In this document: positions 1-64,000 of the stretch, one piece after another
Layout: each line of letters opens with the position of its first letter
Position numbering within the stretch: position 1 is the stretch's first letter
Assembly: GCF_000376865.1 (NCBI RefSeq)
Contig: NZ_AQXQ01000012.1
Span: 124,001-188,000, forward strand
From: Thioalkalivibrio sp. ALJ7
GTDB taxonomy: Bacteria > Pseudomonadota > Gammaproteobacteria > Ectothiorhodospirales > Ectothiorhodospiraceae
Direction of reading: 5' to 3'
Length of the DNA stretch: 64,000 bases
The notes under the pieces: model-generated
The model's database searches: none
The model's input: the letters and a program-made list of their open reading frames with translations, nothing else
What the model was told of the DNA's origin: nothing
Made by a program: the position numbers and the translations under genes

Positions 1-489
1 GCTCAGCTGGTAGACCTGTACGCCCTGAGTCTGGGCGAATGGAGCCGCACCCTGATCGCCGTGGCCGCCCTGACCACAATGTTCTCAACCACCCTGGCCG
101 TGACCGATGCCTACCCCCGCGTGATCGTGGCGATCATCCGCACCCTGCGCGAGGACGGCCACGCACCACAGACCATGGATCCCTCGCGCAAGGGCGAGCG
201 AGGCCTGGACTGGTGGGGTTACCGGATCGCGCTGCTGGTGGTCGCCAGCGGGGCCGTGCTGCTGATCTCGCAGGCCGGGGAACACTTCACCCGCCTGGTC
301 GATTTCGCCACGCTGCTGTCGTTCCTGTCCGCCCCGGTACTGGCCTGGATCACCTTCAAGGTGGTGATGTCACCGGACATGCCGGAGCAACACCGACCAG
401 GGCGCGGCATGCGCGCCCTGTCCTGGGCCGGGATCGTATTCGGCCTGGTGTTCTCGGTGCTCTACATCCTCTGGCGCCTGTTCGGCTGA
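1..489 (+). CDS. C-terminal part of an NRAMP-like divalent metal ion transporter (partial)
   Basis: The reading frame is open from the first base, so only the last 162 codons are present. The product is an integral membrane protein with about four hydrophobic segments (around TLIAVAALTTMFSTT, ALLVVASGAVLLIS, FATLLSFLSAPVLAWITF and AGIVFGLVFSVLYILW). The stretch TTMFSTTLAVTDAYPR matches a late helix seen in bacterial NRAMP-type Mn2+/Fe2+ transporters, which is the basis of the call. The metal-binding helices that would prove it lie outside the window. The gene is convergent with the dehydrogenase gene, 22 bp away. Confidence 0.6.
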   Translation, partial: AQLVDLYALSLGEWSRTLIAVAALTTMFSTTLAVTDAYPRVIVAIIRTLREDGHAPQTMDPSRKGERGLDWWGYRIALLVVASGAVLLISQAGEHFTRLVDFATLLSFLSAPVLAWITFKVVMSPDMPEQHRPGRGMRALSWAGIVFGLVFSVLYILWRLFG

Positions 490-511
490 CCCGCTACACC
501 AAGAACCGCCT

Positions 512-1423
512 TTATCGCCCTTGATCGTCACGGGCGTGAAGGCAAAAACGCGCCAGGATGGCCACATCGTGATCGGCCTGGCCGGCCTCCAATGCCTCGT
601 CCACCGCGCGCCGCACCGGCACGAGTCCGTCGAGGCTCAGCCCCACCTCCTCGCCCAGCCCGGCCACAATGCCCAGGTCCTTGTGGTAGAGACCGGTCTG
701 GAAACCGGGCTCGAAGTCGCCATCCAGTAGCCGCTGGCCGTGTACCTCCAGGATGCGCGAACCGGCAAAGCCTCCCATTAACGCCTCGCGCATGCGTGCC
801 GGGTCCACCCCGGTCTGTTCGGCCAACGCAAACGCCTCCCCAATCGCGACCAGGGTCTCGCCCACCACCAGCTGGTTGCAGGCCTTGGCAATCTGGCCGG
901 CCCCGCTGTCCCCGACATGCGTCAGGGTGGACCCCACCACGTCGAAAATCGGTCGCAGCGACTCAACGGCCGCAGCCGGACCGCCCACCATCAGGCTGAG
1001 CGTTCCGGCCCGCGCGCCCGGCTCGCCACCCGACACCGGCGCATCCACGAACGCGACCTCATGCTCCGCCGCCGCCCGCGCCAGGGCACGGGTGCGCATC
1101 GGGTCGATGGTGCTGTGGTCAACCACAATCAGACCGGGGCGGGCATGTTCCAGGATCCCGCCCGATCCCGTCATCAAGGCCTCGACATCCGGCGTGTCGG
1201 AGACATTCAGAACCAGTACACGAACACCCCGTACCAGTTCCGCCAGGCTGTTGTGCACCTTGGCACCATCGGCCTCCAGGGCTTGGGCGGTCTCCGGCCG
1301 CCGAGCCCACACATGGAGCTCAGCTCCCGCAGCCAGGAGGTTGCGATTCATGGGGGCACCCATGATGCCGAGGCCGACCGCCCCGATCGGCTGCAGCTCG
1401 GGCGGGATGATGGGTTGGGACAT
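512..1423 (-). CDS. NAD(P)-dependent 3-hydroxyisobutyrate dehydrogenase family oxidoreductase
   Basis: A soluble beta-hydroxyacid dehydrogenase of 303 aa, the usual family length (about 290-300). The N-terminal Rossmann fold carries GLGIMG at residues 17-22, the substrate loop DAPVSGG is near residues 127-133, and the catalytic lysine is K180 in GAGQIAKACN. Such enzymes oxidise 3-hydroxy acids or reduce semialdehydes (3-hydroxyisobutyrate, tartronate semialdehyde, glyoxylate/succinic semialdehyde). Sequence alone does not fix the substrate. The frame opens further upstream, but ATG 1423 is chosen because AGGAG lies 8 bases before it and the Rossmann fold starts normally. It has no obvious operon partner. 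Confidence 0.85.
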   Translation of the reverse strand: MSQPIIPPELQPIGAVGLGIMGAPMNRNLLAAGAELHVWARRPETAQALEADGAKVHNSLAELVRGVRVLVLNVSDTPDVEALMTGSGGILEHARPGLIVVDHSTIDPMRTRALARAAAEHEVAFVDAPVSGGEPGARAGTLSLMVGGPAAAVESLRPIFDVVGSTLTHVGDSGAGQIAKACNQLVVGETLVAIGEAFALAEQTGVDPARMREALMGGFAGSRILEVHGQRLLDGDFEPGFQTGLYHKDLGIVAGLGEEVGLSLDGLVPVRRAVDEALEAGQADHDVAILARFCLHARDDQGR

Positions 1424-2039
1424 GTGGCACTCCTGAAAGGGTATCCGGGCACTGTAGCAATCCCACCCGAAAAACGGCGCATGAAGGGTAAACAGGGTCA
1501 TGCAACGCGAACACTTGCACGGGTTCTGGCCGTTTCCAGCGTGATGGCACTAAGTTTCGACGGGCTGCTGGTGCGCCGGGCCAACACGGCGGGAATGAAC
1601 ATCGTCTTCTGCCGGCGGCCTACTGATGGCCCTGGCCCTGGCACTGGCGCTGATTGCGTGTCCACGCGCCTCCGTCCAGCCGGCGAGGTGGCCGTGTCTT
1701 TCGTACTCTAGGCCGCGATTGGGACCCTCAGGGTCTGGCTGTTTCGGTCCTAGGCCCCCGACACACTCATGCTGCTGGCAGGTGGGCTGGTCCTCGTCTC
1801 CCCGGCTGTGTCCATGCAGCCTCCGGTCCACACAGGGACCGCACCTTCTAATATTTTAATTTTCCACTCAACATCAGTCACTTAACCAACATTTGATCGG
1901 AATAATCTCCAACGGTTCCCGTCCTACCCATAACTGGAAATGATCAGCATGGAAGCCTGCCATCGGATCCAGTCTGCTGAATTCAGCGCGACATACGCCT
2001 CGACTACGCGACACACGGGAACAATCCTGGAGACCGATC
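1424..2039. other. Long intergenic region with no supportable gene
   Basis: This 616-bp gap lies between the divergent dehydrogenase and first dsrE-like gene. Short open frames on both strands have no ribosome binding site, no recognisable domain and compositions typical of out-of-frame GC-rich DNA. The part from about 1849 to 1935 is clearly AT-richer than its surroundings and is the likeliest place for the dsrE promoter, but no convincing -35/-10 pair was found. Confidence 0.4.
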
Positions 2040-2489
2040 ATGAAAAAGCGTTTCATCCTTCCACTCGCCCTGGCCGCCGCGGCCCTGATTCTGCCGGGGA
2101 CCGTTGCCGCCGACGATTTCGACTACGGAACACATAAGGTCGTTTACCACGTGAACTACGATGACACCGGCCGCTACATGGCCGCGATGGGCAACATCCA
2201 GAACCATATCAATGCGGTCGGCGCTGACAACATGGACATCAAGGTCGTCATGCACGGAGACGGCCTCAATCTGTTGAGGACCGCAAAGGAGCATGACGAC
2301 CTGCGAGCCCGCGTCGACAACCTGAAGATGCAGGACGTCGATTTCCAGGTCTGCGCCAACACCCTGGCCGGCCGCAACATCGATCTGCACGATGACCTCT
2401 ACGACGCCTCCGAGGATGACGTCATCCCGAGCGGCGTAGCTCACATCTCCTATCTGCAGAACAACGGCTTCACCTACAGCAAGCCGTAA
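2040..2489 (+). CDS. Secreted DsrE/DsrF-like family protein (paralogue 1)
   Basis: A 149-aa protein with a Sec signal peptide (KKR, a hydrophobic stretch, then cleavage near VAADD), so the DsrE-like domain should be periplasmic. The core shows the alternating strand/helix pattern of the family, with KVVYHVN, a helix with NIQNHINAVG, and KVVMHGDGL. It has one conserved cysteine in QVCANTL. DsrE-fold proteins carry persulfide sulfur or act as small regulatory subunits. Secreted single-Cys forms are common in sulfur oxidisers, but their exact role is unsettled. The next gene encodes a close paralogue (about three-quarters identical by eye). An 11-bp hairpin covers the stop codon and a strong terminator follows. 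Confidence 0.88.
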   Translation: MKKRFILPLALAAAALILPGTVAADDFDYGTHKVVYHVNYDDTGRYMAAMGNIQNHINAVGADNMDIKVVMHGDGLNLLRTAKEHDDLRARVDNLKMQDVDFQVCANTLAGRNIDLHDDLYDASEDDVIPSGVAHISYLQNNGFTYSKP

Positions 2490-2505
2490 GTAAGACGGCT
2501 TGCTG
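2477..2505 (+). other. Stem-loop spanning the stop codon of dsrE-like gene 1
   Basis: CAGCAAGCCGT (2477-2487) pairs perfectly with ACGGCTTGCTG (2495-2505) around a 7-nt loop. The TAA stop (2487-2489) lies at the loop edge. No T-run follows, so it is not a terminator by itself. It could stabilise the transcript end. The second dsrE-like gene, although it ends in the same residues, has no matching hairpin. Confidence 0.55.
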
Positions 2506-2540
2506 TAATCCGGCGACCGCCATCTCCCGGTCGTCGTTTC

Positions 2541-2570
2541 GGGCCCGAGACTTCTCGGGCCCTTTTCTTT
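2541..2570 (+). terminator. Rho-independent terminator of dsrE-like gene 1
   Basis: GGGCCCGAG pairs with CTCGGGCCC around a 4-nt loop, followed by CTTTTCTTT. It separates the first dsrE-like gene from the second, so the two are probably separate transcripts or coupled by read-through. Confidence 0.85.
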
Positions 2571-2691
2571 ATTGGGCCACTGACGGGAATAGGCGCATAC
2601 CTCATACGTCTTATTCATACCTGTCCGCCGGCTTCGTCCCGAAGTCCCCGGTTACAGGGCGCCACCCCGGCGCAAGGCCCCAAGGCGTACC

Positions 2692-2717
2692 AAAAACCCG
2701 CCCGGGCTTGGGTTTTT
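2692..2717 (+). promoter_or_regulatory. Terminator-like hairpin just before the RBS of dsrE-like gene 2
   Basis: AAAAACCC (2692-2699) pairs with GGGTTTTT (2710-2717) around an inner GCCCGGGC. The stem has a T-run on both strands, as bidirectional terminators do, but it ends only 3 bases before GGAGG of the second dsrE-like gene. It could be an attenuator or a read-through control point. It may simply be a second terminator for gene 1 with the gene 2 promoter overlapping it. Confidence 0.5.
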
Positions 2718-2735
2718 CCTGGAGGAACCTGTGCA

Positions 2736-3182
2736 ATGAAGACGATGAAACTGATCCCGCTGACCCTTCTCGCGCTGCTGTTGAGCCTGCCCGGTCTGGT
2801 AGCCGCGGCGGACTTCGACTATGGCCACCACAAGGTGGTCTATCACGTGAACTACAACGACGAAGGGCGCTACATGGCGGCGATGGGCAACATCCAGAAC
2901 CATATCAATGCCGTCGGCGCTGACAACATGGAAATCAAGGTCGTGATGCATGGCGACGGCCTCGGACTGCTCCAGACCGCCAATACCAACGAGAACCTGC
3001 GTGGCCGCATCGAAAACCTGAAGATGCAGAACGTGGAGTTTCAGGTCTGCGCCAACACCCTGCGCGGGCGCAATATCGCGCTGGAGGAACTGTTCGATGC
3101 CGCCGAGGAAGACGTGATCCCCAGCGGCGTGGCGCACATCTCCTACCTGCAGCACCAGGGCTATACCTACAGCAAGCCCTGA
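2736..3182 (+). CDS. Secreted DsrE/DsrF-like family protein (paralogue 2)
   Basis: A 148-aa tandem paralogue of the preceding gene. It has a Sec signal peptide (LLALLLSLPGLVAAA), the same KVVYHVNY and NIQNHINAVGADNM core, and the single cysteine in QVCANTL. Both proteins end in TYSKP. Charge differences cluster in the middle (KEHDDLRARVD in one, TNENLRGRIE in the other), while the region around NIQNHINAVGADNM is nearly identical at DNA level, which suggests recent duplication or gene conversion. ATG 2736 has GGAGG 10 bases upstream; ATG 2745 is an alternative. A strong terminator follows. Confidence 0.88.
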   Translation: MKTMKLIPLTLLALLLSLPGLVAAADFDYGHHKVVYHVNYNDEGRYMAAMGNIQNHINAVGADNMEIKVVMHGDGLGLLQTANTNENLRGRIENLKMQNVEFQVCANTLRGRNIALEELFDAAEEDVIPSGVAHISYLQHQGYTYSKP

Positions 3183-3206
3183 GGTTCCAAGCACTCCAAC
3201 CACGGG

Positions 3207-3236
3207 AGGCCCGGATCGCAGGATCCGGGCCTTTTT
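3207..3236 (+). terminator. Rho-independent terminator of dsrE-like gene 2
   Basis: AGGCCCGGATC (3207-3217) pairs with GATCCGGGCCT (3222-3232) and is followed by a T5 run ending at 3236. The first possible ATG of the ABC transporter gene (3238) touches this tail, which argues for a later start for that gene. Confidence 0.88.
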
Positions 3237-3285
3237 CATGGCACCGCGTCAGGACATTGGGGGTGCGAGTGTGAATCGGTATGGT

Positions 3286-4221
3286 ATGCACTCCCCCGCA
3301 GCCGCGAGTCCCGCCGTGTCCGCTATCCGCATCCAGCAGCTGTACAAGGCGTACGACGGCAAGGCGGTCGTGGACGGCATTGATCTGGAGATCGCTCCCG
3401 GTGAGTTCTTCGGCCTGCTGGGACCCAATGGCGCGGGCAAGACCACCACCCTGCGCATGCTCCTGGGTATGACCCCGATCGACGGTGGCCAGGTCGAGGT
3501 GCTGGGCCTGCCGATGCCGGAGGGCGAACGCGCGGTGCGCGAGCGTCTGGGCATCGTGCCGCAGTTCGATACCCTGGACCCGGACTTCACCGTAATCGAG
3601 AACATGCGCACCTACGCCGCCTACTTCGGCCTGTCCGGTGCTGAGGTGCAGGCACGTATCGATCGCCTGCTGGAGCAGGTCAATCTGAACGACAAGCGCG
3701 GCGCCCGTATCGATGCCCTCTCCGGCGGCATGAAGCGCCGCCTGACCCTGGCCCGTGCGTTGATCAATGAACCCGAGGTGGTGGTGCTGGACGAACCCAC
3801 CACCGGCCTTGATCCGCAGGCGCGGCATCACCTGTGGCGCCAATTGCGCGCGTTGCGCGCCTCCGGCGTGACCCTGGTGCTGACCACGCACTACATGGAG
3901 GAGGCCGAGGAGCTGTGTGACCGTATCGCCATCATCGACCATGGACGAATCATCGCCTGTGACGCACCCAGCCGCCTGATCGCGGAGCATATCGAGCCCT
4001 GGGTGCTGACCGTCGGCGGCACCGATGCCGGCGCGGTCCTGCAACGCGAGCTGGGCGCGAAGGACCGCGCCCACCAGGTGGCCGACACCTGGCTGGTCTA
4101 CACCGCGGAGCCGGACCGGCTGCGCGAACGCCTGCGCGCGCTCGGGCACGAACCCACCCTGCGCGAGGCGGATCTGGAAGATGTCTTCCTGAAACTCACC
4201 GGACACGAGCTGCGCGACTGA
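3286..4221 (+). CDS. ABC transporter ATP-binding protein, NodI/DrrA type
   Basis: The cytoplasmic ATPase of an ABC-2 type exporter, 311 aa. It contains Walker A GPNGAGKTT (about residues 46-54), the Q-loop in IVPQFD, the signature LSGGMKRR, Walker B with DEPTTGLD and the H-loop TTHYMEE. A C-terminal extension follows as in NodI. The next gene, overlapping by one base (TGATG), encodes the NodJ-type permease, so the two form one exporter. The substrate is unknown (lipo-oligosaccharide, drug or polysaccharide-type exporters share this fold). The start is uncertain. ATG 3286 is used. GTG 3271 has GGGGG upstream, and ATG 3238 lies in the preceding terminator tail. Confidence 0.9.
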   Translation: MHSPAAASPAVSAIRIQQLYKAYDGKAVVDGIDLEIAPGEFFGLLGPNGAGKTTTLRMLLGMTPIDGGQVEVLGLPMPEGERAVRERLGIVPQFDTLDPDFTVIENMRTYAAYFGLSGAEVQARIDRLLEQVNLNDKRGARIDALSGGMKRRLTLARALINEPEVVVLDEPTTGLDPQARHHLWRQLRALRASGVTLVLTTHYMEEAEELCDRIAIIDHGRIIACDAPSRLIAEHIEPWVLTVGGTDAGAVLQRELGAKDRAHQVADTWLVYTAEPDRLRERLRALGHEPTLREADLEDVFLKLTGHELRD

Positions 4222-5009
4222 TGGCCCACCCCGCAATGCCTCTGCTACCCCGCCCCAGCCTGCGTTTCGTCGCGGTGTGGAAGCGCAACGCGCTGGTCTG
4301 GCGCAAGCTGATCGTGCCCTCCATGCTCGGCAATTTCGGGGAACCGATCCTGTATCTGCTGGCCTTTGGCTATGGCTTCGGCCGTCTGGTCGGCGACCTC
4401 GACGGCATGACTTACATGGTCTTCATCGCCTCCGGCATCATCTGCTCGTCGGCCATGTTCACCGCGAGCTTCGAAGGCATGTACTCCGCCTACACACGCA
4501 TGGCAGAGCAGAATACGTGGCTGGGGATGCTCGCGACCCCGCTGACCCTGGACGACATCGTATTCGCCGAGGCCACCTGGGCCGCGACCAAGGGCCTGAT
4601 CAGCGCTGTGACGATTCTGGTGGTGGCCAGCCTCCTGGGCCTGGTGAGCGATGCGCGCGCATTGCTCGCGCTCCCGGTGATCTTCCTGGCCGCCTTCACC
4701 TTTGGCGCTCTGGCCCTGGTCATCACCGCCCTGGCGCGCAGCTACGACTTCTTCCTGTACTACTTCACCCTCGCGGTCACGCCCATGCTGCTGCTCTCCG
4801 GCGTGTTCTTCCCCCTGACCGAGCTCCCCGGTTGGGTCCAGGGCCTGGCTCTCGCCCTGCCGCTGGCGCATGTGCTGGAGATCGTACGCCCCCTGATGAC
4901 CGGCGCCTGGCCCACTGCCTGGCTGCCACACCTGGCCGTCATTGCCACCTATGGCCTGAGCGCGATCATCCTCGCCACGTATCTGATTCGCCGCCGTCTG
5001 TTGCGCTGA
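4221..5009 (+). CDS. ABC-2 type permease, NodJ family
   Basis: A membrane subunit of 262 aa with about six hydrophobic helices, for example around FGEPILYLLAFGYGFG, MVFIASGIICSSAMF, LISAVTILVVASLLGL and TPMLLLSGVFFPL. NodJ-type permeases share the FGEPILYLLAFGYGFG and SGVFFPL..LP patterns. It overlaps the stop codon of the ATPase gene (TGATG), showing translational coupling, and should form a 2+2 exporter with it. The cargo cannot be read from the sequence. No accessory periplasmic gene is next to it. Confidence 0.9.
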   Translation: MAHPAMPLLPRPSLRFVAVWKRNALVWRKLIVPSMLGNFGEPILYLLAFGYGFGRLVGDLDGMTYMVFIASGIICSSAMFTASFEGMYSAYTRMAEQNTWLGMLATPLTLDDIVFAEATWAATKGLISAVTILVVASLLGLVSDARALLALPVIFLAAFTFGALALVITALARSYDFFLYYFTLAVTPMLLLSGVFFPLTELPGWVQGLALALPLAHVLEIVRPLMTGAWPTAWLPHLAVIATYGLSAIILATYLIRRRLLR

Positions 5010-5072
5010 TAACCGCGTACCCGCATCAGGCTGTGAGAGAATAGAAGGCTTTCCAGCCTCCCCGAGCCCCCG

Positions 5073-7286
5073 ATGACCGAGTCCTCTCCCGGCGATGCCA
5101 TTCCCGCCTTCGACCCGCTGGCCGAGCGCCGTGAATACCTGGCCACCGCGGCCGGCGGACTCGCCCCGCTGGTCGCTCGGGAGCTGGAGGACTTCGGAGC
5201 CACGGACCTGCGCGAGGACCGTGCCGGCATTCACTTCCACGCGGACCTCACCACGCTCTACCGCTGCCTGCTGGGCAGCCGCGTGGCCAGCCGCATCCTG
5301 TTGCCGCTGGCACGTTTTGACGAGCCGGACGGCGATGCCTGCCACGCCGCCAGCCGGGCACTGGAGTGGCCCGCCCTGTTCGCCCTGGATGCCACCTTCG
5401 CAGTCGACGTCACTGGCAAGAGCTCGCATATCGGCCATACCCACTTCGCTGGCGTCCGCGTGAAGGACGGCATCGCCGATGCCTTCCGTGCCACCCTCGG
5501 GGAACGCCCAGACGTGGACGCCCAAGACCCGGACGTGCGCGTCCTGTTGCAGCTCCAGGGCCACCAGGCACAGATCAGCCTGGATATCGGCAATGGTGGG
5601 CTGCACCGTCGCGGCTACCGTGGCAGCGGCGGCCAGGCCCCGCTGCGCGAGAACCTCGCCGCGGCCCTGCTCATGCGCGCCGGCTGGCCGGAACGGGTCG
5701 AGGCCGAGCCCGAGGCCCAGTTCCTGGACCCCTTCTGCGGCAGCGGCACGCTCGTGATCGAGGCCGCCCTGATGGCTACCCGGACCGTCCCTGGCCTGCT
5801 GCGCGAGGGCTTCCTGGCCCGTGGCTGGTCCGGGCACAATGCCGACCTCTGGGCCGACTGCCTCGCCGAAGCCCGATCTTCGATACGCCCCTGGGAGGGC
5901 CCGCCACTGCTGGGCAGCGACCACGACCGGGGTGCGGTGGCGGCGGCACGCAAAGCCGCCAAGTCCGCTGGCGTGAGCGGCTGTACCCGCTTCGACCAGG
6001 CCGATGCCCTGACTCTGGCCGCGCCCGCTAACCGCGGCATGCTGGTCAGCAACCCGCCCTATGGGGAGCGCATCGGCAACACGCCGGAACTGATCAAACT
6101 CTACAGCCTGCTGGGTGAGCGTCTGCGCAGCGCCTTTGGCGGCTGGCATGTGGCCCTGCTGGTGGCGGACACCACCGACTCGCAGCGCCTGGGCCTGCGC
6201 GCCAGCCACAAGCACCGTTTCTACAACGGCACCCTCGCCTGTCACCTGCTGCAGTTCGAGATCCACCAGCGTGAGGAGCCAGCGGCCGCCCCGGCACCGG
6301 ACTTCGCCAATCGCCTGCAGAAGAACCTGCGCCATCTGACGCGCTGGGCCAAACGCCAGGGGATCACCTGCTACCGCCTCTACGACGCGGACTTGGCCGA
6401 ATACCCACTGCAGATCGACCGCTACAAGTCCGAGGACGGCACCCTCCACCTGCACGTGCAGGAGTTCGCGGCCCCCGCCAGTGTCGAGCCGGCCCGCGCC
6501 GAGGCACGCCTGCGTGGGGCATTGGCCGCCACTCTGGAGGTGACCGGCGTGGAACCCGCCAACCTGCACTACAAGCAACGTCGGTCGCAGAAAGGGCGCG
6601 CCCAGTACCAACGCGCCGAGACCACGCAACCCCAGCCCTTCTGGGTTGAGGAGCACGGATGTCGGCTCAAGGTCGAGCTCGACACCTATCTCGACAGCGG
6701 GTTGTTTCTGGATCACCGTCCGATCCGTCGACGCCTGCAGCAGGAATGCCGGGGCCTGCGCTTCCTGAACCTGTTCTGCTACACCGCCGCCGTCAGCGTC
6801 CACGCTGCCGTGGGAGGTGCCAGCCAAACGGTATCGGTGGATCTTTCCAATACCTATCTCGAGTGGGCTGCGGACAACCTGCATGCGAATGGGTTTTCCG
6901 CCCAGGTGCGCGACGGCCGCGGGCGCCGCCGACCGGATGAGCACGCCCTTCTGCGGGCGGATTGCGTTGCCTGGTTGCGCGATGCAGTGGAGGACCCCGC
7001 CCTGCGCTTCGATCGGATCTTTCTCGACCCGCCGACCTTTTCCAATTCCAAACGCACCGACGACGAGTTCGACGTGCAGCGTGATCACGTCCAGCTCATT
7101 CAGGATGCCGTTCGTCTGCTCACGGAGGGTGGTGTTCTGTATTTCTCCACCAACCGTCGCCGCTTCGAACTGAACGCCGACCCACTGGAAGCACTGGCGA
7201 TCCGCGAGATCACACGTGAGACCCTGGACGAAGACTTCCGCCGCCCACCACCCCCTCATCGCTGCTGGGTTATCCAACGGCCATAG
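5073..7286 (+). CDS. rlmL: Bifunctional 23S rRNA (guanine-N2/N7)-methyltransferase RlmKL
   Basis: A 737-aa fusion enzyme. RlmL makes m2G2445 and RlmK makes m7G2069 of 23S rRNA (E. coli numbering). The N-terminus carries a THUMP domain, followed by the first SAM methyltransferase with DPFCGSGTLVIEA (about 218-230) and NPPYGER (about 327-333). The second SAM domain has FLNLFCYTA (about 564) and the catalytic DPPTFSNSK (about 651). The length and order of motifs match the gammaproteobacterial fused form; in some bacteria the halves are separate. It starts 63 bp after the ABC permease gene and may have its own promoter. Confidence 0.96.
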   Translation: MTESSPGDAIPAFDPLAERREYLATAAGGLAPLVARELEDFGATDLREDRAGIHFHADLTTLYRCLLGSRVASRILLPLARFDEPDGDACHAASRALEWPALFALDATFAVDVTGKSSHIGHTHFAGVRVKDGIADAFRATLGERPDVDAQDPDVRVLLQLQGHQAQISLDIGNGGLHRRGYRGSGGQAPLRENLAAALLMRAGWPERVEAEPEAQFLDPFCGSGTLVIEAALMATRTVPGLLREGFLARGWSGHNADLWADCLAEARSSIRPWEGPPLLGSDHDRGAVAAARKAAKSAGVSGCTRFDQADALTLAAPANRGMLVSNPPYGERIGNTPELIKLYSLLGERLRSAFGGWHVALLVADTTDSQRLGLRASHKHRFYNGTLACHLLQFEIHQREEPAAAPAPDFANRLQKNLRHLTRWAKRQGITCYRLYDADLAEYPLQIDRYKSEDGTLHLHVQEFAAPASVEPARAEARLRGALAATLEVTGVEPANLHYKQRRSQKGRAQYQRAETTQPQPFWVEEHGCRLKVELDTYLDSGLFLDHRPIRRRLQQECRGLRFLNLFCYTAAVSVHAAVGGASQTVSVDLSNTYLEWAADNLHANGFSAQVRDGRGRRRPDEHALLRADCVAWLRDAVEDPALRFDRIFLDPPTFSNSKRTDDEFDVQRDHVQLIQDAVRLLTEGGVLYFSTNRRRFELNADPLEALAIREITRETLDEDFRRPPPPHRCWVIQRP

Positions 7287-7315
7287 ATGGCCTCGAGAAC
7301 GCGAACGCCCCCCAC

Positions 7316-7341
7316 AAAAAAGGGCGCCCCATGGGGCGCCC
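7316..7341 (-). terminator. Terminator of the sulfite dehydrogenase / cytochrome operon
   Basis: GGGCGCCCC and GGGGCGCCC form a 9-bp stem with a 2-nt centre. On the minus strand it is followed by six T residues (A6 at 7316-7321 on the plus strand). It lies 44 bp past the cytochrome gene stop and faces the end of rlmL. Confidence 0.85.
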
Positions 7342-7384
7342 GGAAACATCACAACCACGCAAACAGGATGTTTGCTGGACCCGC

Positions 7385-7705
7385 TCAGTCGCCGTAACCG
7401 TGGTTTTCCACCAAGTAGTCAACGATGTCCTCGCGCTGCTCGTCCGTAAGCCACGTCATGCCATAGTCTTCCATGTCATCCATCACCCAGTGCCAATCGG
7501 CACGATTGAGGTTCTGGTTGGTGGCCTGACGAATACCGTGGCAGGCCGAGCAGGTCTGCTCGAACAGTTGCTTGGTTGCCGATACCTCCTCGGCCTTTTC
7601 TTCCTGAGCTTGTTGCTCTTCTTCCGAGATGGCATCGCCCCAAACGGGTACGGCCAGGGCCAGCAATGCGACCCCCATCAACGGTGGCAAAACAAAACGC
7701 TTCAT
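7385..7705 (-). CDS. Periplasmic monohaem c-type cytochrome
   Basis: A 106-aa protein with a Sec signal peptide (MKRFVLPPLMGVALLALAVPVWG), an acidic linker rich in Glu, one haem-binding motif CSACH and a C-terminal helix region with a possible Met axial ligand in YGMTW. It lies directly downstream of the sulfite dehydrogenase gene on the same strand (57 bp), so it is the likely electron acceptor, playing the role of SorB in SorAB enzymes. ATG 7705 is chosen because GGAG sits 5 bases before it and a signal peptide starts there. It is too short to be SoxD, which is a larger dihaem protein. Confidence 0.85.
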   Translation of the reverse strand: MKRFVLPPLMGVALLALAVPVWGDAISEEEQQAQEEKAEEVSATKQLFEQTCSACHGIRQATNQNLNRADWHWVMDDMEDYGMTWLTDEQREDIVDYLVENHGYGD

Positions 7706-7762
7706 GCGTACTCCATTTTTCAGTTCAGGGCCCGGGGCAGGTGCCCTGGGCATGGAGGTTGA

Positions 7763-9124
7763 TCACGCCGCCACGGTCACCGGGATGCGGTGCACGACGT
7801 TGCCGTCATATCCACGCGGGTTCCACGGCTGAACGATGGGCTGGGTATTACCCTTGTCGTCCACTGCACGCGCCCAGATCTCGTAGTAGCCGCGATTCTC
7901 GAAGGACAATTCCTTCTCGAAGTGCACCCAGGCGTACTTGTTGACCGGGTCGCCCTTGAGATCGGCCTTTTCCCAGTTCAGACCGAAGTCGGTGGAGATC
8001 CAGACCTCCGCAACCTCGTCCTCGCCCGCCCAGGCATGACCCGTGACCTTGACCGTCTCACCGCGCTCCAGACCGGTATCTTTCTCGGGGCCGGTAATGA
8101 CGGACTTGATCAGCCACGGACCGCCGACTTTCATGTCTTCTTCCGGCGGACGTTCGCCCGGAGCGACCGGGTATTTCGGCATCCGATAAGAATAGCCCGT
8201 CATGCCGCGGCCGTCGTGTTCCTGATCGCGCAGGGTGATGTTCGTCAGCCACTTGTGCGAACAGGACCCATACCAGCCTGGAACGACCAGACGCACCGGG
8301 AAACCATGGGCTGCCGGGAGGTCCTCGCCGTTCATCTGATAGGCCACGATGGTGTGCTCTTCCATCGCCTTTTCGATCGGCACGCCACGAGAGAACGGAC
8401 CGCGATCGCCAAGGATCGGCTCGTAGCCCTCATGGGCGGTGTACACCGCGCTATCCTTGACGCCAGCGCGTTCGAGGAGATCCTTCAGCGGGACACCGGT
8501 CCAGCGCGCGTTGCCGATGGCGCCGCGATCCCACGGATTGCCACGCGGCTGCGGGTCAAAATTGGCGCGGCCATTACCACCACACTCGATGGAGAGGACC
8601 AGGTCCTTGCTGTCCATGCTCTTCAGATCGTCCAGGCCGACTTCGAGTTCGTCGTGTACCTCACCGTCGATCTTCAATGACCAGCCACTGGCGTCTCGGT
8701 CCAGCGCCTGCTGCGGGATCAGGTCGTTGTTACGCACAAAATGGCGGCTTGCCGGTGTGACTTCGTCCACCAGCATGTGCGGCGGTGTCTCCACGTTCAG
8801 CGGCCGGTCGTTGTGCACCATCAGGCCGCTTTCCTTGCTGGCATCCGACATCGCGGCCTTCGCCTGATCGTCTTCGACGCCATTGGCTTCGTCGGCCCAG
8901 GCCGCCGGAATCAGGCCACGGCCGAACAGGCCGCGCATCGCGGCATCGGTACCGGCACCAAAGCCGAACAGCGTGAGTGCCGCTCCGCCGACGCCCATGC
9001 TGCCCATGAAACGACGGCGGGAAACGGCCTCATCAAAAACTTCCAGGGTTTCAGGACTGGCACCAGCGTCTTCCGTTTTTCCACGTAGCCGGTCCCAGAA
9101 TTGGTTATCGTTCTTCTTAGTCAT
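7763..9124 (-). CDS. Tat-exported sulfite oxidase family molybdoenzyme (SorA/SoxC-like sulfite dehydrogenase)
   Basis: A 453-aa enzyme with a twin-arginine signal (SRRRFMG, residues 35-41) and the two domains of the sulfite oxidase family: an N-terminal molybdopterin domain with the Mo-ligating cysteine C181 in ECGGNGR, and a C-terminal Ig-like dimerisation domain (from about residue 335). In the periplasm it would oxidise sulfite to sulfate and pass electrons to the adjacent cytochrome c. SoxC-type proteins are similar, but no soxXYZAB genes are nearby, so an independent sulfite dehydrogenase is the better reading. ATG 9124 is preceded by GGAGGA at good spacing. The gene is divergent from the FKBP-rhodanese gene. 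Confidence 0.9.
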   Translation of the reverse strand: MTKKNDNQFWDRLRGKTEDAGASPETLEVFDEAVSRRRFMGSMGVGGAALTLFGFGAGTDAAMRGLFGRGLIPAAWADEANGVEDDQAKAAMSDASKESGLMVHNDRPLNVETPPHMLVDEVTPASRHFVRNNDLIPQQALDRDASGWSLKIDGEVHDELEVGLDDLKSMDSKDLVLSIECGGNGRANFDPQPRGNPWDRGAIGNARWTGVPLKDLLERAGVKDSAVYTAHEGYEPILGDRGPFSRGVPIEKAMEEHTIVAYQMNGEDLPAAHGFPVRLVVPGWYGSCSHKWLTNITLRDQEHDGRGMTGYSYRMPKYPVAPGERPPEEDMKVGGPWLIKSVITGPEKDTGLERGETVKVTGHAWAGEDEVAEVWISTDFGLNWEKADLKGDPVNKYAWVHFEKELSFENRGYYEIWARAVDDKGNTQPIVQPWNPRGYDGNVVHRIPVTVAA

Positions 9125-9319
9125 GAATACTCCTCCGTCGCACGAATCCTTGCAGTTATGATCCCCATGGCCGGTCCTTGTCATGTAGGGATCGCTTGGA
9201 GATTTAGACTAAGTTCAGATGTATTTCAAAGTATTTTTTCGGGAATTTTTCTCGGACGTTAGTGGTCGTTAATAACGCCAGTTAAAAATCATATTTTTGC
9301 AACAAATTAGGATATAATA
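9125..9319. promoter_or_regulatory. Divergent AT-rich promoter region with candidate operator
   Basis: This region separates the divergent sulfite dehydrogenase and FKBP-rhodanese genes. From about 9200 it is much AT-richer than the rest of the window. It contains the 11-bp palindrome CGTTAATAACG (9267-9277), preceded by another CGTTA, which could be a regulator site. A TATAAT at 9313-9318 lies too close to the ATG (9320) to serve as a normal -10. The AGGA at 9309 is better read as the ribosome binding site. Confidence 0.4.
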
Positions 9320-10081
9320 ATGCGCAACTGGGTCCTCTTTTCTTTGTTTTTTCTGCCCGCCTTTGCCCTTGCTCAGGAAATCGAAATCCGCGACATCGAG
9401 GCAGGTGAAGGCGAGGCGATTTCCCAACATGACACCGCCCTCGTCCACTATGTCGGCACCCTGGAAGAAGACGGTTCTCAGTTCGATTCCAGCCGCGACG
9501 CCGGCCAGCCGCTGTCGGTCACGCCGGGCACCGGTCAGACCATCCCCGGCTTCGAGCGCGCGATCCTCGGCATGCGCGAAGGCGGCAAACGCGAGGTCAC
9601 CATCCCTCCGGAACTCGCCTATGGAGAACGCGGAGCGGGTAACATCATTCCGCGCAACGCGACGCTGAAGTTCGAGATCGAGGTGATGGAGATCACGGAC
9701 CGCGCGCCCTTCACCAACATCGACAATCAGGAACTGGCCACGAAGCTGGATGAAGGCGTCACCCTGGTGGATATTCGTCGTCCGGACGAATGGGCCGAAA
9801 CCGGTGTAGTGGAAGGCAGCCACCGCATCACGGCCTTCGAGGAAGATGGCAGCCTGAATCCCGATTTCGGGCGGCAGTTCACCGAACTGGTCGGCCAGGA
9901 TGAAGAGGTGGTCCTGATTTGCCGTGTCGGCAACCGCACAGCCGCCCTGGCGCGCGCCCTGGCCGACGGGCTCGGCTACGAGAACATCTACAACGTGACC
10001 GACGGCATCATGGAATGGCTGGAGGACGACCGCATCGTTCAGCACGACTGTCCAGAGACAGCCGAAACGGCCCAATGCTGA
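9320..10081 (+). CDS. Secreted FKBP-type prolyl isomerase fused to a rhodanese domain
   Basis: A 253-aa two-domain protein. Residues 1-18 are a Sec signal peptide. Residues about 20-127 are an FKBP domain with VHYVGTLEDG-type strands, IPGFERAILGM, and IPPELAYGERG. Residues about 135-240 are a rhodanese domain with VDIRRPDEW and the active-site loop CRVGNRT (C201). FKBPs isomerise Xaa-Pro bonds; rhodaneses transfer sulfane sulfur through a Cys persulfide. The protein is strongly acidic, as expected for an exported protein of a salt-adapted cell. It is divergent from sulfite dehydrogenase and overlaps the next gene by one base, so it is translationally coupled with the carboxypeptidase. Confidence 0.9.
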   Translation: MRNWVLFSLFFLPAFALAQEIEIRDIEAGEGEAISQHDTALVHYVGTLEEDGSQFDSSRDAGQPLSVTPGTGQTIPGFERAILGMREGGKREVTIPPELAYGERGAGNIIPRNATLKFEIEVMEITDRAPFTNIDNQELATKLDEGVTLVDIRRPDEWAETGVVEGSHRITAFEEDGSLNPDFGRQFTELVGQDEEVVLICRVGNRTAALARALADGLGYENIYNVTDGIMEWLEDDRIVQHDCPETAETAQC

Positions 10082-11556
10082 TGCCCTTAATGCGACAGCT
10101 CCTGGCCCTTGCACTGCTAGCCCTGTGGCTTGCCGGGCCAGCAATGGCCGACACCGACAAGACCGCCAGCACCGAACTGCCGGAATCGGTGACGACCCAG
10201 CATCAGATCGAGCTGGCCAATGGTGAACGCCTGGACTACTCGGCCACCGCGGGATACATCCCGCTAGGTGACAGTGACCACCCGCAGGCGCGCATCTTCA
10301 CCACCAGCTACACGGTGGAGGACGACACGCCGCGACCGGTCAGCTTCATGGTCAACGGTGGACCCGGCGCCGCCTCCGCCTACCTCAACGTTGGCGGCCT
10401 CGGGCCGCGGGTGCTCGAAACCGACGCGAAGGGCCTGCCGACCACTACGCCTCCGCGACTGGTCGACAACCCGAAGACCTGGCTGGCATTCACGGACCTG
10501 GTGTTCATCGACCCGGTGGGCACCGGCTTCAGCCGTGTGATGGAAGGCGAAGCCGACACTTACTTCAGCCGTGACGGCGACCTGGAGGCGATGGAGGAGA
10601 CTCTGGAACGCTGGCTGGACCGCAACGGCCGCCGCGGAGACCCGGTCTATCTGGCCGGCGAGAGCTATGGCGGTTACCGCGCTGCGGCCCTGCCGGCGCG
10701 CCTGATGCGCCAGTCCGGTATCAGCGTCAGCGGTACGGTGCTGATTTCGCCCGCCCTGGACTACGCAATGCTGCAGCCCGGAACAGGGCGTCCGGTCGCC
10801 TGGGCGCTCGGCCTACCCTCGATCACCGCCGCGGCCCGAGCCCAGGACCGCCTGGGCGACGACCCGCCGGACCAGGCCGCAGCCGAGTCCTTTGCCCTGG
10901 GCCCGTACCTGCAAGGCCTGATGCATCCACGGGAAATCGATGACGAATGGATCGCACAAGTCGCGCGCTTCACCGGCCTGGGGCAGGAACGCCTCAAGGC
11001 CACCGGGGGGCGCATCCCGCTGGACATGACCCAGCGCGGCCTTCTGCTCGACGAGGGGCGCCTGGTGAGCCTCTACGACGGCGGCATCGACAACCCCGAC
11101 CCCGTCCCCACCCGCGTCCGGCCACAGGGATCGGACGCGATCCTAGAAGGCCTGATCGCCCCGCTATCCACCGCCATGCTGGATCACCTGCGCAACACCC
11201 TGGAGTGGGAGCACGGGCATCAGTACCGCCTGCTCAGTCGAGAGGTCTTTCGCAGCTGGGACTGGGAAGGCTCCGGCCGCGAAGGACACTTCTCCGCGCT
11301 GGATGACCTGGCCACCGCCCTCGCGCTGGACCGAAACTTCCGCATCTTCAGCGTGCACGGCGAGGCGGATCTGATCACACCGTATTTCGCCACCGAGTGG
11401 CTGCTCGGCCAGATCGCGCACGCCGCGGGCGAGGACCCGGACGCGCGCATCATTCCGCGCGCCTATCCCGGTGGGCACATGCTCTACATGCGGGCGGATA
11501 CGAACCAGGCCCTGTTCGACGATGCCGCGGCGTTCTACCGCGGCGAGACGCCCTGA
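10081..11556 (+). CDS. Exported serine carboxypeptidase, peptidase family S10
   Basis: A 491-aa alpha/beta hydrolase with an N-terminal signal peptide. The oxyanion-hole motif NGGPGAASAY, the nucleophile S195 in GESYGG, the acid D430 in HGEADLITP and the histidine H466 in GGHMLYM give a complete S10 triad. Such enzymes remove C-terminal residues from peptides in the periplasm or outside the cell. ATG 10081 overlaps the previous stop (TGATG); ATG 10075 and ATG 10090 are alternatives. Pairing with the FKBP-rhodanese gene suggests a shared envelope or protein-quality role, which is inference. Confidence 0.9.
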   Translation: MPLMRQLLALALLALWLAGPAMADTDKTASTELPESVTTQHQIELANGERLDYSATAGYIPLGDSDHPQARIFTTSYTVEDDTPRPVSFMVNGGPGAASAYLNVGGLGPRVLETDAKGLPTTTPPRLVDNPKTWLAFTDLVFIDPVGTGFSRVMEGEADTYFSRDGDLEAMEETLERWLDRNGRRGDPVYLAGESYGGYRAAALPARLMRQSGISVSGTVLISPALDYAMLQPGTGRPVAWALGLPSITAAARAQDRLGDDPPDQAAAESFALGPYLQGLMHPREIDDEWIAQVARFTGLGQERLKATGGRIPLDMTQRGLLLDEGRLVSLYDGGIDNPDPVPTRVRPQGSDAILEGLIAPLSTAMLDHLRNTLEWEHGHQYRLLSREVFRSWDWEGSGREGHFSALDDLATALALDRNFRIFSVHGEADLITPYFATEWLLGQIAHAAGEDPDARIIPRAYPGGHMLYMRADTNQALFDDAAAFYRGETP

Positions 11557-11569
11557 TCGGAGAGCCTTT

Positions 11570-12280
11570 TCAGGCTTCCCGGTCCACGAAGTCGCCTTCA
11601 GCGTCGGTATCAAAATCCAGCCGGCGGCTGGTACCCGGCGCCTCGGCTTCTTCCGTGTCCGGCGGCGTCAGACTCAGTCCAGCATCCGAGGCAACATCCG
11701 CCAGATCGCGGATCTGATCCAGTGACGGTAGCTCTTCCAGACGCTTCAGACCCAGGTCATCCAGAAAGCCACGCGTAGTGGCATAGAGTGCTGGCCGGCC
11801 CGGTACCTCCTTGTGCCCGACCACCCGAACCCACTCGCGCTCTTGCAGCGTGCGCATGATCCCGGAACTGACCGCGACCCCGCGCACGGATTCGATCTCG
11901 GCGCGGGTGACCGGCTGGCGATAGGCAATGATGGCGAGGGTCTCGAGCAGGGCGCGTGACAGACGGGACGGGCGTTCCGGCTGGGCCGCCTGAACGGTGG
12001 CGGAAAAGCGTGCGCGCACACGGAAACGGTAGCCTCCCGCAGTGCGCACCAGCTCGATGGCACGGTCGCTGTAGCGCTCCTGCAAGTGGCCAATCGCCTG
12101 TTCCAGCAGGGCCTGGTCGATCTCGCCCAGTTCCTCGCAGGCGGCCTTCAGATCCCGCGCCGGCACCGGTTCCGCGGCCGCGAACAATACGGCCTCGACC
12201 GCCAGTTCGACCGCCCGCAGCGGGTCGTGATCGGAATCGGGTGCCGTCTCCGCCAGGGTCTTCTCGGCCTGATCGTTCAT
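11570..12280 (-). CDS. scpB: Segregation and condensation protein B
   Basis: A 236-aa kleisin-interacting winged-helix protein. With ScpA and SMC it forms the bacterial condensin that organises the nucleoid. It shows the family patterns AVEAVLFAAAEPV, LSRALLETLAIIAYRQPVTRAEIE and GRPALYATT. The C-terminus is an acidic tail. The start ATG 12280 overlaps the scpA stop (ATGA). It is the last gene of trpS-scpA-scpB and converges with the carboxypeptidase gene 13 bp away. Confidence 0.95.
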   Translation of the reverse strand: MNDQAEKTLAETAPDSDHDPLRAVELAVEAVLFAAAEPVPARDLKAACEELGEIDQALLEQAIGHLQERYSDRAIELVRTAGGYRFRVRARFSATVQAAQPERPSRLSRALLETLAIIAYRQPVTRAEIESVRGVAVSSGIMRTLQEREWVRVVGHKEVPGRPALYATTRGFLDDLGLKRLEELPSLDQIRDLADVASDAGLSLTPPDTEEAEAPGTSRRLDFDTDAEGDFVDREA

Positions 12281-13146
12281 GCCCAATCGCCTCCCTCGTC
12301 TTCCACGGGCGTACCGCGGCGGCGTAACTGGATGGGGCTGTACGGCTCGCTCTGGCCCCACTCGACTAGCCCGGCCTTGGTCAGCTCCAACACCGCGAGA
12401 AACGATACCACCACCCCCTGACGGCCCTCCGCCGCCATCAGCAACGAGACAAAGTCCGTGAAGCGCTCGGCGTGCAAACTGTCGAGAATGCTGGACATAC
12501 GCTCACGCACCGACAGCTGCTCGGTGGACACATGATGGTGCGCCATCAGGCTCGCGCGATGCATGACGGCCGCCAGCGCCTCCATCAGTTCGTCCAGCGA
12601 TGGCGCGGGCGGCGGCGGGCCCTCCAACGCCTCGACACTGGCAACGGCGGCAAACACATCCCGATCCATCCGCGGCAGCGCGTCCAGGCGCTCGGCGGCG
12701 GTCTTGAACTGCTCGTACTCCTGCAACTGCCGGATCAACGCCATGCGCGGATCGGCGTCGTCGTCCGCCTCGGCATCACGCGGACGCGGCAGCAACATGC
12801 GTGACTTGATCTCGGCCAGCAGGGCGGCCATCACCAGGTACTCCCCCGCCAGCTCCAGGCGCATGGCGCGCATCACCTCGATGTAGGCCATGTACTGGCG
12901 CGTGATCTCGGCAATGGGGATCGCCAGGATGTCGAGGTTCTGCCGGCGGATCAGGTACAGCAGCAGATCCAGCGGCCCCTCGAAGGAATCAAGAAAGACC
13001 TCCAGCGCATCCGGCGGGATATAGAGATCGGCCGGCAGTTCCGCCACTGGCTCGCCGTGCACGCGATAAAGCACCTCCCCATCCGCCCCGGTTTCGGCGG
13101 TGGCGGGGAGGTCGAGATCGTCGCTCGCCTCAGCGTGCGGGTCCAT
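12277..13146 (-). CDS. scpA: Segregation and condensation protein A (kleisin)
   Basis: A 289-aa kleisin that bridges the SMC heads. Family features include FEGPLDLLLYLIRRQNLDILAIPIA-type residues near the N-terminus (motif GPLDLLLYLIR) and ITRQYMAYIEVM. An extra acidic N-terminal segment of about 40 residues precedes the conserved core. It starts 9 bp after the trpS stop and its own stop overlaps the scpB start, so the three form an operon. Confidence 0.95.
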   Translation of the reverse strand: MDPHAEASDDLDLPATAETGADGEVLYRVHGEPVAELPADLYIPPDALEVFLDSFEGPLDLLLYLIRRQNLDILAIPIAEITRQYMAYIEVMRAMRLELAGEYLVMAALLAEIKSRMLLPRPRDAEADDDADPRMALIRQLQEYEQFKTAAERLDALPRMDRDVFAAVASVEALEGPPPPAPSLDELMEALAAVMHRASLMAHHHVSTEQLSVRERMSSILDSLHAERFTDFVSLLMAAEGRQGVVVSFLAVLELTKAGLVEWGQSEPYSPIQLRRRGTPVEDEGGDWA

Positions 13147-13155
13147 GCCGCTCGT

Positions 13156-14376
13156 TCATCGCAGGTAGTCCAGCCCCATCACCCGGCGCACCTCTTCCAG
13201 GGTCTCACGGGCCTCTTCGCGGGCGGCCTCGGACCCCTCGACGATAATGGAACGCACCAGGGCCGGGTCCTCCGCGTATTCCTTCGCCCGCTGCTGGATG
13301 GGCTCCAGCTCCGCCTGCACCTCCTCGATCAGTGGGCGCTTGCAGTCGATGCAGCCGATCCCGGCCGTGGTACAACCGGCGTAGAGTTCTTCCCGCTGAC
13401 TCTCGCTGGTGTAGACCTTGTGCAACTCCCACACCGGGCATTTGTTCGGATCGCCGGGGTCCGTGCGACGCACCCGTGCCGGATCCGTCGGCATCGTCCG
13501 GATCAAGGTCTCCACTTCGGCCGGTTCGGTACGCAGACTGATGGTATTGCCATAGCTTTTGGACATCTTGCGCCCGTCCAGTCCGGGCATCTTCGAGGCC
13601 GGGGTCAGCCGCGCCTGCGGCTCCGGCAAGATGATCTTGCCACCGCCCTCGAGATATCCGAACAGCCGCTCGCGATCGCCCAGCGAGATGTTCTGCTGAG
13701 AATCCAGCATCGCCCGCGCCACTTCCAGTGCCTCGTCCTCGCCCTGCTCCTGGTACCGCTTGCGCAGATCGCGATAGCGCTTGGCGGCCTTCTTGCCCAT
13801 CTTGTCCACGGCGGCCTCGGCCTTCTCGGCAAAGCCCGGCTCGCGGCCATAGAGATGGTTGAAACGCCGCGCGATCTCGCGCGTCACCTCCAGATGCGAC
13901 ACCTGATCCTCGCCCACCGGAACCATCCCGGCACGATAGGCGAGCACATCCGCGCTTTGCAGCACCGGATAGCCGAGGAAGCCGTAGGTCGCCAGGTCCT
14001 TCTCGCGCAGCTGCTCCTGCTGGTCCTTGTACGTTGGGACCCGTTCCAGCCAACCGAGCGGCGTGATCATCGACAGCAGCAGGTGCAGCTCGGCGTGCTC
14101 CGGGACGCGCGACTGCACGAACAGTGTCGCGGAGCCTGGGCTTACGCCTGCTGCCAGCCAGTCGATGACCATCTCGATCACATGCTGCTGCAGGTCACCG
14201 GGGTCTTCGTAATGGGTGGTCAGCGCATGCCAGTCGGCCACGAAGAAGAAGCACTCGTAGTTGTGCTGCAACTCGATCCAGTTCTTCAACACACCGTGGT
14301 AATGGCCCAGATGCAGGCGCCCGGTGGGACGCATGCCGGAGAGCACACGCTGGTTGCTACCCTGATTACTGCTCAC
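13156..14376 (-). CDS. trpS: Tryptophan-tRNA ligase
   Basis: A class I aminoacyl-tRNA synthetase of 406 aa that charges tRNA-Trp. The HIGH-type motif is HLGH (residues 22-25, in GRLHLGHYHG) and the second signature is KMSKS at about residue 270. It is longer than the 334-aa E. coli enzyme, and belongs to the roughly 400-aa form found in many proteobacteria. The start codon is GTG, preceded by AGGAAGGG on the minus strand. It leads the trpS-scpA-scpB operon. Confidence 0.95.
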   Translation of the reverse strand: MSSNQGSNQRVLSGMRPTGRLHLGHYHGVLKNWIELQHNYECFFFVADWHALTTHYEDPGDLQQHVIEMVIDWLAAGVSPGSATLFVQSRVPEHAELHLLLSMITPLGWLERVPTYKDQQEQLREKDLATYGFLGYPVLQSADVLAYRAGMVPVGEDQVSHLEVTREIARRFNHLYGREPGFAEKAEAAVDKMGKKAAKRYRDLRKRYQEQGEDEALEVARAMLDSQQNISLGDRERLFGYLEGGGKIILPEPQARLTPASKMPGLDGRKMSKSYGNTISLRTEPAEVETLIRTMPTDPARVRRTDPGDPNKCPVWELHKVYTSESQREELYAGCTTAGIGCIDCKRPLIEEVQAELEPIQQRAKEYAEDPALVRSIIVEGSEAAREEARETLEEVRRVMGLDYLR

Positions 14377-14429
14377 GGAATCAATCCCTTCCTCTTAGAA
14401 GCGGGCGCATCCGCGCCCGGTCTATCGTC

Positions 14430-15794
14430 TCAGAACATACCGCCGGAGAAGGCGAACAACATGGCCAGCAACATCGAAGTGCGGTCCACATCGTTGATGT
14501 GCACGCGACCATCCGCCATCGCCAGGTTGCCGTGCCAGTAACCCGCTTCGGCATCCCGTCGCAGCCAGCCGTCCGCGGCCAATGCATGCAGTTGGGCATC
14601 CAGGTCAATATCGGGATAGGCCGCATCGAATTCGGCCACCCATTCCAGCCCGAGTCGCAGCTCACTGTCCAGCACCAGCACCTCCAGCGGCCGGGTCGCG
14701 AAACCCTGTTGCGTCCCGCGCAGGCCCAGCTCGGCATCCAACGCAAGCTGACGCGAAGGCTCTTCGTTAAGCGAGACCTGTAGCTGGATTCCGGGACGGT
14801 GCTCGATCATTCCGCCCAGGGCGTCAATCATCGCCGCGCCAATCAGCGCATTGCGCTGATCGCCCTCGACGCCACGCGCCTCGAGCGCCTCCAGTTCTCC
14901 GAGCAATTGCAGCAGGCTGGGCCGATCCCAGCGCAGGATCCCCAGCTGCAGGTCCAGCGCCTCCAGCGTCAGCGCATCCCCTTCGCCATCGTCCACGCGG
15001 GCATGGTCCATCTGCAAACGCACACGCGAATCCATGCGGTCATTGCTCGTGTGCTGGAAGGCATCCAGGCGCGGACGCTCCAGCAACAGCCGAACGGCCT
15101 CGCCCTCGTTTAACTCGATACGCGAGGCGGCCAGTCCACCTTCGTAATCGGGCAAACGCCCGAAGACGCCATCGTCGTCGGCCTCAAAAACGGTGGCGTA
15201 GCGAAGATCACTTGCGCGCCAGAGAAACGCGTCGTCGGACAACTGAAGATCCGGGATATCCAGACTCACCAGGATCTGTTCCCGGGACCAGGCGAACCGG
15301 CCCTGTCCCGCAGCCAACTCCAGCCATACCGGCACATCGGTCCCGGTATGCTCGGCCACTTCGGGCACCGTAGTCAGATCCACGCGCAGCTCATCGAAGG
15401 CGACGCGGGTGGTCACCCCCCCGCCCAGCCCGGCACGGGAATGCACCTGCAGATCCAATGAGCGCAACAGGTGGCCGATCAACGAATCATCCGGCGCCGC
15501 CAGGGTGTCCAGGTCGACAAACGAGTCGCCGCGAGCGCCCAGGAGGCCATGCCGCACAGCGTGTACCAGCGGGATCTCGAGGCGGCCATCCGCGTCCTCC
15601 AGGATCAGACGACTGCGGCCACTGGCCCCCAGGTAGCCACGCTCGTACTCGAGCATCTCGTGGCGCAGATGCACCTCGCCCAACTGGGCCTCGTGGGTGG
15701 CGTTGACGGTCCCCTCGACCTGGGTGCCGACCACCACCGGCCAGACAGCGGCCACAACCAGCACCACCACGGCCAGAATGATCCATTTACGCAC
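14430..15794 (-). CDS. DUF945 (YdgA-like) family protein
   Basis: A 454-aa protein with one N-terminal membrane helix (WIILAVVVLVVAAVWPVVVG) and a long extracytoplasmic part, matching the architecture of E. coli YdgA (about 500 aa). The function is unknown; YdgA-type proteins are inner-membrane anchored. GTG 15794 is chosen over the upstream ATG 15842 because GGGAGG lies just before it and the membrane helix then begins normally. The protein is rich in Asp, Glu and Leu. It sits between trpS and yciO on the same strand. Confidence 0.75.
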   Translation of the reverse strand: MRKWIILAVVVLVVAAVWPVVVGTQVEGTVNATHEAQLGEVHLRHEMLEYERGYLGASGRSRLILEDADGRLEIPLVHAVRHGLLGARGDSFVDLDTLAAPDDSLIGHLLRSLDLQVHSRAGLGGGVTTRVAFDELRVDLTTVPEVAEHTGTDVPVWLELAAGQGRFAWSREQILVSLDIPDLQLSDDAFLWRASDLRYATVFEADDDGVFGRLPDYEGGLAASRIELNEGEAVRLLLERPRLDAFQHTSNDRMDSRVRLQMDHARVDDGEGDALTLEALDLQLGILRWDRPSLLQLLGELEALEARGVEGDQRNALIGAAMIDALGGMIEHRPGIQLQVSLNEEPSRQLALDAELGLRGTQQGFATRPLEVLVLDSELRLGLEWVAEFDAAYPDIDLDAQLHALAADGWLRRDAEAGYWHGNLAMADGRVHINDVDRTSMLLAMLFAFSGGMF

Positions 15795-15865
15795 TGCGCC
15801 TCCCTGCGGCGATGCCGCACTCCAGGTCCTGCCGATGGCCAATGCACACCCACCGGCCCGTGAGC

Positions 15866-16480
15866 CTATTCATCCAGAAATCCCACATCGCCCAGGCCAT
15901 GTCGAATGACCGTGGGTACGTCGTCCGTGAGGTCCAGCACACTGGTGGCCTCCAGCGTACCCGCTCCCCCATCGACGACCAGATCCACCACCTTGCCCAA
16001 GCGATCATCGATCTCCCAGGGTTCGCTCAGCGGCAGATCATCACCGGGCAGCTGCAGGGTCGCCGACATTAAAGGCGAGCCCAGTGCGTCCAGCAACGCC
16101 GATACGATCGGGCTCGCCGGCACGCGCATTCCAATGGTGCGCCGCTTGGGATGCTGCAACCGGCGCGGCACCTCGCGGGTGGCGGGAAGAATGAAGGTAT
16201 AAGGCCCGGGCGTGAGGGTCTTCATCAGTCGAAACGCCGTGTTGTCCACCTTGGCGTACACCCCCAGTTCGGAAAGGTCGCGGCACAGGAGCGTCAGGTG
16301 GTGGGTCTCGTCCACCTGGCGGATGCGGCGGATGCGATCCGCCCCGGTCTTGTCCCCCGGCAGGCACGCCAGCGCATAGCAGGCATCGGTCGGCAGCGCG
16401 ATCACCGCCCCTGCCTGCAGACGATCCAACACTTGCTGGATCAGCCTGGGCTGGGGATTGTCGGGGTGGATCGAAAGCAT
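15866..16480 (-). CDS. yciO: YciO/YrdC/Sua5 family protein
   Basis: A 204-aa protein of the YrdC-like fold, close to the length of E. coli YciO (206). It has AVIALPTDACYALAC, the KR..RIRQVDE-type nucleotide pocket, and TPGPYTFILPA in place of the WPGP(L/T)T of true TsaC. YciO-type proteins resemble the threonylcarbamoyl-AMP synthase TsaC but are not thought to replace it in tRNA t6A synthesis. ATG 16480 is chosen because the longer frame has a non-conserved start. It is divergent from the yciI-like gene. Confidence 0.85.
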   Translation of the reverse strand: MLSIHPDNPQPRLIQQVLDRLQAGAVIALPTDACYALACLPGDKTGADRIRRIRQVDETHHLTLLCRDLSELGVYAKVDNTAFRLMKTLTPGPYTFILPATREVPRRLQHPKRRTIGMRVPASPIVSALLDALGSPLMSATLQLPGDDLPLSEPWEIDDRLGKVVDLVVDGGAGTLEATSVLDLTDDVPTVIRHGLGDVGFLDE

Positions 16481-16677
16481 GGTCGCAGCCGGAACGGTTA
16501 CAGGCCGCGCAGTGTAGCGCATCCACCAGCTCCCCCATAAGCCAGCTCTCCCATAAGGATGGGTCGCCCACGCCGGCGAACGTCCTCGTAACGGGTCACG
16601 GGTCAAACTGCGAGCCGTCGAACACCAGAGTTCGACGATGATCGGTTACGATACAGGTCTATCCGAGGAGATCGCCC

Positions 16678-16974
16678 ATGCTCTACATGATTCAGGGCCA
16701 GGATGCCCCCGACTCGCTGGACGCGCGCCTCGCTGCGCGGCCCGAACACGTGGCCCGGCTGCAAACCCTGCGCGACGACGGGCGGCTGATCCTTGCGGGC
16801 CCTTTCCCCGCCATCGACAGCAATGACCCCGGCCCGGCCGGCTTCACCGGCAGCCTGATCGTTGCGGAATTTCCTTCGCTGGAGGCCGCGCGGGAATGGG
16901 CCGATGCCGACCCCTACGTGGCCGCCGGTGTCTACACCGCCGTCGACGTGCGCCCATTCAAGCAGGTCTTCTGA
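16678..16974 (+). CDS. yciI: YciI family protein
   Basis: A 98-aa small ferredoxin-fold protein with the family pattern [22 protein letters not shown] and [21 protein letters not shown]. The conserved His in RPEHV and Asp in [10 protein letters not shown] correspond to the proposed active-site pair. The biological role is not established. GAGGAG lies 7 bases before ATG 16678. The next gene overlaps its stop by one base (TGATG), so yciI and the PpiC-like gene are coupled. Confidence 0.9.
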
Positions 16975-17828
16975 TGCGGCCCCGTACTTGGTCCACGACA
17001 CTCGTAACCCTGGCGGCTGTCGGCCTCCTGGCCGCTTGCGGCCCGGACAATGACACGTCCTCCACAGATGACACCGCCGGGATCGCGACCGACACCCAGG
17101 ATGCGGACACCGTCGCCACCGTAAACGGCGAGCCCATCACCCGGGCCGACCTGTTCACCTACTCGGGCATGGACGATGACCCCGGTCTGGCGGAAGGCGA
17201 GGGCACCCTGGAGGAGCTGATCAGCCTCGAACTACTGCGCCAGGAAGCCGTCGCCCGCGGGCTGGATACCGAAGCCGAGACCCGCCGCATCCTGCGTATG
17301 GTGGAAACCAACCTGCTGGCTTCACAGTTGATGGAGCGCATCACCGCCGAGATGGAAATCACCCAGGAAGACCTGGAGGCGGAGTACGAGCGCCAAATGG
17401 AGATGATGCGCGGCACCGAATACCGCGCCCGGCACATCCTGCTGGAGGACGAGGAACACGCCCGCGAATTGCTTGTGGAACTGGGCGACGGCGCGGACTT
17501 CGCGGCCCTCGCCGAGACGCATTCCATCGATCCGGGTTCGGGATCCCGCGGCGGCGAACTGGGCTGGTTCAGCCCCGAGCAGATGGTCCCCGCATTCAGC
17601 GATGCCACCGTAGCCCTGGAACCGGGTGAGACCACCGCCGAACCAGTCGAGAGCCGTTTCGGCTGGCACATCATCCGGCTTGAAGAGACACGGGACACGC
17701 AGGTCCCGGAACTGGAAGATGTCCGCGCCGAACTGATCGAGATCCTGGAAAGCCGCGCCATCCAGGAGTACCTCGAAGGCCTGCGGGCCGACGCGGAGAT
17801 CGAGATCCCGAATCGCCCAGCGAACTAG
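16974..17828 (+). CDS. PpiC/parvulin-type peptidyl-prolyl isomerase lipoprotein
   Basis: A 284-aa lipoprotein with a signal peptide ending in the lipobox LLAAC. Next come a Ser/Thr/Asp linker, a SurA-N-like helical region beginning VATVNGEPITRADL, and one parvulin domain (about 147-245) with ARHILLEDEEHA, GSGSRGGELGWF and FGWHIIRLEE. It should act as a periplasmic foldase and chaperone of outer-membrane or exported proteins. ATG 16974 overlaps the yciI stop. The stop codon falls in a 14-bp tandem duplication (GCGAACTAGGCCC at 17820-17847). Confidence 0.9.
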   Translation: MRPRTWSTTLVTLAAVGLLAACGPDNDTSSTDDTAGIATDTQDADTVATVNGEPITRADLFTYSGMDDDPGLAEGEGTLEELISLELLRQEAVARGLDTEAETRRILRMVETNLLASQLMERITAEMEITQEDLEAEYERQMEMMRGTEYRARHILLEDEEHARELLVELGDGADFAALAETHSIDPGSGSRGGELGWFSPEQMVPAFSDATVALEPGETTAEPVESRFGWHIIRLEETRDTQVPELEDVRAELIEILESRAIQEYLEGLRADAEIEIPNRPAN

Positions 17829-17879
17829 GCCCCGCGAACTAGGCCCGGCTCACTAAAGGAGCACGGGCTGGCCTCAGCC

Positions 17880-18404
17880 TCAGTGCCCGTGATGCATACC
17901 CCCGTGCCCGGACTCCGGGGCGCCCTCCCTGGCGTCCTCGCCCCGCTGCACGCGGGCATGGATAGTCATGGTCTCGCCATCCGCGAACTCCAGCACCACG
18001 GGAATCCAGTCGCCGGCCGTCAACGGCTCATGCAAGCCGATCAACATCAGGTGCAGCCCCCCAGGCTCCAGCACCAGCGTCTCGCCTGCCGGGACATCCA
18101 GCCTCTCCACCTGACGCATTCGCATCACGCCGTCGACATGGGCATGTTCATGCAGTTCCACCACCTCCGAGATCGGGCTCTCGGCCGCCACGATGCGGTA
18201 ATCGCGATCGCCTGCATTACGCAGCTCGAAGTAGCCGCCCGTGCTATCACCCGGCATCAGACGAATCCAGGGCGCAGAGGCCATCTCGAGTCCGTCCCGG
18301 CATTCGCACAGCTCCGGCTCCCCGGCCGCGACCGGGCTCATGGAGCCGCCCGCCAGCACGGTTACCGCCACCAGCCCGTGCAACATCATTCGGGATCCCT
18401 TCAT
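17880..18404 (-). CDS. Periplasmic copper chaperone PCu(A)C
   Basis: A 174-aa exported protein. After the signal peptide, the PCuAC domain shows the copper site H..M..H.M as HEHAHVDGVMRMRQVE and GGLHLMLIGL. The C-terminus ends in a His/Met/Gly tail (GHGGMHHGH) that could bind more metal. PCuAC proteins deliver Cu(I) to the CuA centre of cytochrome oxidases. ATG 18404 is chosen because GAGG sits 9 bases upstream; ATG 18413 has no spacing from it. It is divergent from the RND efflux genes. A stem CACGGGC/GCCCGTG lies across its stop codon. Confidence 0.88.
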   Translation of the reverse strand: MKGSRMMLHGLVAVTVLAGGSMSPVAAGEPELCECRDGLEMASAPWIRLMPGDSTGGYFELRNAGDRDYRIVAAESPISEVVELHEHAHVDGVMRMRQVERLDVPAGETLVLEPGGLHLMLIGLHEPLTAGDWIPVVLEFADGETMTIHARVQRGEDAREGAPESGHGGMHHGH

Positions 18405-18593
18405 GGCCTTCATCCTCAGTTAAGCAAACTGTAATATTGGCACAACGAGGGACACCCGAGGGCACAGTGGGTTCCCCTAAAAATGCAGTGGTAGGATAAG
18501 CCACCCGGAATGGGGAACCTCTATCTCCGGCCCTGCTCCAAGCCACGGGTCGAGGGCTCACGCAAGCCCGCACTAGCCAACATTGAGACCTCC

Positions 18594-19850
18594 ATGCCGA
18601 GCGCCCCACGCCGAGCCATTATCCCCATCCTGATCCTCGCCATCGCTGTAGTGGGATTCATGATCTTGCGCGCCACCGGCCCGGAGGCCCCACCGCCGGA
18701 GGCCAGTGAGCGCACCTGGCCGGTGCAGGGCCTGACCGCCGAGCCCGGCACCCACCGCCCGGGGGTCATCCTCAATGGCCGCGTCCGATCCGCCCAGGAC
18801 GCTCTGCTGCGGGCAGCGGTCGAAGGCGAGATCGAGGCGGTTCCCGCACGCGCCGGGCAGCGCGTGGCCAAGGGCGACGCACTCATCCGTATCGATCCGC
18901 GGGAGGCCCAGCTGCTGCTGGATCAGCGCGAAGCAGAACGGCGCGAAATGGAGGGCGCGGTCGAGCGGGAGACCCTGCGCGCGCGCTTCGACCGCGAGGC
19001 ACTGCAACGCGAACGCGATCTGATGGCGATCGCCGAACGCGGCCTGGAGCGGGCGCGCGATTTGCGTGAACGCAACCTCGGTTCGGAATCGGATGTCGAC
19101 GCCGCCCGCGAACGCCTGCAGCAGGCCAGCCTCACAGTCGACAGCCGGGAACAGGCCGTGGCCGATGCCCCCATGCGGCAGGCCGAGGCCGAGGCGCGCC
19201 TGACCCGAGCCCGGGCTGCGGAGGAACAGGCTCGCATCGACCTGGAACGCACCACGATCCGCGCCCCCTTCGACGCCCGCATTGTCGAGGTCGAGGTGGC
19301 GACCGGTGAACGGGCTCGCCCCGGCGACGCCCTGCTTCGACTGTTCGCGGTCGACGACCTGGAGATCCGTGCCAGCCTGCCCGAACACCTGATTGGTCGT
19401 ATCGAAGAACTGTTACAGAGTGACGCTGCCTTGCCAGCGAAGGCCGAGCGCGGCGGGCACCCGGTCGAGGCCGAGCTCGAACGTCTGGAGGGCGAGACGC
19501 GCACCGGCGAGTCCGGAATGCGCGGGGTCTTTACGGTTCGAAGCGGTGGGCGCGGACTGACCCTGAACCGTTTCGTCGAACTGCGCCTGCTGCTGCCCGA
19601 GGAACCCGACAGCCTTGCGGTCCCGTTCGAATCACTGTTTGGCCGCGACCGCGTATTCCGCGTAGTCGACGGGCGTCTGGAATCGCTGCAAGTGGAGCGC
19701 CTGGGTGACTTTATTGATGACGACGGCAACACCCTGGCCCTGATCCGAAGCCCCGAGATCGAAGCCGGTGACACCCTGATCGCCACCCGCCTGCCCAACG
19801 CGGTCGACGGCCTGCGCGTCGAGGTCGAAGAACCGGATTCCGAGCGATGA
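18594..19850 (+). CDS. RND efflux periplasmic adaptor (membrane fusion protein)
   Basis: A 418-aa HlyD/AcrA-like adaptor. It has an N-terminal membrane anchor (IIPILILAIAVVGFMIL), a lipoyl half-motif (RAGQRVAKGDALIRID), a long Glu/Arg-rich coiled-coil hairpin (about 90-200), the second lipoyl half and TTIRAPFDARIVEVEV, then beta-barrel and membrane-proximal domains. It links the inner-membrane pump to an outer-membrane channel. The pump gene follows with an ATGA overlap. No outer-membrane factor gene is adjacent, so a TolC-like partner must be encoded elsewhere. ATG 18594 is preferred; an in-frame ATG at 18510 gives an unusual leader. Confidence 0.88.
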   Translation: MPSAPRRAIIPILILAIAVVGFMILRATGPEAPPPEASERTWPVQGLTAEPGTHRPGVILNGRVRSAQDALLRAAVEGEIEAVPARAGQRVAKGDALIRIDPREAQLLLDQREAERREMEGAVERETLRARFDREALQRERDLMAIAERGLERARDLRERNLGSESDVDAARERLQQASLTVDSREQAVADAPMRQAEAEARLTRARAAEEQARIDLERTTIRAPFDARIVEVEVATGERARPGDALLRLFAVDDLEIRASLPEHLIGRIEELLQSDAALPAKAERGGHPVEAELERLEGETRTGESGMRGVFTVRSGGRGLTLNRFVELRLLLPEEPDSLAVPFESLFGRDRVFRVVDGRLESLQVERLGDFIDDDGNTLALIRSPEIEAGDTLIATRLPNAVDGLRVEVEEPDSER

Positions 19851-22800
19851 GCGAGTCCGAGCCTTCCGGTGCCGCCCCCGACAGCGGGCGGCCCATGCCC
19901 GGTGGCGGTGCGCAGGACAACGATCGCCCACCGCGGGGCCCGATCCAGCTATTCCTGGATCATCGCCTCGCGGCCAACCTGCTGATCGCGCTGATGTTGC
20001 TGGCCGGGGCCTTTGCCCTGACCAAGCTGAACACCCAGTTCTTCCCTAATTTCGAGCTCGACTTCGTGACCGTCGAGGTGCCCTGGACGGGCGCCAGTGC
20101 GGAGGATGTCGAACGCGCGATCGTGGATCCGCTGGAGCAGGACCTGCGCACGGTGGATGGCCTGCGCAACATGACCTCCACGTCGGCGCTGGGCATTGGC
20201 GTCGTGACCATGGAGTTCGAGGCCGGGACCGACATGACCCTGGCCCTGGAACAGGTCAACGACCGCGTCAACCAGCAGCGCAACCTGCCGGAAGCCGCCG
20301 AGACCCCGGTGGTGACCCGGATCATTCGCTACGAACCGGTGGCCCGCATGTTGCTGACGGGCCCCGATGACCCGCAGCAACTGCGCATCCTTGCGCGGCA
20401 ATTTGAACGCGAACTGCTGGATGCCGGCATCGCGCGCATCGAGTTTACCGGCCTGACCGAAGACGAAATGGCCATCCAGGTGCCCAGCTCCGCGCTCTAC
20501 CGCCTGGACATGACACTGGCCGACATCGGCGAAGAGATCCGTGCGATGGCACAGGACCTGCCGGCCGGCTCGGTGGGGCGCGACGACACCGCACGCCAGA
20601 TCCGCAGCCTGGAACAGGCCCGCGACATCGTCGCCTTCGAACGCCTGGTCTTGCGCGGCGACGCCGAGCTAGGCCGACTCACCCTGGGCGATATCGCGGA
20701 TATCGACCTACGCCATCGCGACGGCCAGGTGCGGGCCCGTGCGAACGGTCAACGCGCCATCGAGATGAGTTTGCTGCGCTCGGAGACCGGCGATTCGCTG
20801 GAAGCCGCACAGGTGCTGGAGGAGTGGCTGGAAGAAACCCGGTCGACCCTGCCGCCGGGTGTCGATCTGCAGGTCACCGACGCCTTCTGGGAACTGTTGT
20901 CCGAGCGCATCACCCTGCTGCTGAAGAACGGCCTGGGCGGATTGCTCCTGGTGCTCGGCATCCTGTTCCTGTTCCTCAATCGTCATATCGCCCTGCGCGT
21001 TGCGCTGGGCATCCCGATCGCCTTTACCGCCGCCTTCGTGGTGCTGTGGGTGGTTGGCGGCTCGATCAACATGATCTCGCTGTTCGGCTTCATCATGTCG
21101 TTGGGGATCATCGTCGACAACGCCATTGTGGTTTCCGAGCACGCCTACAGCCTGCACCAGCGCGGACTCTCGGCCAGCCGCGCGGCACGCGACGGGGCGC
21201 GGCGTATGGTCGGGCCGGTAATCGCCGCCTCGCTGACCACGGTGGCCGCCTTCCTGCCCCTGATGCTGATCGGGGGCGTTATTGGAAACATCCTGTTCGA
21301 TATTCCGCTGGTGGTGATCTGCGTAATCGTGGCCACCTTGCTGATCGCCTTCCTGATCCTGCCCGCCCACCTCAAGGGCGTGATGCACCGGCTCAAGCCG
21401 CCGCGCCCGGGCAGCCTGCGCGAGCGCTTCGACAGTGGCTTCGAAAACTTCCGCAACGGGCCCTTCCGCCGCGCGGTCACGACTTCGGTCAATCATTCCG
21501 GCGCCACCCTTGCACTGGCGGTGGGGGCGCTGATCCTGGCGATTGGGCTGGCCGCCAGCGGGCGCATCGGCTTCACCTTCTTCCCCTCCCCCGAGGGCAC
21601 CATCGTGAATGCCGGCGTCAACTTTGTCGCCGGCACCCCACCGGAACGGGTCGAGGCCTTTCTGATCCACGCGGAAGAAGCGCTGGCCGAGACCGAAGAG
21701 GCGTTTGGAGGCAATCTGGTGCGCGCCTCGGTGACCCGCCTTGGGCGTGGCATCGACCCTGGAGACGGCAACGCTCCACGCGGCGACCAGTTTGGCAACA
21801 TCCAGGTGGAACTGGTGTCGCCGGAGCAGCGTGAGGTCCGCAACCGCGAGTTCATCCAGGCCTGGGAGGACCGCGTGCGCCAGGCGCCGGGGATCGAGAA
21901 TTTCAGTATCGACGAGCGCCAAACCGGACCCCCCGGACGCGACCTGGAAGTCCGCCTGACCGGTGACGACCCGCACATCTTGAAGAACGCGGCACTGGAA
22001 CTGGCAGAGATTTTCGACGATTTCGCCGGGACCTACGCCACCAACGACGACACGCCGTTCGGGCGCGAGCAGCTGGTGTTTCAGGTCAACGCGGAGGGCC
22101 GCGCCCTGGGACTGACCACCGAGTCGGTCGGAGCCCAGTTGCGCGACGCTTACGACGGCCATCTGGCTCAGCTCTACCAGGACGGCCTGGAAGAGGTGGA
22201 GGTACGCGTTCGCCTACCGGATCACGAACGGCACTCCAGCGAGAGCCTGGAACGCCTGAGCCTTCGCCTGCCCAGTGGCGAATTCGCCCCACTGGGCAGC
22301 GTGGTCGACCTGCGTTCGCGCCAGGGCTTCGAGACCCTGCGCCATGCGGACACCCGCCTGGCGATCCAAGTGTCCACCGAGGTCGACCGTAGCGTGAACA
22401 ACGCCGCGCGCATCCGCGCGGCGCTCGAAGACGGTCCGCTGGATGACCTGGCGGCACGTTACGGTATCGAATATTCCTTCGAGGGTCGCGCGGCGGACCA
22501 GGCCGAGACCTTCGCCGACATGCGCACGGGCCTGATCCTGGCACTGGGGCTGATGTACATCACCCTCGCCTGGGTGTTCGCCTCCTGGGGCTGGCCGCTG
22601 ATCGTGATGGCGATCATCCCCTTCGGCATCCTCGGGGCCCTGCTCGGACACTGGATCATGGGCGTAGAACTGACGATCCTGTCGCTGTTCGGCCTGTTCG
22701 GCCTGACCGGAATCGTGGTCAACAACTCCATCATCCTGGTCAGCTTCTACCAGGGCCTGCGCGCGGCCGGTTTGGCGCTGCAGGAGGCGATCGTCGAGGC

Positions 22801-23038
22801 CGCCTGTCAGCGCCTGCGCGCGGTGATCCTGACATCGGTAACGACCATTGCGGGTTTGACGCCGCTGCTGTTCGAGCGCTCGGTCCAGGCCCAGTTCCTG
22901 ATCCCGATGGCCATCTCCATCGTCTTCGGCCTGGCCATCGCCACCGTCCTCGTCCTGTTTGTGATCCCGGCCCTGCTACGCCTCTACGAGGGCCTGTTCG
23001 ACCGCGGCGCTACCACCACCCACCACGTCACCGAATAG
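19847..23038 (+). CDS. RND efflux pump permease subunit (AcrB/MexF-like)
   Basis: A 1063-aa inner-membrane transporter with the standard RND layout of 12 helices and two large periplasmic loops. Helix 1 follows FLDHRLAANLLIALMLLAGAF-type sequence. Helix 4 holds LGIIVDNAIVVSEHA, in which AcrB's Asp pair is D-N, so only one of the two relay aspartates is present. The repeat half has GLFGLTGIVVNNSIILV. It is driven by proton (or sodium) motive force and exports hydrophobic compounds together with the adaptor. The N-terminus carries an extra Pro/Gly-rich stretch of about 30 residues. A CACGAAG repeat element starts 20 bp after its stop. Confidence 0.92.
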   Translation: MSESEPSGAAPDSGRPMPGGGAQDNDRPPRGPIQLFLDHRLAANLLIALMLLAGAFALTKLNTQFFPNFELDFVTVEVPWTGASAEDVERAIVDPLEQDLRTVDGLRNMTSTSALGIGVVTMEFEAGTDMTLALEQVNDRVNQQRNLPEAAETPVVTRIIRYEPVARMLLTGPDDPQQLRILARQFERELLDAGIARIEFTGLTEDEMAIQVPSSALYRLDMTLADIGEEIRAMAQDLPAGSVGRDDTARQIRSLEQARDIVAFERLVLRGDAELGRLTLGDIADIDLRHRDGQVRARANGQRAIEMSLLRSETGDSLEAAQVLEEWLEETRSTLPPGVDLQVTDAFWELLSERITLLLKNGLGGLLLVLGILFLFLNRHIALRVALGIPIAFTAAFVVLWVVGGSINMISLFGFIMSLGIIVDNAIVVSEHAYSLHQRGLSASRAARDGARRMVGPVIAASLTTVAAFLPLMLIGGVIGNILFDIPLVVICVIVATLLIAFLILPAHLKGVMHRLKPPRPGSLRERFDSGFENFRNGPFRRAVTTSVNHSGATLALAVGALILAIGLAASGRIGFTFFPSPEGTIVNAGVNFVAGTPPERVEAFLIHAEEALAETEEAFGGNLVRASVTRLGRGIDPGDGNAPRGDQFGNIQVELVSPEQREVRNREFIQAWEDRVRQAPGIENFSIDERQTGPPGRDLEVRLTGDDPHILKNAALELAEIFDDFAGTYATNDDTPFGREQLVFQVNAEGRALGLTTESVGAQLRDAYDGHLAQLYQDGLEEVEVRVRLPDHERHSSESLERLSLRLPSGEFAPLGSVVDLRSRQGFETLRHADTRLAIQVSTEVDRSVNNAARIRAALEDGPLDDLAARYGIEYSFEGRAADQAETFADMRTGLILALGLMYITLAWVFASWGWPLIVMAIIPFGILGALLGHWIMGVELTILSLFGLFGLTGIVVNNSIILVSFYQGLRAAGLALQEAIVEAACQRLRAVILTSVTTIAGLTPLLFERSVQAQFLIPMAISIVFGLAIATVLVLFVIPALLRLYEGLFDRGATTTHHVTE

Positions 23039-23058
23039 CCGGCCTCCGGCCCATTATT

Positions 23059-23282
23059 TTCACCACGAAGCACACGAAGGCACGAAGAAGGTCAAGAGCG
23101 CTCGACAGGAAGACGCGAAGAATGGAAGAGGGACTGGGTTAAAGCGTTGAGGGTATGGCAGGCACCGGGGGCTCGAGTCGCCACCCAAGGCTCACATTCC
23201 AATCATCCTTCCGGTCTTCCAGCCTTCCTGTGACGGCCCTTAACCTGGCCCTTCTTCGTGCCTTCGTGTGCTTCGTGGTGAA
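23059..23282. repeat. CACGAAG-type inverted-repeat element, copy A
   Basis: A 224-bp element bounded by perfect 33-bp inverted repeats (23059-23091 and 23250-23282). Each arm contains three CACGAAG heptamers spaced by 2 and 1 bases. The right end abuts the TGA stop (23283-23285) of the MFS gene, and the left end lies 20 bp after the RND pump stop. The centre is non-coding. Related elements occur at 28766-28985 and 57263-57543, and a single arm at 44701-44731. Confidence 0.9.
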
Positions 23283-24614
23283 TCAAGCGGGCTTGGCGCG
23301 GCGGCGATCGACGAGGTGGACGGGGATGGAGGCGAGTAGCGCGGCGAGGAACAGGAACAGGCAGAACAGGATGGCATTGGCCAGCCCGAGCCAGACCTGC
23401 AGCAGCCCGATCCCGGCCAGCCCGAAGATCGCGGCCGCGCGCGCCGACAGGGCCCAGAAACCGAACCAGCGCCCGGCCTCGCGCACCGGCACCATCATCC
23501 CGACCAGCGCGCGGCCAGCCGACTGTGCCGAACCCAGGCACAGCCCGGCGACAATCCCCACGCCGAGGAACACCATCTGCGCCTCCACCGGCCGGCCCAG
23601 CAGTGCGCTCAGCCACTGCGCGATGGTCGTGGTGCCGAAGATCGCCACGACCGCCAGCGCCCACAGCGCCAGGGTCAGCCGATAGATCCGCACCGGCCCG
23701 GCACGGTCCTGCAGAAAGCCGAAACCGATGGCCCCGATAATCGCGGTAACCTGGGTGATCACGAACATCGCAATGCGCACCGGCTCGTCCCACTGGATCA
23801 CCTGCGAGCCGTAGATGAAGGTGAAGGAGATGATGATGTAGATCCCGGCCATCATGAAGAAGATGGACACATACAACGCGCGCAGCTCGCGGCGCTGCCC
23901 CAGCGTGACCAGCGCCTCGCGCACCCGCCGCCAGCCCAGCCCCAGCTGCAGCCGCCGACGCATGTGCCGACGCGTGCCGCGCTCCTTCAGGAACAGGAAG
24001 GTCGGGATCGCCGAGATCAGGAAGAACACCGCGGCAAACGGCCCCACCCAGCGAATACGCTCGAAGTTCTCGGCACTGACCTCGCCCAGCAGGCCCAGGG
24101 CAAAGGCGGTGGCGATCAGCCCGCCGATATAGCCCATGCCCCAGCCCAGCCCCGAGATCCAGCCGAGCTTCTCCGGCGGCCCGAGGCTGGGCAGGAAGCT
24201 GGCGATGAAGGATTCGCCGATCGCGTAGCCGAAGTTGGACGCAATGATCAGCGCCATGCCGAACAGCACCAGCCCCGGCTCGACGAAATACAAAAGCCCC
24301 GTCGTCACCACCGTCAGGATCCACGAGGCCATCAGGAAGCGCTTGCGCGAGGCCGTTGCATCCATCACCGCCCCGGCGAACGGGGCCGCGATCACCACCA
24401 TGGCGTAGCTGATCGCCAGCGCCAGGCTCCACAGCAGGTTGCCCAGGCGATAATCCGGGGCATCCCCGACGATCACCCGGGTAAACAGGTCGCCGAAGAT
24501 CACCGTGATGATCAGCAACGTATAGGCCTGGTTGGCGAAGTCGAACATCGCCCACCCGAAGATCTCGCGCTTTGGGGCCGGCGCGGTCTCGGGGTAGCGC
24601 CGAATTAGCGGCAT
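23283..24614 (-). CDS. MFS transporter, UMF1 / Atg22-like
   Basis: A 443-aa protein with about 12 membrane helices. The N-terminal signature GWAMFDFANQAYT is typical of the UMF1/Atg22-like branch of the major facilitator superfamily, whose eukaryotic members export amino acids from the vacuole; bacterial substrates are unknown. There is a cytoplasmic basic loop between the halves (RGTRRHMRRRLQL). The stop codon touches the CACGAAG repeat element. It is convergent with the RND pump gene and probably transcribed alone. Confidence 0.85.
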   Translation of the reverse strand: MPLIRRYPETAPAPKREIFGWAMFDFANQAYTLLIITVIFGDLFTRVIVGDAPDYRLGNLLWSLALAISYAMVVIAAPFAGAVMDATASRKRFLMASWILTVVTTGLLYFVEPGLVLFGMALIIASNFGYAIGESFIASFLPSLGPPEKLGWISGLGWGMGYIGGLIATAFALGLLGEVSAENFERIRWVGPFAAVFFLISAIPTFLFLKERGTRRHMRRRLQLGLGWRRVREALVTLGQRRELRALYVSIFFMMAGIYIIISFTFIYGSQVIQWDEPVRIAMFVITQVTAIIGAIGFGFLQDRAGPVRIYRLTLALWALAVVAIFGTTTIAQWLSALLGRPVEAQMVFLGVGIVAGLCLGSAQSAGRALVGMMVPVREAGRWFGFWALSARAAAIFGLAGIGLLQVWLGLANAILFCLFLFLAALLASIPVHLVDRRRAKPA

Positions 24615-24657
24615 ACAGGGTTCCCGATAGGCATATCGGCCGCCATGCTAACGCACC

Positions 24658-25344
24658 TCAGCGTTCGCGGATCACCAGCGCCTCACCGTCCGCCACAACC
24701 GCGAAATGCTCGAGGAAACTCTGGCCCAGACGCGACCGGGGCAATTCCGCATCCGGAAGGATGATCGCGCTGACCCCTGAGCGCCGCAGGACGCCCACTT
24801 GCAGGGACTCAATCCCGACCCGCTGCCCATGCACCATCCCCTGCGCTCGCTGAATCCGCACCGAGCGTCCATCGGTGCCGTCCAGACCTGCACGCTCGGC
24901 ATCCGAGGCACGCAGCAGGACCGAATCCGCCTCGGGATCCACAACGAGCGTAATGGCGGTGCCGTTGATACCCGCCGTCAGCGCGTGATCGCCCCGGGAA
25001 TCCCGGTGCACCCGAACCTCGGCACCGCCCTGTGCCGGATCCACCGACCGCATAGAACCCGACCGTTCGACCCGCAGCTCCTGTCGCTTGCCGCGATACT
25101 CCACCAGCGCCGCCCCGGGACTTGTGCGCAGAATTCGCAAGCCACCGGGCCCCGTCTCTCCAGCGGACACGACGGCCCGCTCGTCGCCGACCGATACCAC
25201 GGCGCGATCCCCGAACACCGCATGTAACCGGAGTTCGTCCGCAGCAGCACCGAGCGGCAGCCAGAAAACGAGGACTCCGACGAACCCGATCCGCCGAAGA
25301 GTCGCGGCGACCACTGAAGCCGGTGAATGCGATAAACAAGCCAT
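24658..25344 (-). CDS. Retropepsin-like (clan AA) protein with altered active-site motif
   Basis: A 228-aa exported protein with a signal-like N-terminus (IGFVGVLVFWLPLGAAAD). Residues about 115-225 follow the pattern of the bacterial TIGR02281-type aspartic protease family: a strand with INGTAITLVVD, then a loop, DAERAGLD, and near the end LGQSFLEHF in place of LGMSFL. The catalytic DTGA is replaced by DPEAD, so the aspartate is kept but the Thr-Gly is not. Proteolysis is therefore doubtful; it may be a binding or scaffold domain. The start is uncertain because no clear ribosome binding site precedes ATG 25344. The gene is divergent from the next. Confidence 0.6.
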   Translation of the reverse strand: MACLSHSPASVVAATLRRIGFVGVLVFWLPLGAAADELRLHAVFGDRAVVSVGDERAVVSAGETGPGGLRILRTSPGAALVEYRGKRQELRVERSGSMRSVDPAQGGAEVRVHRDSRGDHALTAGINGTAITLVVDPEADSVLLRASDAERAGLDGTDGRSVRIQRAQGMVHGQRVGIESLQVGVLRRSGVSAIILPDAELPRSRLGQSFLEHFAVVADGEALVIRER

Positions 25345-25449
25345 GGGTTGTTTATACCGGGTTCGGCTGAACGAAACCCAAACGCCCGTGACAGGCGCTT
25401 TTCTCTGCGCCTGCTACCATCGGGTCATTCTCATCCGCGTGGAGCTGCC

Positions 25450-26304
25450 GTGTCCCGCCAACCGTCCGCCGATTCGTCCAATCCCGCCCCAACCACCCAT
25501 GTCGCGTTGCGTCACGCCTTCACCGTCACCGTGCTGGTGATCGGGCTCTGGCTGCTGCATATGTACCTGCGGGTCCTGCCCGAAGCCGTCATCGTCCTGC
25601 TGTGGATCGGTGCGACCCTGCTGATCGCGCTCGGTGGCTTTCGTCGTCACCGGATTCGCCGTGCGGCCTTCCTGCGCGGCTACCTGGAGCCCACCAGCAA
25701 CTGGCCCCGGCGCCTGCGCGGCGGCCCCCTGATGGCCCTGCGCCACCTGATCACCGGCGCCATTCTGGGCGGACTGCTGTTGATCGCCCTGGCCCGCATT
25801 CCGGTCCAGGAGGCCTGGGCCGCATTGCTCCTCGGCGGCTTTGTACTGGTGACCGTTGAGGCGCTGTTCACCCGCAATCTGCGTGGCCATGCCCACCCAC
25901 AGTTCGCCCCGGAACTGGCCCGCCGCGGCGCCCTGCTGGTCACCGCCACGCTGCTGGTCATCGCCCTGCTGATCCTGGCCCTGCAGGCGCGCTACCCGGA
26001 CCTGACCGGGGCGACTCTAGAACAATCCGTGTGGTTCCTGGTCCAGCACGAGGCGGCACGCAGTCACCTGCTGGAGGCCGGCCTGCAACTGGCGGCGGCC
26101 CAGGACGCCCTGCGCCTATGGCTGGGCCAGCAATGGTTCCCCCAGGGGGTCGAGTCCCTGCCCGCCCTGCTCGGCTGGCTGCTGGTGCTCGCGGAGCAGG
26201 CCTTCCTGGCCATCGGCTTCCTGCTGCTCACCAACGGGCTCCTGCCCCTGCGCCGCGTGGACGATACCCTGGGCGATTCACGTAACGCCCCGGTGATCGA
26301 GTAG
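25450..26304 (+). CDS. Membrane protein of unknown function
   Basis: A 284-aa protein with about five hydrophobic segments (around LVIGLWLLHMYLRVL, AVIVLLWIGATLLIALGG, LITGAILGGLLLIALA, ALLLGGFVLVTVEALF, LLVTATLLVIALLILALQ) and a last one near SLPALLGWLLVLAEQAFLAIGFLLL. No domain is recognised. GTG 25450 is chosen since GGAG lies 5 bases upstream; an in-frame ATG at 25348 has none. It is followed after 16 bp by a second unrecognised membrane protein and then ispG, all on the same strand. Confidence 0.7.
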   Translation: MSRQPSADSSNPAPTTHVALRHAFTVTVLVIGLWLLHMYLRVLPEAVIVLLWIGATLLIALGGFRRHRIRRAAFLRGYLEPTSNWPRRLRGGPLMALRHLITGAILGGLLLIALARIPVQEAWAALLLGGFVLVTVEALFTRNLRGHAHPQFAPELARRGALLVTATLLVIALLILALQARYPDLTGATLEQSVWFLVQHEAARSHLLEAGLQLAAAQDALRLWLGQQWFPQGVESLPALLGWLLVLAEQAFLAIGFLLLTNGLLPLRRVDDTLGDSRNAPVIE

Positions 26305-26320
26305 CGCCGCCGGCCGCGCG

Positions 26321-27445
26321 ATGGTCCAGCCCAACACCTCCGCCCCCACTACCGCGCCCCAGCGGCGCGCAGGCGCCTATGCGCGCTGGGGGTGGCTGAT
26401 CCTCACCCTGCTCGCGAGCGTGCTGCTGCTGTGGCTCGTTACCGAATACGAGCCCCGAAGCTGGGCGCCTGCCGAATCGCTGACCCTGCAATTGGGCGAG
26501 CAGCGCTACCAGCTCGACCGCGAGCGGCTGACCCGACTGGAACGCTTCTCCCTGGAATGGCTGGAGGCCGGTGATGCCGAAGCTCGGGACCACTGGCAGG
26601 CGCGTGTGGACCATGAACTGGACGGTCTGTTCGAAGAACTGCGCGCGCGCATCCCCGAGGTCGCCGATTATTACTTCTCGCTGGAGGCCGAGTACCACCG
26701 CCTGTGGCTGCGCGGGACCCAGTGGCTGGGTCAGACGGACCCGGAGGCACCGGCCCGGGTGTTGCGGGAGCAACTCCTGCCCGCAAGCCTGTGGGACCAG
26801 CCGTTGCAGGAGCTGGCCAGCGCGATCGAATGGGGCCTGGACGAGCAGCAGCGCCAGATCCGCGACGCCTGGCGCCTGGAACTGACCGACCGCCTCGCGG
26901 ATGCCCGCATCCCCGATCCTCCCCCACGAGCCGGACAACCCGTCACGGACGAGATCGAACGCGGTCACACCCTGCACGCCGCACTGGATATCGATCTGGA
27001 ACGCTTCGACCGCCGCACCGGGCTGGCCGCAACCGCCGCGGCCGGCACGGGCCTGGCCACCCCGCTGATCGCACGGGCGGTGCAAGCCCGGCTGGCCACC
27101 CGGGCCACACAGGCAGGGCTTGCGCGCAGCCTCGGGCGGGCCGGCCGCGCCGGGGCGGCCGGCTTCGGGATCTGCGCCTGGAGCGGGCCGTTCTCCCTGG
27201 GCTGTGGCATCGCCGCCGCGGGGGTCACCATCGTCGCCACCGACTGGGCCCTGCTGCGGCTGGACGAGAGCCGTCACCGCGACGACCTGGAGACCGCCTT
27301 GCACGAGGCCTTGGACGCCCTGCACGCCGAGACCCGAAAGTCCTGGCAGCAAGCCATCGAAGACCGCGTGGAGGCACGCCACACGGCCAGCCGCGAGTCC
27401 ATCCGCAACACCTTCCAGCCCTGGCAAATGGAACTGGAACCATGA
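26321..27445 (+). CDS. Membrane protein of unknown function with glycine/alanine-rich hydrophobic region
   Basis: A 374-aa protein not recognised. It has an N-terminal anchor (WGWLILTLLASVLLLWLV), a largely helical Leu/Glu/Arg-rich middle (about 55-215) likely outside the cytoplasm, then a hydrophobic Ala/Gly stretch (TGLAATAAAGTGLATPLIA and GFGICAWSGPFSLGCGIAAA) resembling a membrane hairpin, and a charged amphipathic C-terminus (ETALHEALDALHAE). The arrangement looks like a membrane-associated scaffold or toxin-like protein, but there is no sequence proof. It is probably co-transcribed with the preceding membrane protein. Confidence 0.65.
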   Translation: MVQPNTSAPTTAPQRRAGAYARWGWLILTLLASVLLLWLVTEYEPRSWAPAESLTLQLGEQRYQLDRERLTRLERFSLEWLEAGDAEARDHWQARVDHELDGLFEELRARIPEVADYYFSLEAEYHRLWLRGTQWLGQTDPEAPARVLREQLLPASLWDQPLQELASAIEWGLDEQQRQIRDAWRLELTDRLADARIPDPPPRAGQPVTDEIERGHTLHAALDIDLERFDRRTGLAATAAAGTGLATPLIARAVQARLATRATQAGLARSLGRAGRAGAAGFGICAWSGPFSLGCGIAAAGVTIVATDWALLRLDESRHRDDLETALHEALDALHAETRKSWQQAIEDRVEARHTASRESIRNTFQPWQMELEP

Positions 27446-27536
27446 GCCCCAACCCCGGTTCGCCTGCGGCGTCTCGGCACCGAGCGGGGGCTGCGTTACA
27501 CTCCGACCACCGATTTGACGCGCGCCCCGAACCGCC

Positions 27537-28754
<1,218 letters not shown>

Positions 28755-28765
28755 AAAAACTCACA

Positions 28766-28985
28766 CTCACCACGAAGCCCACGATGGCACGAACAAAGGC
28801 GTTTGCACCACAGAGGACACAGAGAACACGGAGACAGGTCGATGGGGGTAAAGCGTTGCTCTCTGCTCAGCGGCATTCAGCCGCATCGAAACCTTCTTTA
28901 GATTGCTCTGTTTTCTCCGTGCCCTCTGTGGTGCAAACGCCCTTGACCTTGACCTTCTTCGTGTTTTCGTGGGCTTCGTGTTGAA
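28766..28985. repeat. CACGAAG/CACAGAG nested inverted-repeat element, copy B
   Basis: The outer arms (about 28768-28797 and 28953-28985) are diverged CACGAAG arms. Nested within them is a perfect 19-bp inverted repeat, GGCGTTTGCACCACAGAGG (28798-28816) against 28923-28941, which leads into a CACAGAG-type triple heptamer (about 28808-28834). The right side also has two GGTCAAG copies (as CTTGACC on the plus strand). The region between ispG and the next gene is otherwise empty. Confidence 0.85.
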
Positions 28986-29048
28986 AAACCACCCCGCGCC
29001 CGGAGGCCGACGCCGATCTCGGCACCCTTCACCCCGCCGAGACGCCGT

Positions 29049-29423
29049 TCAACGATTGCGTCGATGCACCAGGATCATTTCCACACCCCGGCGCTTGAAC
29101 GCGGGCAGCGACTCGAGAATCCCGTGGACGTCAGCATTCGGCAGGCGTTCGCAGATCCGCGCCAGCGCGTAGTTACTCAACCCTCGCGCCAGGCGGTCGA
29201 CGTCCTCTGCCGGCAGCTGCCGCACCACATGGGCCTGGGAATCCTCCGTGAGCCGCATCAGGCGCAGCCGCGCAGTGCCGGGCTCGCCCCCCTGCAGCGC
29301 ACGGCTTACGACCTCCAGCGCCGCATCCGGACGCTCATCACACCAGAGGATGGGGGCCACCGCGCCCGCATCCATCCCGGGAAAATGGTTGTTGTTCAGG
29401 TTTTCTGCGTAGATCGGGTTCAT
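29049..29423 (-). CDS. Small protein resembling the MgtE N-terminal (MgtE_N) superhelical domain
   Basis: A 124-aa soluble protein. Its C-terminal two-thirds repeat a helix-pair pattern, RQLPAEDVDRLARGL then LARICERLPNADVHGILESLP, like the MgtE_N domain that senses Mg2+ in magnesium channels. A full mgtE gene is 5 kb away, so this could be a regulatory or scavenging relative, but that is inference. The start ATG 29423 has GAGGAG 7 bases upstream. The upstream part of the longer frame is dropped because it lacks an RBS. No membrane helix is present. Confidence 0.65.
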   Translation of the reverse strand: MNPIYAENLNNNHFPGMDAGAVAPILWCDERPDAALEVVSRALQGGEPGTARLRLMRLTEDSQAHVVRQLPAEDVDRLARGLSNYALARICERLPNADVHGILESLPAFKRRGVEMILVHRRNR

Positions 29424-29955
29424 CGCGTTTCTCCTCGCCAATGAGCTGGCGTCAAAAATGACGCGCAGCAACAACACGGCCGCACTCAACATGCGGAACA
29501 GAAACGTGAAGGACGGTGGCGGGAATGAAACGGTTGAACGGTGGCGAGGGATACAGGTACGTACCCACTTGCGTGCCATCGGGGATGTCGCGGCGCGCAA
29601 GAGGCAGTGAAAGGCGGGTGGCTAGATGACCCGAGTCCCCGGTGCTTCATGACGCGACAGGCGACAAAACCGCTTCAGGCCATCACCGGCCTTCACGTGT
29701 TTAGATCGACTACTGTCACTTTCCATTGATGCAATGGCCTCTGATGCTTCGGAAGTGCCCCCGGTGCAAACCGAGAACACTCAAAATTATAACTGCGGCT
29801 GCCTTTACCTGAAACCCCTCGTGCGTCGAAATTTCAGAAAAACCACACATGTCCGGCGTGCCACGGGAAAACACGGACCAACATTTGCCTGGCAGCCATG
29901 CGTCGGCTATACCGAACGATGGCCCGAGCAGACGGCTTTACGCCTCTTCCTGATG
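29424..29955. other. Intergenic region without a supportable gene
   Basis: This 532-bp region lies between the MgtE_N-like gene start and the amn stop. It contains the perfect palindrome GGTACGTACC near 29552-29561 and an AT-rich part from about 29690 to 29860. Short frames lack ribosome binding sites or recognisable products. A stem CGGCTTT/AAAGCCG spans the end of amn without a T-run. Confidence 0.4.
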
Positions 29956-31437
29956 CTACAGAAAAGCCGTTTCGTTGAAGGAACGCAGCTTGCGGCTGTG
30001 GATCTCCTCGATGGGCATTTCGCGCAGCAACTCCATCGCGCGAATCCCGATCTGCAGGTGGCGGGACACCTGTGTTCGGTAAAAGCTCGACGCCATACCC
30101 GGCAGTTTCAGTTCACCGTGGAGCGGCTTGTCGGAGACGCACAGCAGCGTTCCGTAGGGCACACGAAACCTAAAGCCGTTGGCCGCGATGGTGGCGCTTT
30201 CCATATCCAGAGCGATGGCGCGGGACTGGCTGAGTCGCCTCACCGGGCCGGACTGCTCCCGCAACTCCCAGTTCCGGTTGTCGATGCTGGCGACCGTGCC
30301 GGTGCGCATGATCCGCTTGAGGTCATAGCCTTCGAGTTGCGTGATCTCCGCCACGGCATCCTGCAGCGCAATCTGAATCTCGGCCAGCGCCGGGATCGGG
30401 ACCCATACGGGCAGATCAGCATCCAGCACGTGGTCCTCGCGCACATAGGCATGGGCGAGTACGAAATCCCCCAGTGCCTGGGAGCTGCGCAGCCCGGCGC
30501 AATGGCCGACCATCAGCCAGGCACGCGGACGCAGGACGGCGATGTGGTCGGTGGCGGTCTTCGCATTCGATGGCCCCACGCCGATATTGACCAGCGTGAC
30601 TCCCGCGCAACCCGGTCGCTGCAGATGGAAGGCCGGCATCTGCGGCGAACGGGTCCGAGCGGGGATCGGCGCGTCGGGGTCGGTGATTACGACGTCCCCC
30701 GGCGCCACCAGCGCACTGTAGCCGTTGTCGGGATCGCGCAGCTGTGCGCGGGCGAAGGCCTCGAACTCGTCCATGTAGAACTGGTAATTGGTGAACAGGA
30801 CGTGGTTCTGGAAATGCTCGGGCGCAGTGCCCGTGTAATGCGCAATCCGCGCCAGCGAGTAATCCACCCGCTGCGCGCTGAACAGGGCCAGCGGCAGGGA
30901 GCCGTCCTCGCGCGCCACGGCATCGCCGTTGGCCGCTTCGTCATTCATGGTGGCCAGATCCGGCACATCGAAATTGTCGCGCAGCGAGCGCTCCTGCCCG
31001 TCATGCTCCGGCGGCTTCACCCCACCCCTGCCGGCCATGGCAAACTGCAGGGGTATCGGCGTGGTGGAGGGACCCACGCTGACCGGGACACCATGGTTCT
31101 GCATCAGCAACGTGATCTGCTGATACAGGTAATCTCTGAAAAGATCCGGGCGGGTCACCGTGGTTGTGTAGGTACCCGGTTCCGTCACGTGACCGAAGCT
31201 CAGGCGCGCATCGATTGGATCAAAGCGCGCGGTGGAAAAACGGATTTCCGGATAGCAAGCCCTGAAACGGGCAGCCGGCGGCTCACCTCTGGAAACACCT
31301 TGAAATGCTTCGACAAGAAATTGTGTTGCGTCCGTGTAGAGCTCTTCGAGACAGGCGACCGCCTGGTCGGCATCCGTAAAAGAGCGAAACTCGGGCACCG
31401 CAGGGGTCCGAATTGGAGGCAATCTGTTCGGCGTCAT
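29956..31437 (-). CDS. amn: AMP nucleosidase
   Basis: A 493-aa cytosolic enzyme that hydrolyses AMP to adenine and ribose 5-phosphate, similar in length to the E. coli protein (484). The C-terminal half has the nucleoside phosphorylase-like fold with NIGVGPSNAKTATDH, WLMVGHCAGLR and the catalytic-region DMESATIAANGFRFRVPYG. The N-terminal half matches AMP nucleosidase-specific sequence. ATG 31437 is preceded by AGGAG at 7 bases, and is preferred to the frame start further upstream. It is downstream of the Na/Pi cotransporter gene on the same strand, 68 bp away. Confidence 0.93.
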   Translation of the reverse strand: MTPNRLPPIRTPAVPEFRSFTDADQAVACLEELYTDATQFLVEAFQGVSRGEPPAARFRACYPEIRFSTARFDPIDARLSFGHVTEPGTYTTTVTRPDLFRDYLYQQITLLMQNHGVPVSVGPSTTPIPLQFAMAGRGGVKPPEHDGQERSLRDNFDVPDLATMNDEAANGDAVAREDGSLPLALFSAQRVDYSLARIAHYTGTAPEHFQNHVLFTNYQFYMDEFEAFARAQLRDPDNGYSALVAPGDVVITDPDAPIPARTRSPQMPAFHLQRPGCAGVTLVNIGVGPSNAKTATDHIAVLRPRAWLMVGHCAGLRSSQALGDFVLAHAYVREDHVLDADLPVWVPIPALAEIQIALQDAVAEITQLEGYDLKRIMRTGTVASIDNRNWELREQSGPVRRLSQSRAIALDMESATIAANGFRFRVPYGTLLCVSDKPLHGELKLPGMASSFYRTQVSRHLQIGIRAMELLREMPIEEIHSRKLRSFNETAFL

Positions 31438-31505
31438 CCGGATTCTCCTTTCTGTTTGGCCAGTGCCTCGGTGCCTGAATCGCATCAGCTCGGTAACAAG
31501 CATGC

Positions 31506-33101
31506 TTACGTGTCCAGCGCCTCGACCTCCGGTTCGTTACGGCAGTAGACATATGCCACGCCGCTCAGACGGCGATTGAGTTGCTGGAAATCGTCGAGGA
31601 TCTCCCAGACCGGGTACGGCAGACCGATCTGCGTGCGCTTCGCATGGATCAGCCAGCTACTGTTCTCCTGCTTGCGTTCCAGGATCTTTCGCCCCAACTC
31701 GGGGCGTTCGCGCATCAGCATCCGGGCGACTGTATTCATCTGCTGCGAGAGTCGCGTCGCGGCCTCGGACAACACCGGGCGTGCGGCCGCTAGCGCATCG
31801 GGATGCGCCTGCAACAGCCGCTCGACATCCTCGTGCAGGTTCGTTCCCAGCGTGCGCACGATGACCGGCAGTTCGCGCATAAAGTCGTCTAGGGTCTCCT
31901 TCAGGATCTGATCGTTTGTGTCCAGCGCGTCGTCCGGAATCCCGTCCAGAAACTCCACCAGTTCGTCACGAACCTCCAGGATCTGCCAGCGCCGGTGATC
32001 CATCTCCGTCTTCAGCCCGGCAGGGAGCTGCCCCTCGGCAAGGGCGAGCATGGCCCGTTCGCGAATCAGGTGCAGTTGGTCAAACATCTTCAATGTCTCC
32101 CGCAGCACGGCGTTGAGCGCCAGCACCGGATTCTGCAGGAGCAGCGGATCGAGGCTTGTGGGTCCGGAAGGCTCGGTCATCGACGGCTCGGGGACCAGGA
32201 TACGAACCCAGCGCCCCAGAACGGCGGCGAACAGGATCGCCGCGCAGGCAACCAGGTTGAACAACGTATGCCCCCAGGCCGCCTGCTGCGGCAGTGTACC
32301 GGGCAGCATTTCCAGCGATGTCAGTGGCACGTGCAGCAACACGGCGGTCAGGACCACCGCCAGCGGGCCCTTAACCAGCAAACCCGCCAGACCGAGCCTG
32401 CGTCCCTGACGATCGTTCCAGCCGGCGACCAGTACCGTCAGCACCAGGCCGATATTCGCGCCCAGTACCCACAACAACAGCATGGTCAGATCCACCTGGC
32501 CGCTGGCAACCAGGGCGAGCGCGAGCGCGATCGACGCCGTGGCACTCTGCATCATCAGTGTCAGCAACGCGGCGCCAATCAGAAACAGCAGCGGCAGCTG
32601 CCCCAGCGCAGCAAACAGATTCACAACGGCAGGATCACTGCCGAGCGCGCGCGCGGCATCCCCCAGCAGCCCCATCCCCAGCAGCATGAAACCGAAGGCC
32701 AGCAGCGCCTGCCCGACACCTCGCGGCCGCGGCGCCTCGACATACAGGAACAGGACCGCACCCAGAGCAATGAACAGGCCGGCAAACGCCTGCAGATCGA
32801 AGGACAGCACCTGAATCAGGGCCGTCGTGCCCAGTTGCGCCCCCAGCAGGACTGCCAGGACATTCTCCCAGGCGACATTTCCGCGGCGGGTCATCTGCAC
32901 CGAGAGCAGTGCCGCAGCCGTGGACGACGGCATCACCACCCCACTAGCGACGCCACCAACCCATGCGCGGGGACGGGTGCGGGTAAAACCCTGCAGCCAG
33001 TCGATCAGGTCGCCCCCCATCATCCTTGCAAAGCCTTTTCGCAGAAAGCGCAGGCCAAACAGGATCAGCAGGACGCCTGCCACCAGATTGATCATTTCCA
33101 T
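31506..33101 (-). CDS. Na/Pi cotransporter family protein with PhoU-like C-terminal domain
   Basis: A 531-aa protein. Residues 1 to about 305 form two Na_Pi_cotrans repeats with about eight to nine helices, and GVVMPSSTAAALLSV and MQSATASIALALALV are the paired QSS/SSTA-type motifs. Residues about 330-510 are helical and PhoU-like, rich in charged residues. Such proteins (NptA/YjbB type) move phosphate with sodium, in some cases outward. ATG 33101 is used; the adjacent GTG 33104 would add one residue. Placement next to amn suggests a link to phosphate or nucleotide balance (inference). Confidence 0.88.
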   Translation of the reverse strand: MEMINLVAGVLLILFGLRFLRKGFARMMGGDLIDWLQGFTRTRPRAWVGGVASGVVMPSSTAAALLSVQMTRRGNVAWENVLAVLLGAQLGTTALIQVLSFDLQAFAGLFIALGAVLFLYVEAPRPRGVGQALLAFGFMLLGMGLLGDAARALGSDPAVVNLFAALGQLPLLFLIGAALLTLMMQSATASIALALALVASGQVDLTMLLLWVLGANIGLVLTVLVAGWNDRQGRRLGLAGLLVKGPLAVVLTAVLLHVPLTSLEMLPGTLPQQAAWGHTLFNLVACAAILFAAVLGRWVRILVPEPSMTEPSGPTSLDPLLLQNPVLALNAVLRETLKMFDQLHLIRERAMLALAEGQLPAGLKTEMDHRRWQILEVRDELVEFLDGIPDDALDTNDQILKETLDDFMRELPVIVRTLGTNLHEDVERLLQAHPDALAAARPVLSEAATRLSQQMNTVARMLMRERPELGRKILERKQENSSWLIHAKRTQIGLPYPVWEILDDFQQLNRRLSGVAYVYCRNEPEVEALDT

Positions 33102-33406
33102 CACGGCACCTGCTCAACGGTTCAGACTCGGTTCGTGCCCTTTCAGGCATCGAAAGTGGTTGCCCGGCGCATCCGACAACAGGCCGATCACCCACGCAAA
33201 CGGCTGGCGCCCAACCGACCCATGATCGAGCGGCCGGAAACCTGACGCGACCTGACTGCAGGTTATGGAATCGGCGTTGGCGAGCACAGGGCCTGTTCAG
33301 ATTCAGGCCCGGAAAAAGAAACGGGCCGTACCCCGGGGCTGAGTTCCGGGAGACGGCCCGCAGGTCAAGGAAACCCGGTTTCCTTGACGTCCGGTTGGAC
33401 GACCTC
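33102..33406. other. Intergenic region with terminator hairpins
   Basis: This region lies between the start of the Na/Pi cotransporter gene and the end of the porin gene. Its left part (33102-33280) shows nothing clear; the Na/Pi promoter should be here. Its right part carries three consecutive inverted repeats: GGGCCTG/CAGGCCC (about 33290-33311), the terminator stem at 33322-33360 and a perfect 12-bp stem (33364-33388). Confidence 0.5.
33310..33388 (-). terminator. Double-hairpin terminator of the TorF-like porin gene
   Basis: Reading on the minus strand after the porin stop, GTCAAGGAAACC pairs perfectly with GGTTTCCTTGAC around a single base (33364-33388). A second stem, CGGGCCGT/ACGGCCCG with an inner CCCGG/CCGGG (33322-33360), is then followed by TTTCTTTTTCC. 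The second hairpin with its T-run is a typical rho-independent terminator. Confidence 0.75.
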
Positions 33407-34063
33407 TCAGAAGTTCAGCGTGTATCCGGCAACCAGAAGGTCCTGCGCATCACTCTCATCGCGCGATGCGTAGGTCAGGGAGAGCGTACCAAAATCAAAC
33501 GTATACGCCGCACCCAGTTCCCAGAAGGTCGCGCTGTCGTCGTCGGCCGGATCGTCATAGCCGACTCCGCCAAAGAGCTCGGTACGCGGGGCAACTTCAT
33601 ACTCGGCACCCAGGAACCACACGCGGCTGCCTTCGGCATCGCGATCGTCGGCGTGCAGCACATAGCTGACTTCGGCGAAGACCGGACCCCAATCGGCCCC
33701 GATAAACATCTCGCCCTCGTCTGCATCATCCAGGCGGGAGAAGTGGAAGTACTCGTACCCGAATTCTATCCCGACCGGCCCGGCGTCGAAGGCATAGCCG
33801 ATGAACGGGACCACCTCGATGCCGTTTCCGCTCCCCAGCGTGGAGGCCTCCACACCGGTAAACACGCCACTCTCAAGGTCGAACTCGAAGCCGCCCTGCA
33901 ACACCGGGTCGTTGTCGGACTTGGATTCCCCATTGTCGATGTAATCGGTGAACAAACCGATGTGGAAATCGGCCTCGGCCGCCTGAGCCGCCGGGAAGCC
34001 AAGGGCGAACACACCCGCCACGGCGGTGGCCAGGAGGCTGCGCGGGAATTTGCGATCAGTCAT
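33407..34063 (-). CDS. TorF-family putative outer-membrane porin
   Basis: A 218-aa protein with a Sec signal peptide ending in AQAAEA and an alternating beta-strand pattern (FHIGLFTDYIDNGES, GIEFGYEYFHFS, VFAEVSYVLHA, LGAAYTFDFG). It ends in LNF, a terminal aromatic residue as in outer-membrane barrels. The TorF/Gcw_chp family often begins mature sequence with a tyrosine- and asparagine-containing repeat of this kind. The protein is very acidic, fitting a salt-adapted cell. AAGGA lies before ATG 34063. It is co-directional with, and just downstream of, mgtE, with a 12-bp stem-loop between them. Confidence 0.8.
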   Translation of the reverse strand: MTDRKFPRSLLATAVAGVFALGFPAAQAAEADFHIGLFTDYIDNGESKSDNDPVLQGGFEFDLESGVFTGVEASTLGSGNGIEVVPFIGYAFDAGPVGIEFGYEYFHFSRLDDADEGEMFIGADWGPVFAEVSYVLHADDRDAEGSRVWFLGAEYEVAPRTELFGGVGYDDPADDDSATFWELGAAYTFDFGTLSLTYASRDESDAQDLLVAGYTLNF

Positions 34064-34098
34064 GTCAGTTCCTTTTCTATCAAGATTGGTTTACAGCG

Positions 34099-34126
34099 GT
34101 GTTGCCGGGGCCGCCCCCGACAACAC
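34099..34126 (-). other. Stem-loop between mgtE and the porin gene
   Basis: GTGTTGCCGGGG pairs with CCCCGACAACAC (one mismatch) around a 4-nt loop. No T-run follows on the minus strand. It is flanked by two copies of ATCAAGATT. It could be a processing site or a weak terminator between mgtE and the porin gene. Confidence 0.45.
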
Positions 34127-34142
34127 GATCAAGATTTTCCGT

Positions 34143-35534
34143 TCAACCCGCCGTCGGCATGTGCGCGCTCAGCAGCCAGGCGGCCATCCCGAAGTACACG
34201 GCCAGGCCGGTGAAATCCTTGATGGTGGTGATGAACGGGTCGGCACCGGGCGCGTGATCCACGCCGATCTTCAGCAACAACCACGGCAGCAGGAAACCAA
34301 GGAGGGAGGCCGTGAAGACGGAGAAGAACAGCGCAACACCGACCACGATGCCCAGCTGCGGGATGTCGTTCGGCGCACCCTGCCAGAAGTAGGCAATCGT
34401 CCCGGCAAGCAAGGCAATAATGACCGCCATGGCCAGACCCACGGCCGCCTCACGCACCATGTGGCCGCGGAAGAAGCGGTTCAGGTTGATATGCCCCAGC
34501 GCAAGCCCGCGGGCAAAGATCGTGGTCGACTGCGTGCCGACGTTACCGCCCATATCCATCACCAGCGGGATAAAGATGGCCAGCGCCACGACCGCGGCCA
34601 AGGTGTCTTCAAAGAAGTCGATCACGCCACCCACGGCCAGACCACCGGCCAGGGTCACCATCAGGAAGGCCAGGCGCACCTTGACCGGATAGCCAATCCC
34701 CCCGGAGGTCAGCTTTTCGGAGCGAACGACATCCTTGTGATGCAGCAGATCCCCAATACCCGCCTTCTTGTAGAAGTCTTCCGAGGTGTCTTCCTCAAGC
34801 ACGTCCATCGCATCATCGATGCGCAACACGCCCACCAGCAGGCCGTCCCCATCCACCACGGGTAGCCAGGGCAGGTCTGTGCGCTGCAGCAGCCGGGCGG
34901 CCTCCACCTTGTCGCTGTCAGGCTTGGTATAGAAGTCTCCCATCTCAAGGAGTTCACCTACTCGCTGTTCCGGCTTGGCACGGAATAGCCGGCCCAGGCG
35001 CACCAGCCCCTTGTAGTGGTGGTCACGATCTGTGATCAGCAGCGCCGCCCCGACATCCTCGGGCATCTTGGAGTTGTCGCGCAGCCGTGCGGTAACCTCG
35101 CCAACGGTCTCCTCCGGGGTCACCCAGAACACCGGGCGGCGCATGAAACGGGCCACGGTGTCCTCGTCCTGACGCCACAGGGTGCGGACCTGGTCACGCT
35201 TGGCGCCCGGGAGGGCGTTCAGGAAATCCTCGGAGCGCCCTTTGCCCACGAGATTCAGGGCACGCGCCAGGGTGTAGGCCGGCAGACGCTGGACCAGCTC
35301 ACGCGCTGCGGGGGCCGGCATCTGCTCGAGCAGGATGGCCTGCTCTTCGTCGTCCATGGCCAGGAAGATGGCGCGACGCTCATTGAAGTCCACGCCTTCC
35401 AGCACGGTCCAGCGCGCGGCCGGTTCCAGTTCGGCGAGACGTTCGGCCGTGATGGCCGGGGCTGGGTGGATCAGCTCAGAACGGGCGCGTTCCAGCTCAC
35501 CCGCGTCAATCATTTTCTGGATGATGTCGTTCAT
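34143..35534 (-). CDS. mgtE: Magnesium transporter MgtE
   Basis: A 463-aa Mg2+ channel. The layout is an N-terminal MgtE_N superhelical domain (about 20-130), paired CBS domains (about 135-260, with RRPVFWVTPEETVGEV and LPVVDGDGLLVGVLRIDDAMDVL), a plug helix, and five C-terminal membrane helices including GGNVGTQSTTIFARG, which lines the pore. MgtE gates closed when cytosolic Mg2+ is high. ATG 35534 has GAGGAG 8 bases upstream. A long leader with a small ORF and a hairpin precedes it, suggesting riboregulation. Confidence 0.95.
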   Translation of the reverse strand: MNDIIQKMIDAGELERARSELIHPAPAITAERLAELEPAARWTVLEGVDFNERRAIFLAMDDEEQAILLEQMPAPAARELVQRLPAYTLARALNLVGKGRSEDFLNALPGAKRDQVRTLWRQDEDTVARFMRRPVFWVTPEETVGEVTARLRDNSKMPEDVGAALLITDRDHHYKGLVRLGRLFRAKPEQRVGELLEMGDFYTKPDSDKVEAARLLQRTDLPWLPVVDGDGLLVGVLRIDDAMDVLEEDTSEDFYKKAGIGDLLHHKDVVRSEKLTSGGIGYPVKVRLAFLMVTLAGGLAVGGVIDFFEDTLAAVVALAIFIPLVMDMGGNVGTQSTTIFARGLALGHINLNRFFRGHMVREAAVGLAMAVIIALLAGTIAYFWQGAPNDIPQLGIVVGVALFFSVFTASLLGFLLPWLLLKIGVDHAPGADPFITTIKDFTGLAVYFGMAAWLLSAHMPTAG

Positions 35535-35585
35535 CAGTAATGCTCCTCGTACGTGTAAGAGTCATACAAAGCACGCAGGGCATTA

Positions 35586-35624
35586 CAAAAAGAAAAAAGA
35601 ATCCCGTGACCGCTGGCGGCGGTC
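35586..35624 (-). promoter_or_regulatory. Candidate attenuator hairpin with T-rich tract in the mgtE leader
   Basis: On the minus strand GACCGC pairs with GCGGTC around a 5-nt loop (35608-35624), followed after about 8 bases by a T-rich tract (CTTTTTTCTTTTTG, plus-strand A-run at 35586-35600). It lies just after the stop of the small leader ORF and about 50 bases before the mgtE start. The spacer between stem and T-tract is longer than in a standard terminator, so the call is tentative. Confidence 0.45.
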
Positions 35625-35626
35625 TT

Positions 35627-35731
35627 TTACAAAACCCCCGTCAGCAAGACGAACACACTTTTACTTTTTCCACTGCCCTGCAGTGTTACTTCGGGCCTAG
35701 ACCCGGGGTCGTCGTCTTCAGGTGCTGGCAT
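35627..35731 (-). CDS. Candidate 34-aa leader peptide upstream of mgtE
   Basis: A small ORF with a perfect AGGAGG five bases before its ATG (35731) and a TAA stop at 35627-35629, about 90 bp before mgtE. The N-terminus is MPAPEDDDPG followed by SRPE, an acidic and proline-rich run, and the C-terminus is hydrophobic (SVFVLLTGVL). In enterobacteria the MgtL leader has an analogous acidic/proline N-terminus; low Mg2+ destabilises ribosomes translating it and this controls mgtA. The same logic could apply here. The protein itself is not conserved with anything I recognise. It may also be a stable small protein or chance. Confidence 0.5.
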   Translation of the reverse strand: MPAPEDDDPGSRPEVTLQGSGKSKSVFVLLTGVL

Positions 35732-36118
35732 GGCAGCCTCCTGTTGGTTGGCTGGTTAAGAGAAAACGGACACGCGCACAGCAATACGCACCCCGCTCCA
35801 CCGGAGACACGCAGAGCGTTCCCCGATTCGGGCAGAGGCGGAATATTATCGAACGGCATGAAACCGAGCGCGGCGCACAAGGGCTGGCGCAGCACGGAGT
35901 TAAGGCTGGGGAGGCGCCCGTCGTAACGGACAGTAGGGGAAAGGACTTGTCACCCCCGGAATCACGCATATCGCTGACACCGGGGATACACCACCGAATT
36001 ACCGGATGGCGGGACCCCGCTGGCAACGATATGCACGCTCGCACTGACCACCGGCCCTACGCTCATGCATCCATCGACAACAGTCCATTGACATACCTCT
36101 GCTACTAAGATGGTCGAA
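35732..36118. other. Long 5' leader of mgtE, otherwise without a gene
   Basis: If the promoter at 36119-36147 is real, this region is transcribed as the first 380 nt of the mgtE leader. It contains a stem CCCCGG/CCGGGG around 20 bases (roughly 35955-35986) and no credible ORF. I did not find the conserved core of an M-box Mg2+ riboswitch, although a diverged structure cannot be excluded by eye. Confidence 0.4.
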
Positions 36119-36147
36119 ATTGTAACTTCGCATATTCAATGGCGCAA
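36119..36147 (-). promoter_or_regulatory. Candidate sigma70 promoter for the mgtE leader
   Basis: On the minus strand TTGCGC (36142-36147), a 17-base spacer and TACAAT (36119-36124) form a good -35/-10 pair in an AT-rich stretch just after the chemoreceptor gene stop. Transcription would start near 36111, giving a leader of about 575 nt before mgtE. A 12-bp palindrome GTAAAATTTTAC lies slightly upstream (36158-36169). Confidence 0.5.
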
Positions 36148-36177
36148 CCCTGAAAAGTAAAATTTTACCCGTCACTT

Positions 36178-37737
36178 TTATCCAAACCTTTGTATCAGCG
36201 CCTTCAGCTCGGCGGCCTGAGCCTGCATGCGGGCGCTGGCATCGCGCGCATGCTCCGAAACCGCACCGGTCTCGCTGGCCACGTCGCGGATCGAGGTCAC
36301 GTTGCGATTAATCTCCTCGGAGACCGCGCTTTGTTCCTCGACGGCCGTGGCGATCTGGGTATTCATCTCGGTGATCTGGGCAACGACCTCGCGGATCGTC
36401 GCCAGCGATTCGCCTGCCGCCTGCGCCTTTTCCACCCCGTCGGCGGCCTGCTCCTGACTGGCCCGCATCGCGGACATTGCCTCGCGGGCGCCACTTTGCA
36501 GGGTCTCGATCATTTTGCGGATGGTCACAGTGGACTCGTCGGTGCGCTGCGACAACGAACGCACCTCGTCCGCCACGACCGCAAAGCCGCGGCCGTGCTC
36601 GCCGGCGCGCGCGGCCTCGATCGCGGCGTTGAGCGCCAGCAGATTGGTCTGCTCGGCGATCTCGCGGATCACGCTCAGAATCTTGTCGATTTCCTCGGTG
36701 CTGGCCTCCAGCTTGCCCAGCTTCTCGGCTGTCGCCTCCACCTCGGCCGCCATGCGGTTGATCACGGATACCGTATCGTTCACGACGTCCTGCCCGGCGC
36801 CGGTCTCCTTCTCGGCGTTGTTGGCAGCCTCGGCGGCGCGGGCGGAGTTGCTCGCCATCTCATGGATGGTCGAGGTCATCTCGTTCATCGCGGTGGCGAC
36901 CTGGTCGATCTCGTTTTGCTGGCGCTCCACGCCAGAGGCGGTCTGGTCCACGCTGCTGGTCATGGATTGGGCATCATCGTTCACCTCGTCGGCCTTGTCC
37001 GCGACCCGGCCCAACACGGTGCGCAGCTTCGCCTCGCCGAACTGCTGCACCAGTTCCAGCGAGGCGCTGTCGTCGCGGCGTCCGGTGTAGATCGACTCCA
37101 TCACCGGGTTGTCGAACTGCTCCCGGGCCCGATTAACCGCCTGGCGGATTCCGGAAGTGAATGCCAGCGACGCGATGCCGCCCGCGGCAAAAATCAATAC
37201 CAGCAGGCCCGCCTGCACGAGTGGCGAGGACACCAGAAACACCGCCGCAAGCGCCAGCAGGAAGCCGACAATCCAGGTCCCGGCGAGGCGCCAGGTAAGG
37301 CCGTGGTACCAGCGCCGGGCGAAGCTCCGACCCCGCAGGATCGCGGCATACACCTTCTCCGCTCGGGCGACATGCTCGCGCTCGGGGATCGCGCGCACCG
37401 ACTCGTAGCCGGTCTTGCGGCCGTGCTCGTAGGCGGGGGTCACGAAGGCGTCCACCCAGTAATGGTCGCCGTCCTTGCGGCGGTTCTTGACGATGCCCAT
37501 CCAGGCCCGGTCGGCCTTCAGGGTCTCCCACATATTCGCGTAGGCAGCCTCGGGCATATCCGGGTGGCGGACGATGTTATGAGCTGAGCCCTCCAACTCC
37601 GACCACTCGAAGCCACTGACATCCACGAAGTCATCATTGGCAAAACGGATACGCCCCTTCTCGTCGGTGGCAGAGATCAGGTCGCCGTGCTGATCAATCG
37701 AGTATTCCGTCTGGGTAACGGGCAGGTTCTTGCGCAT
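36178..37737 (-). CDS. Aer-like methyl-accepting chemotaxis protein with PAS domain
   Basis: A 519-aa receptor. An N-terminal PAS domain (about 20-120, with [14 protein letters not shown] and [10 protein letters not shown] typical of Aer-type FAD-PAS) is followed by two close membrane helices (about 150-190), a HAMP-like region and the signalling tip [23 protein letters not shown]-type sequence (motif [13 protein letters not shown]). Such receptors sense redox or oxygen through FAD in the cytoplasm. AGGA lies upstream of ATG 37737. The motA and motB stator genes are 1.7-3.5 kb away, fitting a motile cell. Confidence 0.93.
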
Positions 37738-37903
37738 GTCGCACGTCCTTTAGATTTAGCTGCGGGCGCGAGACCCGCGAAATCCGCCATACGCCGTGAT
37801 CAACCTTCACAAAGGCGCGGATTTTGATCGCCCATATGCGTCTGTTTATCAGTATCGGCCGCCCCGCGAAGGACTTGAGCCAAAAGCCCGGCTCAAGGAT
37901 CCC

Positions 37904-39283
37904 TCAGGGGTCAACGGGACGCGCGGCCGCCGCCAGCACGCGACGAAAATCCTCGAAGGCGGCCGGGGTCAGATCCAGCTCGCGCGCACGCCGGTCGGCA
38001 TAGACCATGCCCAGCACGCGGTCGCCGTCGCACAGCCGAGCCACCAGACAGTCCACCCCGCCGGTCAGGCGGCGGACGGCAGCGGGCATCTCGTCATGGA
38101 TGCGCTGGCGATCCCACCACTGGGCGGCGTCCTCCTCCAGGACCCGACCCAGCGGTCCGAGCGCGGACCGGTTGATCACAAAGTGGCTGAACTCCGGTTC
38201 GTGCAGGGTCCCGACCAGGTGCTCGGCGCGTAGACTCTCCCCATCGCGGGACAGACGGGCGAACACCACCCGGTTCAACCCCACGCCGAACTGCATCACC
38301 CGCAGCATTCTGCGGATTCGGGCCTCGCGATTCGTCTCCTGCTCGAGCGCGCGAAGTCCGGTCTCCAGCAGGTCTGCACGTGGCATCAGGGCCAGGCGCG
38401 GGCGATAGCGCTCGCTCAGCCAGACGCGACCGGGGATCTGCGGGTCCAGCGGCGCCCGCTGATAAACGGCGACATCCACGTTAAAACGCTCGATGATCGC
38501 GCCCACCCGGTCCGCGGCCTCCTTGTCCGTCAGCCCCATCAGACCGGCCAGCAGCCCAAGGTCCCGATCGCCGCGTCCGGTGTCCATGCCGCGGAAGACC
38601 TGCCAGGCCACGGCACTCGCGACCATGACCTCATAGGCCCGGTGATGGGCCGCGTTGACCGCGCGCAGCGTGCCCTGAACCAGTTCCGGCAGCGCCATCT
38701 GCTCCGCCATGGCGCGCGACAGGTCGTCCGTCGCATACCCCAGCGCGGCGTAGCTGGCCTCGTCCGGCAGGGCACTGAGCTCCAGCATCTCGAGCAGCCG
38801 ATCCAGGCGCGGCTCGCCCTCGGACAGCAACGCCAGAAGGCCTAGCTGGTTCAGCAGGGCCGCCAGGGCCACCTCGCCCGGCTCGGTGTCGTGGCGCTTG
38901 TGCGCAATCTCGCCTGCGATCATTGCTGCCAGCCGCGACTGCGCCGCCAGCTCGCGATAGGCCTGGGGTCTCGTGACCACATCCTCGACGCGCGGGGCCT
39001 CGGCCGCCTCCCGGTGCACGTTCTCCAGGCCCAGCATGGAAATCGCGTCGCCCACCGAGTGCACTTCCTGGCGCAGACCGCGACGCGAGGCGTTGGCCCG
39101 GCGCACCAGGCGCAGGCTCAGGCCGGGATCGCGCTCGGCGTAGCGCGCCAGTTCGCGCAGGGAACGATTCACCAGGGCATCCGGGTCCGCAAACACCGCA
39201 TCGCTGGCTTCCAGAATCGGCCATTCCAGCGCCGCCAGGCGCGCGGCCTCTTCCATGTAGGGCGCGTCCTTGTCCAGGGACAT
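37904..39283 (-). CDS. HDOD domain protein with GAF-like C-terminal region
   Basis: A 459-aa cytoplasmic protein. The HDOD domain (about 20-230) has the pattern DPGLSLRLVRRANASRRG, GDAISMLGLENV and LLNQLGLLALLSE. It is related to HD phosphohydrolases but usually lacks full metal-binding residues. The C-terminal part (about 300-455) resembles a GAF-like fold (VGLNRVVFARLSRDG, GMVYADRRAREL). Such proteins are signalling components whose exact role is unclear; many act with c-di-GMP or two-component systems. GAGG lies 6 bases before ATG 39283. It is divergent from motA. Confidence 0.8.
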   Translation of the reverse strand: MSLDKDAPYMEEAARLAALEWPILEASDAVFADPDALVNRSLRELARYAERDPGLSLRLVRRANASRRGLRQEVHSVGDAISMLGLENVHREAAEAPRVEDVVTRPQAYRELAAQSRLAAMIAGEIAHKRHDTEPGEVALAALLNQLGLLALLSEGEPRLDRLLEMLELSALPDEASYAALGYATDDLSRAMAEQMALPELVQGTLRAVNAAHHRAYEVMVASAVAWQVFRGMDTGRGDRDLGLLAGLMGLTDKEAADRVGAIIERFNVDVAVYQRAPLDPQIPGRVWLSERYRPRLALMPRADLLETGLRALEQETNREARIRRMLRVMQFGVGLNRVVFARLSRDGESLRAEHLVGTLHEPEFSHFVINRSALGPLGRVLEEDAAQWWDRQRIHDEMPAAVRRLTGGVDCLVARLCDGDRVLGMVYADRRARELDLTPAAFEDFRRVLAAAARPVDP

Positions 39284-39393
39284 GCTGTACCTCGCGCAGG
39301 GGAGTCGTTATCGTAAAGCCCGTCAACTATAGCAATGCATGCGGACGGATGGCCTGTCCGACATGGCGCTTAAGCAACGTGGGGTCAGGGTCC

Positions 39394-40245
39394 GTGAAGT
39401 ATTTGCTTGGTATCGTCATCGTTTTTTCATCGGTCTTCGGTGGATACTACTTTCATGGCGGCGACCTCCGGGTCATGTGGCAGCCCTACGAGTACTGGAT
39501 CATCGGGGGCGCGGCGCTCGGGGCATTCCTGATCGCCAACCCGCCCCGAGTCGTCATCACCGTCTTCAAGTCCATCCCCAGCCTGATGAAGGGCAGCAAG
39601 TACAAGTCGGACGACTATCTCGACCTGCTGGCCATGATGTACAAGCTGTTCACCAAAGCCCGAAAAGAGGGCCTGATGGCGGTGGAAGCCGACATCGAGG
39701 AGCCGGAAGAAAGCGAGGTCTTCAAGGCCCACCCCCGGGTCCTGCAGGATCACCATGCGATGGAGTTCATCACCGACTACATGCGCCTGATTATCTCCGG
39801 CAGCATGAACCCGCATGAACTCGATGCCCTGATGGACCTGGACCTCGAGACCCACCACGAGGAATCGCACCAACCGGCCCACGCGGTTCACCGCGTGGCG
39901 GAGGCCCTCCCCGGCTTCGGTATCGTGGCTGCGGTTCTGGGCATCGTGATGACAATGGGCAAACTCGACGGCTCCATCGCGGAGATCGGCTCCAGCGTGG
40001 CGGCTGCCCTGGTCGGCTCGTTCCTCGGGATTCTGCTGGCCTACGGCTTTGCCGGGCCGACCTCGACCGCTCTCGAATCCCGCGCACAGGAGGAAGCCAA
40101 GTTCCTGCAGTGCATCAAGGCCTGCATCCTCGCCAATGTCCAGGGCTATAGCCCTCAGGTCGCGGTGGAGTTCGGTCGCAAGACCATGGAAAGCGCGATG
40201 CGCCCAAGCTTCTCCGAACTGGAAGAGTACGTGAAGGGGGCCTGA
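39394..40245 (+). CDS. motA: Flagellar motor stator protein MotA
   Basis: A 283-aa membrane protein with four helices. Helix 1 begins KYLLGIVIVFSSVFGGYY, and helices 3-4 contain PGFGIVAAVLGIVMTMG and VGSFLGILLAYGFAGP. The cytoplasmic loop includes charged residues for rotor contact (RKEGLMAVEADIEEPEES). MotA with MotB forms the ion channel that drives flagellar rotation. GTG 39394 is preferred because the conserved N-terminus starts there; upstream ATG codons at 39349 and 39364 would add a non-conserved leader. The motB gene follows 19 bp later. Confidence 0.93.
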   Translation: MKYLLGIVIVFSSVFGGYYFHGGDLRVMWQPYEYWIIGGAALGAFLIANPPRVVITVFKSIPSLMKGSKYKSDDYLDLLAMMYKLFTKARKEGLMAVEADIEEPEESEVFKAHPRVLQDHHAMEFITDYMRLIISGSMNPHELDALMDLDLETHHEESHQPAHAVHRVAEALPGFGIVAAVLGIVMTMGKLDGSIAEIGSSVAAALVGSFLGILLAYGFAGPTSTALESRAQEEAKFLQCIKACILANVQGYSPQVAVEFGRKTMESAMRPSFSELEEYVKGA

Positions 40246-40264
40246 CGGCCTCCGGATCACTACC

Positions 40265-41197
40265 ATGGGAGTCGAAGACAAGACCCAGCCGATCATCGTC
40301 AAGAAGAAGGTGGTCCAGGGCGGCCACCACGGCGGCGCGTGGAAGATCGCTTTCGCCGACTTCACGCTCGCGATGATGGGCTTCTTCCTGGTGATGTGGC
40401 TGCTCGTTGCGCTGGATGACGACCAGCGCGCCGGGATCTCGGAGTACTTCCAGAATCCCTCCGCCTTCGTGGGCGAAGCTCCCGCACCGGGCCAGGCGCC
40501 CGGCGACGGAACCGGCGTGGACCCATCGATCATCGACTTCGAGGGCATGCCGGAACTCATTCAGGACCCGGAGGCCATGGAGGCCCCTACGGGCATCGAT
40601 GAAGAAATCCTCGACGAGCTGGCCGAGGCGCGCGACCGCGAGGCCCTGGAGACCCTGCAGGAAGCGCTGGAGGAGGCCCTGGACCAGAGCCAGGCGCTCG
40701 AGCCCTTTAAGGACCAGCTGCTGCTGGACATCACACCCGAGGGCCTGCGCATCCAGATCATCGATCGCGAGAACCGGCCGATGTTCGACAGCGCCAGTGC
40801 GCGCCCGCTGGATCACGCGGACGCGATCTTGCGCGAGCTGGCCGGCCTGATTAATCAGGTGCCCAATCGGGTCTCGATCACCGGCCACACCGACGCCCGG
40901 CCCCTGCTGCGCCCGGACTACACCAACTGGGAGCTCTCGGCCGACCGCGCCAACGCCGCGCGCCGCGCCCTGATCGCCGGCGGCACCGAACCCGACCAGA
41001 TCGCGCGGGTCGTCGGCCTGGCCGCCAGCGTGCCCTTCAACCGCGACGATCCGGAGGCCGCGATCAACCGGCGGATCACGCTGATTGTGCTGAATCAGGA
41101 AGCGGAAGAGGCGATGTACCGCAGCCTCGAAAGCGAAGGGGCCGCCCCGGAAACGCTCCGCGACAGCCCGGAACCCTCCGGCGACGGGGCCGGCTAG
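40265..41197 (+). CDS. motB: Flagellar motor stator protein MotB
   Basis: A 310-aa stator subunit. The single membrane helix contains the essential aspartate in AFADFTLAMMGFFLVMW, followed by the plug region. The OmpA-like peptidoglycan-binding domain (about 170-290) carries VSITGHTDARPL and NWELSADRANAARRAL. An acidic linker of about 60 residues separates them. It anchors the MotA channel to the cell wall. A 291-bp inverted-repeat element starts three bases after its stop codon. Confidence 0.94.
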   Translation: MGVEDKTQPIIVKKKVVQGGHHGGAWKIAFADFTLAMMGFFLVMWLLVALDDDQRAGISEYFQNPSAFVGEAPAPGQAPGDGTGVDPSIIDFEGMPELIQDPEAMEAPTGIDEEILDELAEARDREALETLQEALEEALDQSQALEPFKDQLLLDITPEGLRIQIIDRENRPMFDSASARPLDHADAILRELAGLINQVPNRVSITGHTDARPLLRPDYTNWELSADRANAARRALIAGGTEPDQIARVVGLAASVPFNRDDPEAAINRRITLIVLNQEAEEAMYRSLESEGAAPETLRDSPEPSGDGAG

Positions 41198-41199
41198 GG

Positions 41200-41490
41200 A
41201 AACACTGATCCATGTACACACTCCCGTTGGTACCCCAGGTTTTCCGAGACAAGGGGCGGTGCGCAGCCGGTAGTGGTTCTACCGGCCCGTTTTTGACTAA
41301 AACGGGCCGCAACGCAGGATCGGAGAACCTGGGGTGCCAACCCCACAATTTAATCAACGAAGGGGCTCGGCCTCTTTTGCGCGCGAACGGCGTTGCGGCT
41401 CCCTTGTGCAGAATGACTGCACGGCGGTCACCGCGCCTTGTTCGCACGCAAAAGCGACTCGAGCGTGAGCGCGTACATGGATCAGTGTTT
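41200..41490. mobile_element. MITE-like structured element with 18-bp terminal inverted repeats
   Basis: A 291-bp non-coding element. AAACACTGATCCATGTAC (41200-41217) pairs perfectly with 41473-41490. Internal structure: a 21-bp arm pair with two mismatches (41227-41247 with 41320-41340) enclosing a 7-bp hairpin (CCGGTAG/CTACCGG) and a 10-bp hairpin (GGCCCGTTTT/AAAACGGGCC); then a 15-bp pair with one mismatch (41374-41388 with 41440-41454) enclosing GTGCAG/CTGCAC. It fills the gap between motB and the CobW-family gene, and its right end is 7 bp before that gene's start codon. No transposase is present. It could be a MITE or a conserved RNA-like structure. Confidence 0.8.
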
Positions 41491-41497
41491 ACCTAGC

Positions 41498-42568
41498 ATG
41501 CAGCGGCACCAGGACATCCCGCTCAACCTGATCACCGGGTTTCTCGGTGTCGGCAAGACCACCGCCATCCGCCACCTGCTCGCCCAGCGCCCGGAGGGCG
41601 AACACTGGGCCGTGCTGGTCAACGAGTTCGGCGAGATCGGCGTGGACGGCGGCCTGCTGGCCGATACCGGCGTCGCCCTAGAGGAGATCCCCGGCGGCTG
41701 CCTATGCTGTGTCTCCGCCCAGATGTTCACCGTCGGGCTAAACCGGCTGATCCGCAGCCAGAAGCCCGACCGCATCCTGATCGAACCCACCGGCCTCGGC
41801 CACCCGGCACAGATCATCCGCACCCTGACCGAGCCGCCCTATGCCGGTGTACTCGACCTACGCGCGACCGTGACCTTGATGGACGCACGCCACCTGGCCT
41901 CACCCCGCCATCGCGAACACCCCAACTGGCAGGATCAGATCGCCCTGGCGGACGTGCTGCTGGCCAACAAGGCGGACCTCTACAGCGATGACGACCGCGA
42001 GGCACTCCAGACCTTTGTCGCCGCCATGCCCGCGCCGCGACCGGTGGTGGTCGAAACCACCCACGGGCGCATCGAGCGCGAGTGGCTGGACCGGCCGCGA
42101 CTGGACCGGGGTGGCGCCCTGTTTCCCGAGGCCCGAGCGTTTCTCGACACCGTGACCGAGCAGACCGATCACGGGCATGACCATGCCCACGATCATGAGC
42201 ATGAGCACGATCACGGGCATGACCACGCCATGCCCACAGTGGACGAATGGGTCACCATCGACACCCGCGGCGATGGCTACATCGGCCGCAGTTGGCTCCT
42301 CCCGGAAGGCCAGACCATCGACCACGCGACCTTGGCGAACCTGGTCGACGGCTTTACCGGCGATCGGCTGAAGGGTCTCGTCGAGACCGAGCGAGGGTGG
42401 CACCGCCTCAATCGCGTGGATGTCCAGGGCGGCCTTGAGCCCATGAAGGCACCCAGCACGCCTCTGCGCCCTCGCATCGAAGCGATCCTGCCCGAGTCCG
42501 ATGCCGCCGCTCTGGACCACCTCGCGCAGACGCTCGAGCACGCCCAACGCGCTACCCACCCAACATAG
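41498..42568 (+). CDS. CobW/COG0523-family G3E GTPase with His-rich insert
   Basis: A 356-aa metal-chaperone-type GTPase. It has Walker A GFLGVGKTT, the family metal site GCLCC (in EIPGGCLCCV), the G3-region IEPTGLGHP and NKADL for guanine recognition. The C-terminal CobW domain follows a His/Asp/Glu-rich stretch (DHGHDHAHDHEHEHDHGHD). These proteins insert or deliver metal (zinc, cobalt, iron, others) to client enzymes; the metal here is not determined. ATG 41498 is used; an in-frame ATG 41477 lies inside the right arm of the inverted-repeat element. The stop codon TAG is part of a palindromic repeat. Confidence 0.92.
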   Translation: MQRHQDIPLNLITGFLGVGKTTAIRHLLAQRPEGEHWAVLVNEFGEIGVDGGLLADTGVALEEIPGGCLCCVSAQMFTVGLNRLIRSQKPDRILIEPTGLGHPAQIIRTLTEPPYAGVLDLRATVTLMDARHLASPRHREHPNWQDQIALADVLLANKADLYSDDDREALQTFVAAMPAPRPVVVETTHGRIEREWLDRPRLDRGGALFPEARAFLDTVTEQTDHGHDHAHDHEHEHDHGHDHAMPTVDEWVTIDTRGDGYIGRSWLLPEGQTIDHATLANLVDGFTGDRLKGLVETERGWHRLNRVDVQGGLEPMKAPSTPLRPRIEAILPESDAAALDHLAQTLEHAQRATHPT

Positions 42569-42664
42569 GATGCAATTGAGCGCAGCGAAAGGCATCAACA
42601 CCGCCCACCAAGGCGATTACACCAAACGCTGACCGATGCATTCCGCTTCGCTCAATGCATCCTA
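42566..42664. repeat. Palindromic intergenic element supplying both stop codons of convergent genes
   Basis: A 99-bp imperfect inverted repeat (left arm 42566-42596, right arm 42635-42664; GGATGC/GCATCC ends with GAGCGCAGCG / CGCTTCGCTC cores). Its first three bases are the TAG stop of the CobW-family gene, and its last three bases, on the minus strand, are the TAG stop of the TSUP exporter gene. It resembles REP-type short palindromes with GATGCATTC and GAGCGAAGCG cores. Confidence 0.7.
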
Positions 42665-43450
42665 CAAGCCAGGTGGTGCCAACCAGGCGGGGTCGAGGAA
42701 GAACAGGACCGTGATCGCCGCGCCGATCGCAGTCACGGCGTGGCGGTAGCCCGCCTCGGGCAGACGGCGCACCAGGACAATACCGAGGCGCGCGCCCAGA
42801 ATCGCGCCAGCCCCGACCGCCAGCAACCCGGTCGCCACGACCTGACCGCCCGCGACGTACACCACCACGGCCATCAGCGTGAGTACGGAGGACAGGAGAT
42901 TCTTCACCGCGTTCGCCCGCGCAAGATCCACGACACCCTGGCCACGCAGGATCGCCAGCAACAGGATGCCCACCCCGCCGTTGAAATAGCCGCCATAGGC
43001 GCAACCCAGCCCGGCCCCCATTACGCGCAGTGGACCGGGCTGGGCCCGCGCGGCCTGGCGCTGCAACCAAGGCTCCAACGCAAACAAGAGCGTCGCCAGC
43101 AACAATAACCAAGGGATCAGTGCGCGGAAGCGGGCATCACCGGTCAGCAGCAGAATAGCGGCCCCGATGGCCCCACCGAACATGCCTGCCAGCAACAGCG
43201 CCCAGGCCAATCGACCACCCAGGCCTACCCAGGCTTCGCGCAACCGCCGGCGATCCACCAGCACGCTGGCGAGATAGCCGGGTAGAAGCGCCGCAGTGCC
43301 CGTGGCATTCGCGGCCACGGGCGGCACGCCGACGCTCATCAAGGCCGGCAGGGTCAGGAAACTGCCGCCACCAGCGACGGCATTCAGCAGGCCGGCGAAG
43401 AATCCAGCGGCGAGGAGCAGCAGCGCCAGGCCGGAAACATCAAAGTCCAT
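42662..43450 (-). CDS. TSUP family sulfite/sulfur-compound exporter (TauE/SafE)
   Basis: A 262-aa membrane protein with about eight helices in two repeats. It has the family pattern GLLNAVAGGGSFLTLPAL and the second-repeat motif GAGLGCAYGGYFNGGVGILLL. TauE/SafE proteins export sulfite, sulfoacetate or related anions. With sulfite dehydrogenase in the same window, sulfite handling is plausible, but the substrate is an inference. The deacylase gene lies 6 bp upstream on the same strand, so the two may be co-transcribed. Confidence 0.9.
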   Translation of the reverse strand: MDFDVSGLALLLLAAGFFAGLLNAVAGGGSFLTLPALMSVGVPPVAANATGTAALLPGYLASVLVDRRRLREAWVGLGGRLAWALLLAGMFGGAIGAAILLLTGDARFRALIPWLLLLATLLFALEPWLQRQAARAQPGPLRVMGAGLGCAYGGYFNGGVGILLLAILRGQGVVDLARANAVKNLLSSVLTLMAVVVYVAGGQVVATGLLAVGAGAILGARLGIVLVRRLPEAGYRHAVTAIGAAITVLFFLDPAWLAPPGL

Positions 43451-43456
43451 GCCGGA

Positions 43457-44437
43457 TCAGACGACCTGGCGATCGCTGAACTCGGCGCGATAGAACCACT
43501 CGTTGCCCGGCAACGAATTGGGGTTGGGGAACACGATGAACCCGGGCTCCGGGGCGCGCACCTCGGCACCATCGGCCCGGATACCGATCAGGTCGCCCGC
43601 CTCCAGCGGATCAAAGCTCTTCCACTCCCGCGCGAAACGGTCGTCCGGATGATCCCGATCGACCACCTCGACCAGACGCAGCACCTCCGGGTTCGCCTGG
43701 CCTGGTGTGGCCGGGGCGTCCAGCATCCCCAGGTGGGCCAGCGTATTGAGGATCGCGTTGTAGGCCACCATCGGCGCGCCGGGGTCGTCATGCTGACCGC
43801 ACTCCAGCGTCACGCCATAGCCGCCCTGCGAGCGCATGTACTCGGTCGTGCCGATACCGTAACTGGGGTCGGTGGAGAGCATCTGCGCCCGCTGACTGGC
43901 ATTCGGGTTCTTCATCCGCCGCGCGACACCGCGAGCATAGCTGTCCAACCACCCCTCGACCATGCGCTGCGGCCCCAAACACGCAGCCAACGCCTCTTCC
44001 TCGCGCGCGTGCGCAAAGCCCTCCAGCTCGCCCGCGTTATTGCGCGGGCCGAGCATAATGAACGGCTGCCCACCAGTGTGGAACGAGTGCAGATCCAGCA
44101 ACACGTCATGCGCCGCCAACAGCGGGCACAGAACATTGGCGATGCGGTCCTCAAAATCTTGCGGGTCGTCCGTCACGCGCAGGTTGCGGTTCAGATTGCG
44201 CTCGCCCATACGCTGACCGAGCCGATAGGCCAGCGGGTTGGTGCGTGGAACCAGCGTCAGCTGCCCGCGCAGCAGACGACGTTCACCCGATTCCAGCTCC
44301 TCGTTCAGGCGCTCGGTTGCCTGGGTCCCGCAGGTCTCGTTGCCGTGCACCGCCCCCAGCACAACCAGACGCGGCCCCGGCTCCAGGCCGTGGAAGGTAA
44401 TGGAACGCATCGCGGTGGGATGAGCCGGGTCGGGCAT
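43457..44437 (-). CDS. AstE/AspA-like zinc carboxypeptidase-fold deacylase (M14 superfamily)
   Basis: A 326-aa predicted metallo-deacylase. Zinc ligands are in AVHGNETCG (HxxE pattern) and the later LDLHSFH. Further family features are RTNPLAYRLGQR, RNLNRNL and GYGVTLECGQH with the general-base Glu. A C-terminal beta domain (about 255-325) ends the protein. Relatives remove acyl groups from succinylglutamate or N-acetylaspartate; the substrate here is unknown. ATG 44437 has GGAG 7 bases upstream. It is 6 bp before the TSUP exporter gene. Confidence 0.85.
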   Translation of the reverse strand: MPDPAHPTAMRSITFHGLEPGPRLVVLGAVHGNETCGTQATERLNEELESGERRLLRGQLTLVPRTNPLAYRLGQRMGERNLNRNLRVTDDPQDFEDRIANVLCPLLAAHDVLLDLHSFHTGGQPFIMLGPRNNAGELEGFAHAREEEALAACLGPQRMVEGWLDSYARGVARRMKNPNASQRAQMLSTDPSYGIGTTEYMRSQGGYGVTLECGQHDDPGAPMVAYNAILNTLAHLGMLDAPATPGQANPEVLRLVEVVDRDHPDDRFAREWKSFDPLEAGDLIGIRADGAEVRAPEPGFIVFPNPNSLPGNEWFYRAEFSDRQVV

Positions 44438-44752
44438 CGGGCAACTCCAGACAGTCAATGGCGGAAGAAAGGCTACTCGAGCCACCCCACGAAAGCCATG
44501 CCAAATCGGGCTTCACGGTCCACGGTACATGTGGCCGACGTCGTCCTGAGAGGTTCCACTCAATCGGCCGGATTGTGAGACAGCATCAAAATCTTCGTTG
44601 AACTCACAGCAGCCGGGAAAGCCACCCATCGCCGCTCCCAAAACCTTCCCGAGTTCCTTACCTTCCTGTAACCCGTTCTTGACCTAGCCCTTGCACTGGC
44701 CCTTCTTCGTGCCTTCGTGAGCTTCGTGGTGCACAAAGCCCTAGACCTTGAA
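44438..44752. other. Intergenic region with half of a CACGAAG element
   Basis: This region lies between the deacylase start and the stop of the large GGDEF-EAL gene. Its right part (about 44640-44731) resembles the right half of element copy A, including CCTTCCTGT and the CACGAAG arm at 44701-44731. No matching left arm is visible, so it looks like a truncated copy. No gene is supported. Confidence 0.6.
44701..44731. repeat. Solo CACGAAG arm (truncated repeat element), copy C
   Basis: A single 31-bp arm nearly identical (one base different) to the right arm of copy A (23250-23280). No inverted partner is found within several hundred bases. It sits 21 bp before the minus-strand stop of the GGDEF-EAL gene. 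Confidence 0.85.
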
Positions 44753-47700
44753 TCAGCGCTTCGCGGAGGAAAGGTCCATGTGCTCGCCCATCCAGGCTTC
44801 CAGCGCCGCATACTCCAGCGGGCGGCTGAAGTAGTAACCCTGGCCAAGGGCACAGCCACGCTCCAGCAGGAAGGCGCTCTGTTCCGCCGTCTCCACCCCT
44901 TCCGCGATGACCTGCATATTCAGGTTGCGGCCCATCGCAATGATGGTCGCCACGATCTCGCGATCGGCGTTATCGTTGGTCACGCCGTCGACAAAACTGC
45001 GGTCAATCTTCAACACATCCAGGGGATAGGTGCGCAGGGCCGCCAGTGAGGAATAGCCGGTACCAAAGTCATCGATGGCCAGCCGAACCCCCAGCTCTTT
45101 CAACGCCGTCAGTCGCGCCACCCCTTGTTCGCCCTGCTGCATGATCGCGGTCTCGGTGATCTCCAGCTCCAGTTGAGCCGCCGGGAAGTCGGTCAGGGAA
45201 AGAATCTCGGCCACCCGACTCGCGAAATCACCTCGCTGGAGCTGGACCGGGGAGAGGTTGACCGCCATACTGAAATTGCCAGCCCCACGATCCAATAGCC
45301 GCCGCCCCGCATCACAGGCCTCTCGCAGTACCCATTCACCCAACGCCACGATCAGCCCGGTATCTTCGGCAACCGGGATGAAGCGGTCGGGCGGAATCAT
45401 CTCGCCGTTTTCCGGCTGCCAGCGCAGCAACGCCTCCATCCCGAACGGCCGACTACCCACCAAATTCACCTGGGGCTGAAAATGCAGTCGCAGCTCCCCG
45501 CTGTTCGCCTCCAGGGCGTGACGCAGCCGGTTTTCCAGCTCCAGACGTTCGTCCGCCGCGCGCGTCAGGGCCTGGGTATAGAGACTCCAGGTCTGGCGGC
45601 CCGAGGCCTTGGCCTTATACATGGCGGTGTCTGCGTGCTGGATCAGTGCGGTGGCGGTATCGCCATGATCCGGGAACAAGCTGATGCCGATACTGCCGTT
45701 CAGGTAGACCGAACGCCCATCCTCCAAGACGAGTGGTTTTTCCAGACTCGCCAAAAGATCGTCAGCACACTGGGCAACCGCGTCATCACTGGCCGGGTTT
45801 TCCGCCACCACCAGGAACTCGTCGCCGCCCAGGCGCCCAAGGGCATGAGCCTGCCCCACGGCCTCGCGCAAGCGACGCGCGACATCCACCAGGACCTGGT
45901 CGCCCACCGGGTGTCCCATCGAATCGTTGACGTTCTTGAACCGGTCCAGGTCCAGGTTGAGCACCGCGACGCGGTACCCGTGCATGTGTGCACGCTCCAA
46001 CGCCTGGCCCAGCATGGTTTGAAGCTGGCTACGATTGGGCAAGTCGGTCAGGGCATCGTGCTGCGCCAGGTACTGGAGCTCTTCCTCCGAACGCCGTAGT
46101 GCGGACATGTCCGTGAGCACCCCGGCGTAGTGCAGCGCATGACCCTGCTCGTCCTGCACCGTACTCAGACTCAACCACTGCGGACCCACTTCCCCGTTGC
46201 GGCGACGATTCCAGATCTCGCCCTGCCAGTGTCCATCGCGTTGCAACGCCTCCCACATGCGCTGGAAAAAGGCCGCGTCGTGGCGGCCAGATTGCAGGAA
46301 GCTGGGGTTGCGACCGATTGCCTCACTCTCGGCGTAGCCGGTGATCTCCTCGAAGGCCGGATTGACTGCAACAATCCGCGGCGTCAGGTCCGTAATGACT
46401 ACGCCATCGCGGGTACTCTCGAACACCGCCGCCATGCGCCGCAGCCCCAACAAAGCCTGACGTCGTTCCAGAGCCGCCCCAAGGCTGGACGCCACAATGC
46501 GGGCAAGGCTTTGATCGGCGGCCGTCCAGCGCTGTGCCCGCAGAACCCGGTCCAGTGCCAGAAAGCCACGGTACTCCCCCTCGACGTACAGGGGGACCAG
46601 CAGGACCGCCTGGCTCTGCGAGGCCTCCAGGATCTCACGCTCGGCATCCGGCAGCTCGCGGGTCAGCCCATCCACCGCGCCCCCACCCTGCAGGATCGTA
46701 TGCCAGCGTGGCAGCACCGATTCCAGGCTCAGGTTGCGCAAGGGGGGTGGCCGAATCGCCTGATCCGCATCCGCGCGCACCCAGTAATAGCGGTGGATAT
46801 CCAGCGCCTCGCGGGCGGCATGATCGAGTTCCACGACCAGCACATAGGCGCGGTCGGCTCGCGTCTCGTGGCCCAGCTCCGCCAGCAGGCGATGGATTAC
46901 GCTGGCGGGATTGTCCTCGCGCAGCAGTTCCACCGTCAGCTCGGCCGCGGTGCGCAGCGCCCGCTCGCGTTCGCCCAGGGCCTGTGCGGTCCGCAGCTTC
47001 TGCGCTGCCAGTCCGGCAATCTGGGTGAACTCGTCAATCAGAACCTGTTCGCCCGGATTCGGCCCGCGTGCGGTCTTCAGATAGATGCCCAGGGTTCCCA
47101 GGACTCCACCGTCCGCGTCACGAAATGGAAATGACCAGCAAGCCTGAAAACCGGCTCTATTCGCCAGGTCACAGAACCCTGCCCAGTTCGGGTGACTGGC
47201 GCAGTCCTCGACAATCATCGGCGTACCGCTCCATGCGGCCTCGCCACACGAACCCATGCCCTGGTCCGCCCGAAGACGGCGCGTCGCACTGCGCAACGGA
47301 TCGGGAATGCGCGACGCCGTGACACTGTGGAGCTCCTGACTGTCCGCATCCAGCAGCATCACGCAGCCATACAGGTCAGGCGCCAGCGCTTCAAGCCCCT
47401 TGACCACATCCTCCAATAGCCGGGGATCGCGCTCACCCGTCGCCAGACGCGCCAGAACATCTGCGCGCACTTCCTGCACCCGCTGCCCCAACACGCGCCG
47501 GGTCACGTCCACCAGGCTTCCGGAAAGGCCCGTGGGGTTCCCGGCGGGGTCCAGGTGCACGTGGCCGCGCAGTTCCAGCCAACAAAGCGAGCCATCCGCC
47601 GTCCGCAGACGGATCTCCTGCATCAGCGCACCATCATCGGACTCCGCCGCTTGTACCAGGAGACGGGCCGCCGCCGCGCGGTCCTCCAGGGGCATGAAGG

Positions 47701-48664
47701 CCAACATCTCCTCGCCAAGCGCCACGTCTACCGAGAAGCCCGTAATGGCTGTCCAGGCCGGGTTCAGGAACTGCCAACAACCCGCCGCGTCGATCTCGAA
47801 GACAATGTCGCCTGCGCGCTCGATCACCTGGCGATAGCGCCGTTCGGACTCCGCCAATGCCGCCCGCTCCCGGCGCAAACCGGCACGGGCATAGACCTGG
47901 TCCAGCAATGTGGGCAGCGTCTTCAGGTAGCCTTCGGCCTTGATCGCGTAGTCCTCAACCCCCATGCGCAGCGCCCGGACCGCGAGGTCCTCGGTCCCCT
48001 GGCCGGTGATCAGGATGGTGGGCAGGTCCAGCCCGCGTTCCTCGCGTACGAGGCGCGCCAGCTCCAGGCCATCAATGCCGGGCAGACGGTAATCCACCAG
48101 CAGCAGGTCGAACTCCAGCTCGTCCGTGGCGTTCTCGGGTAGTGCCGCAAGCGCCTCCTCGGCCGTGCGTACGGGCACCAGATGAATCTGCGGGGCCATT
48201 CGCGCGAGCTCACGCCGCGTGAGGCCGATATCAAATTCGTTGTGCTCGGCATAGAGCACCCTTAGGGGCTCGCGCCCTGCGGTCAGACGCAGCTCGCGGC
48301 GAGCACAGGCATCCACCACCCGTTGCGGCAAGCGTTCCAGGTAGTCATCCGCCTTGGTCAAATAGTCGTCGGCCCCGGCCCGGAACGCCGCCACCACGGT
48401 CTCCTGCTCACCATGGCCGGTCAGCACCAGCACCGCCTCTCCCCGCTCCGCGGCTCGCAGTTCGCCGAGCAAATCAAGCCCGCTGCCGTCCGGAAGGCGC
48501 AGGTCCACCACCATGCAATCGAACGGCTTCTCGGCCGTAAGCGTCGCGCGTGCATCGCCCAGGGTGCGGGACACGACAACCTCGGCCTCGGGCACCTGAC
48601 GCTCGAGGACCCGGCGTTGCAGGTCGGCGTCCGCCAGGCTGTCTTCTACAAGCAGGATTCGCAT
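44753..48664 (-). CDS. Dual-receiver PAS/GAF GGDEF-EAL c-di-GMP signalling protein
   Basis: A 1303-aa soluble protein. In order: receiver domain with D54 in VVDLRLPDG, second receiver with D191 in LLLVDYRLPG, PAS (about 270-385), two GAF-like domains (about 400-565 and 575-745), PAS (about 750-870), GGDEF (active-site GGDEF near 946) and EAL (EALLRW near 1077, DDFGTGYSSL near 1208). Both catalytic signatures are intact, so it could make or break c-di-GMP. The response regulator and histidine kinase just upstream on the same strand probably feed it phosphate, which would make this one signalling module. Confidence 0.93.
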   Translation of the reverse strand: MRILLVEDSLADADLQRRVLERQVPEAEVVVSRTLGDARATLTAEKPFDCMVVDLRLPDGSGLDLLGELRAAERGEAVLVLTGHGEQETVVAAFRAGADDYLTKADDYLERLPQRVVDACARRELRLTAGREPLRVLYAEHNEFDIGLTRRELARMAPQIHLVPVRTAEEALAALPENATDELEFDLLLVDYRLPGIDGLELARLVREERGLDLPTILITGQGTEDLAVRALRMGVEDYAIKAEGYLKTLPTLLDQVYARAGLRRERAALAESERRYRQVIERAGDIVFEIDAAGCWQFLNPAWTAITGFSVDVALGEEMLAFMPLEDRAAAARLLVQAAESDDGALMQEIRLRTADGSLCWLELRGHVHLDPAGNPTGLSGSLVDVTRRVLGQRVQEVRADVLARLATGERDPRLLEDVVKGLEALAPDLYGCVMLLDADSQELHSVTASRIPDPLRSATRRLRADQGMGSCGEAAWSGTPMIVEDCASHPNWAGFCDLANRAGFQACWSFPFRDADGGVLGTLGIYLKTARGPNPGEQVLIDEFTQIAGLAAQKLRTAQALGERERALRTAAELTVELLREDNPASVIHRLLAELGHETRADRAYVLVVELDHAAREALDIHRYYWVRADADQAIRPPPLRNLSLESVLPRWHTILQGGGAVDGLTRELPDAEREILEASQSQAVLLVPLYVEGEYRGFLALDRVLRAQRWTAADQSLARIVASSLGAALERRQALLGLRRMAAVFESTRDGVVITDLTPRIVAVNPAFEEITGYAESEAIGRNPSFLQSGRHDAAFFQRMWEALQRDGHWQGEIWNRRRNGEVGPQWLSLSTVQDEQGHALHYAGVLTDMSALRRSEEELQYLAQHDALTDLPNRSQLQTMLGQALERAHMHGYRVAVLNLDLDRFKNVNDSMGHPVGDQVLVDVARRLREAVGQAHALGRLGGDEFLVVAENPASDDAVAQCADDLLASLEKPLVLEDGRSVYLNGSIGISLFPDHGDTATALIQHADTAMYKAKASGRQTWSLYTQALTRAADERLELENRLRHALEANSGELRLHFQPQVNLVGSRPFGMEALLRWQPENGEMIPPDRFIPVAEDTGLIVALGEWVLREACDAGRRLLDRGAGNFSMAVNLSPVQLQRGDFASRVAEILSLTDFPAAQLELEITETAIMQQGEQGVARLTALKELGVRLAIDDFGTGYSSLAALRTYPLDVLKIDRSFVDGVTNDNADREIVATIIAMGRNLNMQVIAEGVETAEQSAFLLERGCALGQGYYFSRPLEYAALEAWMGEHMDLSSAKR

Positions 48665-48691
48665 GCGGTCTCGTACGTTGTAGCGGAGGGG

Positions 48692-49126
48692 CTAACTCGG
48701 CGCCTGATTGAGCAGGCACCAGTAGAGCTCGACCTGTTCAGCCACCTCCAGGAACTTCGCAAAATCGACCGGCTTGACGATGTAGGAATTGGCGCCGGAG
48801 TCGTACGCGGTGGCGATGTCACGGTCTTCGTTGGAGGAGGTCAGCATCACCACCGGGATGCGGCGGAAGCGCTCGTGTTCACGGATACGGCGCAGCACCT
48901 CCAGCCCGTCCACCTTGGGCAGCTTGATGTCCAACAGGATCACCGCCGGCGGCGCCAGTTCGCCCTGCTCCCAGCGCTCGAGGAACGCCAGGGCTTCCAC
49001 ACCGTCGCGCGCAACTTCCAGAGGATTGGTGAGGTTGCGCCGCTCGAAGGCGCGCCGCATCAGGTCGATATCAACCGGGTTGTCCTCCACCACCAGGATC
49101 GAAGGCTGGCGCGTGGCGGGGCTCAT
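48692..49126 (-). CDS. Single-domain response regulator (Rcp1-like)
   Basis: A 144-aa stand-alone receiver. Phosphorylation site D66 in VILLDIKLP, acidic pocket in VVEDNPVD, and the conserved lysine in YIVKPVDF. The insert and C-terminal WCLLNQ resemble Rcp1-type regulators that partner phytochrome-like kinases. Its start overlaps the histidine kinase stop (ATGA), so the two are translationally coupled, and it likely shuttles phosphate to the double-receiver GGDEF-EAL protein 27 bp downstream. Confidence 0.93.
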   Translation of the reverse strand: MSPATRQPSILVVEDNPVDIDLMRRAFERRNLTNPLEVARDGVEALAFLERWEQGELAPPAVILLDIKLPKVDGLEVLRRIREHERFRRIPVVMLTSSNEDRDIATAYDSGANSYIVKPVDFAKFLEVAEQVELYWCLLNQAPS

Positions 49127-51273
49127 CGCGGGAACTCGATATGGAACGTGGCGCCCTCCCCGGGCTCGCTTTCCGCGCGAATCTCGCCACCCAGACGATG
49201 GACCGCGCGCCGCACTAGCGCGAGCCCAACCCCAGTACCGGGATAGGCCTCGGCGCGGTTCAGGCGCTGGAAGATATCGAAGATGCGATCCTGAAACGCC
49301 ATGTCAAAGCCAATCCCATTGTCCCGTACCGAGATACCGAGCGTAGCACTGCGGGATTCCGCCTGCACCGTTACTTTGGGTGGATCACGTTCGGCACTGA
49401 ATTTAAGGCCATTTTCCAGGAGATTGCGCAGGATCAGCGCCAGCCCATCAGGATCGCTGACGAAACGCAGATCCGGATCGATTTCCAGCTTCACCTCAGC
49501 CCGCTTACGCAATCCCGAATCCATCGACGCCAGCACCTCCTCCACCAGCGCACGCACACCAACCTCACGCTCCTCCAGGGGCCGACGTTCCATACGCGAA
49601 TAGGCCAGCAGATCCGAGATCAGCTCGTGCATCTGCGCCACACCGTTGCGGATGTTGCGGATGAAGGCCTTGCCTTCGCCTTCCAGCTGGTCGGCATAGT
49701 CAGCCTCCAACAACTGGCTGTAGCCCTCAATCCCGCGCAAGGGCGCCTTCAGGTCATGCGATACCGCATAGGAGAAGGATTCCAGCTCCTGGTTCAAGGC
49801 CTGCAGGGAGGCAGTGCGCTCGGCTACCCGTTGCTCCAGGGTCGCGTTCAGATTGCGCAGCTCCATCTCGTTGCGCTTGAGCTCGCTGACCTCCAGCACC
49901 GTACCCTGGACATAGTGCACCCCGTCGGCACGCTCGACCGGCGCCTCGATGGTGAGGCTAAACCAGGCGCCCTCGCGTACTACCGGCAGAGCGCGCAGAA
50001 GCAACCGCCTGGGACCCAGCTCGGCGCCCGCTAGCAAGGCCTCCATCGCGGTGGAAAAGCTCGCCCCGTCTTCCGAATCCAGGTCGAAGAAGTCGCGCGC
50101 GAAGGCCTCCAGCGTAGGGGTGCCATAGTGGGCCTCCTGGCCCAGCAGCCCGTACAGACGGTCGGACCACCACATCTCGCGGGTCTCCAGGATGAATTCC
50201 CAGCTGCCCAGCCCGGCGTGGCGCTCCGCCTGGCTCAGGCGATCCACCTGCCGTGCCAGGGCCGTCTCGGCCTGCTTGCGCGCCTCGATATTGCGCAGGG
50301 TCACCAGCAGCAGTCTTTCCCCGGCAATCTCGGTCGCCTTCAGATTGGCCTCCACCCAGAAGCCGTGGCCATCACGGTGGCGCGCGCGCCACTCGAACAC
50401 CAGCTGTTCGCCGCGCCGAGCACGCTCCATCAGCGCCTTCTGGCGCTGGACATCGAAGCCGGTCTGGTCGGCGCTCAGATCGTCCACGTTGCAATCCAGC
50501 AGCTCGCTACGGCTGTATCCGTACATCTGCTCGGCGGCGGCGTTGACCTCGATCAGCGCCTCGGTATCGAGGTCTTGCAGGAGGATCGCCTCCTGCACAT
50601 TGTCGAAAATGGCCCGGAACCGCGTCTCGGAGTCACGCAGATCCTGTTCGGCCCGCAGGCGTTCGGTGACGTCCAGCAACAAGCCGTGGATTCGAATCAC
50701 CTGCCCCTGGTCGTCTCGAGTCAGCCAGGTGCGGTCTTCCAGCCAGATCCAGTCGCCATGGCCGCGTCGCAGCCGATAAACCTGGGTATAGCGATCCGGG
50801 CCACGGTCAATATGCGCGGCCACCTCGCCGACGATACGCTCGATGTCATCGGGATGGATCAAATCGGCGTAGTTCAAATCGCCCCGCAACAGGGAACTGC
50901 GATCGAGTCCCCAACGGGCGATGTTCGGCGAGACGTACGTGACCGGCCAGCCCCGGGTGGCGGCCCATTCGACGGCCACCACGGGAGAGCGCTCGACAAT
51001 ACCGGTCAGCCGGCACGCCTCGCGGGACGCGCGATCCCGAGCCCTTAGCGGGTAGTACACCAGAAGAAAGAGGCCTATCGCGGTCACCGCCACATAGGCC
51101 CAGCCCTTGAGCGTCTGCATCTGGGCCAGCAGTACGACGTCGTCGACCATCCAAAGCAAGGCGCGGTCGGACAACGCGATCCATACCAGGCCGAACACCA
51201 GGTAGATGATCGCGATGGTCGCCGCGGTGCGTCCTGCACTCGCCCGCCTGCCTTCCGTGTTGCCTCGCGCCAT
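49123..51273 (-). CDS. Membrane-anchored multi-PAS histidine kinase
   Basis: A 716-aa sensor kinase. Two membrane helices near the N-terminus ([16 protein letters not shown] and [17 protein letters not shown]) flank a short loop. Three PAS domains follow (about 90-210, 215-335 and 340-465), then a coiled coil, the HisKA domain with the phospho-accepting His near 506 in [10 protein letters not shown], and an HATPase with [15 protein letters not shown] and GTGVGLALV. The Tyr-Ala-Val-Ser-His arrangement matches phytochrome-type kinases. ATG 51273 is chosen because GGGGAGG precedes it. It heads the operon with the response regulator and GGDEF-EAL genes. Confidence 0.93.
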
Positions 51274-51462
51274 TCCGCCTCCCCGGCCGTCGCGGAGGGG
51301 CGCGGTCGCGCGCGCAGCGCTAAACGCCCCATCCTGAGCATTGACCACTCGGAGCGCCAGCGCAACCGCGTCGCCCGCCGCCACGGTTTGCACGCGCGGC
51401 CAGGCTTCGGCGTGGGGCCCGGAGATGCTATTCTGCGCCGCCACCGCAAGCGAATTTCGGCC

Positions 51463-51899
51463 ATGTTCAAGCAACTCGAAAGCGACCCCCTTGGCGAGCG
51501 CCACCCGGCCCGCGAGGTCCTGACGCGCCTAAAACTCAACGATGCCGGCCTGATCCCGGCAATTGCCCAGCAGCACGACACCGGCGAGGTGCTGATGCTG
51601 GCGTGGATGAATCGTGAGGCCCTGGACGAGACCCTGGCGACCGGCCAGGTCTGCTACTACTCGCGCTCACGCCAGGCGCTGTGGCGCAAGGGCGAACAAT
51701 CCGGACAGGTCCAGCGGCTGCATTCGCTTCACATCGACTGCGATGGCGACACCTTGCTACTGAAGGTCGATCAGACCGGCCCGGCCTGCCATACGGGACG
51801 GCGTAGCTGCTTTTACCTGCAAGTGGAGCGCGATACCGTCGTCGTCACCAGCGATCCCGAGATCGACCCCGAGACTCTTTACGGCAAGGATCACGGGCA

Positions 51900-51903
<4 letters not shown>
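51463..51903 (+). CDS. hisI: Phosphoribosyl-AMP cyclohydrolase
   Basis: A 146-aa enzyme of histidine synthesis that opens the purine ring of PR-AMP. The family signatures are [27 protein letters not shown], and the metal site DCDGDTLLL with [13 protein letters not shown]. It is the monofunctional form without the HisE domain. It is placed away from other his genes and directly before cysS (4-bp overlap, ATGA). ATG 51463 fits the family start. The reading frame could extend upstream to 51388 but has no conserved residues there. Confidence 0.95.
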
Positions 51904-53309
<1,406 letters not shown>

Positions 53310-53314
53310 AGGCC

Positions 53315-53962
53315 ATGCGACTCCGTCCCTCGCTCATGCGTCTCCTTCTGCTGGCTGGCCTGCTCATTCCGGCGGGTGCGCTTGCCCACCCACACGCCTG
53401 GATCGACCTGCGCGTAGGGCTGATCTTCAGCGACGACGGCGAGCTTGAGCGGATGGAACAGGCCTGGCTCATTGATCCAACCTACAGCCACATGCTGCTG
53501 GAGGATCTGACGCATGAGCTGGATGGAGGCACCGGAATCGACACGGCATTGGAGCACGCAGCCGAACGGATGCTGGAGAATCTGGCCGCCTACGACTACT
53601 TCACCGAACTGCGTGGAGACGGTCAGCAGCTGGAGGTCCCGCAGGCCCGCAACGCCCGCCTGACGCTGGAAGACCAACGGCTGCATCTGCGCTTTGAACT
53701 GCCGTTGGACGAACTGGGCATCGCGGCCGGCGACCCCTTCAACTACCGGGTTTTCGACCCCGAATACTGGATCGAGATCCTGCACGACCCCGACGATATC
53801 GTATTCGTCGAGAACCAGACCGGCTGCAAGGTGGCCATCACCGAGGCGCGCCCGGATCCGCAACTGATTCGCTACGCCGCCACCCTGGAACGTCAGGACC
53901 GCAGTCCGGTCGACAACCTTGGACGTCACTTCGCGGAGACGGCCAAGCTGGAATGCGATTGA
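53315..53962 (+). CDS. DUF1007 family periplasmic protein
   Basis: A 215-aa protein with a Sec signal peptide (LLLLAGLLIPAGALAHPHAW). The mature N-terminus HPHAWIDL is characteristic of DUF1007, a family often encoded beside NicO/RcnA-type metal permeases. The remainder is acidic and beta-rich (FNYRVFDPEYWIEI). The role is unknown; an extracytoplasmic accessory for metal transport is likely from context. The permease gene follows after a 69-bp gap containing a Zur-like palindrome. ATG 53336 is an alternative start. Confidence 0.82.
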   Translation: MRLRPSLMRLLLLAGLLIPAGALAHPHAWIDLRVGLIFSDDGELERMEQAWLIDPTYSHMLLEDLTHELDGGTGIDTALEHAAERMLENLAAYDYFTELRGDGQQLEVPQARNARLTLEDQRLHLRFELPLDELGIAAGDPFNYRVFDPEYWIEILHDPDDIVFVENQTGCKVAITEARPDPQLIRYAATLERQDRSPVDNLGRHFAETAKLECD

Positions 53963-54015
53963 TCACGGCGCAACTCCACAACCGGACACCGCGCACACCA
54001 CACCGCGACTCAAGT

Positions 54016-54028
54016 GTTATATTATAAC
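54016..54028 (+). promoter_or_regulatory. Zur-like operator before the NicO-type permease gene
   Basis: GTTATATTATAAC is a perfect 6-1-6 palindrome in an otherwise GC-rich gap, and matches the GTTATAnTATAAC core known for proteobacterial Zur zinc-repressor sites. It lies 3 bases before ATG 54032. It overlaps possible -10 sequences (TATATT), so bound repressor would block transcription start. The palindrome could also be a chance AT-rich -10. Confidence 0.6.
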
Positions 54029-54031
54029 GCT

Positions 54032-55219
54032 ATGCGCACAGGCCGCCTGTCTCAACACCCTTCCCGCCCGAACCTTCAGGGGTTGCTGTGGCTGCTCCTT
54101 ATGGTCGTTGGTGCGGGCCCCTTGCAGGCCGAGGGCAGCCACCCGCTGGGAGCCCCCACAGAATCCTCGGCCGAGCGCGATGACCTTGGCTCGCCCACCG
54201 CCACCAGGGCACCCGCCCCGCTGGCTGAACCGCCCGGCGCCCTGGAGCGCCTGACCGGCTGGATGCTGCAAACCCAGCGCCAACTGCATCGCGGCCTGAC
54301 CGAGGGTCTGCATGCCCTGCGCGATGGGCCTACAAAACAGACCGCTGGCGCCCTGATTCTGGTCAGCCTGCTCTACGGCGTCTTCCATGCGGCCGGGCCC
54401 GGCCACGGCAAGGCAGTCATCAGTGCCTACCTGCTGACCCAGCCCCAGAACCTGCGCCGCGGCATCCTGCTGTCCACCGTCTCCGCACTGGCCCAGGGCG
54501 TGACCGCTATCGTCCTGGTCGGCGTGCTGATCGGCCTGTTCGGCTGGCTTGCGCGCGACACCCTGGGCCAGGTGCGAACCCTGGAGATCGCCAGCTTTGC
54601 GCTCGTCGCACTGCTGGGGTTGTGGCTGATGGTGCGCGCCCTGCGGCACGCCTGGCGGCTGCATCGCGCACACCGGCAGGCCGTCGCCGACGCGCACGCC
54701 CGCGACCATGGTCATGACCATGACCATGACCATGACCATGACCATGACCATGACCATGACCATGACCATGACCATGACCATGACCACGGGCACGGGCACG
54801 GGCACGGGCATGAACATGCACAGGACGAGCACTGCGGCTGTGGTACCCCGCATCACGTAGATCCGAACCACCGAGGTACCTGGTGGGCCACCGTGCTGGC
54901 GGTGGGCATTCGGCCCTGCTCCGGCGCGGTGCTGATCATGGCCGTCTCGACCGCCCTTGGGCTCGCCTGGGCCGGCGTCGCTGCCGTACTGGCGATGTCA
55001 CTCGGCACGGCGGCGACGGTCTCGGTGCTGGCAACCCTCGCCGTTTCCGCACGCGACTGGACGCGCCGCTGGCTGGGCCCCTCCCACATGGGTCGCCTGA
55101 CCTTTATCGGCCCCGCTCTGGGCCTGACCGGAGGCGGCGTGATCGCCCTGATCGGGCTCAGTCTGGTCCTCGGCGCAATCGCCTACCAGCCCGTCGCCCA
55201 TCCTCTAGGGGTGCGCTAG
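54032..55219 (+). CDS. NicO/RcnA-type nickel/cobalt (or zinc) permease with long His-Asp repeat
   Basis: A 395-aa membrane protein of the NiCoT/NicO superfamily. Helices include GALILVSLLYGVFHAAGPGHGKA, whose HAAGPGHGK is the family metal motif, and the later IRPCSGAVLIM. Between them lies a loop with twelve His-Asp, four His-Gly and further His residues, encoded by a 6-bp tandem repeat, ending in HCGCG. Members export or import Ni2+/Co2+; the Zur-like site upstream suggests zinc could be the real substrate. DUF1007 is the neighbour. ATG 54032 is used; an upstream in-frame GTG 54014 falls inside the operator. Confidence 0.85.
   Translation: MRTGRLSQHPSRPNLQGLLWLLLMVVGAGPLQAEGSHPLGAPTESSAERDDLGSPTATRAPAPLAEPPGALERLTGWMLQTQRQLHRGLTEGLHALRDGPTKQTAGALILVSLLYGVFHAAGPGHGKAVISAYLLTQPQNLRRGILLSTVSALAQGVTAIVLVGVLIGLFGWLARDTLGQVRTLEIASFALVALLGLWLMVRALRHAWRLHRAHRQAVADAHARDHGHDHDHDHDHDHDHDHDHDHDHDHDHGHGHGHGHEHAQDEHCGCGTPHHVDPNHRGTWWATVLAVGIRPCSGAVLIMAVSTALGLAWAGVAAVLAMSLGTAATVSVLATLAVSARDWTRRWLGPSHMGRLTFIGPALGLTGGGVIALIGLSLVLGAIAYQPVAHPLGVR
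54713..54808 (+). repeat. Hexanucleotide microsatellite encoding a His-Asp/His-Gly tract
   Basis: Twelve perfect copies of CATGAC (54713-54784) followed by four copies of CACGGG (54785-54808), in frame in the metal permease gene. Each unit encodes two residues (His-Asp or His-Gly). Copy changes keep the frame, so the tract can alter length without breaking the gene. Confidence 0.95.
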
Positions 55220-55237
55220 GTGTGATCTCTCAGCTAG

Positions 55238-55304
55238 GGAGACACGAATTCAATCGCACGCAAGACCGACTCGAGCTCGGACGTGCGATTGAATCCGTGT
55301 CTCC
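55238..55304. repeat. Long palindrome after the permease gene
   Basis: A 23-bp inverted repeat (55238-55260 with 55282-55304, one mismatch) around a 21-nt loop that itself contains ACTCGAGCT. The arms carry GGAGACACG, TCAATCGCACG and the complements. It lies 19 bp after the permease stop and about 145 bp before the acyl-CoA ligase. No T-run follows, so it is more like a short palindromic element than a normal terminator. It would still form a strong hairpin in the transcript. Confidence 0.7.
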
Positions 55305-55448
55305 GTACCGGCCGAATGGCCCGGGGCTTGCCCCAGGCGCGGGCGTCCACTAACGTCCCCAGGAAAGGTTTTGCGAACGGCGCTTCATCTCGAGCGCCCG
55401 GCAGAGCAGCGCTACCCCCGACAATCGCTCCCAGCGCACGAGGCCTTC

Positions 55449-57251
55449 ATGTCGTCCACCACCATCACCCCGGACCAAGCACCGACCCTGCCGACTCTGT
55501 TCCGCACCCGCGTATCCATGAGCCCGGATGCACCGGCCTATCGTCATTTCGACGCCACCGACGAGACCTGGAAGCAGACCACCTGGAACGAGATGGCCAC
55601 GATGGTGGATCGGTGGCAGGCCGCATTGGCCCACGAGGGCTTCAAGCCTGGGGAACGTGTGGCGATGATGCTCGGCAATTCCCGCGAATGGGTGGCGTTT
55701 GATCAGGCCGCGACCGAGCTGGGCCTGGTCACCGTACCGCTGTACACCGACGACCGGCCCGACAATGTGGCCTACATCATTGGTCAGACCCAGGCACGCC
55801 TGCTTCTGTTGGGCGAGAGCGCACACAGCCGCCGCCTCTCCGAGCATTTCGGGAATATGCCGTCGCTCAAGCGGATCGTCTGCCTGGGCGACACCGAGGG
55901 CGAGCCGGAAGGCGAGCGGGTCATGAGCATCGAGACCTGGCTGGAACGAGGCGAACCGGAGCGCGTACAGCACCCGGACCTCGATCCGGATGGCCTGGCG
56001 ACCATTGTGTTCACCTCTGGCACGACCGGGCGCCCCAAGGGCGTGATGCTGTCGCACCGCAACATCCTCGACAATGCCTGCGCCTGCGCCACCGCCGGCC
56101 CTCTGTCGGATGCTGACCGCTTCCTGTCCTTCCTTCCGCTGTCGCATATGCTGGAGCGCACCGCCGGCTACTACATGCCCATGCTGATCGGCGCCGAGGT
56201 CGCGTTCGCCCGCTCCATCCAGGGGCTGGGCGAAGACCTGATGTCGGTGCAGCCCACCGTGCTCATCTCGGTTCCACGTATCTACGAACGCGTGCACGGC
56301 CGCATTCAGGCCGGGCTAAAACAGAAATCCGCGATCGGCCGCGGCCTGTTCAAGGCCACCGTGGGCATTGGCTGGCGCCGATTCGAGTACCAACAGGGGC
56401 GCGCGTCCTGGTCCCTCGGCTTCCTGCTATGGCCGCTGCTGGAGCGCATCGTGGCCAAAAAGGTGCTGGACCGCCTCGGCGGCAAGCTACGCTTTGCCGT
56501 CTGCGGCGGGGCGCCGCTACCACCCCCAATCGCGCGCTTCTTCATCGGGCTCGGCCTGCCCGTGCTGCACGGCTACGGCATGACCGAATCCAGTCCCGTG
56601 GTCAGCGTGAACACCCCAGACGACAACCTGCCGGCCTCCATCGGCAAGACGCTGCCCGGGATCGAGGTCAAGATTGGCGAGATGGACGAACTCCTCACCC
56701 GCTCCAGCTGCGTCATGCTCGGCTACTGGAAGAACGAGGAGGCCACTTCGAGCACGATCGACGAAGATCGTTGGCTTCATAGCGGCGATCAAGCCCAAAT
56801 TGATGATGATGGCCACATTTTCATTACAGGCCGCCTGAAGGATATCCTCGTGCTGACCAATGGCGAGAAGGTCCCACCGGCGGACATGGAGATGGCCATC
56901 GCCCTGGATGCCCTGTTCGATCAGGTCATGGTGGTCGGTGATGGCCACTCCTTCCTCACCGCCCTGGTCGTGCCGGAGCCCGAGGCCTGGGCGACCTTCG
57001 CCGAGGACCAGGGTCTGGACCCGAGCACCGCCGGGCGTCTACCACGCGCCGCCGAGCGTGCCCTGCTCCAGCGCATTCAATACCAGCTGCGCGACTTCCC
57101 GGGCTACGCCAAGATCCGCCACGTGCACGTCGTGCACGAACCCTGGTCGGTCGACAACGGCATGCTGACTCCGACGATGAAACTGAAACGCCCGGTCATC
57201 GCCCAGCACTACGCCAACGCCATCGAGGCCATGTACGCCGGCCACGACTGA
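55449..57251 (+). CDS. AMP-dependent long-chain fatty acyl-CoA synthetase-like protein
   Basis: A 600-aa adenylate-forming enzyme that activates a carboxylate as acyl-AMP and then acyl-CoA. Signatures: the P-loop FTSGTTGRPKGVMLSHRN, the YGMTESSP motif near 378, the hinge GRLKDILVLTNGEKV near 460, and the C-terminal lysine region LTPTMKLKRP near 575. The length and helical insert RASWSLGFLLWPLLERIV match the FadD15-type long-chain branch. Substrate chain length is inferred from family only. ATG 55449 has GAGG 5 bases upstream; an in-frame ATG at 55371 has none. Confidence 0.9.
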   Translation: MSSTTITPDQAPTLPTLFRTRVSMSPDAPAYRHFDATDETWKQTTWNEMATMVDRWQAALAHEGFKPGERVAMMLGNSREWVAFDQAATELGLVTVPLYTDDRPDNVAYIIGQTQARLLLLGESAHSRRLSEHFGNMPSLKRIVCLGDTEGEPEGERVMSIETWLERGEPERVQHPDLDPDGLATIVFTSGTTGRPKGVMLSHRNILDNACACATAGPLSDADRFLSFLPLSHMLERTAGYYMPMLIGAEVAFARSIQGLGEDLMSVQPTVLISVPRIYERVHGRIQAGLKQKSAIGRGLFKATVGIGWRRFEYQQGRASWSLGFLLWPLLERIVAKKVLDRLGGKLRFAVCGGAPLPPPIARFFIGLGLPVLHGYGMTESSPVVSVNTPDDNLPASIGKTLPGIEVKIGEMDELLTRSSCVMLGYWKNEEATSSTIDEDRWLHSGDQAQIDDDGHIFITGRLKDILVLTNGEKVPPADMEMAIALDALFDQVMVVGDGHSFLTALVVPEPEAWATFAEDQGLDPSTAGRLPRAAERALLQRIQYQLRDFPGYAKIRHVHVVHEPWSVDNGMLTPTMKLKRPVIAQHYANAIEAMYAGHD

Positions 57252-57262
57252 GCCCTGGGTGA

Positions 57263-57543
57263 TTCACCACGAAGCACACGAAGGCACGAAGAAGGTCAAG
57301 GTCAAAAGCGTTTCTACCACGGAGGACACAGAGGGCACAGAGAAAACCCTTCTTGGGCGTGCAGTACGCCGATGATCGCATCCAAGCGCGTCCATCCTAT
57401 GGGGCGAACCCGCCGCGATTCGGTTCGCTGTGATCAACGTGCCATGAACACCCGAACAACTGCAGCGTTCTCAGTGCACTCCGTGTCTTCTGTGGTTCAA
57501 TCGCCCTGGCCCTTCTTCGCGCCTTCGTGTGCTTCGTGGTGAA
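57263..57543. repeat. CACGAAG/CACAGAG nested inverted-repeat element, copy D
   Basis: A 281-bp element. Its outer 33-bp arms (57263-57295 and 57511-57543, one mismatch) are the CACGAAG family, and the left arm is identical to that of copy A. Two GGTCAAG units follow the left arm. Nested inside is a second arm pair of CACAGAG type (57316-57343 and 57468-57496). The centre (about 57344-57467) is unrelated to copies A and B. It starts 11 bp after the acyl-CoA ligase stop. Confidence 0.9.
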
Positions 57544-57580
57544 AAAGGCCCTTCATCTCGCCGGACGAGCCCCACAAACG

Positions 57581-57613
57581 AAAAAGGCCCCGCAGCGCGG
57601 GGCTGCGAGGCCT
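57581..57613 (-). terminator. Rho-independent terminator of dsrE2
   Basis: On the minus strand the stem CCCCGC/GCGGGG (57588-57593 and 57597-57602), extended by GGCCTCGCAG pairing options, is followed by CCTTTTTCG (plus-strand A-run at 57581-57585). It lies 28 bp after the dsrE2 stop. Confidence 0.75.
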
Positions 57614-57640
57614 TGAGGGCGCGCCAGGCGCGCGGCCGGT

Positions 57641-58111
57641 TCAGATGAACAGGCAGATATCGGACTCGCCGGCGAACTCGAAGAACGCGGCCGCCCCGGC
57701 ATATTCCACGCCGTCGATGAATTCGCTGGTGTCCATGTCGAACAGGTCCACCGTCATCTGGCAGGCAACCATGCGCACCTCCGCCTCCAGGCACAGCTCA
57801 CGCAGTTCGCTCAGGTCAGAGACGCCCTTCGCCGCCATCTTCTTCTTCATCATCACGGTCATCATCTTCTGCATGCCCGGCAGGGCCTGCAGCATCACTG
57901 GCATGGGCATCGGCATCGGCATGCCCGGGTTACCCAGCGAGGTGACCTGCAAGTCCAGCTTCTTGCGCAGCAGCTGCAGGCCGTAAAAGGTAAAGAACAC
58001 CTCGCAGTCGTAGCCCAGGGCGGCGGCCGTGGACGCCAGGATAAACGGGGGATACCCCCAGTCCAGGCTGCCTTTAGTGGCAATGATGGCCATCTTCTTC
58101 TGATCACTCAT
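57641..58111 (-). CDS. DsrE2-like protein (DsrE/DsrF/DsrH-like family)
   Basis: A 156-aa protein with the pattern typical of DsrE2: MAIIATKGSLDWGYPPFILA at the start, EVFFTFYGLQLL, GNPGMPMPMPMP, then MKKKMAAKGVSDL and ACQMTVDLF, ending in FEFAGESDICLFI. The Cys in ACQMTVDLF is the likely sulfur-carrying residue. DsrE2 proteins are usually membrane-associated partners of TusA and rhodanese in sulfur oxidisers, and transfer persulfide sulfur. Here no tusA or rhodanese gene is adjacent. GGAGGAGA lies 8 bases before ATG 58111. Confidence 0.9.
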   Translation of the reverse strand: MSDQKKMAIIATKGSLDWGYPPFILASTAAALGYDCEVFFTFYGLQLLRKKLDLQVTSLGNPGMPMPMPMPVMLQALPGMQKMMTVMMKKKMAAKGVSDLSELRELCLEAEVRMVACQMTVDLFDMDTSEFIDGVEYAGAAAFFEFAGESDICLFI

Positions 58112-58208
58112 TTCTACTCTCTCCTCCAGTGGTAAAGGATTCGGACCTGCCACAGCCCCCTGCGCGGCCCGTCTCGTATTAGTGAAAGCCCGTGGGTTAT
58201 CCGCCAGC

Positions 58209-58355
58209 CTACTGCCCCGATGCCTGACGCCCCCTGCGCCAGTCTCGGATCAGTGCACAACCAGCACACACCCCCAGCGCCGCCATGCTGGCCCAAACCG
58301 AAATCGGGACCAGAATCATGGCCAACGCAAACATGAGCCACGCCAGTATGGTCAT
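58209..58355 (-). CDS. Small 48-aa single-span membrane protein
   Basis: A short ORF with AGGAGGAG 4 bases before ATG 58355 and a TAG stop at 58209. The peptide MTILAWLMFALAMILVPISV continues into a second hydrophobic part with two cysteines (ALGVCAGCAL), and ends in a basic tail RDWRRGRQ. It has one long or two short membrane helices, with the positive tail probably in the cytoplasm. It lies about 100 bp upstream of dsrE2 on the same strand. No family is recognised. Confidence 0.6.
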   Translation of the reverse strand: MTILAWLMFALAMILVPISVWASMAALGVCAGCALIRDWRRGRQASGQ

Positions 58356-58440
58356 CGTGCTCCTCCTGCACAACATCTACGGCTAATATAGCCGCCCCCC
58401 TGTTGTGCTCGGGTTTGGGGGAATCAATCGTGCGGGGCGG

Positions 58441-60006
58441 CTAGCGCTTCTCCGGCGCCTCCGGCTCGGCGTAATCGCGAGGCGCATCCGTGCCTCGCGT
58501 CGAATCCGGGGCCGTGGCTTCCGGCTCCGGCGGGTGATAGACATCGGTGGCCGAGGCCCGCCCGCCCTGGCGCGAAACCGGGCTGGCATCGACGAACTGG
58601 TTGTTGAGGCGCTGGATGTAGGACTCGGCCCGGTCGCGCAGCTGATGCAGACGACTGATCATGCGCCGCCCCAGCCCCAGCGGGGCACGGCCCAGCATCG
58701 GACGCCAGGGGCGCGTGTTCTTCTCGAAGGCCGCTCGCCAGTTACCGGCCGCGGTCTCCGTGGGCAGGGTCCGCGCGATGCGTCGCGCGATCCAGCGGCG
58801 GTTAAAGAAGTGAATCCCGCCCAGCACGATCGCCAACACCACCAGGCCGAAGGTAGTCATCAGCGGGCGTTCGCCCATCGCCTGCCAGACGCTGCCATCC
58901 GCCCAGGGAGCGAGGCTCCCGGTGGACTGGTACGCGACCAGGCCCAGGATAACCGCCACCACGGCAAACATTCCGGCGTCGAACTGCACCACGCGGCGGC
59001 GCCATTGGTCCAGCGCCTTCTTCAACGCTGGCAACGCGTCCATCTCGATGGATTCGGCGATGGCTTGCAGCGAGCCCAGAATGCGGTAGGAACGCGAGGA
59101 GCTGATCTCCTGGATCTTGGCATGGATCTCCTGGCGGTCGCGCCGGGATTTTTCCTCGTAGCGTTCGCGCACCTGCGGGTCACCGATCTCCACCGCCGCA
59201 CTCTCGTTGTACAGGCAGTAGAAACGCCCGGTGGCATTGCCCTGACGCACGACCGCGCGCTGCCAGGCGGAGACCACCTCTTCCAGGTTGTCCTCGCGCC
59301 AGGTGGTATCGATCTGATTGAGGATGAACACCAGTTTGGTGAAATCGTTGCGTTCGGCAACGCGATTGACCAGATGCTCCAGCGTGTCGCGCATCGCGCC
59401 CGGCTCCGGGTGGCGGGCGTCAAAGAACACCAGCACCAGGTCGGACAGATCGATGATGTGATCGGTCAGCTGCAGGATGGTCGTGCGCTGTTCGTCCGCG
59501 TCGAACCCCGGGGAATCGATCAGGATGCGCCCGCGCAGACGCTCGGAGCGCGCGGTCTTCATCGCCAGGAAGTGGTCCACCGTGCGGCCGCCACCATCGG
59601 TGATGCGCTCGATCTCGTCGGAGACACGATAGAACGGGAACCGCGGGTCGCCGTCCAGGGCCAGCCCCGGCAGTTCCTGCACGTGTTCGCTGCCGCCGTA
59701 GCTGATCACGGTGAATTTGTCGTCTACCGCCTGAGAGCCACTGCGTTGCACCGTAGTGCCGACGTACTCGTTAATGAAGGTGGACTTGCCCGCCGAGAAT
59801 GTGCCCAGGGTGGCGATCATTGGCCACCAGGAGATGGTAAAGGCGAACGAATCCTCGGTCGGGTCCAGTAGACCCGCGGCATAGCCAACCCGATCTAGGT
59901 CGCGGAAGGGATCTACAACCCCTTTCAGGACCGGATTTTCTTCGGCAAGGCGATCACTCAGCAGCTTGAGCTGCTTGCGCACGCGGGGGCCAGGTCGATT
60001 GAACAT
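58441..60006 (-). CDS. Bacterial dynamin-like GTPase with two membrane helices
   Basis: A 521-aa protein. GTPase motifs: G1 GTFSAGKST (68-76), G3 DSPGFD (164-169) and G4 NQID (230-233). A helical stalk follows, then two hydrophobic segments (about 345-365 and 385-402, MFAVVAVILGLVAYQ and FGLVVLAIVLGGIHFF), a basic amphipathic region, and a Pro/Glu-rich tail. Bacterial dynamin-like proteins bind and remodel membranes. The upstream genes on the same strand encode a coiled-coil membrane protein, a DUF302 protein and a ParA-like ATPase. GGAG lies 6 bases before ATG 60006. A 10-bp repeat (TAGCCGCCCC/GGGGCGGCTA) brackets its stop codon. Confidence 0.85.
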   Translation of the reverse strand: MFNRPGPRVRKQLKLLSDRLAEENPVLKGVVDPFRDLDRVGYAAGLLDPTEDSFAFTISWWPMIATLGTFSAGKSTFINEYVGTTVQRSGSQAVDDKFTVISYGGSEHVQELPGLALDGDPRFPFYRVSDEIERITDGGGRTVDHFLAMKTARSERLRGRILIDSPGFDADEQRTTILQLTDHIIDLSDLVLVFFDARHPEPGAMRDTLEHLVNRVAERNDFTKLVFILNQIDTTWREDNLEEVVSAWQRAVVRQGNATGRFYCLYNESAAVEIGDPQVRERYEEKSRRDRQEIHAKIQEISSSRSYRILGSLQAIAESIEMDALPALKKALDQWRRRVVQFDAGMFAVVAVILGLVAYQSTGSLAPWADGSVWQAMGERPLMTTFGLVVLAIVLGGIHFFNRRWIARRIARTLPTETAAGNWRAAFEKNTRPWRPMLGRAPLGLGRRMISRLHQLRDRAESYIQRLNNQFVDASPVSRQGGRASATDVYHPPEPEATAPDSTRGTDAPRDYAEPEAPEKR

Positions 60007-60034
60007 GCGGGACTCCGTCGGACGAAAGGCGTGA

Positions 60035-60556
60035 TCAGCGCGGGTAATACGGCCCCGGCGAACCCCGGACCGGACCGCTCTGATCAGAGAATGGATTGAA
60101 CATGTTCATCATACCCATGGGACCGCCGACATTGCGATTCAGGCTCCACATGTCCTGTTGCATACCCGTGATTGAACCGGCCATGACGCGGGTATCGCGT
60201 GTCATCGAGCCGATATTGGAATCCATTGACTGGGTGTTCCCGGCGATCACGGCCACCTCCTCGTTCATCACACGCATAGTGTTGTTGATGTCCGTCATCT
60301 GCTGATCCATCGAGGCCATGTGGCCTGCGATAATCGACATATCGCGATCCATCACCTTGGTCATCTGGGTGATTTCCTGAGTGAGCTGTCCTACATCCCG
60401 AGTCAAGCTGGTGATCAACCAGAAGCCGTAGATCGCCAACACAATGAAAGCGATCAGGGCGGTGTAAACGATCAATTCCAAGCGGTGGGACCGGGCATCC
60501 GCCTTGTCGGCCTCGCTTCGGACCTTTTCAAACTCTTCACGACTCTCGTCACTCAT
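60035..60556 (-). CDS. Single-span membrane protein with methionine-rich coiled coil
   Basis: A 173-aa protein. A charged cytoplasmic N-terminus (about 1-28) leads into one membrane helix (IVYTALIAFIVLAIYGFWLI). A long polar/Met-rich helix follows (about 55-145, repeats of the type MDRDMSIIAGHMASMDQQM), likely a coiled coil outside the cytoplasm. The C-terminus is Pro/Gly/Met-rich (GPMGMMNMFNPF, GPYYPR). No family is recognised. It lies 28 bp upstream of the dynamin-like gene and 45 bp downstream of the DUF302 gene, so co-expression is likely. Confidence 0.72.
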   Translation of the reverse strand: MSDESREEFEKVRSEADKADARSHRLELIVYTALIAFIVLAIYGFWLITSLTRDVGQLTQEITQMTKVMDRDMSIIAGHMASMDQQMTDINNTMRVMNEEVAVIAGNTQSMDSNIGSMTRDTRVMAGSITGMQQDMWSLNRNVGGPMGMMNMFNPFSDQSGPVRGSPGPYYPR

Positions 60557-60601
60557 TGAACGCCCTTTGTAGATGCATGAAAACCAGTATCGAGACCCCC
60601 A

Positions 60602-61189
60602 TCAGAAGGCGCCAACGGCGGCGCGATCAATAATCTCCTCCAGTGATTCCTTCACAAACACCGCCTGCTCGTGCAACTCCTCGGGCAGCGGGCGCCCTCC
60701 ATGGATCATCGGGTCCAGATCCAGGGTCATCAGCCACAGGTTGCCGTCGGCATCCTCCTGCAAAACGATGCGGCACGGCAGGTAGGCGGCCATCGCCGGA
60801 CTGTGGCCTACCATCTGCGCAGCAATGGCGACATCGCAGAACATGTAGATCTTGAGGAACGGAAAATCCTCGCCCGTGACGCTGCGCACCTCTTCGCCCA
60901 TGGGCAACTCGCCCACGTTGCGGATATTCAGCTCGTTGGCCACAAGACGCAGGACATCCTCGACCTCCTCGACACTCAGGCCTTCATCCACCTGGCGCTT
61001 GTAGACCATCGCCTCGGCGGCATCTCCCGTCTCCAGCACCGTGCGCGCAATCTGCGCGTACACCTTGGGCGCCTGGGAATCCAGCGAGCGCGCCTGACTG
61101 AGATACGGCTCAAAAGCGAAGATGGCGTACCCAACAGCAATCAGCGAAACCAGCCCAATCACCACCAGTGCGTTGCGTATAAAGCGCAT
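60602..61189 (-). CDS. Membrane-anchored DUF302 domain protein
   Basis: A 195-aa protein with an N-terminal membrane helix (ALVVIGLVSLIAVGYAIFAF) and a C-terminal DUF302 domain (about 95-190), with PFLKIYMFCDVAIA, the conserved LPCRIVLQEDADGNLWLMTLDLD and a final charged helix. DUF302 proteins are small, often exported domains of unknown function found in sulfur and anaerobic bacteria. GGAGGGG sits before ATG 61189. It lies between the ParA-like ATPase and coiled-coil genes, all on the same strand. Confidence 0.75.
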   Translation of the reverse strand: MRFIRNALVVIGLVSLIAVGYAIFAFEPYLSQARSLDSQAPKVYAQIARTVLETGDAAEAMVYKRQVDEGLSVEEVEDVLRLVANELNIRNVGELPMGEEVRSVTGEDFPFLKIYMFCDVAIAAQMVGHSPAMAAYLPCRIVLQEDADGNLWLMTLDLDPMIHGGRPLPEELHEQAVFVKESLEEIIDRAAVGAF

Positions 61190-61240
61190 TGAAAACCCCT
61201 CCTGCCCATCTGGCCCGGTCGTTGCCGGGACACCGATGGG

Positions 61241-61885
61241 CTATTGTTTTTTCCGGCGGCGCCGCCCAAATACGGCTGCCGCTAGTGCATCCAGCTCCGA
61301 GGCCGCCTTGCCCCGCGGCTCCAGTTCGTGCACCGAAAGTCCCTCGCTAAAGGATCGGCGGAAGGCCATGCGCTGCTTCAGCCGCGGCTTCAGCAGACGC
61401 ACTCCATCGATCTGTTGCAGGGCCTCCCAGGTCTCGTCCGTTTCGCGCACGGCCTGGTGGGTATCCGCTCGGTTGATGAACACCAGAATCTCCGGCTTCT
61501 TGCGGGACCCTCGCGCCTTCTGAATACGCTGCACAAATCGATACGTGGACCAGACATCCGCCTGGCTGGGCGGCACCGGAATCAGGACCCGATCCGATCC
61601 TTTCACGGCCTCCAGTAGCGACTCCATGTCCGACGCACCGACGTCGATCAGCAACTCGTCATAGTCGCCCTGTCCCGCACGCGCAGCTTCAAGGTCGGCC
61701 ACGCCGTCCAGCGCCGGCTGATAGCCTTCCTCCCGACGCACCGCCAACACATCGCTCAGGGTGGCCTGCGGATCCAGATCCACCGTCAACGCACGACGGC
61801 GCCCCTCCAGCAACCATAAGGCCAGATTGAAGGCGACTGTACTTTTGCCCGTACCGCCCTTCAGGTTGGCTACAACGGTCTGCAT
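61241..61885 (-). CDS. Orphan ParA/MinD-family ATPase
   Basis: A 214-aa deviant Walker ATPase. Walker A is KGGTGKST (residues 9-16, with the signature lysine K9), Walker A' is VDLDPQAT (D36, D38) and the Walker B region is LLIDVGAS (D81). No ParB-like gene or parS cluster is seen, so it is not a standard chromosome-partition pair. It is short and McdA/MipZ-like in size, the class that positions protein cargos on the nucleoid. Upstream is a 16-bp palindrome and a terminator that ends the sulfur-globule genes. AGGAG precedes ATG 61885. Confidence 0.85.
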   Translation of the reverse strand: MQTVVANLKGGTGKSTVAFNLALWLLEGRRRALTVDLDPQATLSDVLAVRREEGYQPALDGVADLEAARAGQGDYDELLIDVGASDMESLLEAVKGSDRVLIPVPPSQADVWSTYRFVQRIQKARGSRKKPEILVFINRADTHQAVRETDETWEALQQIDGVRLLKPRLKQRMAFRRSFSEGLSVHELEPRGKAASELDALAAAVFGRRRRKKQ

Positions 61886-61904
61886 GTCGGCTCCTTGCGG
61901 GGAG

Positions 61905-61947
61905 AGTGCTGACCAATGGACTCATAAGCCATCCATTGGTCAGCACT
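61905..61947 (-). promoter_or_regulatory. 16-bp perfect palindrome upstream of the ParA-like gene
   Basis: AGTGCTGACCAATGGA (61905-61920) and TCCATTGGTCAGCACT (61932-61947) form a perfect 16-bp inverted repeat around 11 bases, lying 20 bp before the ParA-like start codon. It could be a DNA operator for autoregulation, since ParA-type proteins often act on their own promoters, or a 5' RNA hairpin. No T-run follows. Confidence 0.6.
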
Positions 61948-61953
61948 TTCAGT

Positions 61954-61984
61954 AAAAAGGGCCTGCCCGAAAAACGGGCAGGCC
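61954..61984 (-). terminator. Rho-independent terminator of sulfur-globule-like gene 2
   Basis: On the minus strand GGCCTGCCCG pairs with CGGGCAGGCC around a TTTTT loop, followed by CTTTTTA (plus-strand A-run 61954-61958). It separates the three Gly/Tyr-rich genes from the ParA-like gene. Confidence 0.88.
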
Positions 61985-62004
61985 AGTTACAACGGGTTTT
62001 GGAC

Positions 62005-62421
62005 TTAGTTGCCCTGACCCTGTTGCTGCTGCGGCATCTGACCCTGCGGGCCCCAGCCCTGCTGCGGACCATAGCCGTAACCCGGACCATAGCCGTAACC
62101 CGGATGGCCATAACCGTGGCCATAGCCGCGACCGTAGCCGTCACCATAGCCATGGCCATAGCCGTGGCCATGGCCGCGACCGCGGGCGGAGAAGTCAAAA
62201 TCACCGCCGCCCATCATGTCGCTCATCATGTCGCCCATGCCGTGACCACGGCCGTAACCGGGGCCGCCAAAGAACGGCATGCTCGGGCCGTAGCCGTAAC
62301 CCGGGCCATAGTAGCCAGGACCACCGTAACCGGGACCGCCCCACTGGCCAGAGGCCATCATCGGGGCGGCCAGGCCACCCAGGGAAACGGCGAGAACTGC
62401 TGCTTTAACGAACTTATTCAT
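62005..62421 (-). CDS. Sulfur-globule-protein-like Gly/Tyr-rich secreted protein (member 2)
   Basis: A 138-aa secreted protein. After the Sec signal (KAAVLAVSLGGLAAPMMAS), it is made of Gly/Tyr/Pro repeats such as GGPGYGGPGYYGPGYGYG, with a core GDFDFSARGRGHGHGYG and a Gln-rich end (MPQQQQGQGN). The repeats and the GDF.F motif match the low-complexity structural proteins of the sulfur globule envelope (SgpA/SgpB of Allochromatium). These coat periplasmic sulfur globules. The neighbouring members share the core motif. AGGAGG lies 7 bases before ATG 62421. Other Gly/Tyr-rich surface proteins are possible alternatives. Confidence 0.7.
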   Translation of the reverse strand: MNKFVKAAVLAVSLGGLAAPMMASGQWGGPGYGGPGYYGPGYGYGPSMPFFGGPGYGRGHGMGDMMSDMMGGGDFDFSARGRGHGHGYGHGYGDGYGRGYGHGYGHPGYGYGPGYGYGPQQGWGPQGQMPQQQQGQGN

Positions 62422-62501
62422 GGTGCTACCTCCTGAAGGAGTCATGCCCTCAAATTGAATGCGTGCACGCGGGGAGGGCTTCTCGAATGCACGCTTAACC
62501 G

Positions 62502-62945
62502 TCAGGGAAACGGAAAACCGCCCATTCCCCAGGGGAAGGCCGAGAACGGCCCGCCCATTCCCGGGTAACCGGATTGGCCCGGATACCCGTATGGATAACC
62601 CCCCGGCATCCCGCCGGGGGCGTGGAAAGGCACAGAGCCCATCCCGCCCTGAGACCCGTAAGGCCCATAGGCCCCAGGGCCAAAGCCGGGCGGGTAACCC
62701 CCGGTCGGCGCCTCGCGTGATTCCGCCCGTCGGGACGGGTCGTAATCACGGTCGGGAAAACGCCCATGCGAGCGTTCCGGCGCCGAGCGTTGAACCTCCG
62801 GCGCTGCGGAGGCCCAGGGGTTCTGGCGATCACTCGCCATCAGGTCGGCGGTCGGCAAGAGGCAGCCAGCAGCCAGCACAACCCCGAAAATCGGGGCGAT
62901 CCTGCGCCGCTGGTGTTCCTGTTGACCGCACTGCCTGCCTTGCAT
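62502..62945 (-). CDS. Gly/Pro-rich secreted or lipoprotein (sulfur-globule-like, member 3)
   Basis: A 147-aa protein. The N-terminal helix IAPIFGVVLAAGCLLPTADLMAS contains a possible lipobox (LAAGC) as well as a possible Sec cleavage after LMAS. The middle is charged (RSAPERSHGRFPDRDYDPSRR); the rest is Gly/Pro/Tyr-rich (GPGAYGPYGSQGG, GGYPYGYPGQSGYPGMGG) and ends in GMGGFPFP. It is flanked by the two clearer sulfur-globule-like genes on the same strand. GGAGG lies 9 bases before ATG 62945. The specific function is not proven. Confidence 0.6.
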   Translation of the reverse strand: MQGRQCGQQEHQRRRIAPIFGVVLAAGCLLPTADLMASDRQNPWASAAPEVQRSAPERSHGRFPDRDYDPSRRAESREAPTGGYPPGFGPGAYGPYGSQGGMGSVPFHAPGGMPGGYPYGYPGQSGYPGMGGPFSAFPWGMGGFPFP

Positions 62946-63018
62946 GGCGAACCGCCTCCATCTGGTTTCCACGCCGGCCGACAACCGCGTCGGCCGGGAA
63001 TCAATTACCGATCCAGGA

Positions 63019-63699
63019 TCAGTAATCACCACCTTCCTGCATGGACTCACGACGCTCCTGCATCATCTCCATGCGCTGCTCACGCTGGCGCTCCATCTCT
63101 TCCTCGTACGCCTTGCGCCCGGCCTCCATGGCTTTCTGTCGCGCCTCACGCATGGCTTCCATCTCTTCCATGCGCTCCTGGCGCTCGGCGTGCTGGGCCT
63201 TGATGCGCTCACGCATCTCTTCCGGCATGTCTTCCGGCAGGTTGTCCGGATCAAACGCCGGCATCTGGCCGTAACCCGGTCCCGGGCGCTGCTGCATGCC
63301 GTAGCCCGGCTGCATCATCCCCGGATGACCGAAACCACCCTGCTGGGGACCGGGGCCATAGCCCTGATGACCGCGGCCATAACCCTGGCCGTACCCATCA
63401 CCGTGGCCACGACCATAGCCTTGCCCATGGCCGCGCCCGGACATGCCGAAACTAAAGTCACCGGAGCCTTCGCGCTGCTGCATCATCCCGCCACCGGGAT
63501 GCGCACCCATACCCTGCTGGCCATACGGGCCATGCCCGTACGGACCCGGCACCGGACCCTGCTGGCCCATCGCCGGACCCTGGCCGTAACCCTGAGCCTG
63601 CTGTTCATCGGCCTGGGCCACACCCAACGCCAGAACCGAGACCACAGCGGCACTCGCCAGCGTCGTACCGATCGCTCGTGTATTGAATCGCTTCTTCAT
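63019..63699 (-). CDS. Sulfur-globule-like Gly-rich protein with charged coiled-coil tail (member 1)
   Basis: A 226-aa secreted protein. After a signal peptide (GTTLASAAVVSVLALGVAQA) comes a Gln/Gly/Pro/Tyr-rich region (QGYGQGPAMGQQG) and the same core as member 2, GDFSFGMSGRGHGQGYGRG followed by HGDGYGQGYGRG. The last 75 residues switch to a Glu/Arg/Met-rich helix (EEMRERIKAQHAERQERMEE and so on), forming a likely coiled coil. This combination of globule-coat-like head and charged helical tail is unusual. AAGGAGG lies 6 bases before ATG 63699. It is the first of three co-directional members. Confidence 0.68.
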   Translation of the reverse strand: MKKRFNTRAIGTTLASAAVVSVLALGVAQADEQQAQGYGQGPAMGQQGPVPGPYGHGPYGQQGMGAHPGGGMMQQREGSGDFSFGMSGRGHGQGYGRGHGDGYGQGYGRGHQGYGPGPQQGGFGHPGMMQPGYGMQQRPGPGYGQMPAFDPDNLPEDMPEEMRERIKAQHAERQERMEEMEAMREARQKAMEAGRKAYEEEMERQREQRMEMMQERRESMQEGGDY

Positions 63700-63730
63700 T
63701 ACGAACCTCCTTGAGGTCTTGCTTGCATGT

Positions 63731-64000
63731 TCATTTAAGTCGAATACCGCGCCGGGCGCGGCCCTTGCCGGGCGTCCCCGACTTTCCTCCCCTCTTGGGG
63801 GAACTACCGCTGTCCTTGCGGTCGGTCTTGCTGCTCGTGGTGGCGGGCTTGGTGGTTCCGCCGGTCTTCTTGTTGGATGCTGTGGAAGTGCGCTTGTTCA
63901 CTGCCCCGGCACTCGTTTGGGTCGCGCTCTTGGAGCCGGCTGCGCGCCGCGAACCACTACCGGAAGTCGTAGACTTCGGACTCGCATCCTTGCCCGCCGC
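63731..64000 (-). CDS. C-terminal tail of a Lys/Ser/Thr/Gly-rich protein (partial)
   Basis: The frame on the minus strand is open from the window edge to a TGA at 63731-63733 and encodes 89 residues. They are almost entirely Lys, Arg, Ser, Thr, Ala and Gly (KKTGGTTKPATTSSKTDRK), ending in KGRARRGIRLK. Such basic low-complexity tails are found on nucleic-acid-binding proteins (histone H1-like, RNA helicases, RNase R), so the full protein is probably one of these. The identity cannot be told from the tail. Confidence 0.6.
   Translation of the reverse strand, partial: AAGKDASPKSTTSGSGSRRAAGSKSATQTSAGAVNKRTSTASNKKTGGTTKPATTSSKTDRKDSGSSPKRGGKSGTPGKGRARRGIRLK

Follow-up and report, generated by a model that had tools for sequence, protein, structure and literature searches.

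Does the mgtE gene of Thioalkalivibrio sp. ALJ7 (genome size, 2.7 Mb) carry a leader in which a translated peptide reports on Mg2+? Within the window, which is the whole 64,000-nucleotide stretch of DNA analysed here, 643 nt of intergenic DNA separate mgtE from the chemoreceptor gene on its upstream side, and the nearest named record by MgtE is Thioalkalivibrio sp. ALJT (97% identical). An earlier note on this DNA had described a 34-codon open reading frame (ORF) behind an AGGAGG in this region, with a start reading MPAPEDDDPG. This ORF is present (Table 1); it begins 197 nt upstream of mgtE and encodes the 34-amino-acid peptide MPAPEDDDPGSRPEVTLQGSGKSKSVFVLLTGVL, for which no Pfam match was obtained. 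A short ORF with its own Shine-Dalgarno (SD) sequence thus lies in the leader of a gene that is assigned, by family, to Mg2+ transport. Upstream of it, the candidate promoter TTGCGC-17-TACAAT lies where it had been placed (36147-36119), but calling it good was too strong, as it agrees with the promoter consensus at 8/12 bases and a consensus scan listed no promoter.

Table 1. Positions of the mgtE gene and of observed and candidate leader features in the window
Feature	Position	Strand	Basis
mgtE, 463 aa	34143..35534	-	Domains MgtE_N, CBS and MgtE transporter (sequence, domain match)
SD of mgtE, AGGAG	35543..35547	-	Within predicted SD hairpin; 97.8% of cells paired, covariation not above shuffles
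Anti-SD arm TGCCCTGCGTG, common to the proposed ON and OFF helices	35572..35582	-	Pairing conservation, duplex tests
T-rich tract	35587..35601 (about)	-	Sequence
Hairpin H1, 3' arm	35611..35625	-	Alignment pairing
Leader ORF, 34 codons and stop, MPAPEDDDPGSRPEV...	35627..35731	-	Open reading frame; N-terminus conserved in 18 genomes
Hairpin H1, 5' arm, at ORF end	35632..35646	-	Two pairs changed on both sides
ORF element CACTGCAGGGCA, partner of anti-SD arm (proposed ON helix)	35674..35685	-	11/11 pairs standard in 9/9 leaders, one double change
Codons 2-10, PAPEDDDPG, acidic/proline stretch, proposed drop-off site at low Mg2+	35702..35728	-	Conservation, codon analysis; mechanism by analogy with the MgtL EPDP motif (PMC11282234, available text)
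SD of leader ORF, AGGAGG, 5 nt before ATG	35737..35742	-	Sequence; kept in 9/9 close leaders
Block A, conserved three-hairpin RNA at predicted mRNA 5' end	35954..36103	-	Alignment consensus, folding, covariance model
Candidate -10 hexamer TACAAT, 17-nt spacer	36119..36124	-	Sequence; kept in 7/9 aligned leaders
Candidate -35 hexamer TTGCGC	36142..36147	-	Sequence; TTGCG kept in 7/9 aligned leaders

By DNA similarity, the leader was matched in eight congeners, at 77-94% identity in seven of them and, in genome G013, at 71 and 74% in two separate pieces. The N-termini encoded by these nine close leaders are MPAPEDDDPGS (five), MPAPDDDDPGS, MPAPENDDPGS, MPAPVDDDPGS and MPQDDDDPGSR, where the last, from G013, reflects the in-frame loss of a codon and where one acidic residue has been lost in two leaders (to V in G004 and to N in G001). 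The same DNA search gave no match in the four divergent genomes that it covered (G012, G017, G031 and G036). Leader ORFs were found in a divergent set of nine, defined by MgtE proteins 59-73% identical (except G017, where the gene is cut by a contig end) and including T. sulfidiphilus, T. denitrificans, Ectothiorhodospira magna, E. shaposhnikovii and Halorhodospira abdelmalekii. These ORFs start 177-207 nt before mgtE, four of the nine with TTG, and their peptides begin MPDDPGPEKP, MPDDPGPEQP (two), MPDDPGPANA, MPDEPEPGPL, MPDDPEPEPP (two), MPDEPEPGPS and MPDEPEPEPG, yielding the consensus MP[D/E][D/E]P[E/G]P. Among 47 genomes of the order, the leader peptide occurs in 15/15 of those having this MgtE at E <= 1e-60, and it occurs also in G017 (mgtE at the contig end), in H. 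abdelmalekii (L059) and in a gammaproteobacterial metagenome-assembled genome (L058). Early acidic and proline residues are conserved throughout: each of the 18 peptides has Pro at position 2, Pro again early, and acidic residues with Pro directly after. Retention of the acidic/proline N-terminus in relatives, when checked, therefore came out in favor of the earlier reading.

The leader ORF was also recovered by a search independent of mgtE, using the pattern SD, start, Pro, two GA-initial codons, Pro, G. In the 47 order genomes, this pattern gave 11 matches and its backward control gave three. Seven of the 11 are free-standing ORFs of 33-41 codons, each located 199-207 nt before mgtE, and the other four fall within long ORFs or at their starts. 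When 369 genomes of the class were searched, the pattern matched twice, against seven matches for the backward control, and both matches of the pattern lie within long open frames. In the divergent set, the codons of the N-terminus are constrained: the single-base differences across codons 2-8 comprise eight synonymous, one Asp/Glu and two other changes in frame, while synonymous changes account for 0/10 and 2/11 in the other two frames. For the close set (8/9 leaders, G013 being left out for its gap), one synonymous, one Asp/Glu and two other changes were counted, which is too few to tell.

Conservation of the start, SD and N-terminus would also be expected if the leader ORF encoded a functional small protein expressed together with mgtE. 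We consider this very improbable, as the C-terminal part of the peptide varies between genera and the ORF tail is frameshifted in 2/9 close leaders (G023 and G004), where a 1-nt gap shifts the frame and the stop, with the RNA pairs retained; the lack of a Pfam match likewise speaks against it. The prolines invite another reading, in which the Pro codons would make the peptide a sensor of proline-charged tRNA or of osmotic stress, as with mgtP, which according to the available text of PMC3641672 responds when proline is limiting and under osmotic stress. The two early prolines of all 18 peptides, and the Pro run contained in the Ectothiorhodospira peptide, agree with such a role, but the acidic residues that directly precede Pro are equally universal, and three or four acidic residues stand in a row in 8/9 peptides of the window's clade. 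A proline or osmotic sensor is therefore quite unlikely, if less so than a small protein.

We instead favor, with moderate confidence, the view that a leader peptide translated from the mgtE mRNA acts in the manner of MgtL and MgtQ and is coupled to a Mg2+-dependent switch at the mgtE ribosome site. The conserved and codon-constrained N-terminus, the near-fixed position of the ORF before mgtE, an excess of RNA structure and a set of mutually exclusive conserved pairings, described below, are the parts of this view that have support. Mg2+ as the signal and ribosome drop-off are drawn by analogy from MgtL and MgtQ; translation and the direction of the switch are presumed as well. Like the leader ORF considered here, MgtL of mgtA in E. 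coli and Salmonella is a short ORF with an acidic/proline N-terminus that precedes a Mg2+ importer gene; it is linked to the folding of its leader RNA, as the present ORF would be. According to the available text of PMC11282234, MgtL acts through ribosomes that drop off at an EPDP motif under low Mg2+. The two systems differ in that mgtA encodes a P-type ATPase rather than an MgtE protein, in that EPDP takes the place of [D/E][D/E]P, and in that MgtL works through Rho-dependent termination, whereas a ribosome-site switch is probable here. The genome of Thioalkalivibrio sp. ALJ7 also encodes a protein that scores over the cut-off of a family which we take to be EttA. In E. coli, EttA acts on the acidic residues of MgtL (PMC11282234, available text). 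Closest in logic is mgtQ, which, as far as the text available from PMC8092293 describes it, controls Salmonella mgtB by masking the mgtB ribosome site and whose acidic residues are needed for mgtB translation. As proposed for the present leader, acidic residues there abort translation, and the ribosome site of a transporter gene is masked or freed by alternative stems, although mgtQ is an 8-codon ORF inside an operon, with a different peptide and a P-type ATPase gene as its target.

The RNA from the leader ORF into mgtE was examined for structure by comparison with shuffled sequences. From codon 10 of the ORF to codon 5 of mgtE, 16/18 leaders fold more stably than at least 199/200 shuffles, the exceptions being E. 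magna (equalled or beaten by 4/200) and G065 (by 24/200); together with a peptide conserved across genera, this shows the leader to be more than chance. Two predicted helices would compete for one sequence in this region. In the first, the ORF element pairs with the anti-SD arm (35674-35685 with 35572-35582), and this long-range helix shows one double change, from G-C to A-U, that probably represents a single event because it is confined to two sister genomes. In the second, the anti-SD arm pairs with the mgtE ribosome site, with 97.8% of cells paired across the nine close leaders and no excess of covariation in the SD hairpin over shuffles (386/500 shuffles were as high). These two pairings are mutually exclusive, and both are kept in the nine leaders. 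In duplex tests against shuffles (p <= 0.05), the pairing of anti-SD with SD was significant in 13/18 leaders and that of the ORF with the arm in 12/18; the others fell outside this threshold.

The ingredients shared with MgtL and mgtQ lead us to propose drop-off at codons 5-9, and a switch could then operate as follows. With enough Mg2+, ribosomes would read the whole leader ORF and keep its 3' part unpaired, so that the anti-SD arm would fold onto the mgtE ribosome site and mgtE would be off. When Mg2+ is low, ribosomes would drop off at the acidic/proline N-terminus, the freed 3' part of the ORF would capture the anti-SD arm, and the mgtE ribosome site would open, allowing more of the Mg2+ channel to be made. 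Folding was used to mimic the ribosome in 17 leaders. When a ribosome at the stop codon was represented by leaving only the RNA downstream of it to fold, SD accessibility went down as predicted in 8/17, two of these decreases being 0.05 or less, was unchanged in eight and went up in one (G065). With the ribosome footprint masked in the full leader, it went down in five, was unchanged in 11 and went up in one. No clear general switch emerged from these folds of the 17 leaders; they weakly suggest a direction, which stays a proposal because the accessibility tests are split (8/17 and 5/17).

The earlier note had proposed a candidate attenuator in the leader, with a hairpin and a T-rich tract after the ORF. 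Both of these exist (35611-35646 and about 35587-35601), but no stem abuts the tract, which starts approximately 6 to 10 nt past the candidate stems and is not a canonical terminator, as it does not come directly after a stem. Moreover, a scan of 34500-37000 returned three terminator-like sites where 2.0 were expected, which is near chance; one of the three is a weak 6-pair stem at the ORF end (35637-35653). An intrinsic terminator after the ORF was rejected on these two grounds, so that the attenuator in this sense falls away, and the predicted structures more likely fit control of the mgtE ribosome-binding site than intrinsic termination. A broader form of transcription attenuation, in which reading of the ORF end would allow either an intrinsic or a Rho-dependent terminator before mgtE, as in mgtL-mgtA, faces the same two objections, and we regard it as rather unlikely while granting it more weight than a proline sensor. 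In its favor, inspection by eye finds a GGGAGG...CCTCCC hairpin after the ORF in 8/9 divergent leaders, where T. sulfidiphilus has GGGGGC...GCCCCC instead. In most such leaders, a C-rich sequence at or just past the ORF end could pair with the 5' arm of the hairpin. The window also holds, approximately 410 nt upstream of mgtE, a C-rich stretch that ranks among the top 1.3% of 78-nt windows and could suit Rho.

In the 5' part of the leader, separate from the proposed ribosome-site switch, a 150-nt three-hairpin RNA, block A, is conserved. Changes on both sides were seen for 5/54 of its pairs. Four of the nine sequences were folded singly, with z of -2.6 to -3.3; three match the consensus, and the G013 stretch, which is 6 nt short, folds differently. 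A covariance model of block A found strong matches in 9/47 order genomes, always at this mgtE leader, and its other matches (E of 0.017 to 0.8) were taken as chance. Block A was not found in seven other peptide-bearing genomes of the order (G012, G017, G031, G036, G060, G064 and G065) by a search whose filters can lose weak matches, and because of this the leader peptide appears to be the wider part of the two. Block A may act as an aptamer, contribute to stability or regulate the leader ORF.

No known riboswitch of Rfam was found in the window, and no Rfam family matches the leader, where a search at E <= 10 gave four hits far below cut-off; a known riboswitch was rejected on this ground. The M-box (ykoK) Mg2+ riboswitch resembles the present case in the control of MgtE-type genes by Mg2+ through a leader, but it had no covariance-model match in the window, the leader or nine relative loci. 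The only match over cut-off in the nine relative loci lies downstream of mgtE in L058 (4665-4833) and is a yybP-ykoY Mn2+ riboswitch (63 bits).

The earlier note knew of no description of leader-peptide sensing for an MgtE-type channel, which is half right. In the literature searched, and among the matches listed, neither a leader-peptide reading at mgtE nor the peptide in other genera was found; however, an mgtE motif RNA of Thioalkalivibrio has been published (PMC11109978). According to the available text, this motif, SRC-65-1, has 32 unique representatives, occurs only in Thioalkalivibrio and is a strong riboswitch candidate with no known ligand, and its SD and AUG lie at the base of P4, a large and imperfect stem (PMC11109978, 2024). 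Set against that text, the present leader likewise lies upstream of mgtE in Thioalkalivibrio and places SD and AUG in a large stem, and the two, compared by text description only, are probably the same RNA. They differ in presentation, as the published account treats SRC-65-1 as a riboswitch candidate confined to Thioalkalivibrio and the available text of PMC11109978 mentions no leader ORF for it.

The element could accordingly be a true metabolite or metal riboswitch, with block A as the aptamer and the ORF incidental or secondary. The grading in the available text of PMC11109978 and the strong occurrence of block A at this leader only, in 9/47 genomes, speak for such a riboswitch, but the seven order genomes in which the peptide was found and block A was not, the codon constraint on the ORF N-terminus in the divergent set and the missing Rfam match make it unlikely, less so than a proline sensor and more so than attenuation. 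Returning to the leader peptide, we tentatively raise a fuller possibility, to which we give somewhat less than an even chance. The published candidate without a ligand would be, at its core, a ribosome-based Mg2+ sensor, whose leader peptide is common to MgtE-using soda-lake bacteria across genera and to which Thioalkalivibrio would add a separate folded 5' RNA, maybe a real aptamer, giving two tiers of sensing in one mRNA. Soda lakes are the known home of Thioalkalivibrio. They are described, in the available text of PMC4766312, as being without major divalent cations. If the leader peptide acts in this way, Mg2+ sensing by a nascent acidic peptide would reach beyond enterobacterial P-type ATPases to include the MgtE channel family and bacteria of soda lakes poor in divalent cations, which would suggest that sensing has drawn on the Mg2+ dependence of the ribosome on more than one occasion. 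The orphan riboswitch candidate also gains a concrete rival mechanism that is testable by mutation of the start codon.

Among 80 mgtE loci, the leader peptide was present at the 13 with near-full-length gammaproteobacterial orthologues (identity of at least 59%), where L056 and L057 were read through the same contigs as L014 and L015. By the filters used, none of the remaining 67 loci, with shorter or more distant MgtE, has such a peptide, and several of these loci end near the gene start; one of them, L070, holds a single weak candidate ORF that is unconserved. The same peptide was not seen in 18 loci of other MgtE paralogues and was not found before the C10 mgtE pair of the ALJ7 genome, where one unrelated Pro-rich ORF is present. 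T. denitrificans (G036) has a second, partial mgtE match (L047; C1 111632-112390; 57% identity, residues 80-333), with neither the leader peptide nor the pattern at that copy. In a sample of 398 genomes of the phylum, this MgtE was found at E <= 1e-100 in the ALJ7 genome only, and the leader DNA had no match in plasmids.

Some other features of these loci deserve mention. Many of the L060-L094 loci (from soda-lake Rhodobacteraceae, Billgrantia and others) align to this MgtE only from approximately residue 105-155, so their proteins may lack the N domain; no such leader peptide was seen before these genes. In L013, L141, L014 and L015, the leader ORF directly follows the end of another ORF, whose product resembles, by eye, a stand-alone MgtE N-domain protein. 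Finally, two Anaerolineae loci (L098 and L099) have, approximately 230 nt before mgtE, a different acid-rich short ORF containing DASSPSALTGRR; it is present in 2/12 of the Chloroflexi loci scanned and is perhaps another leader peptide.
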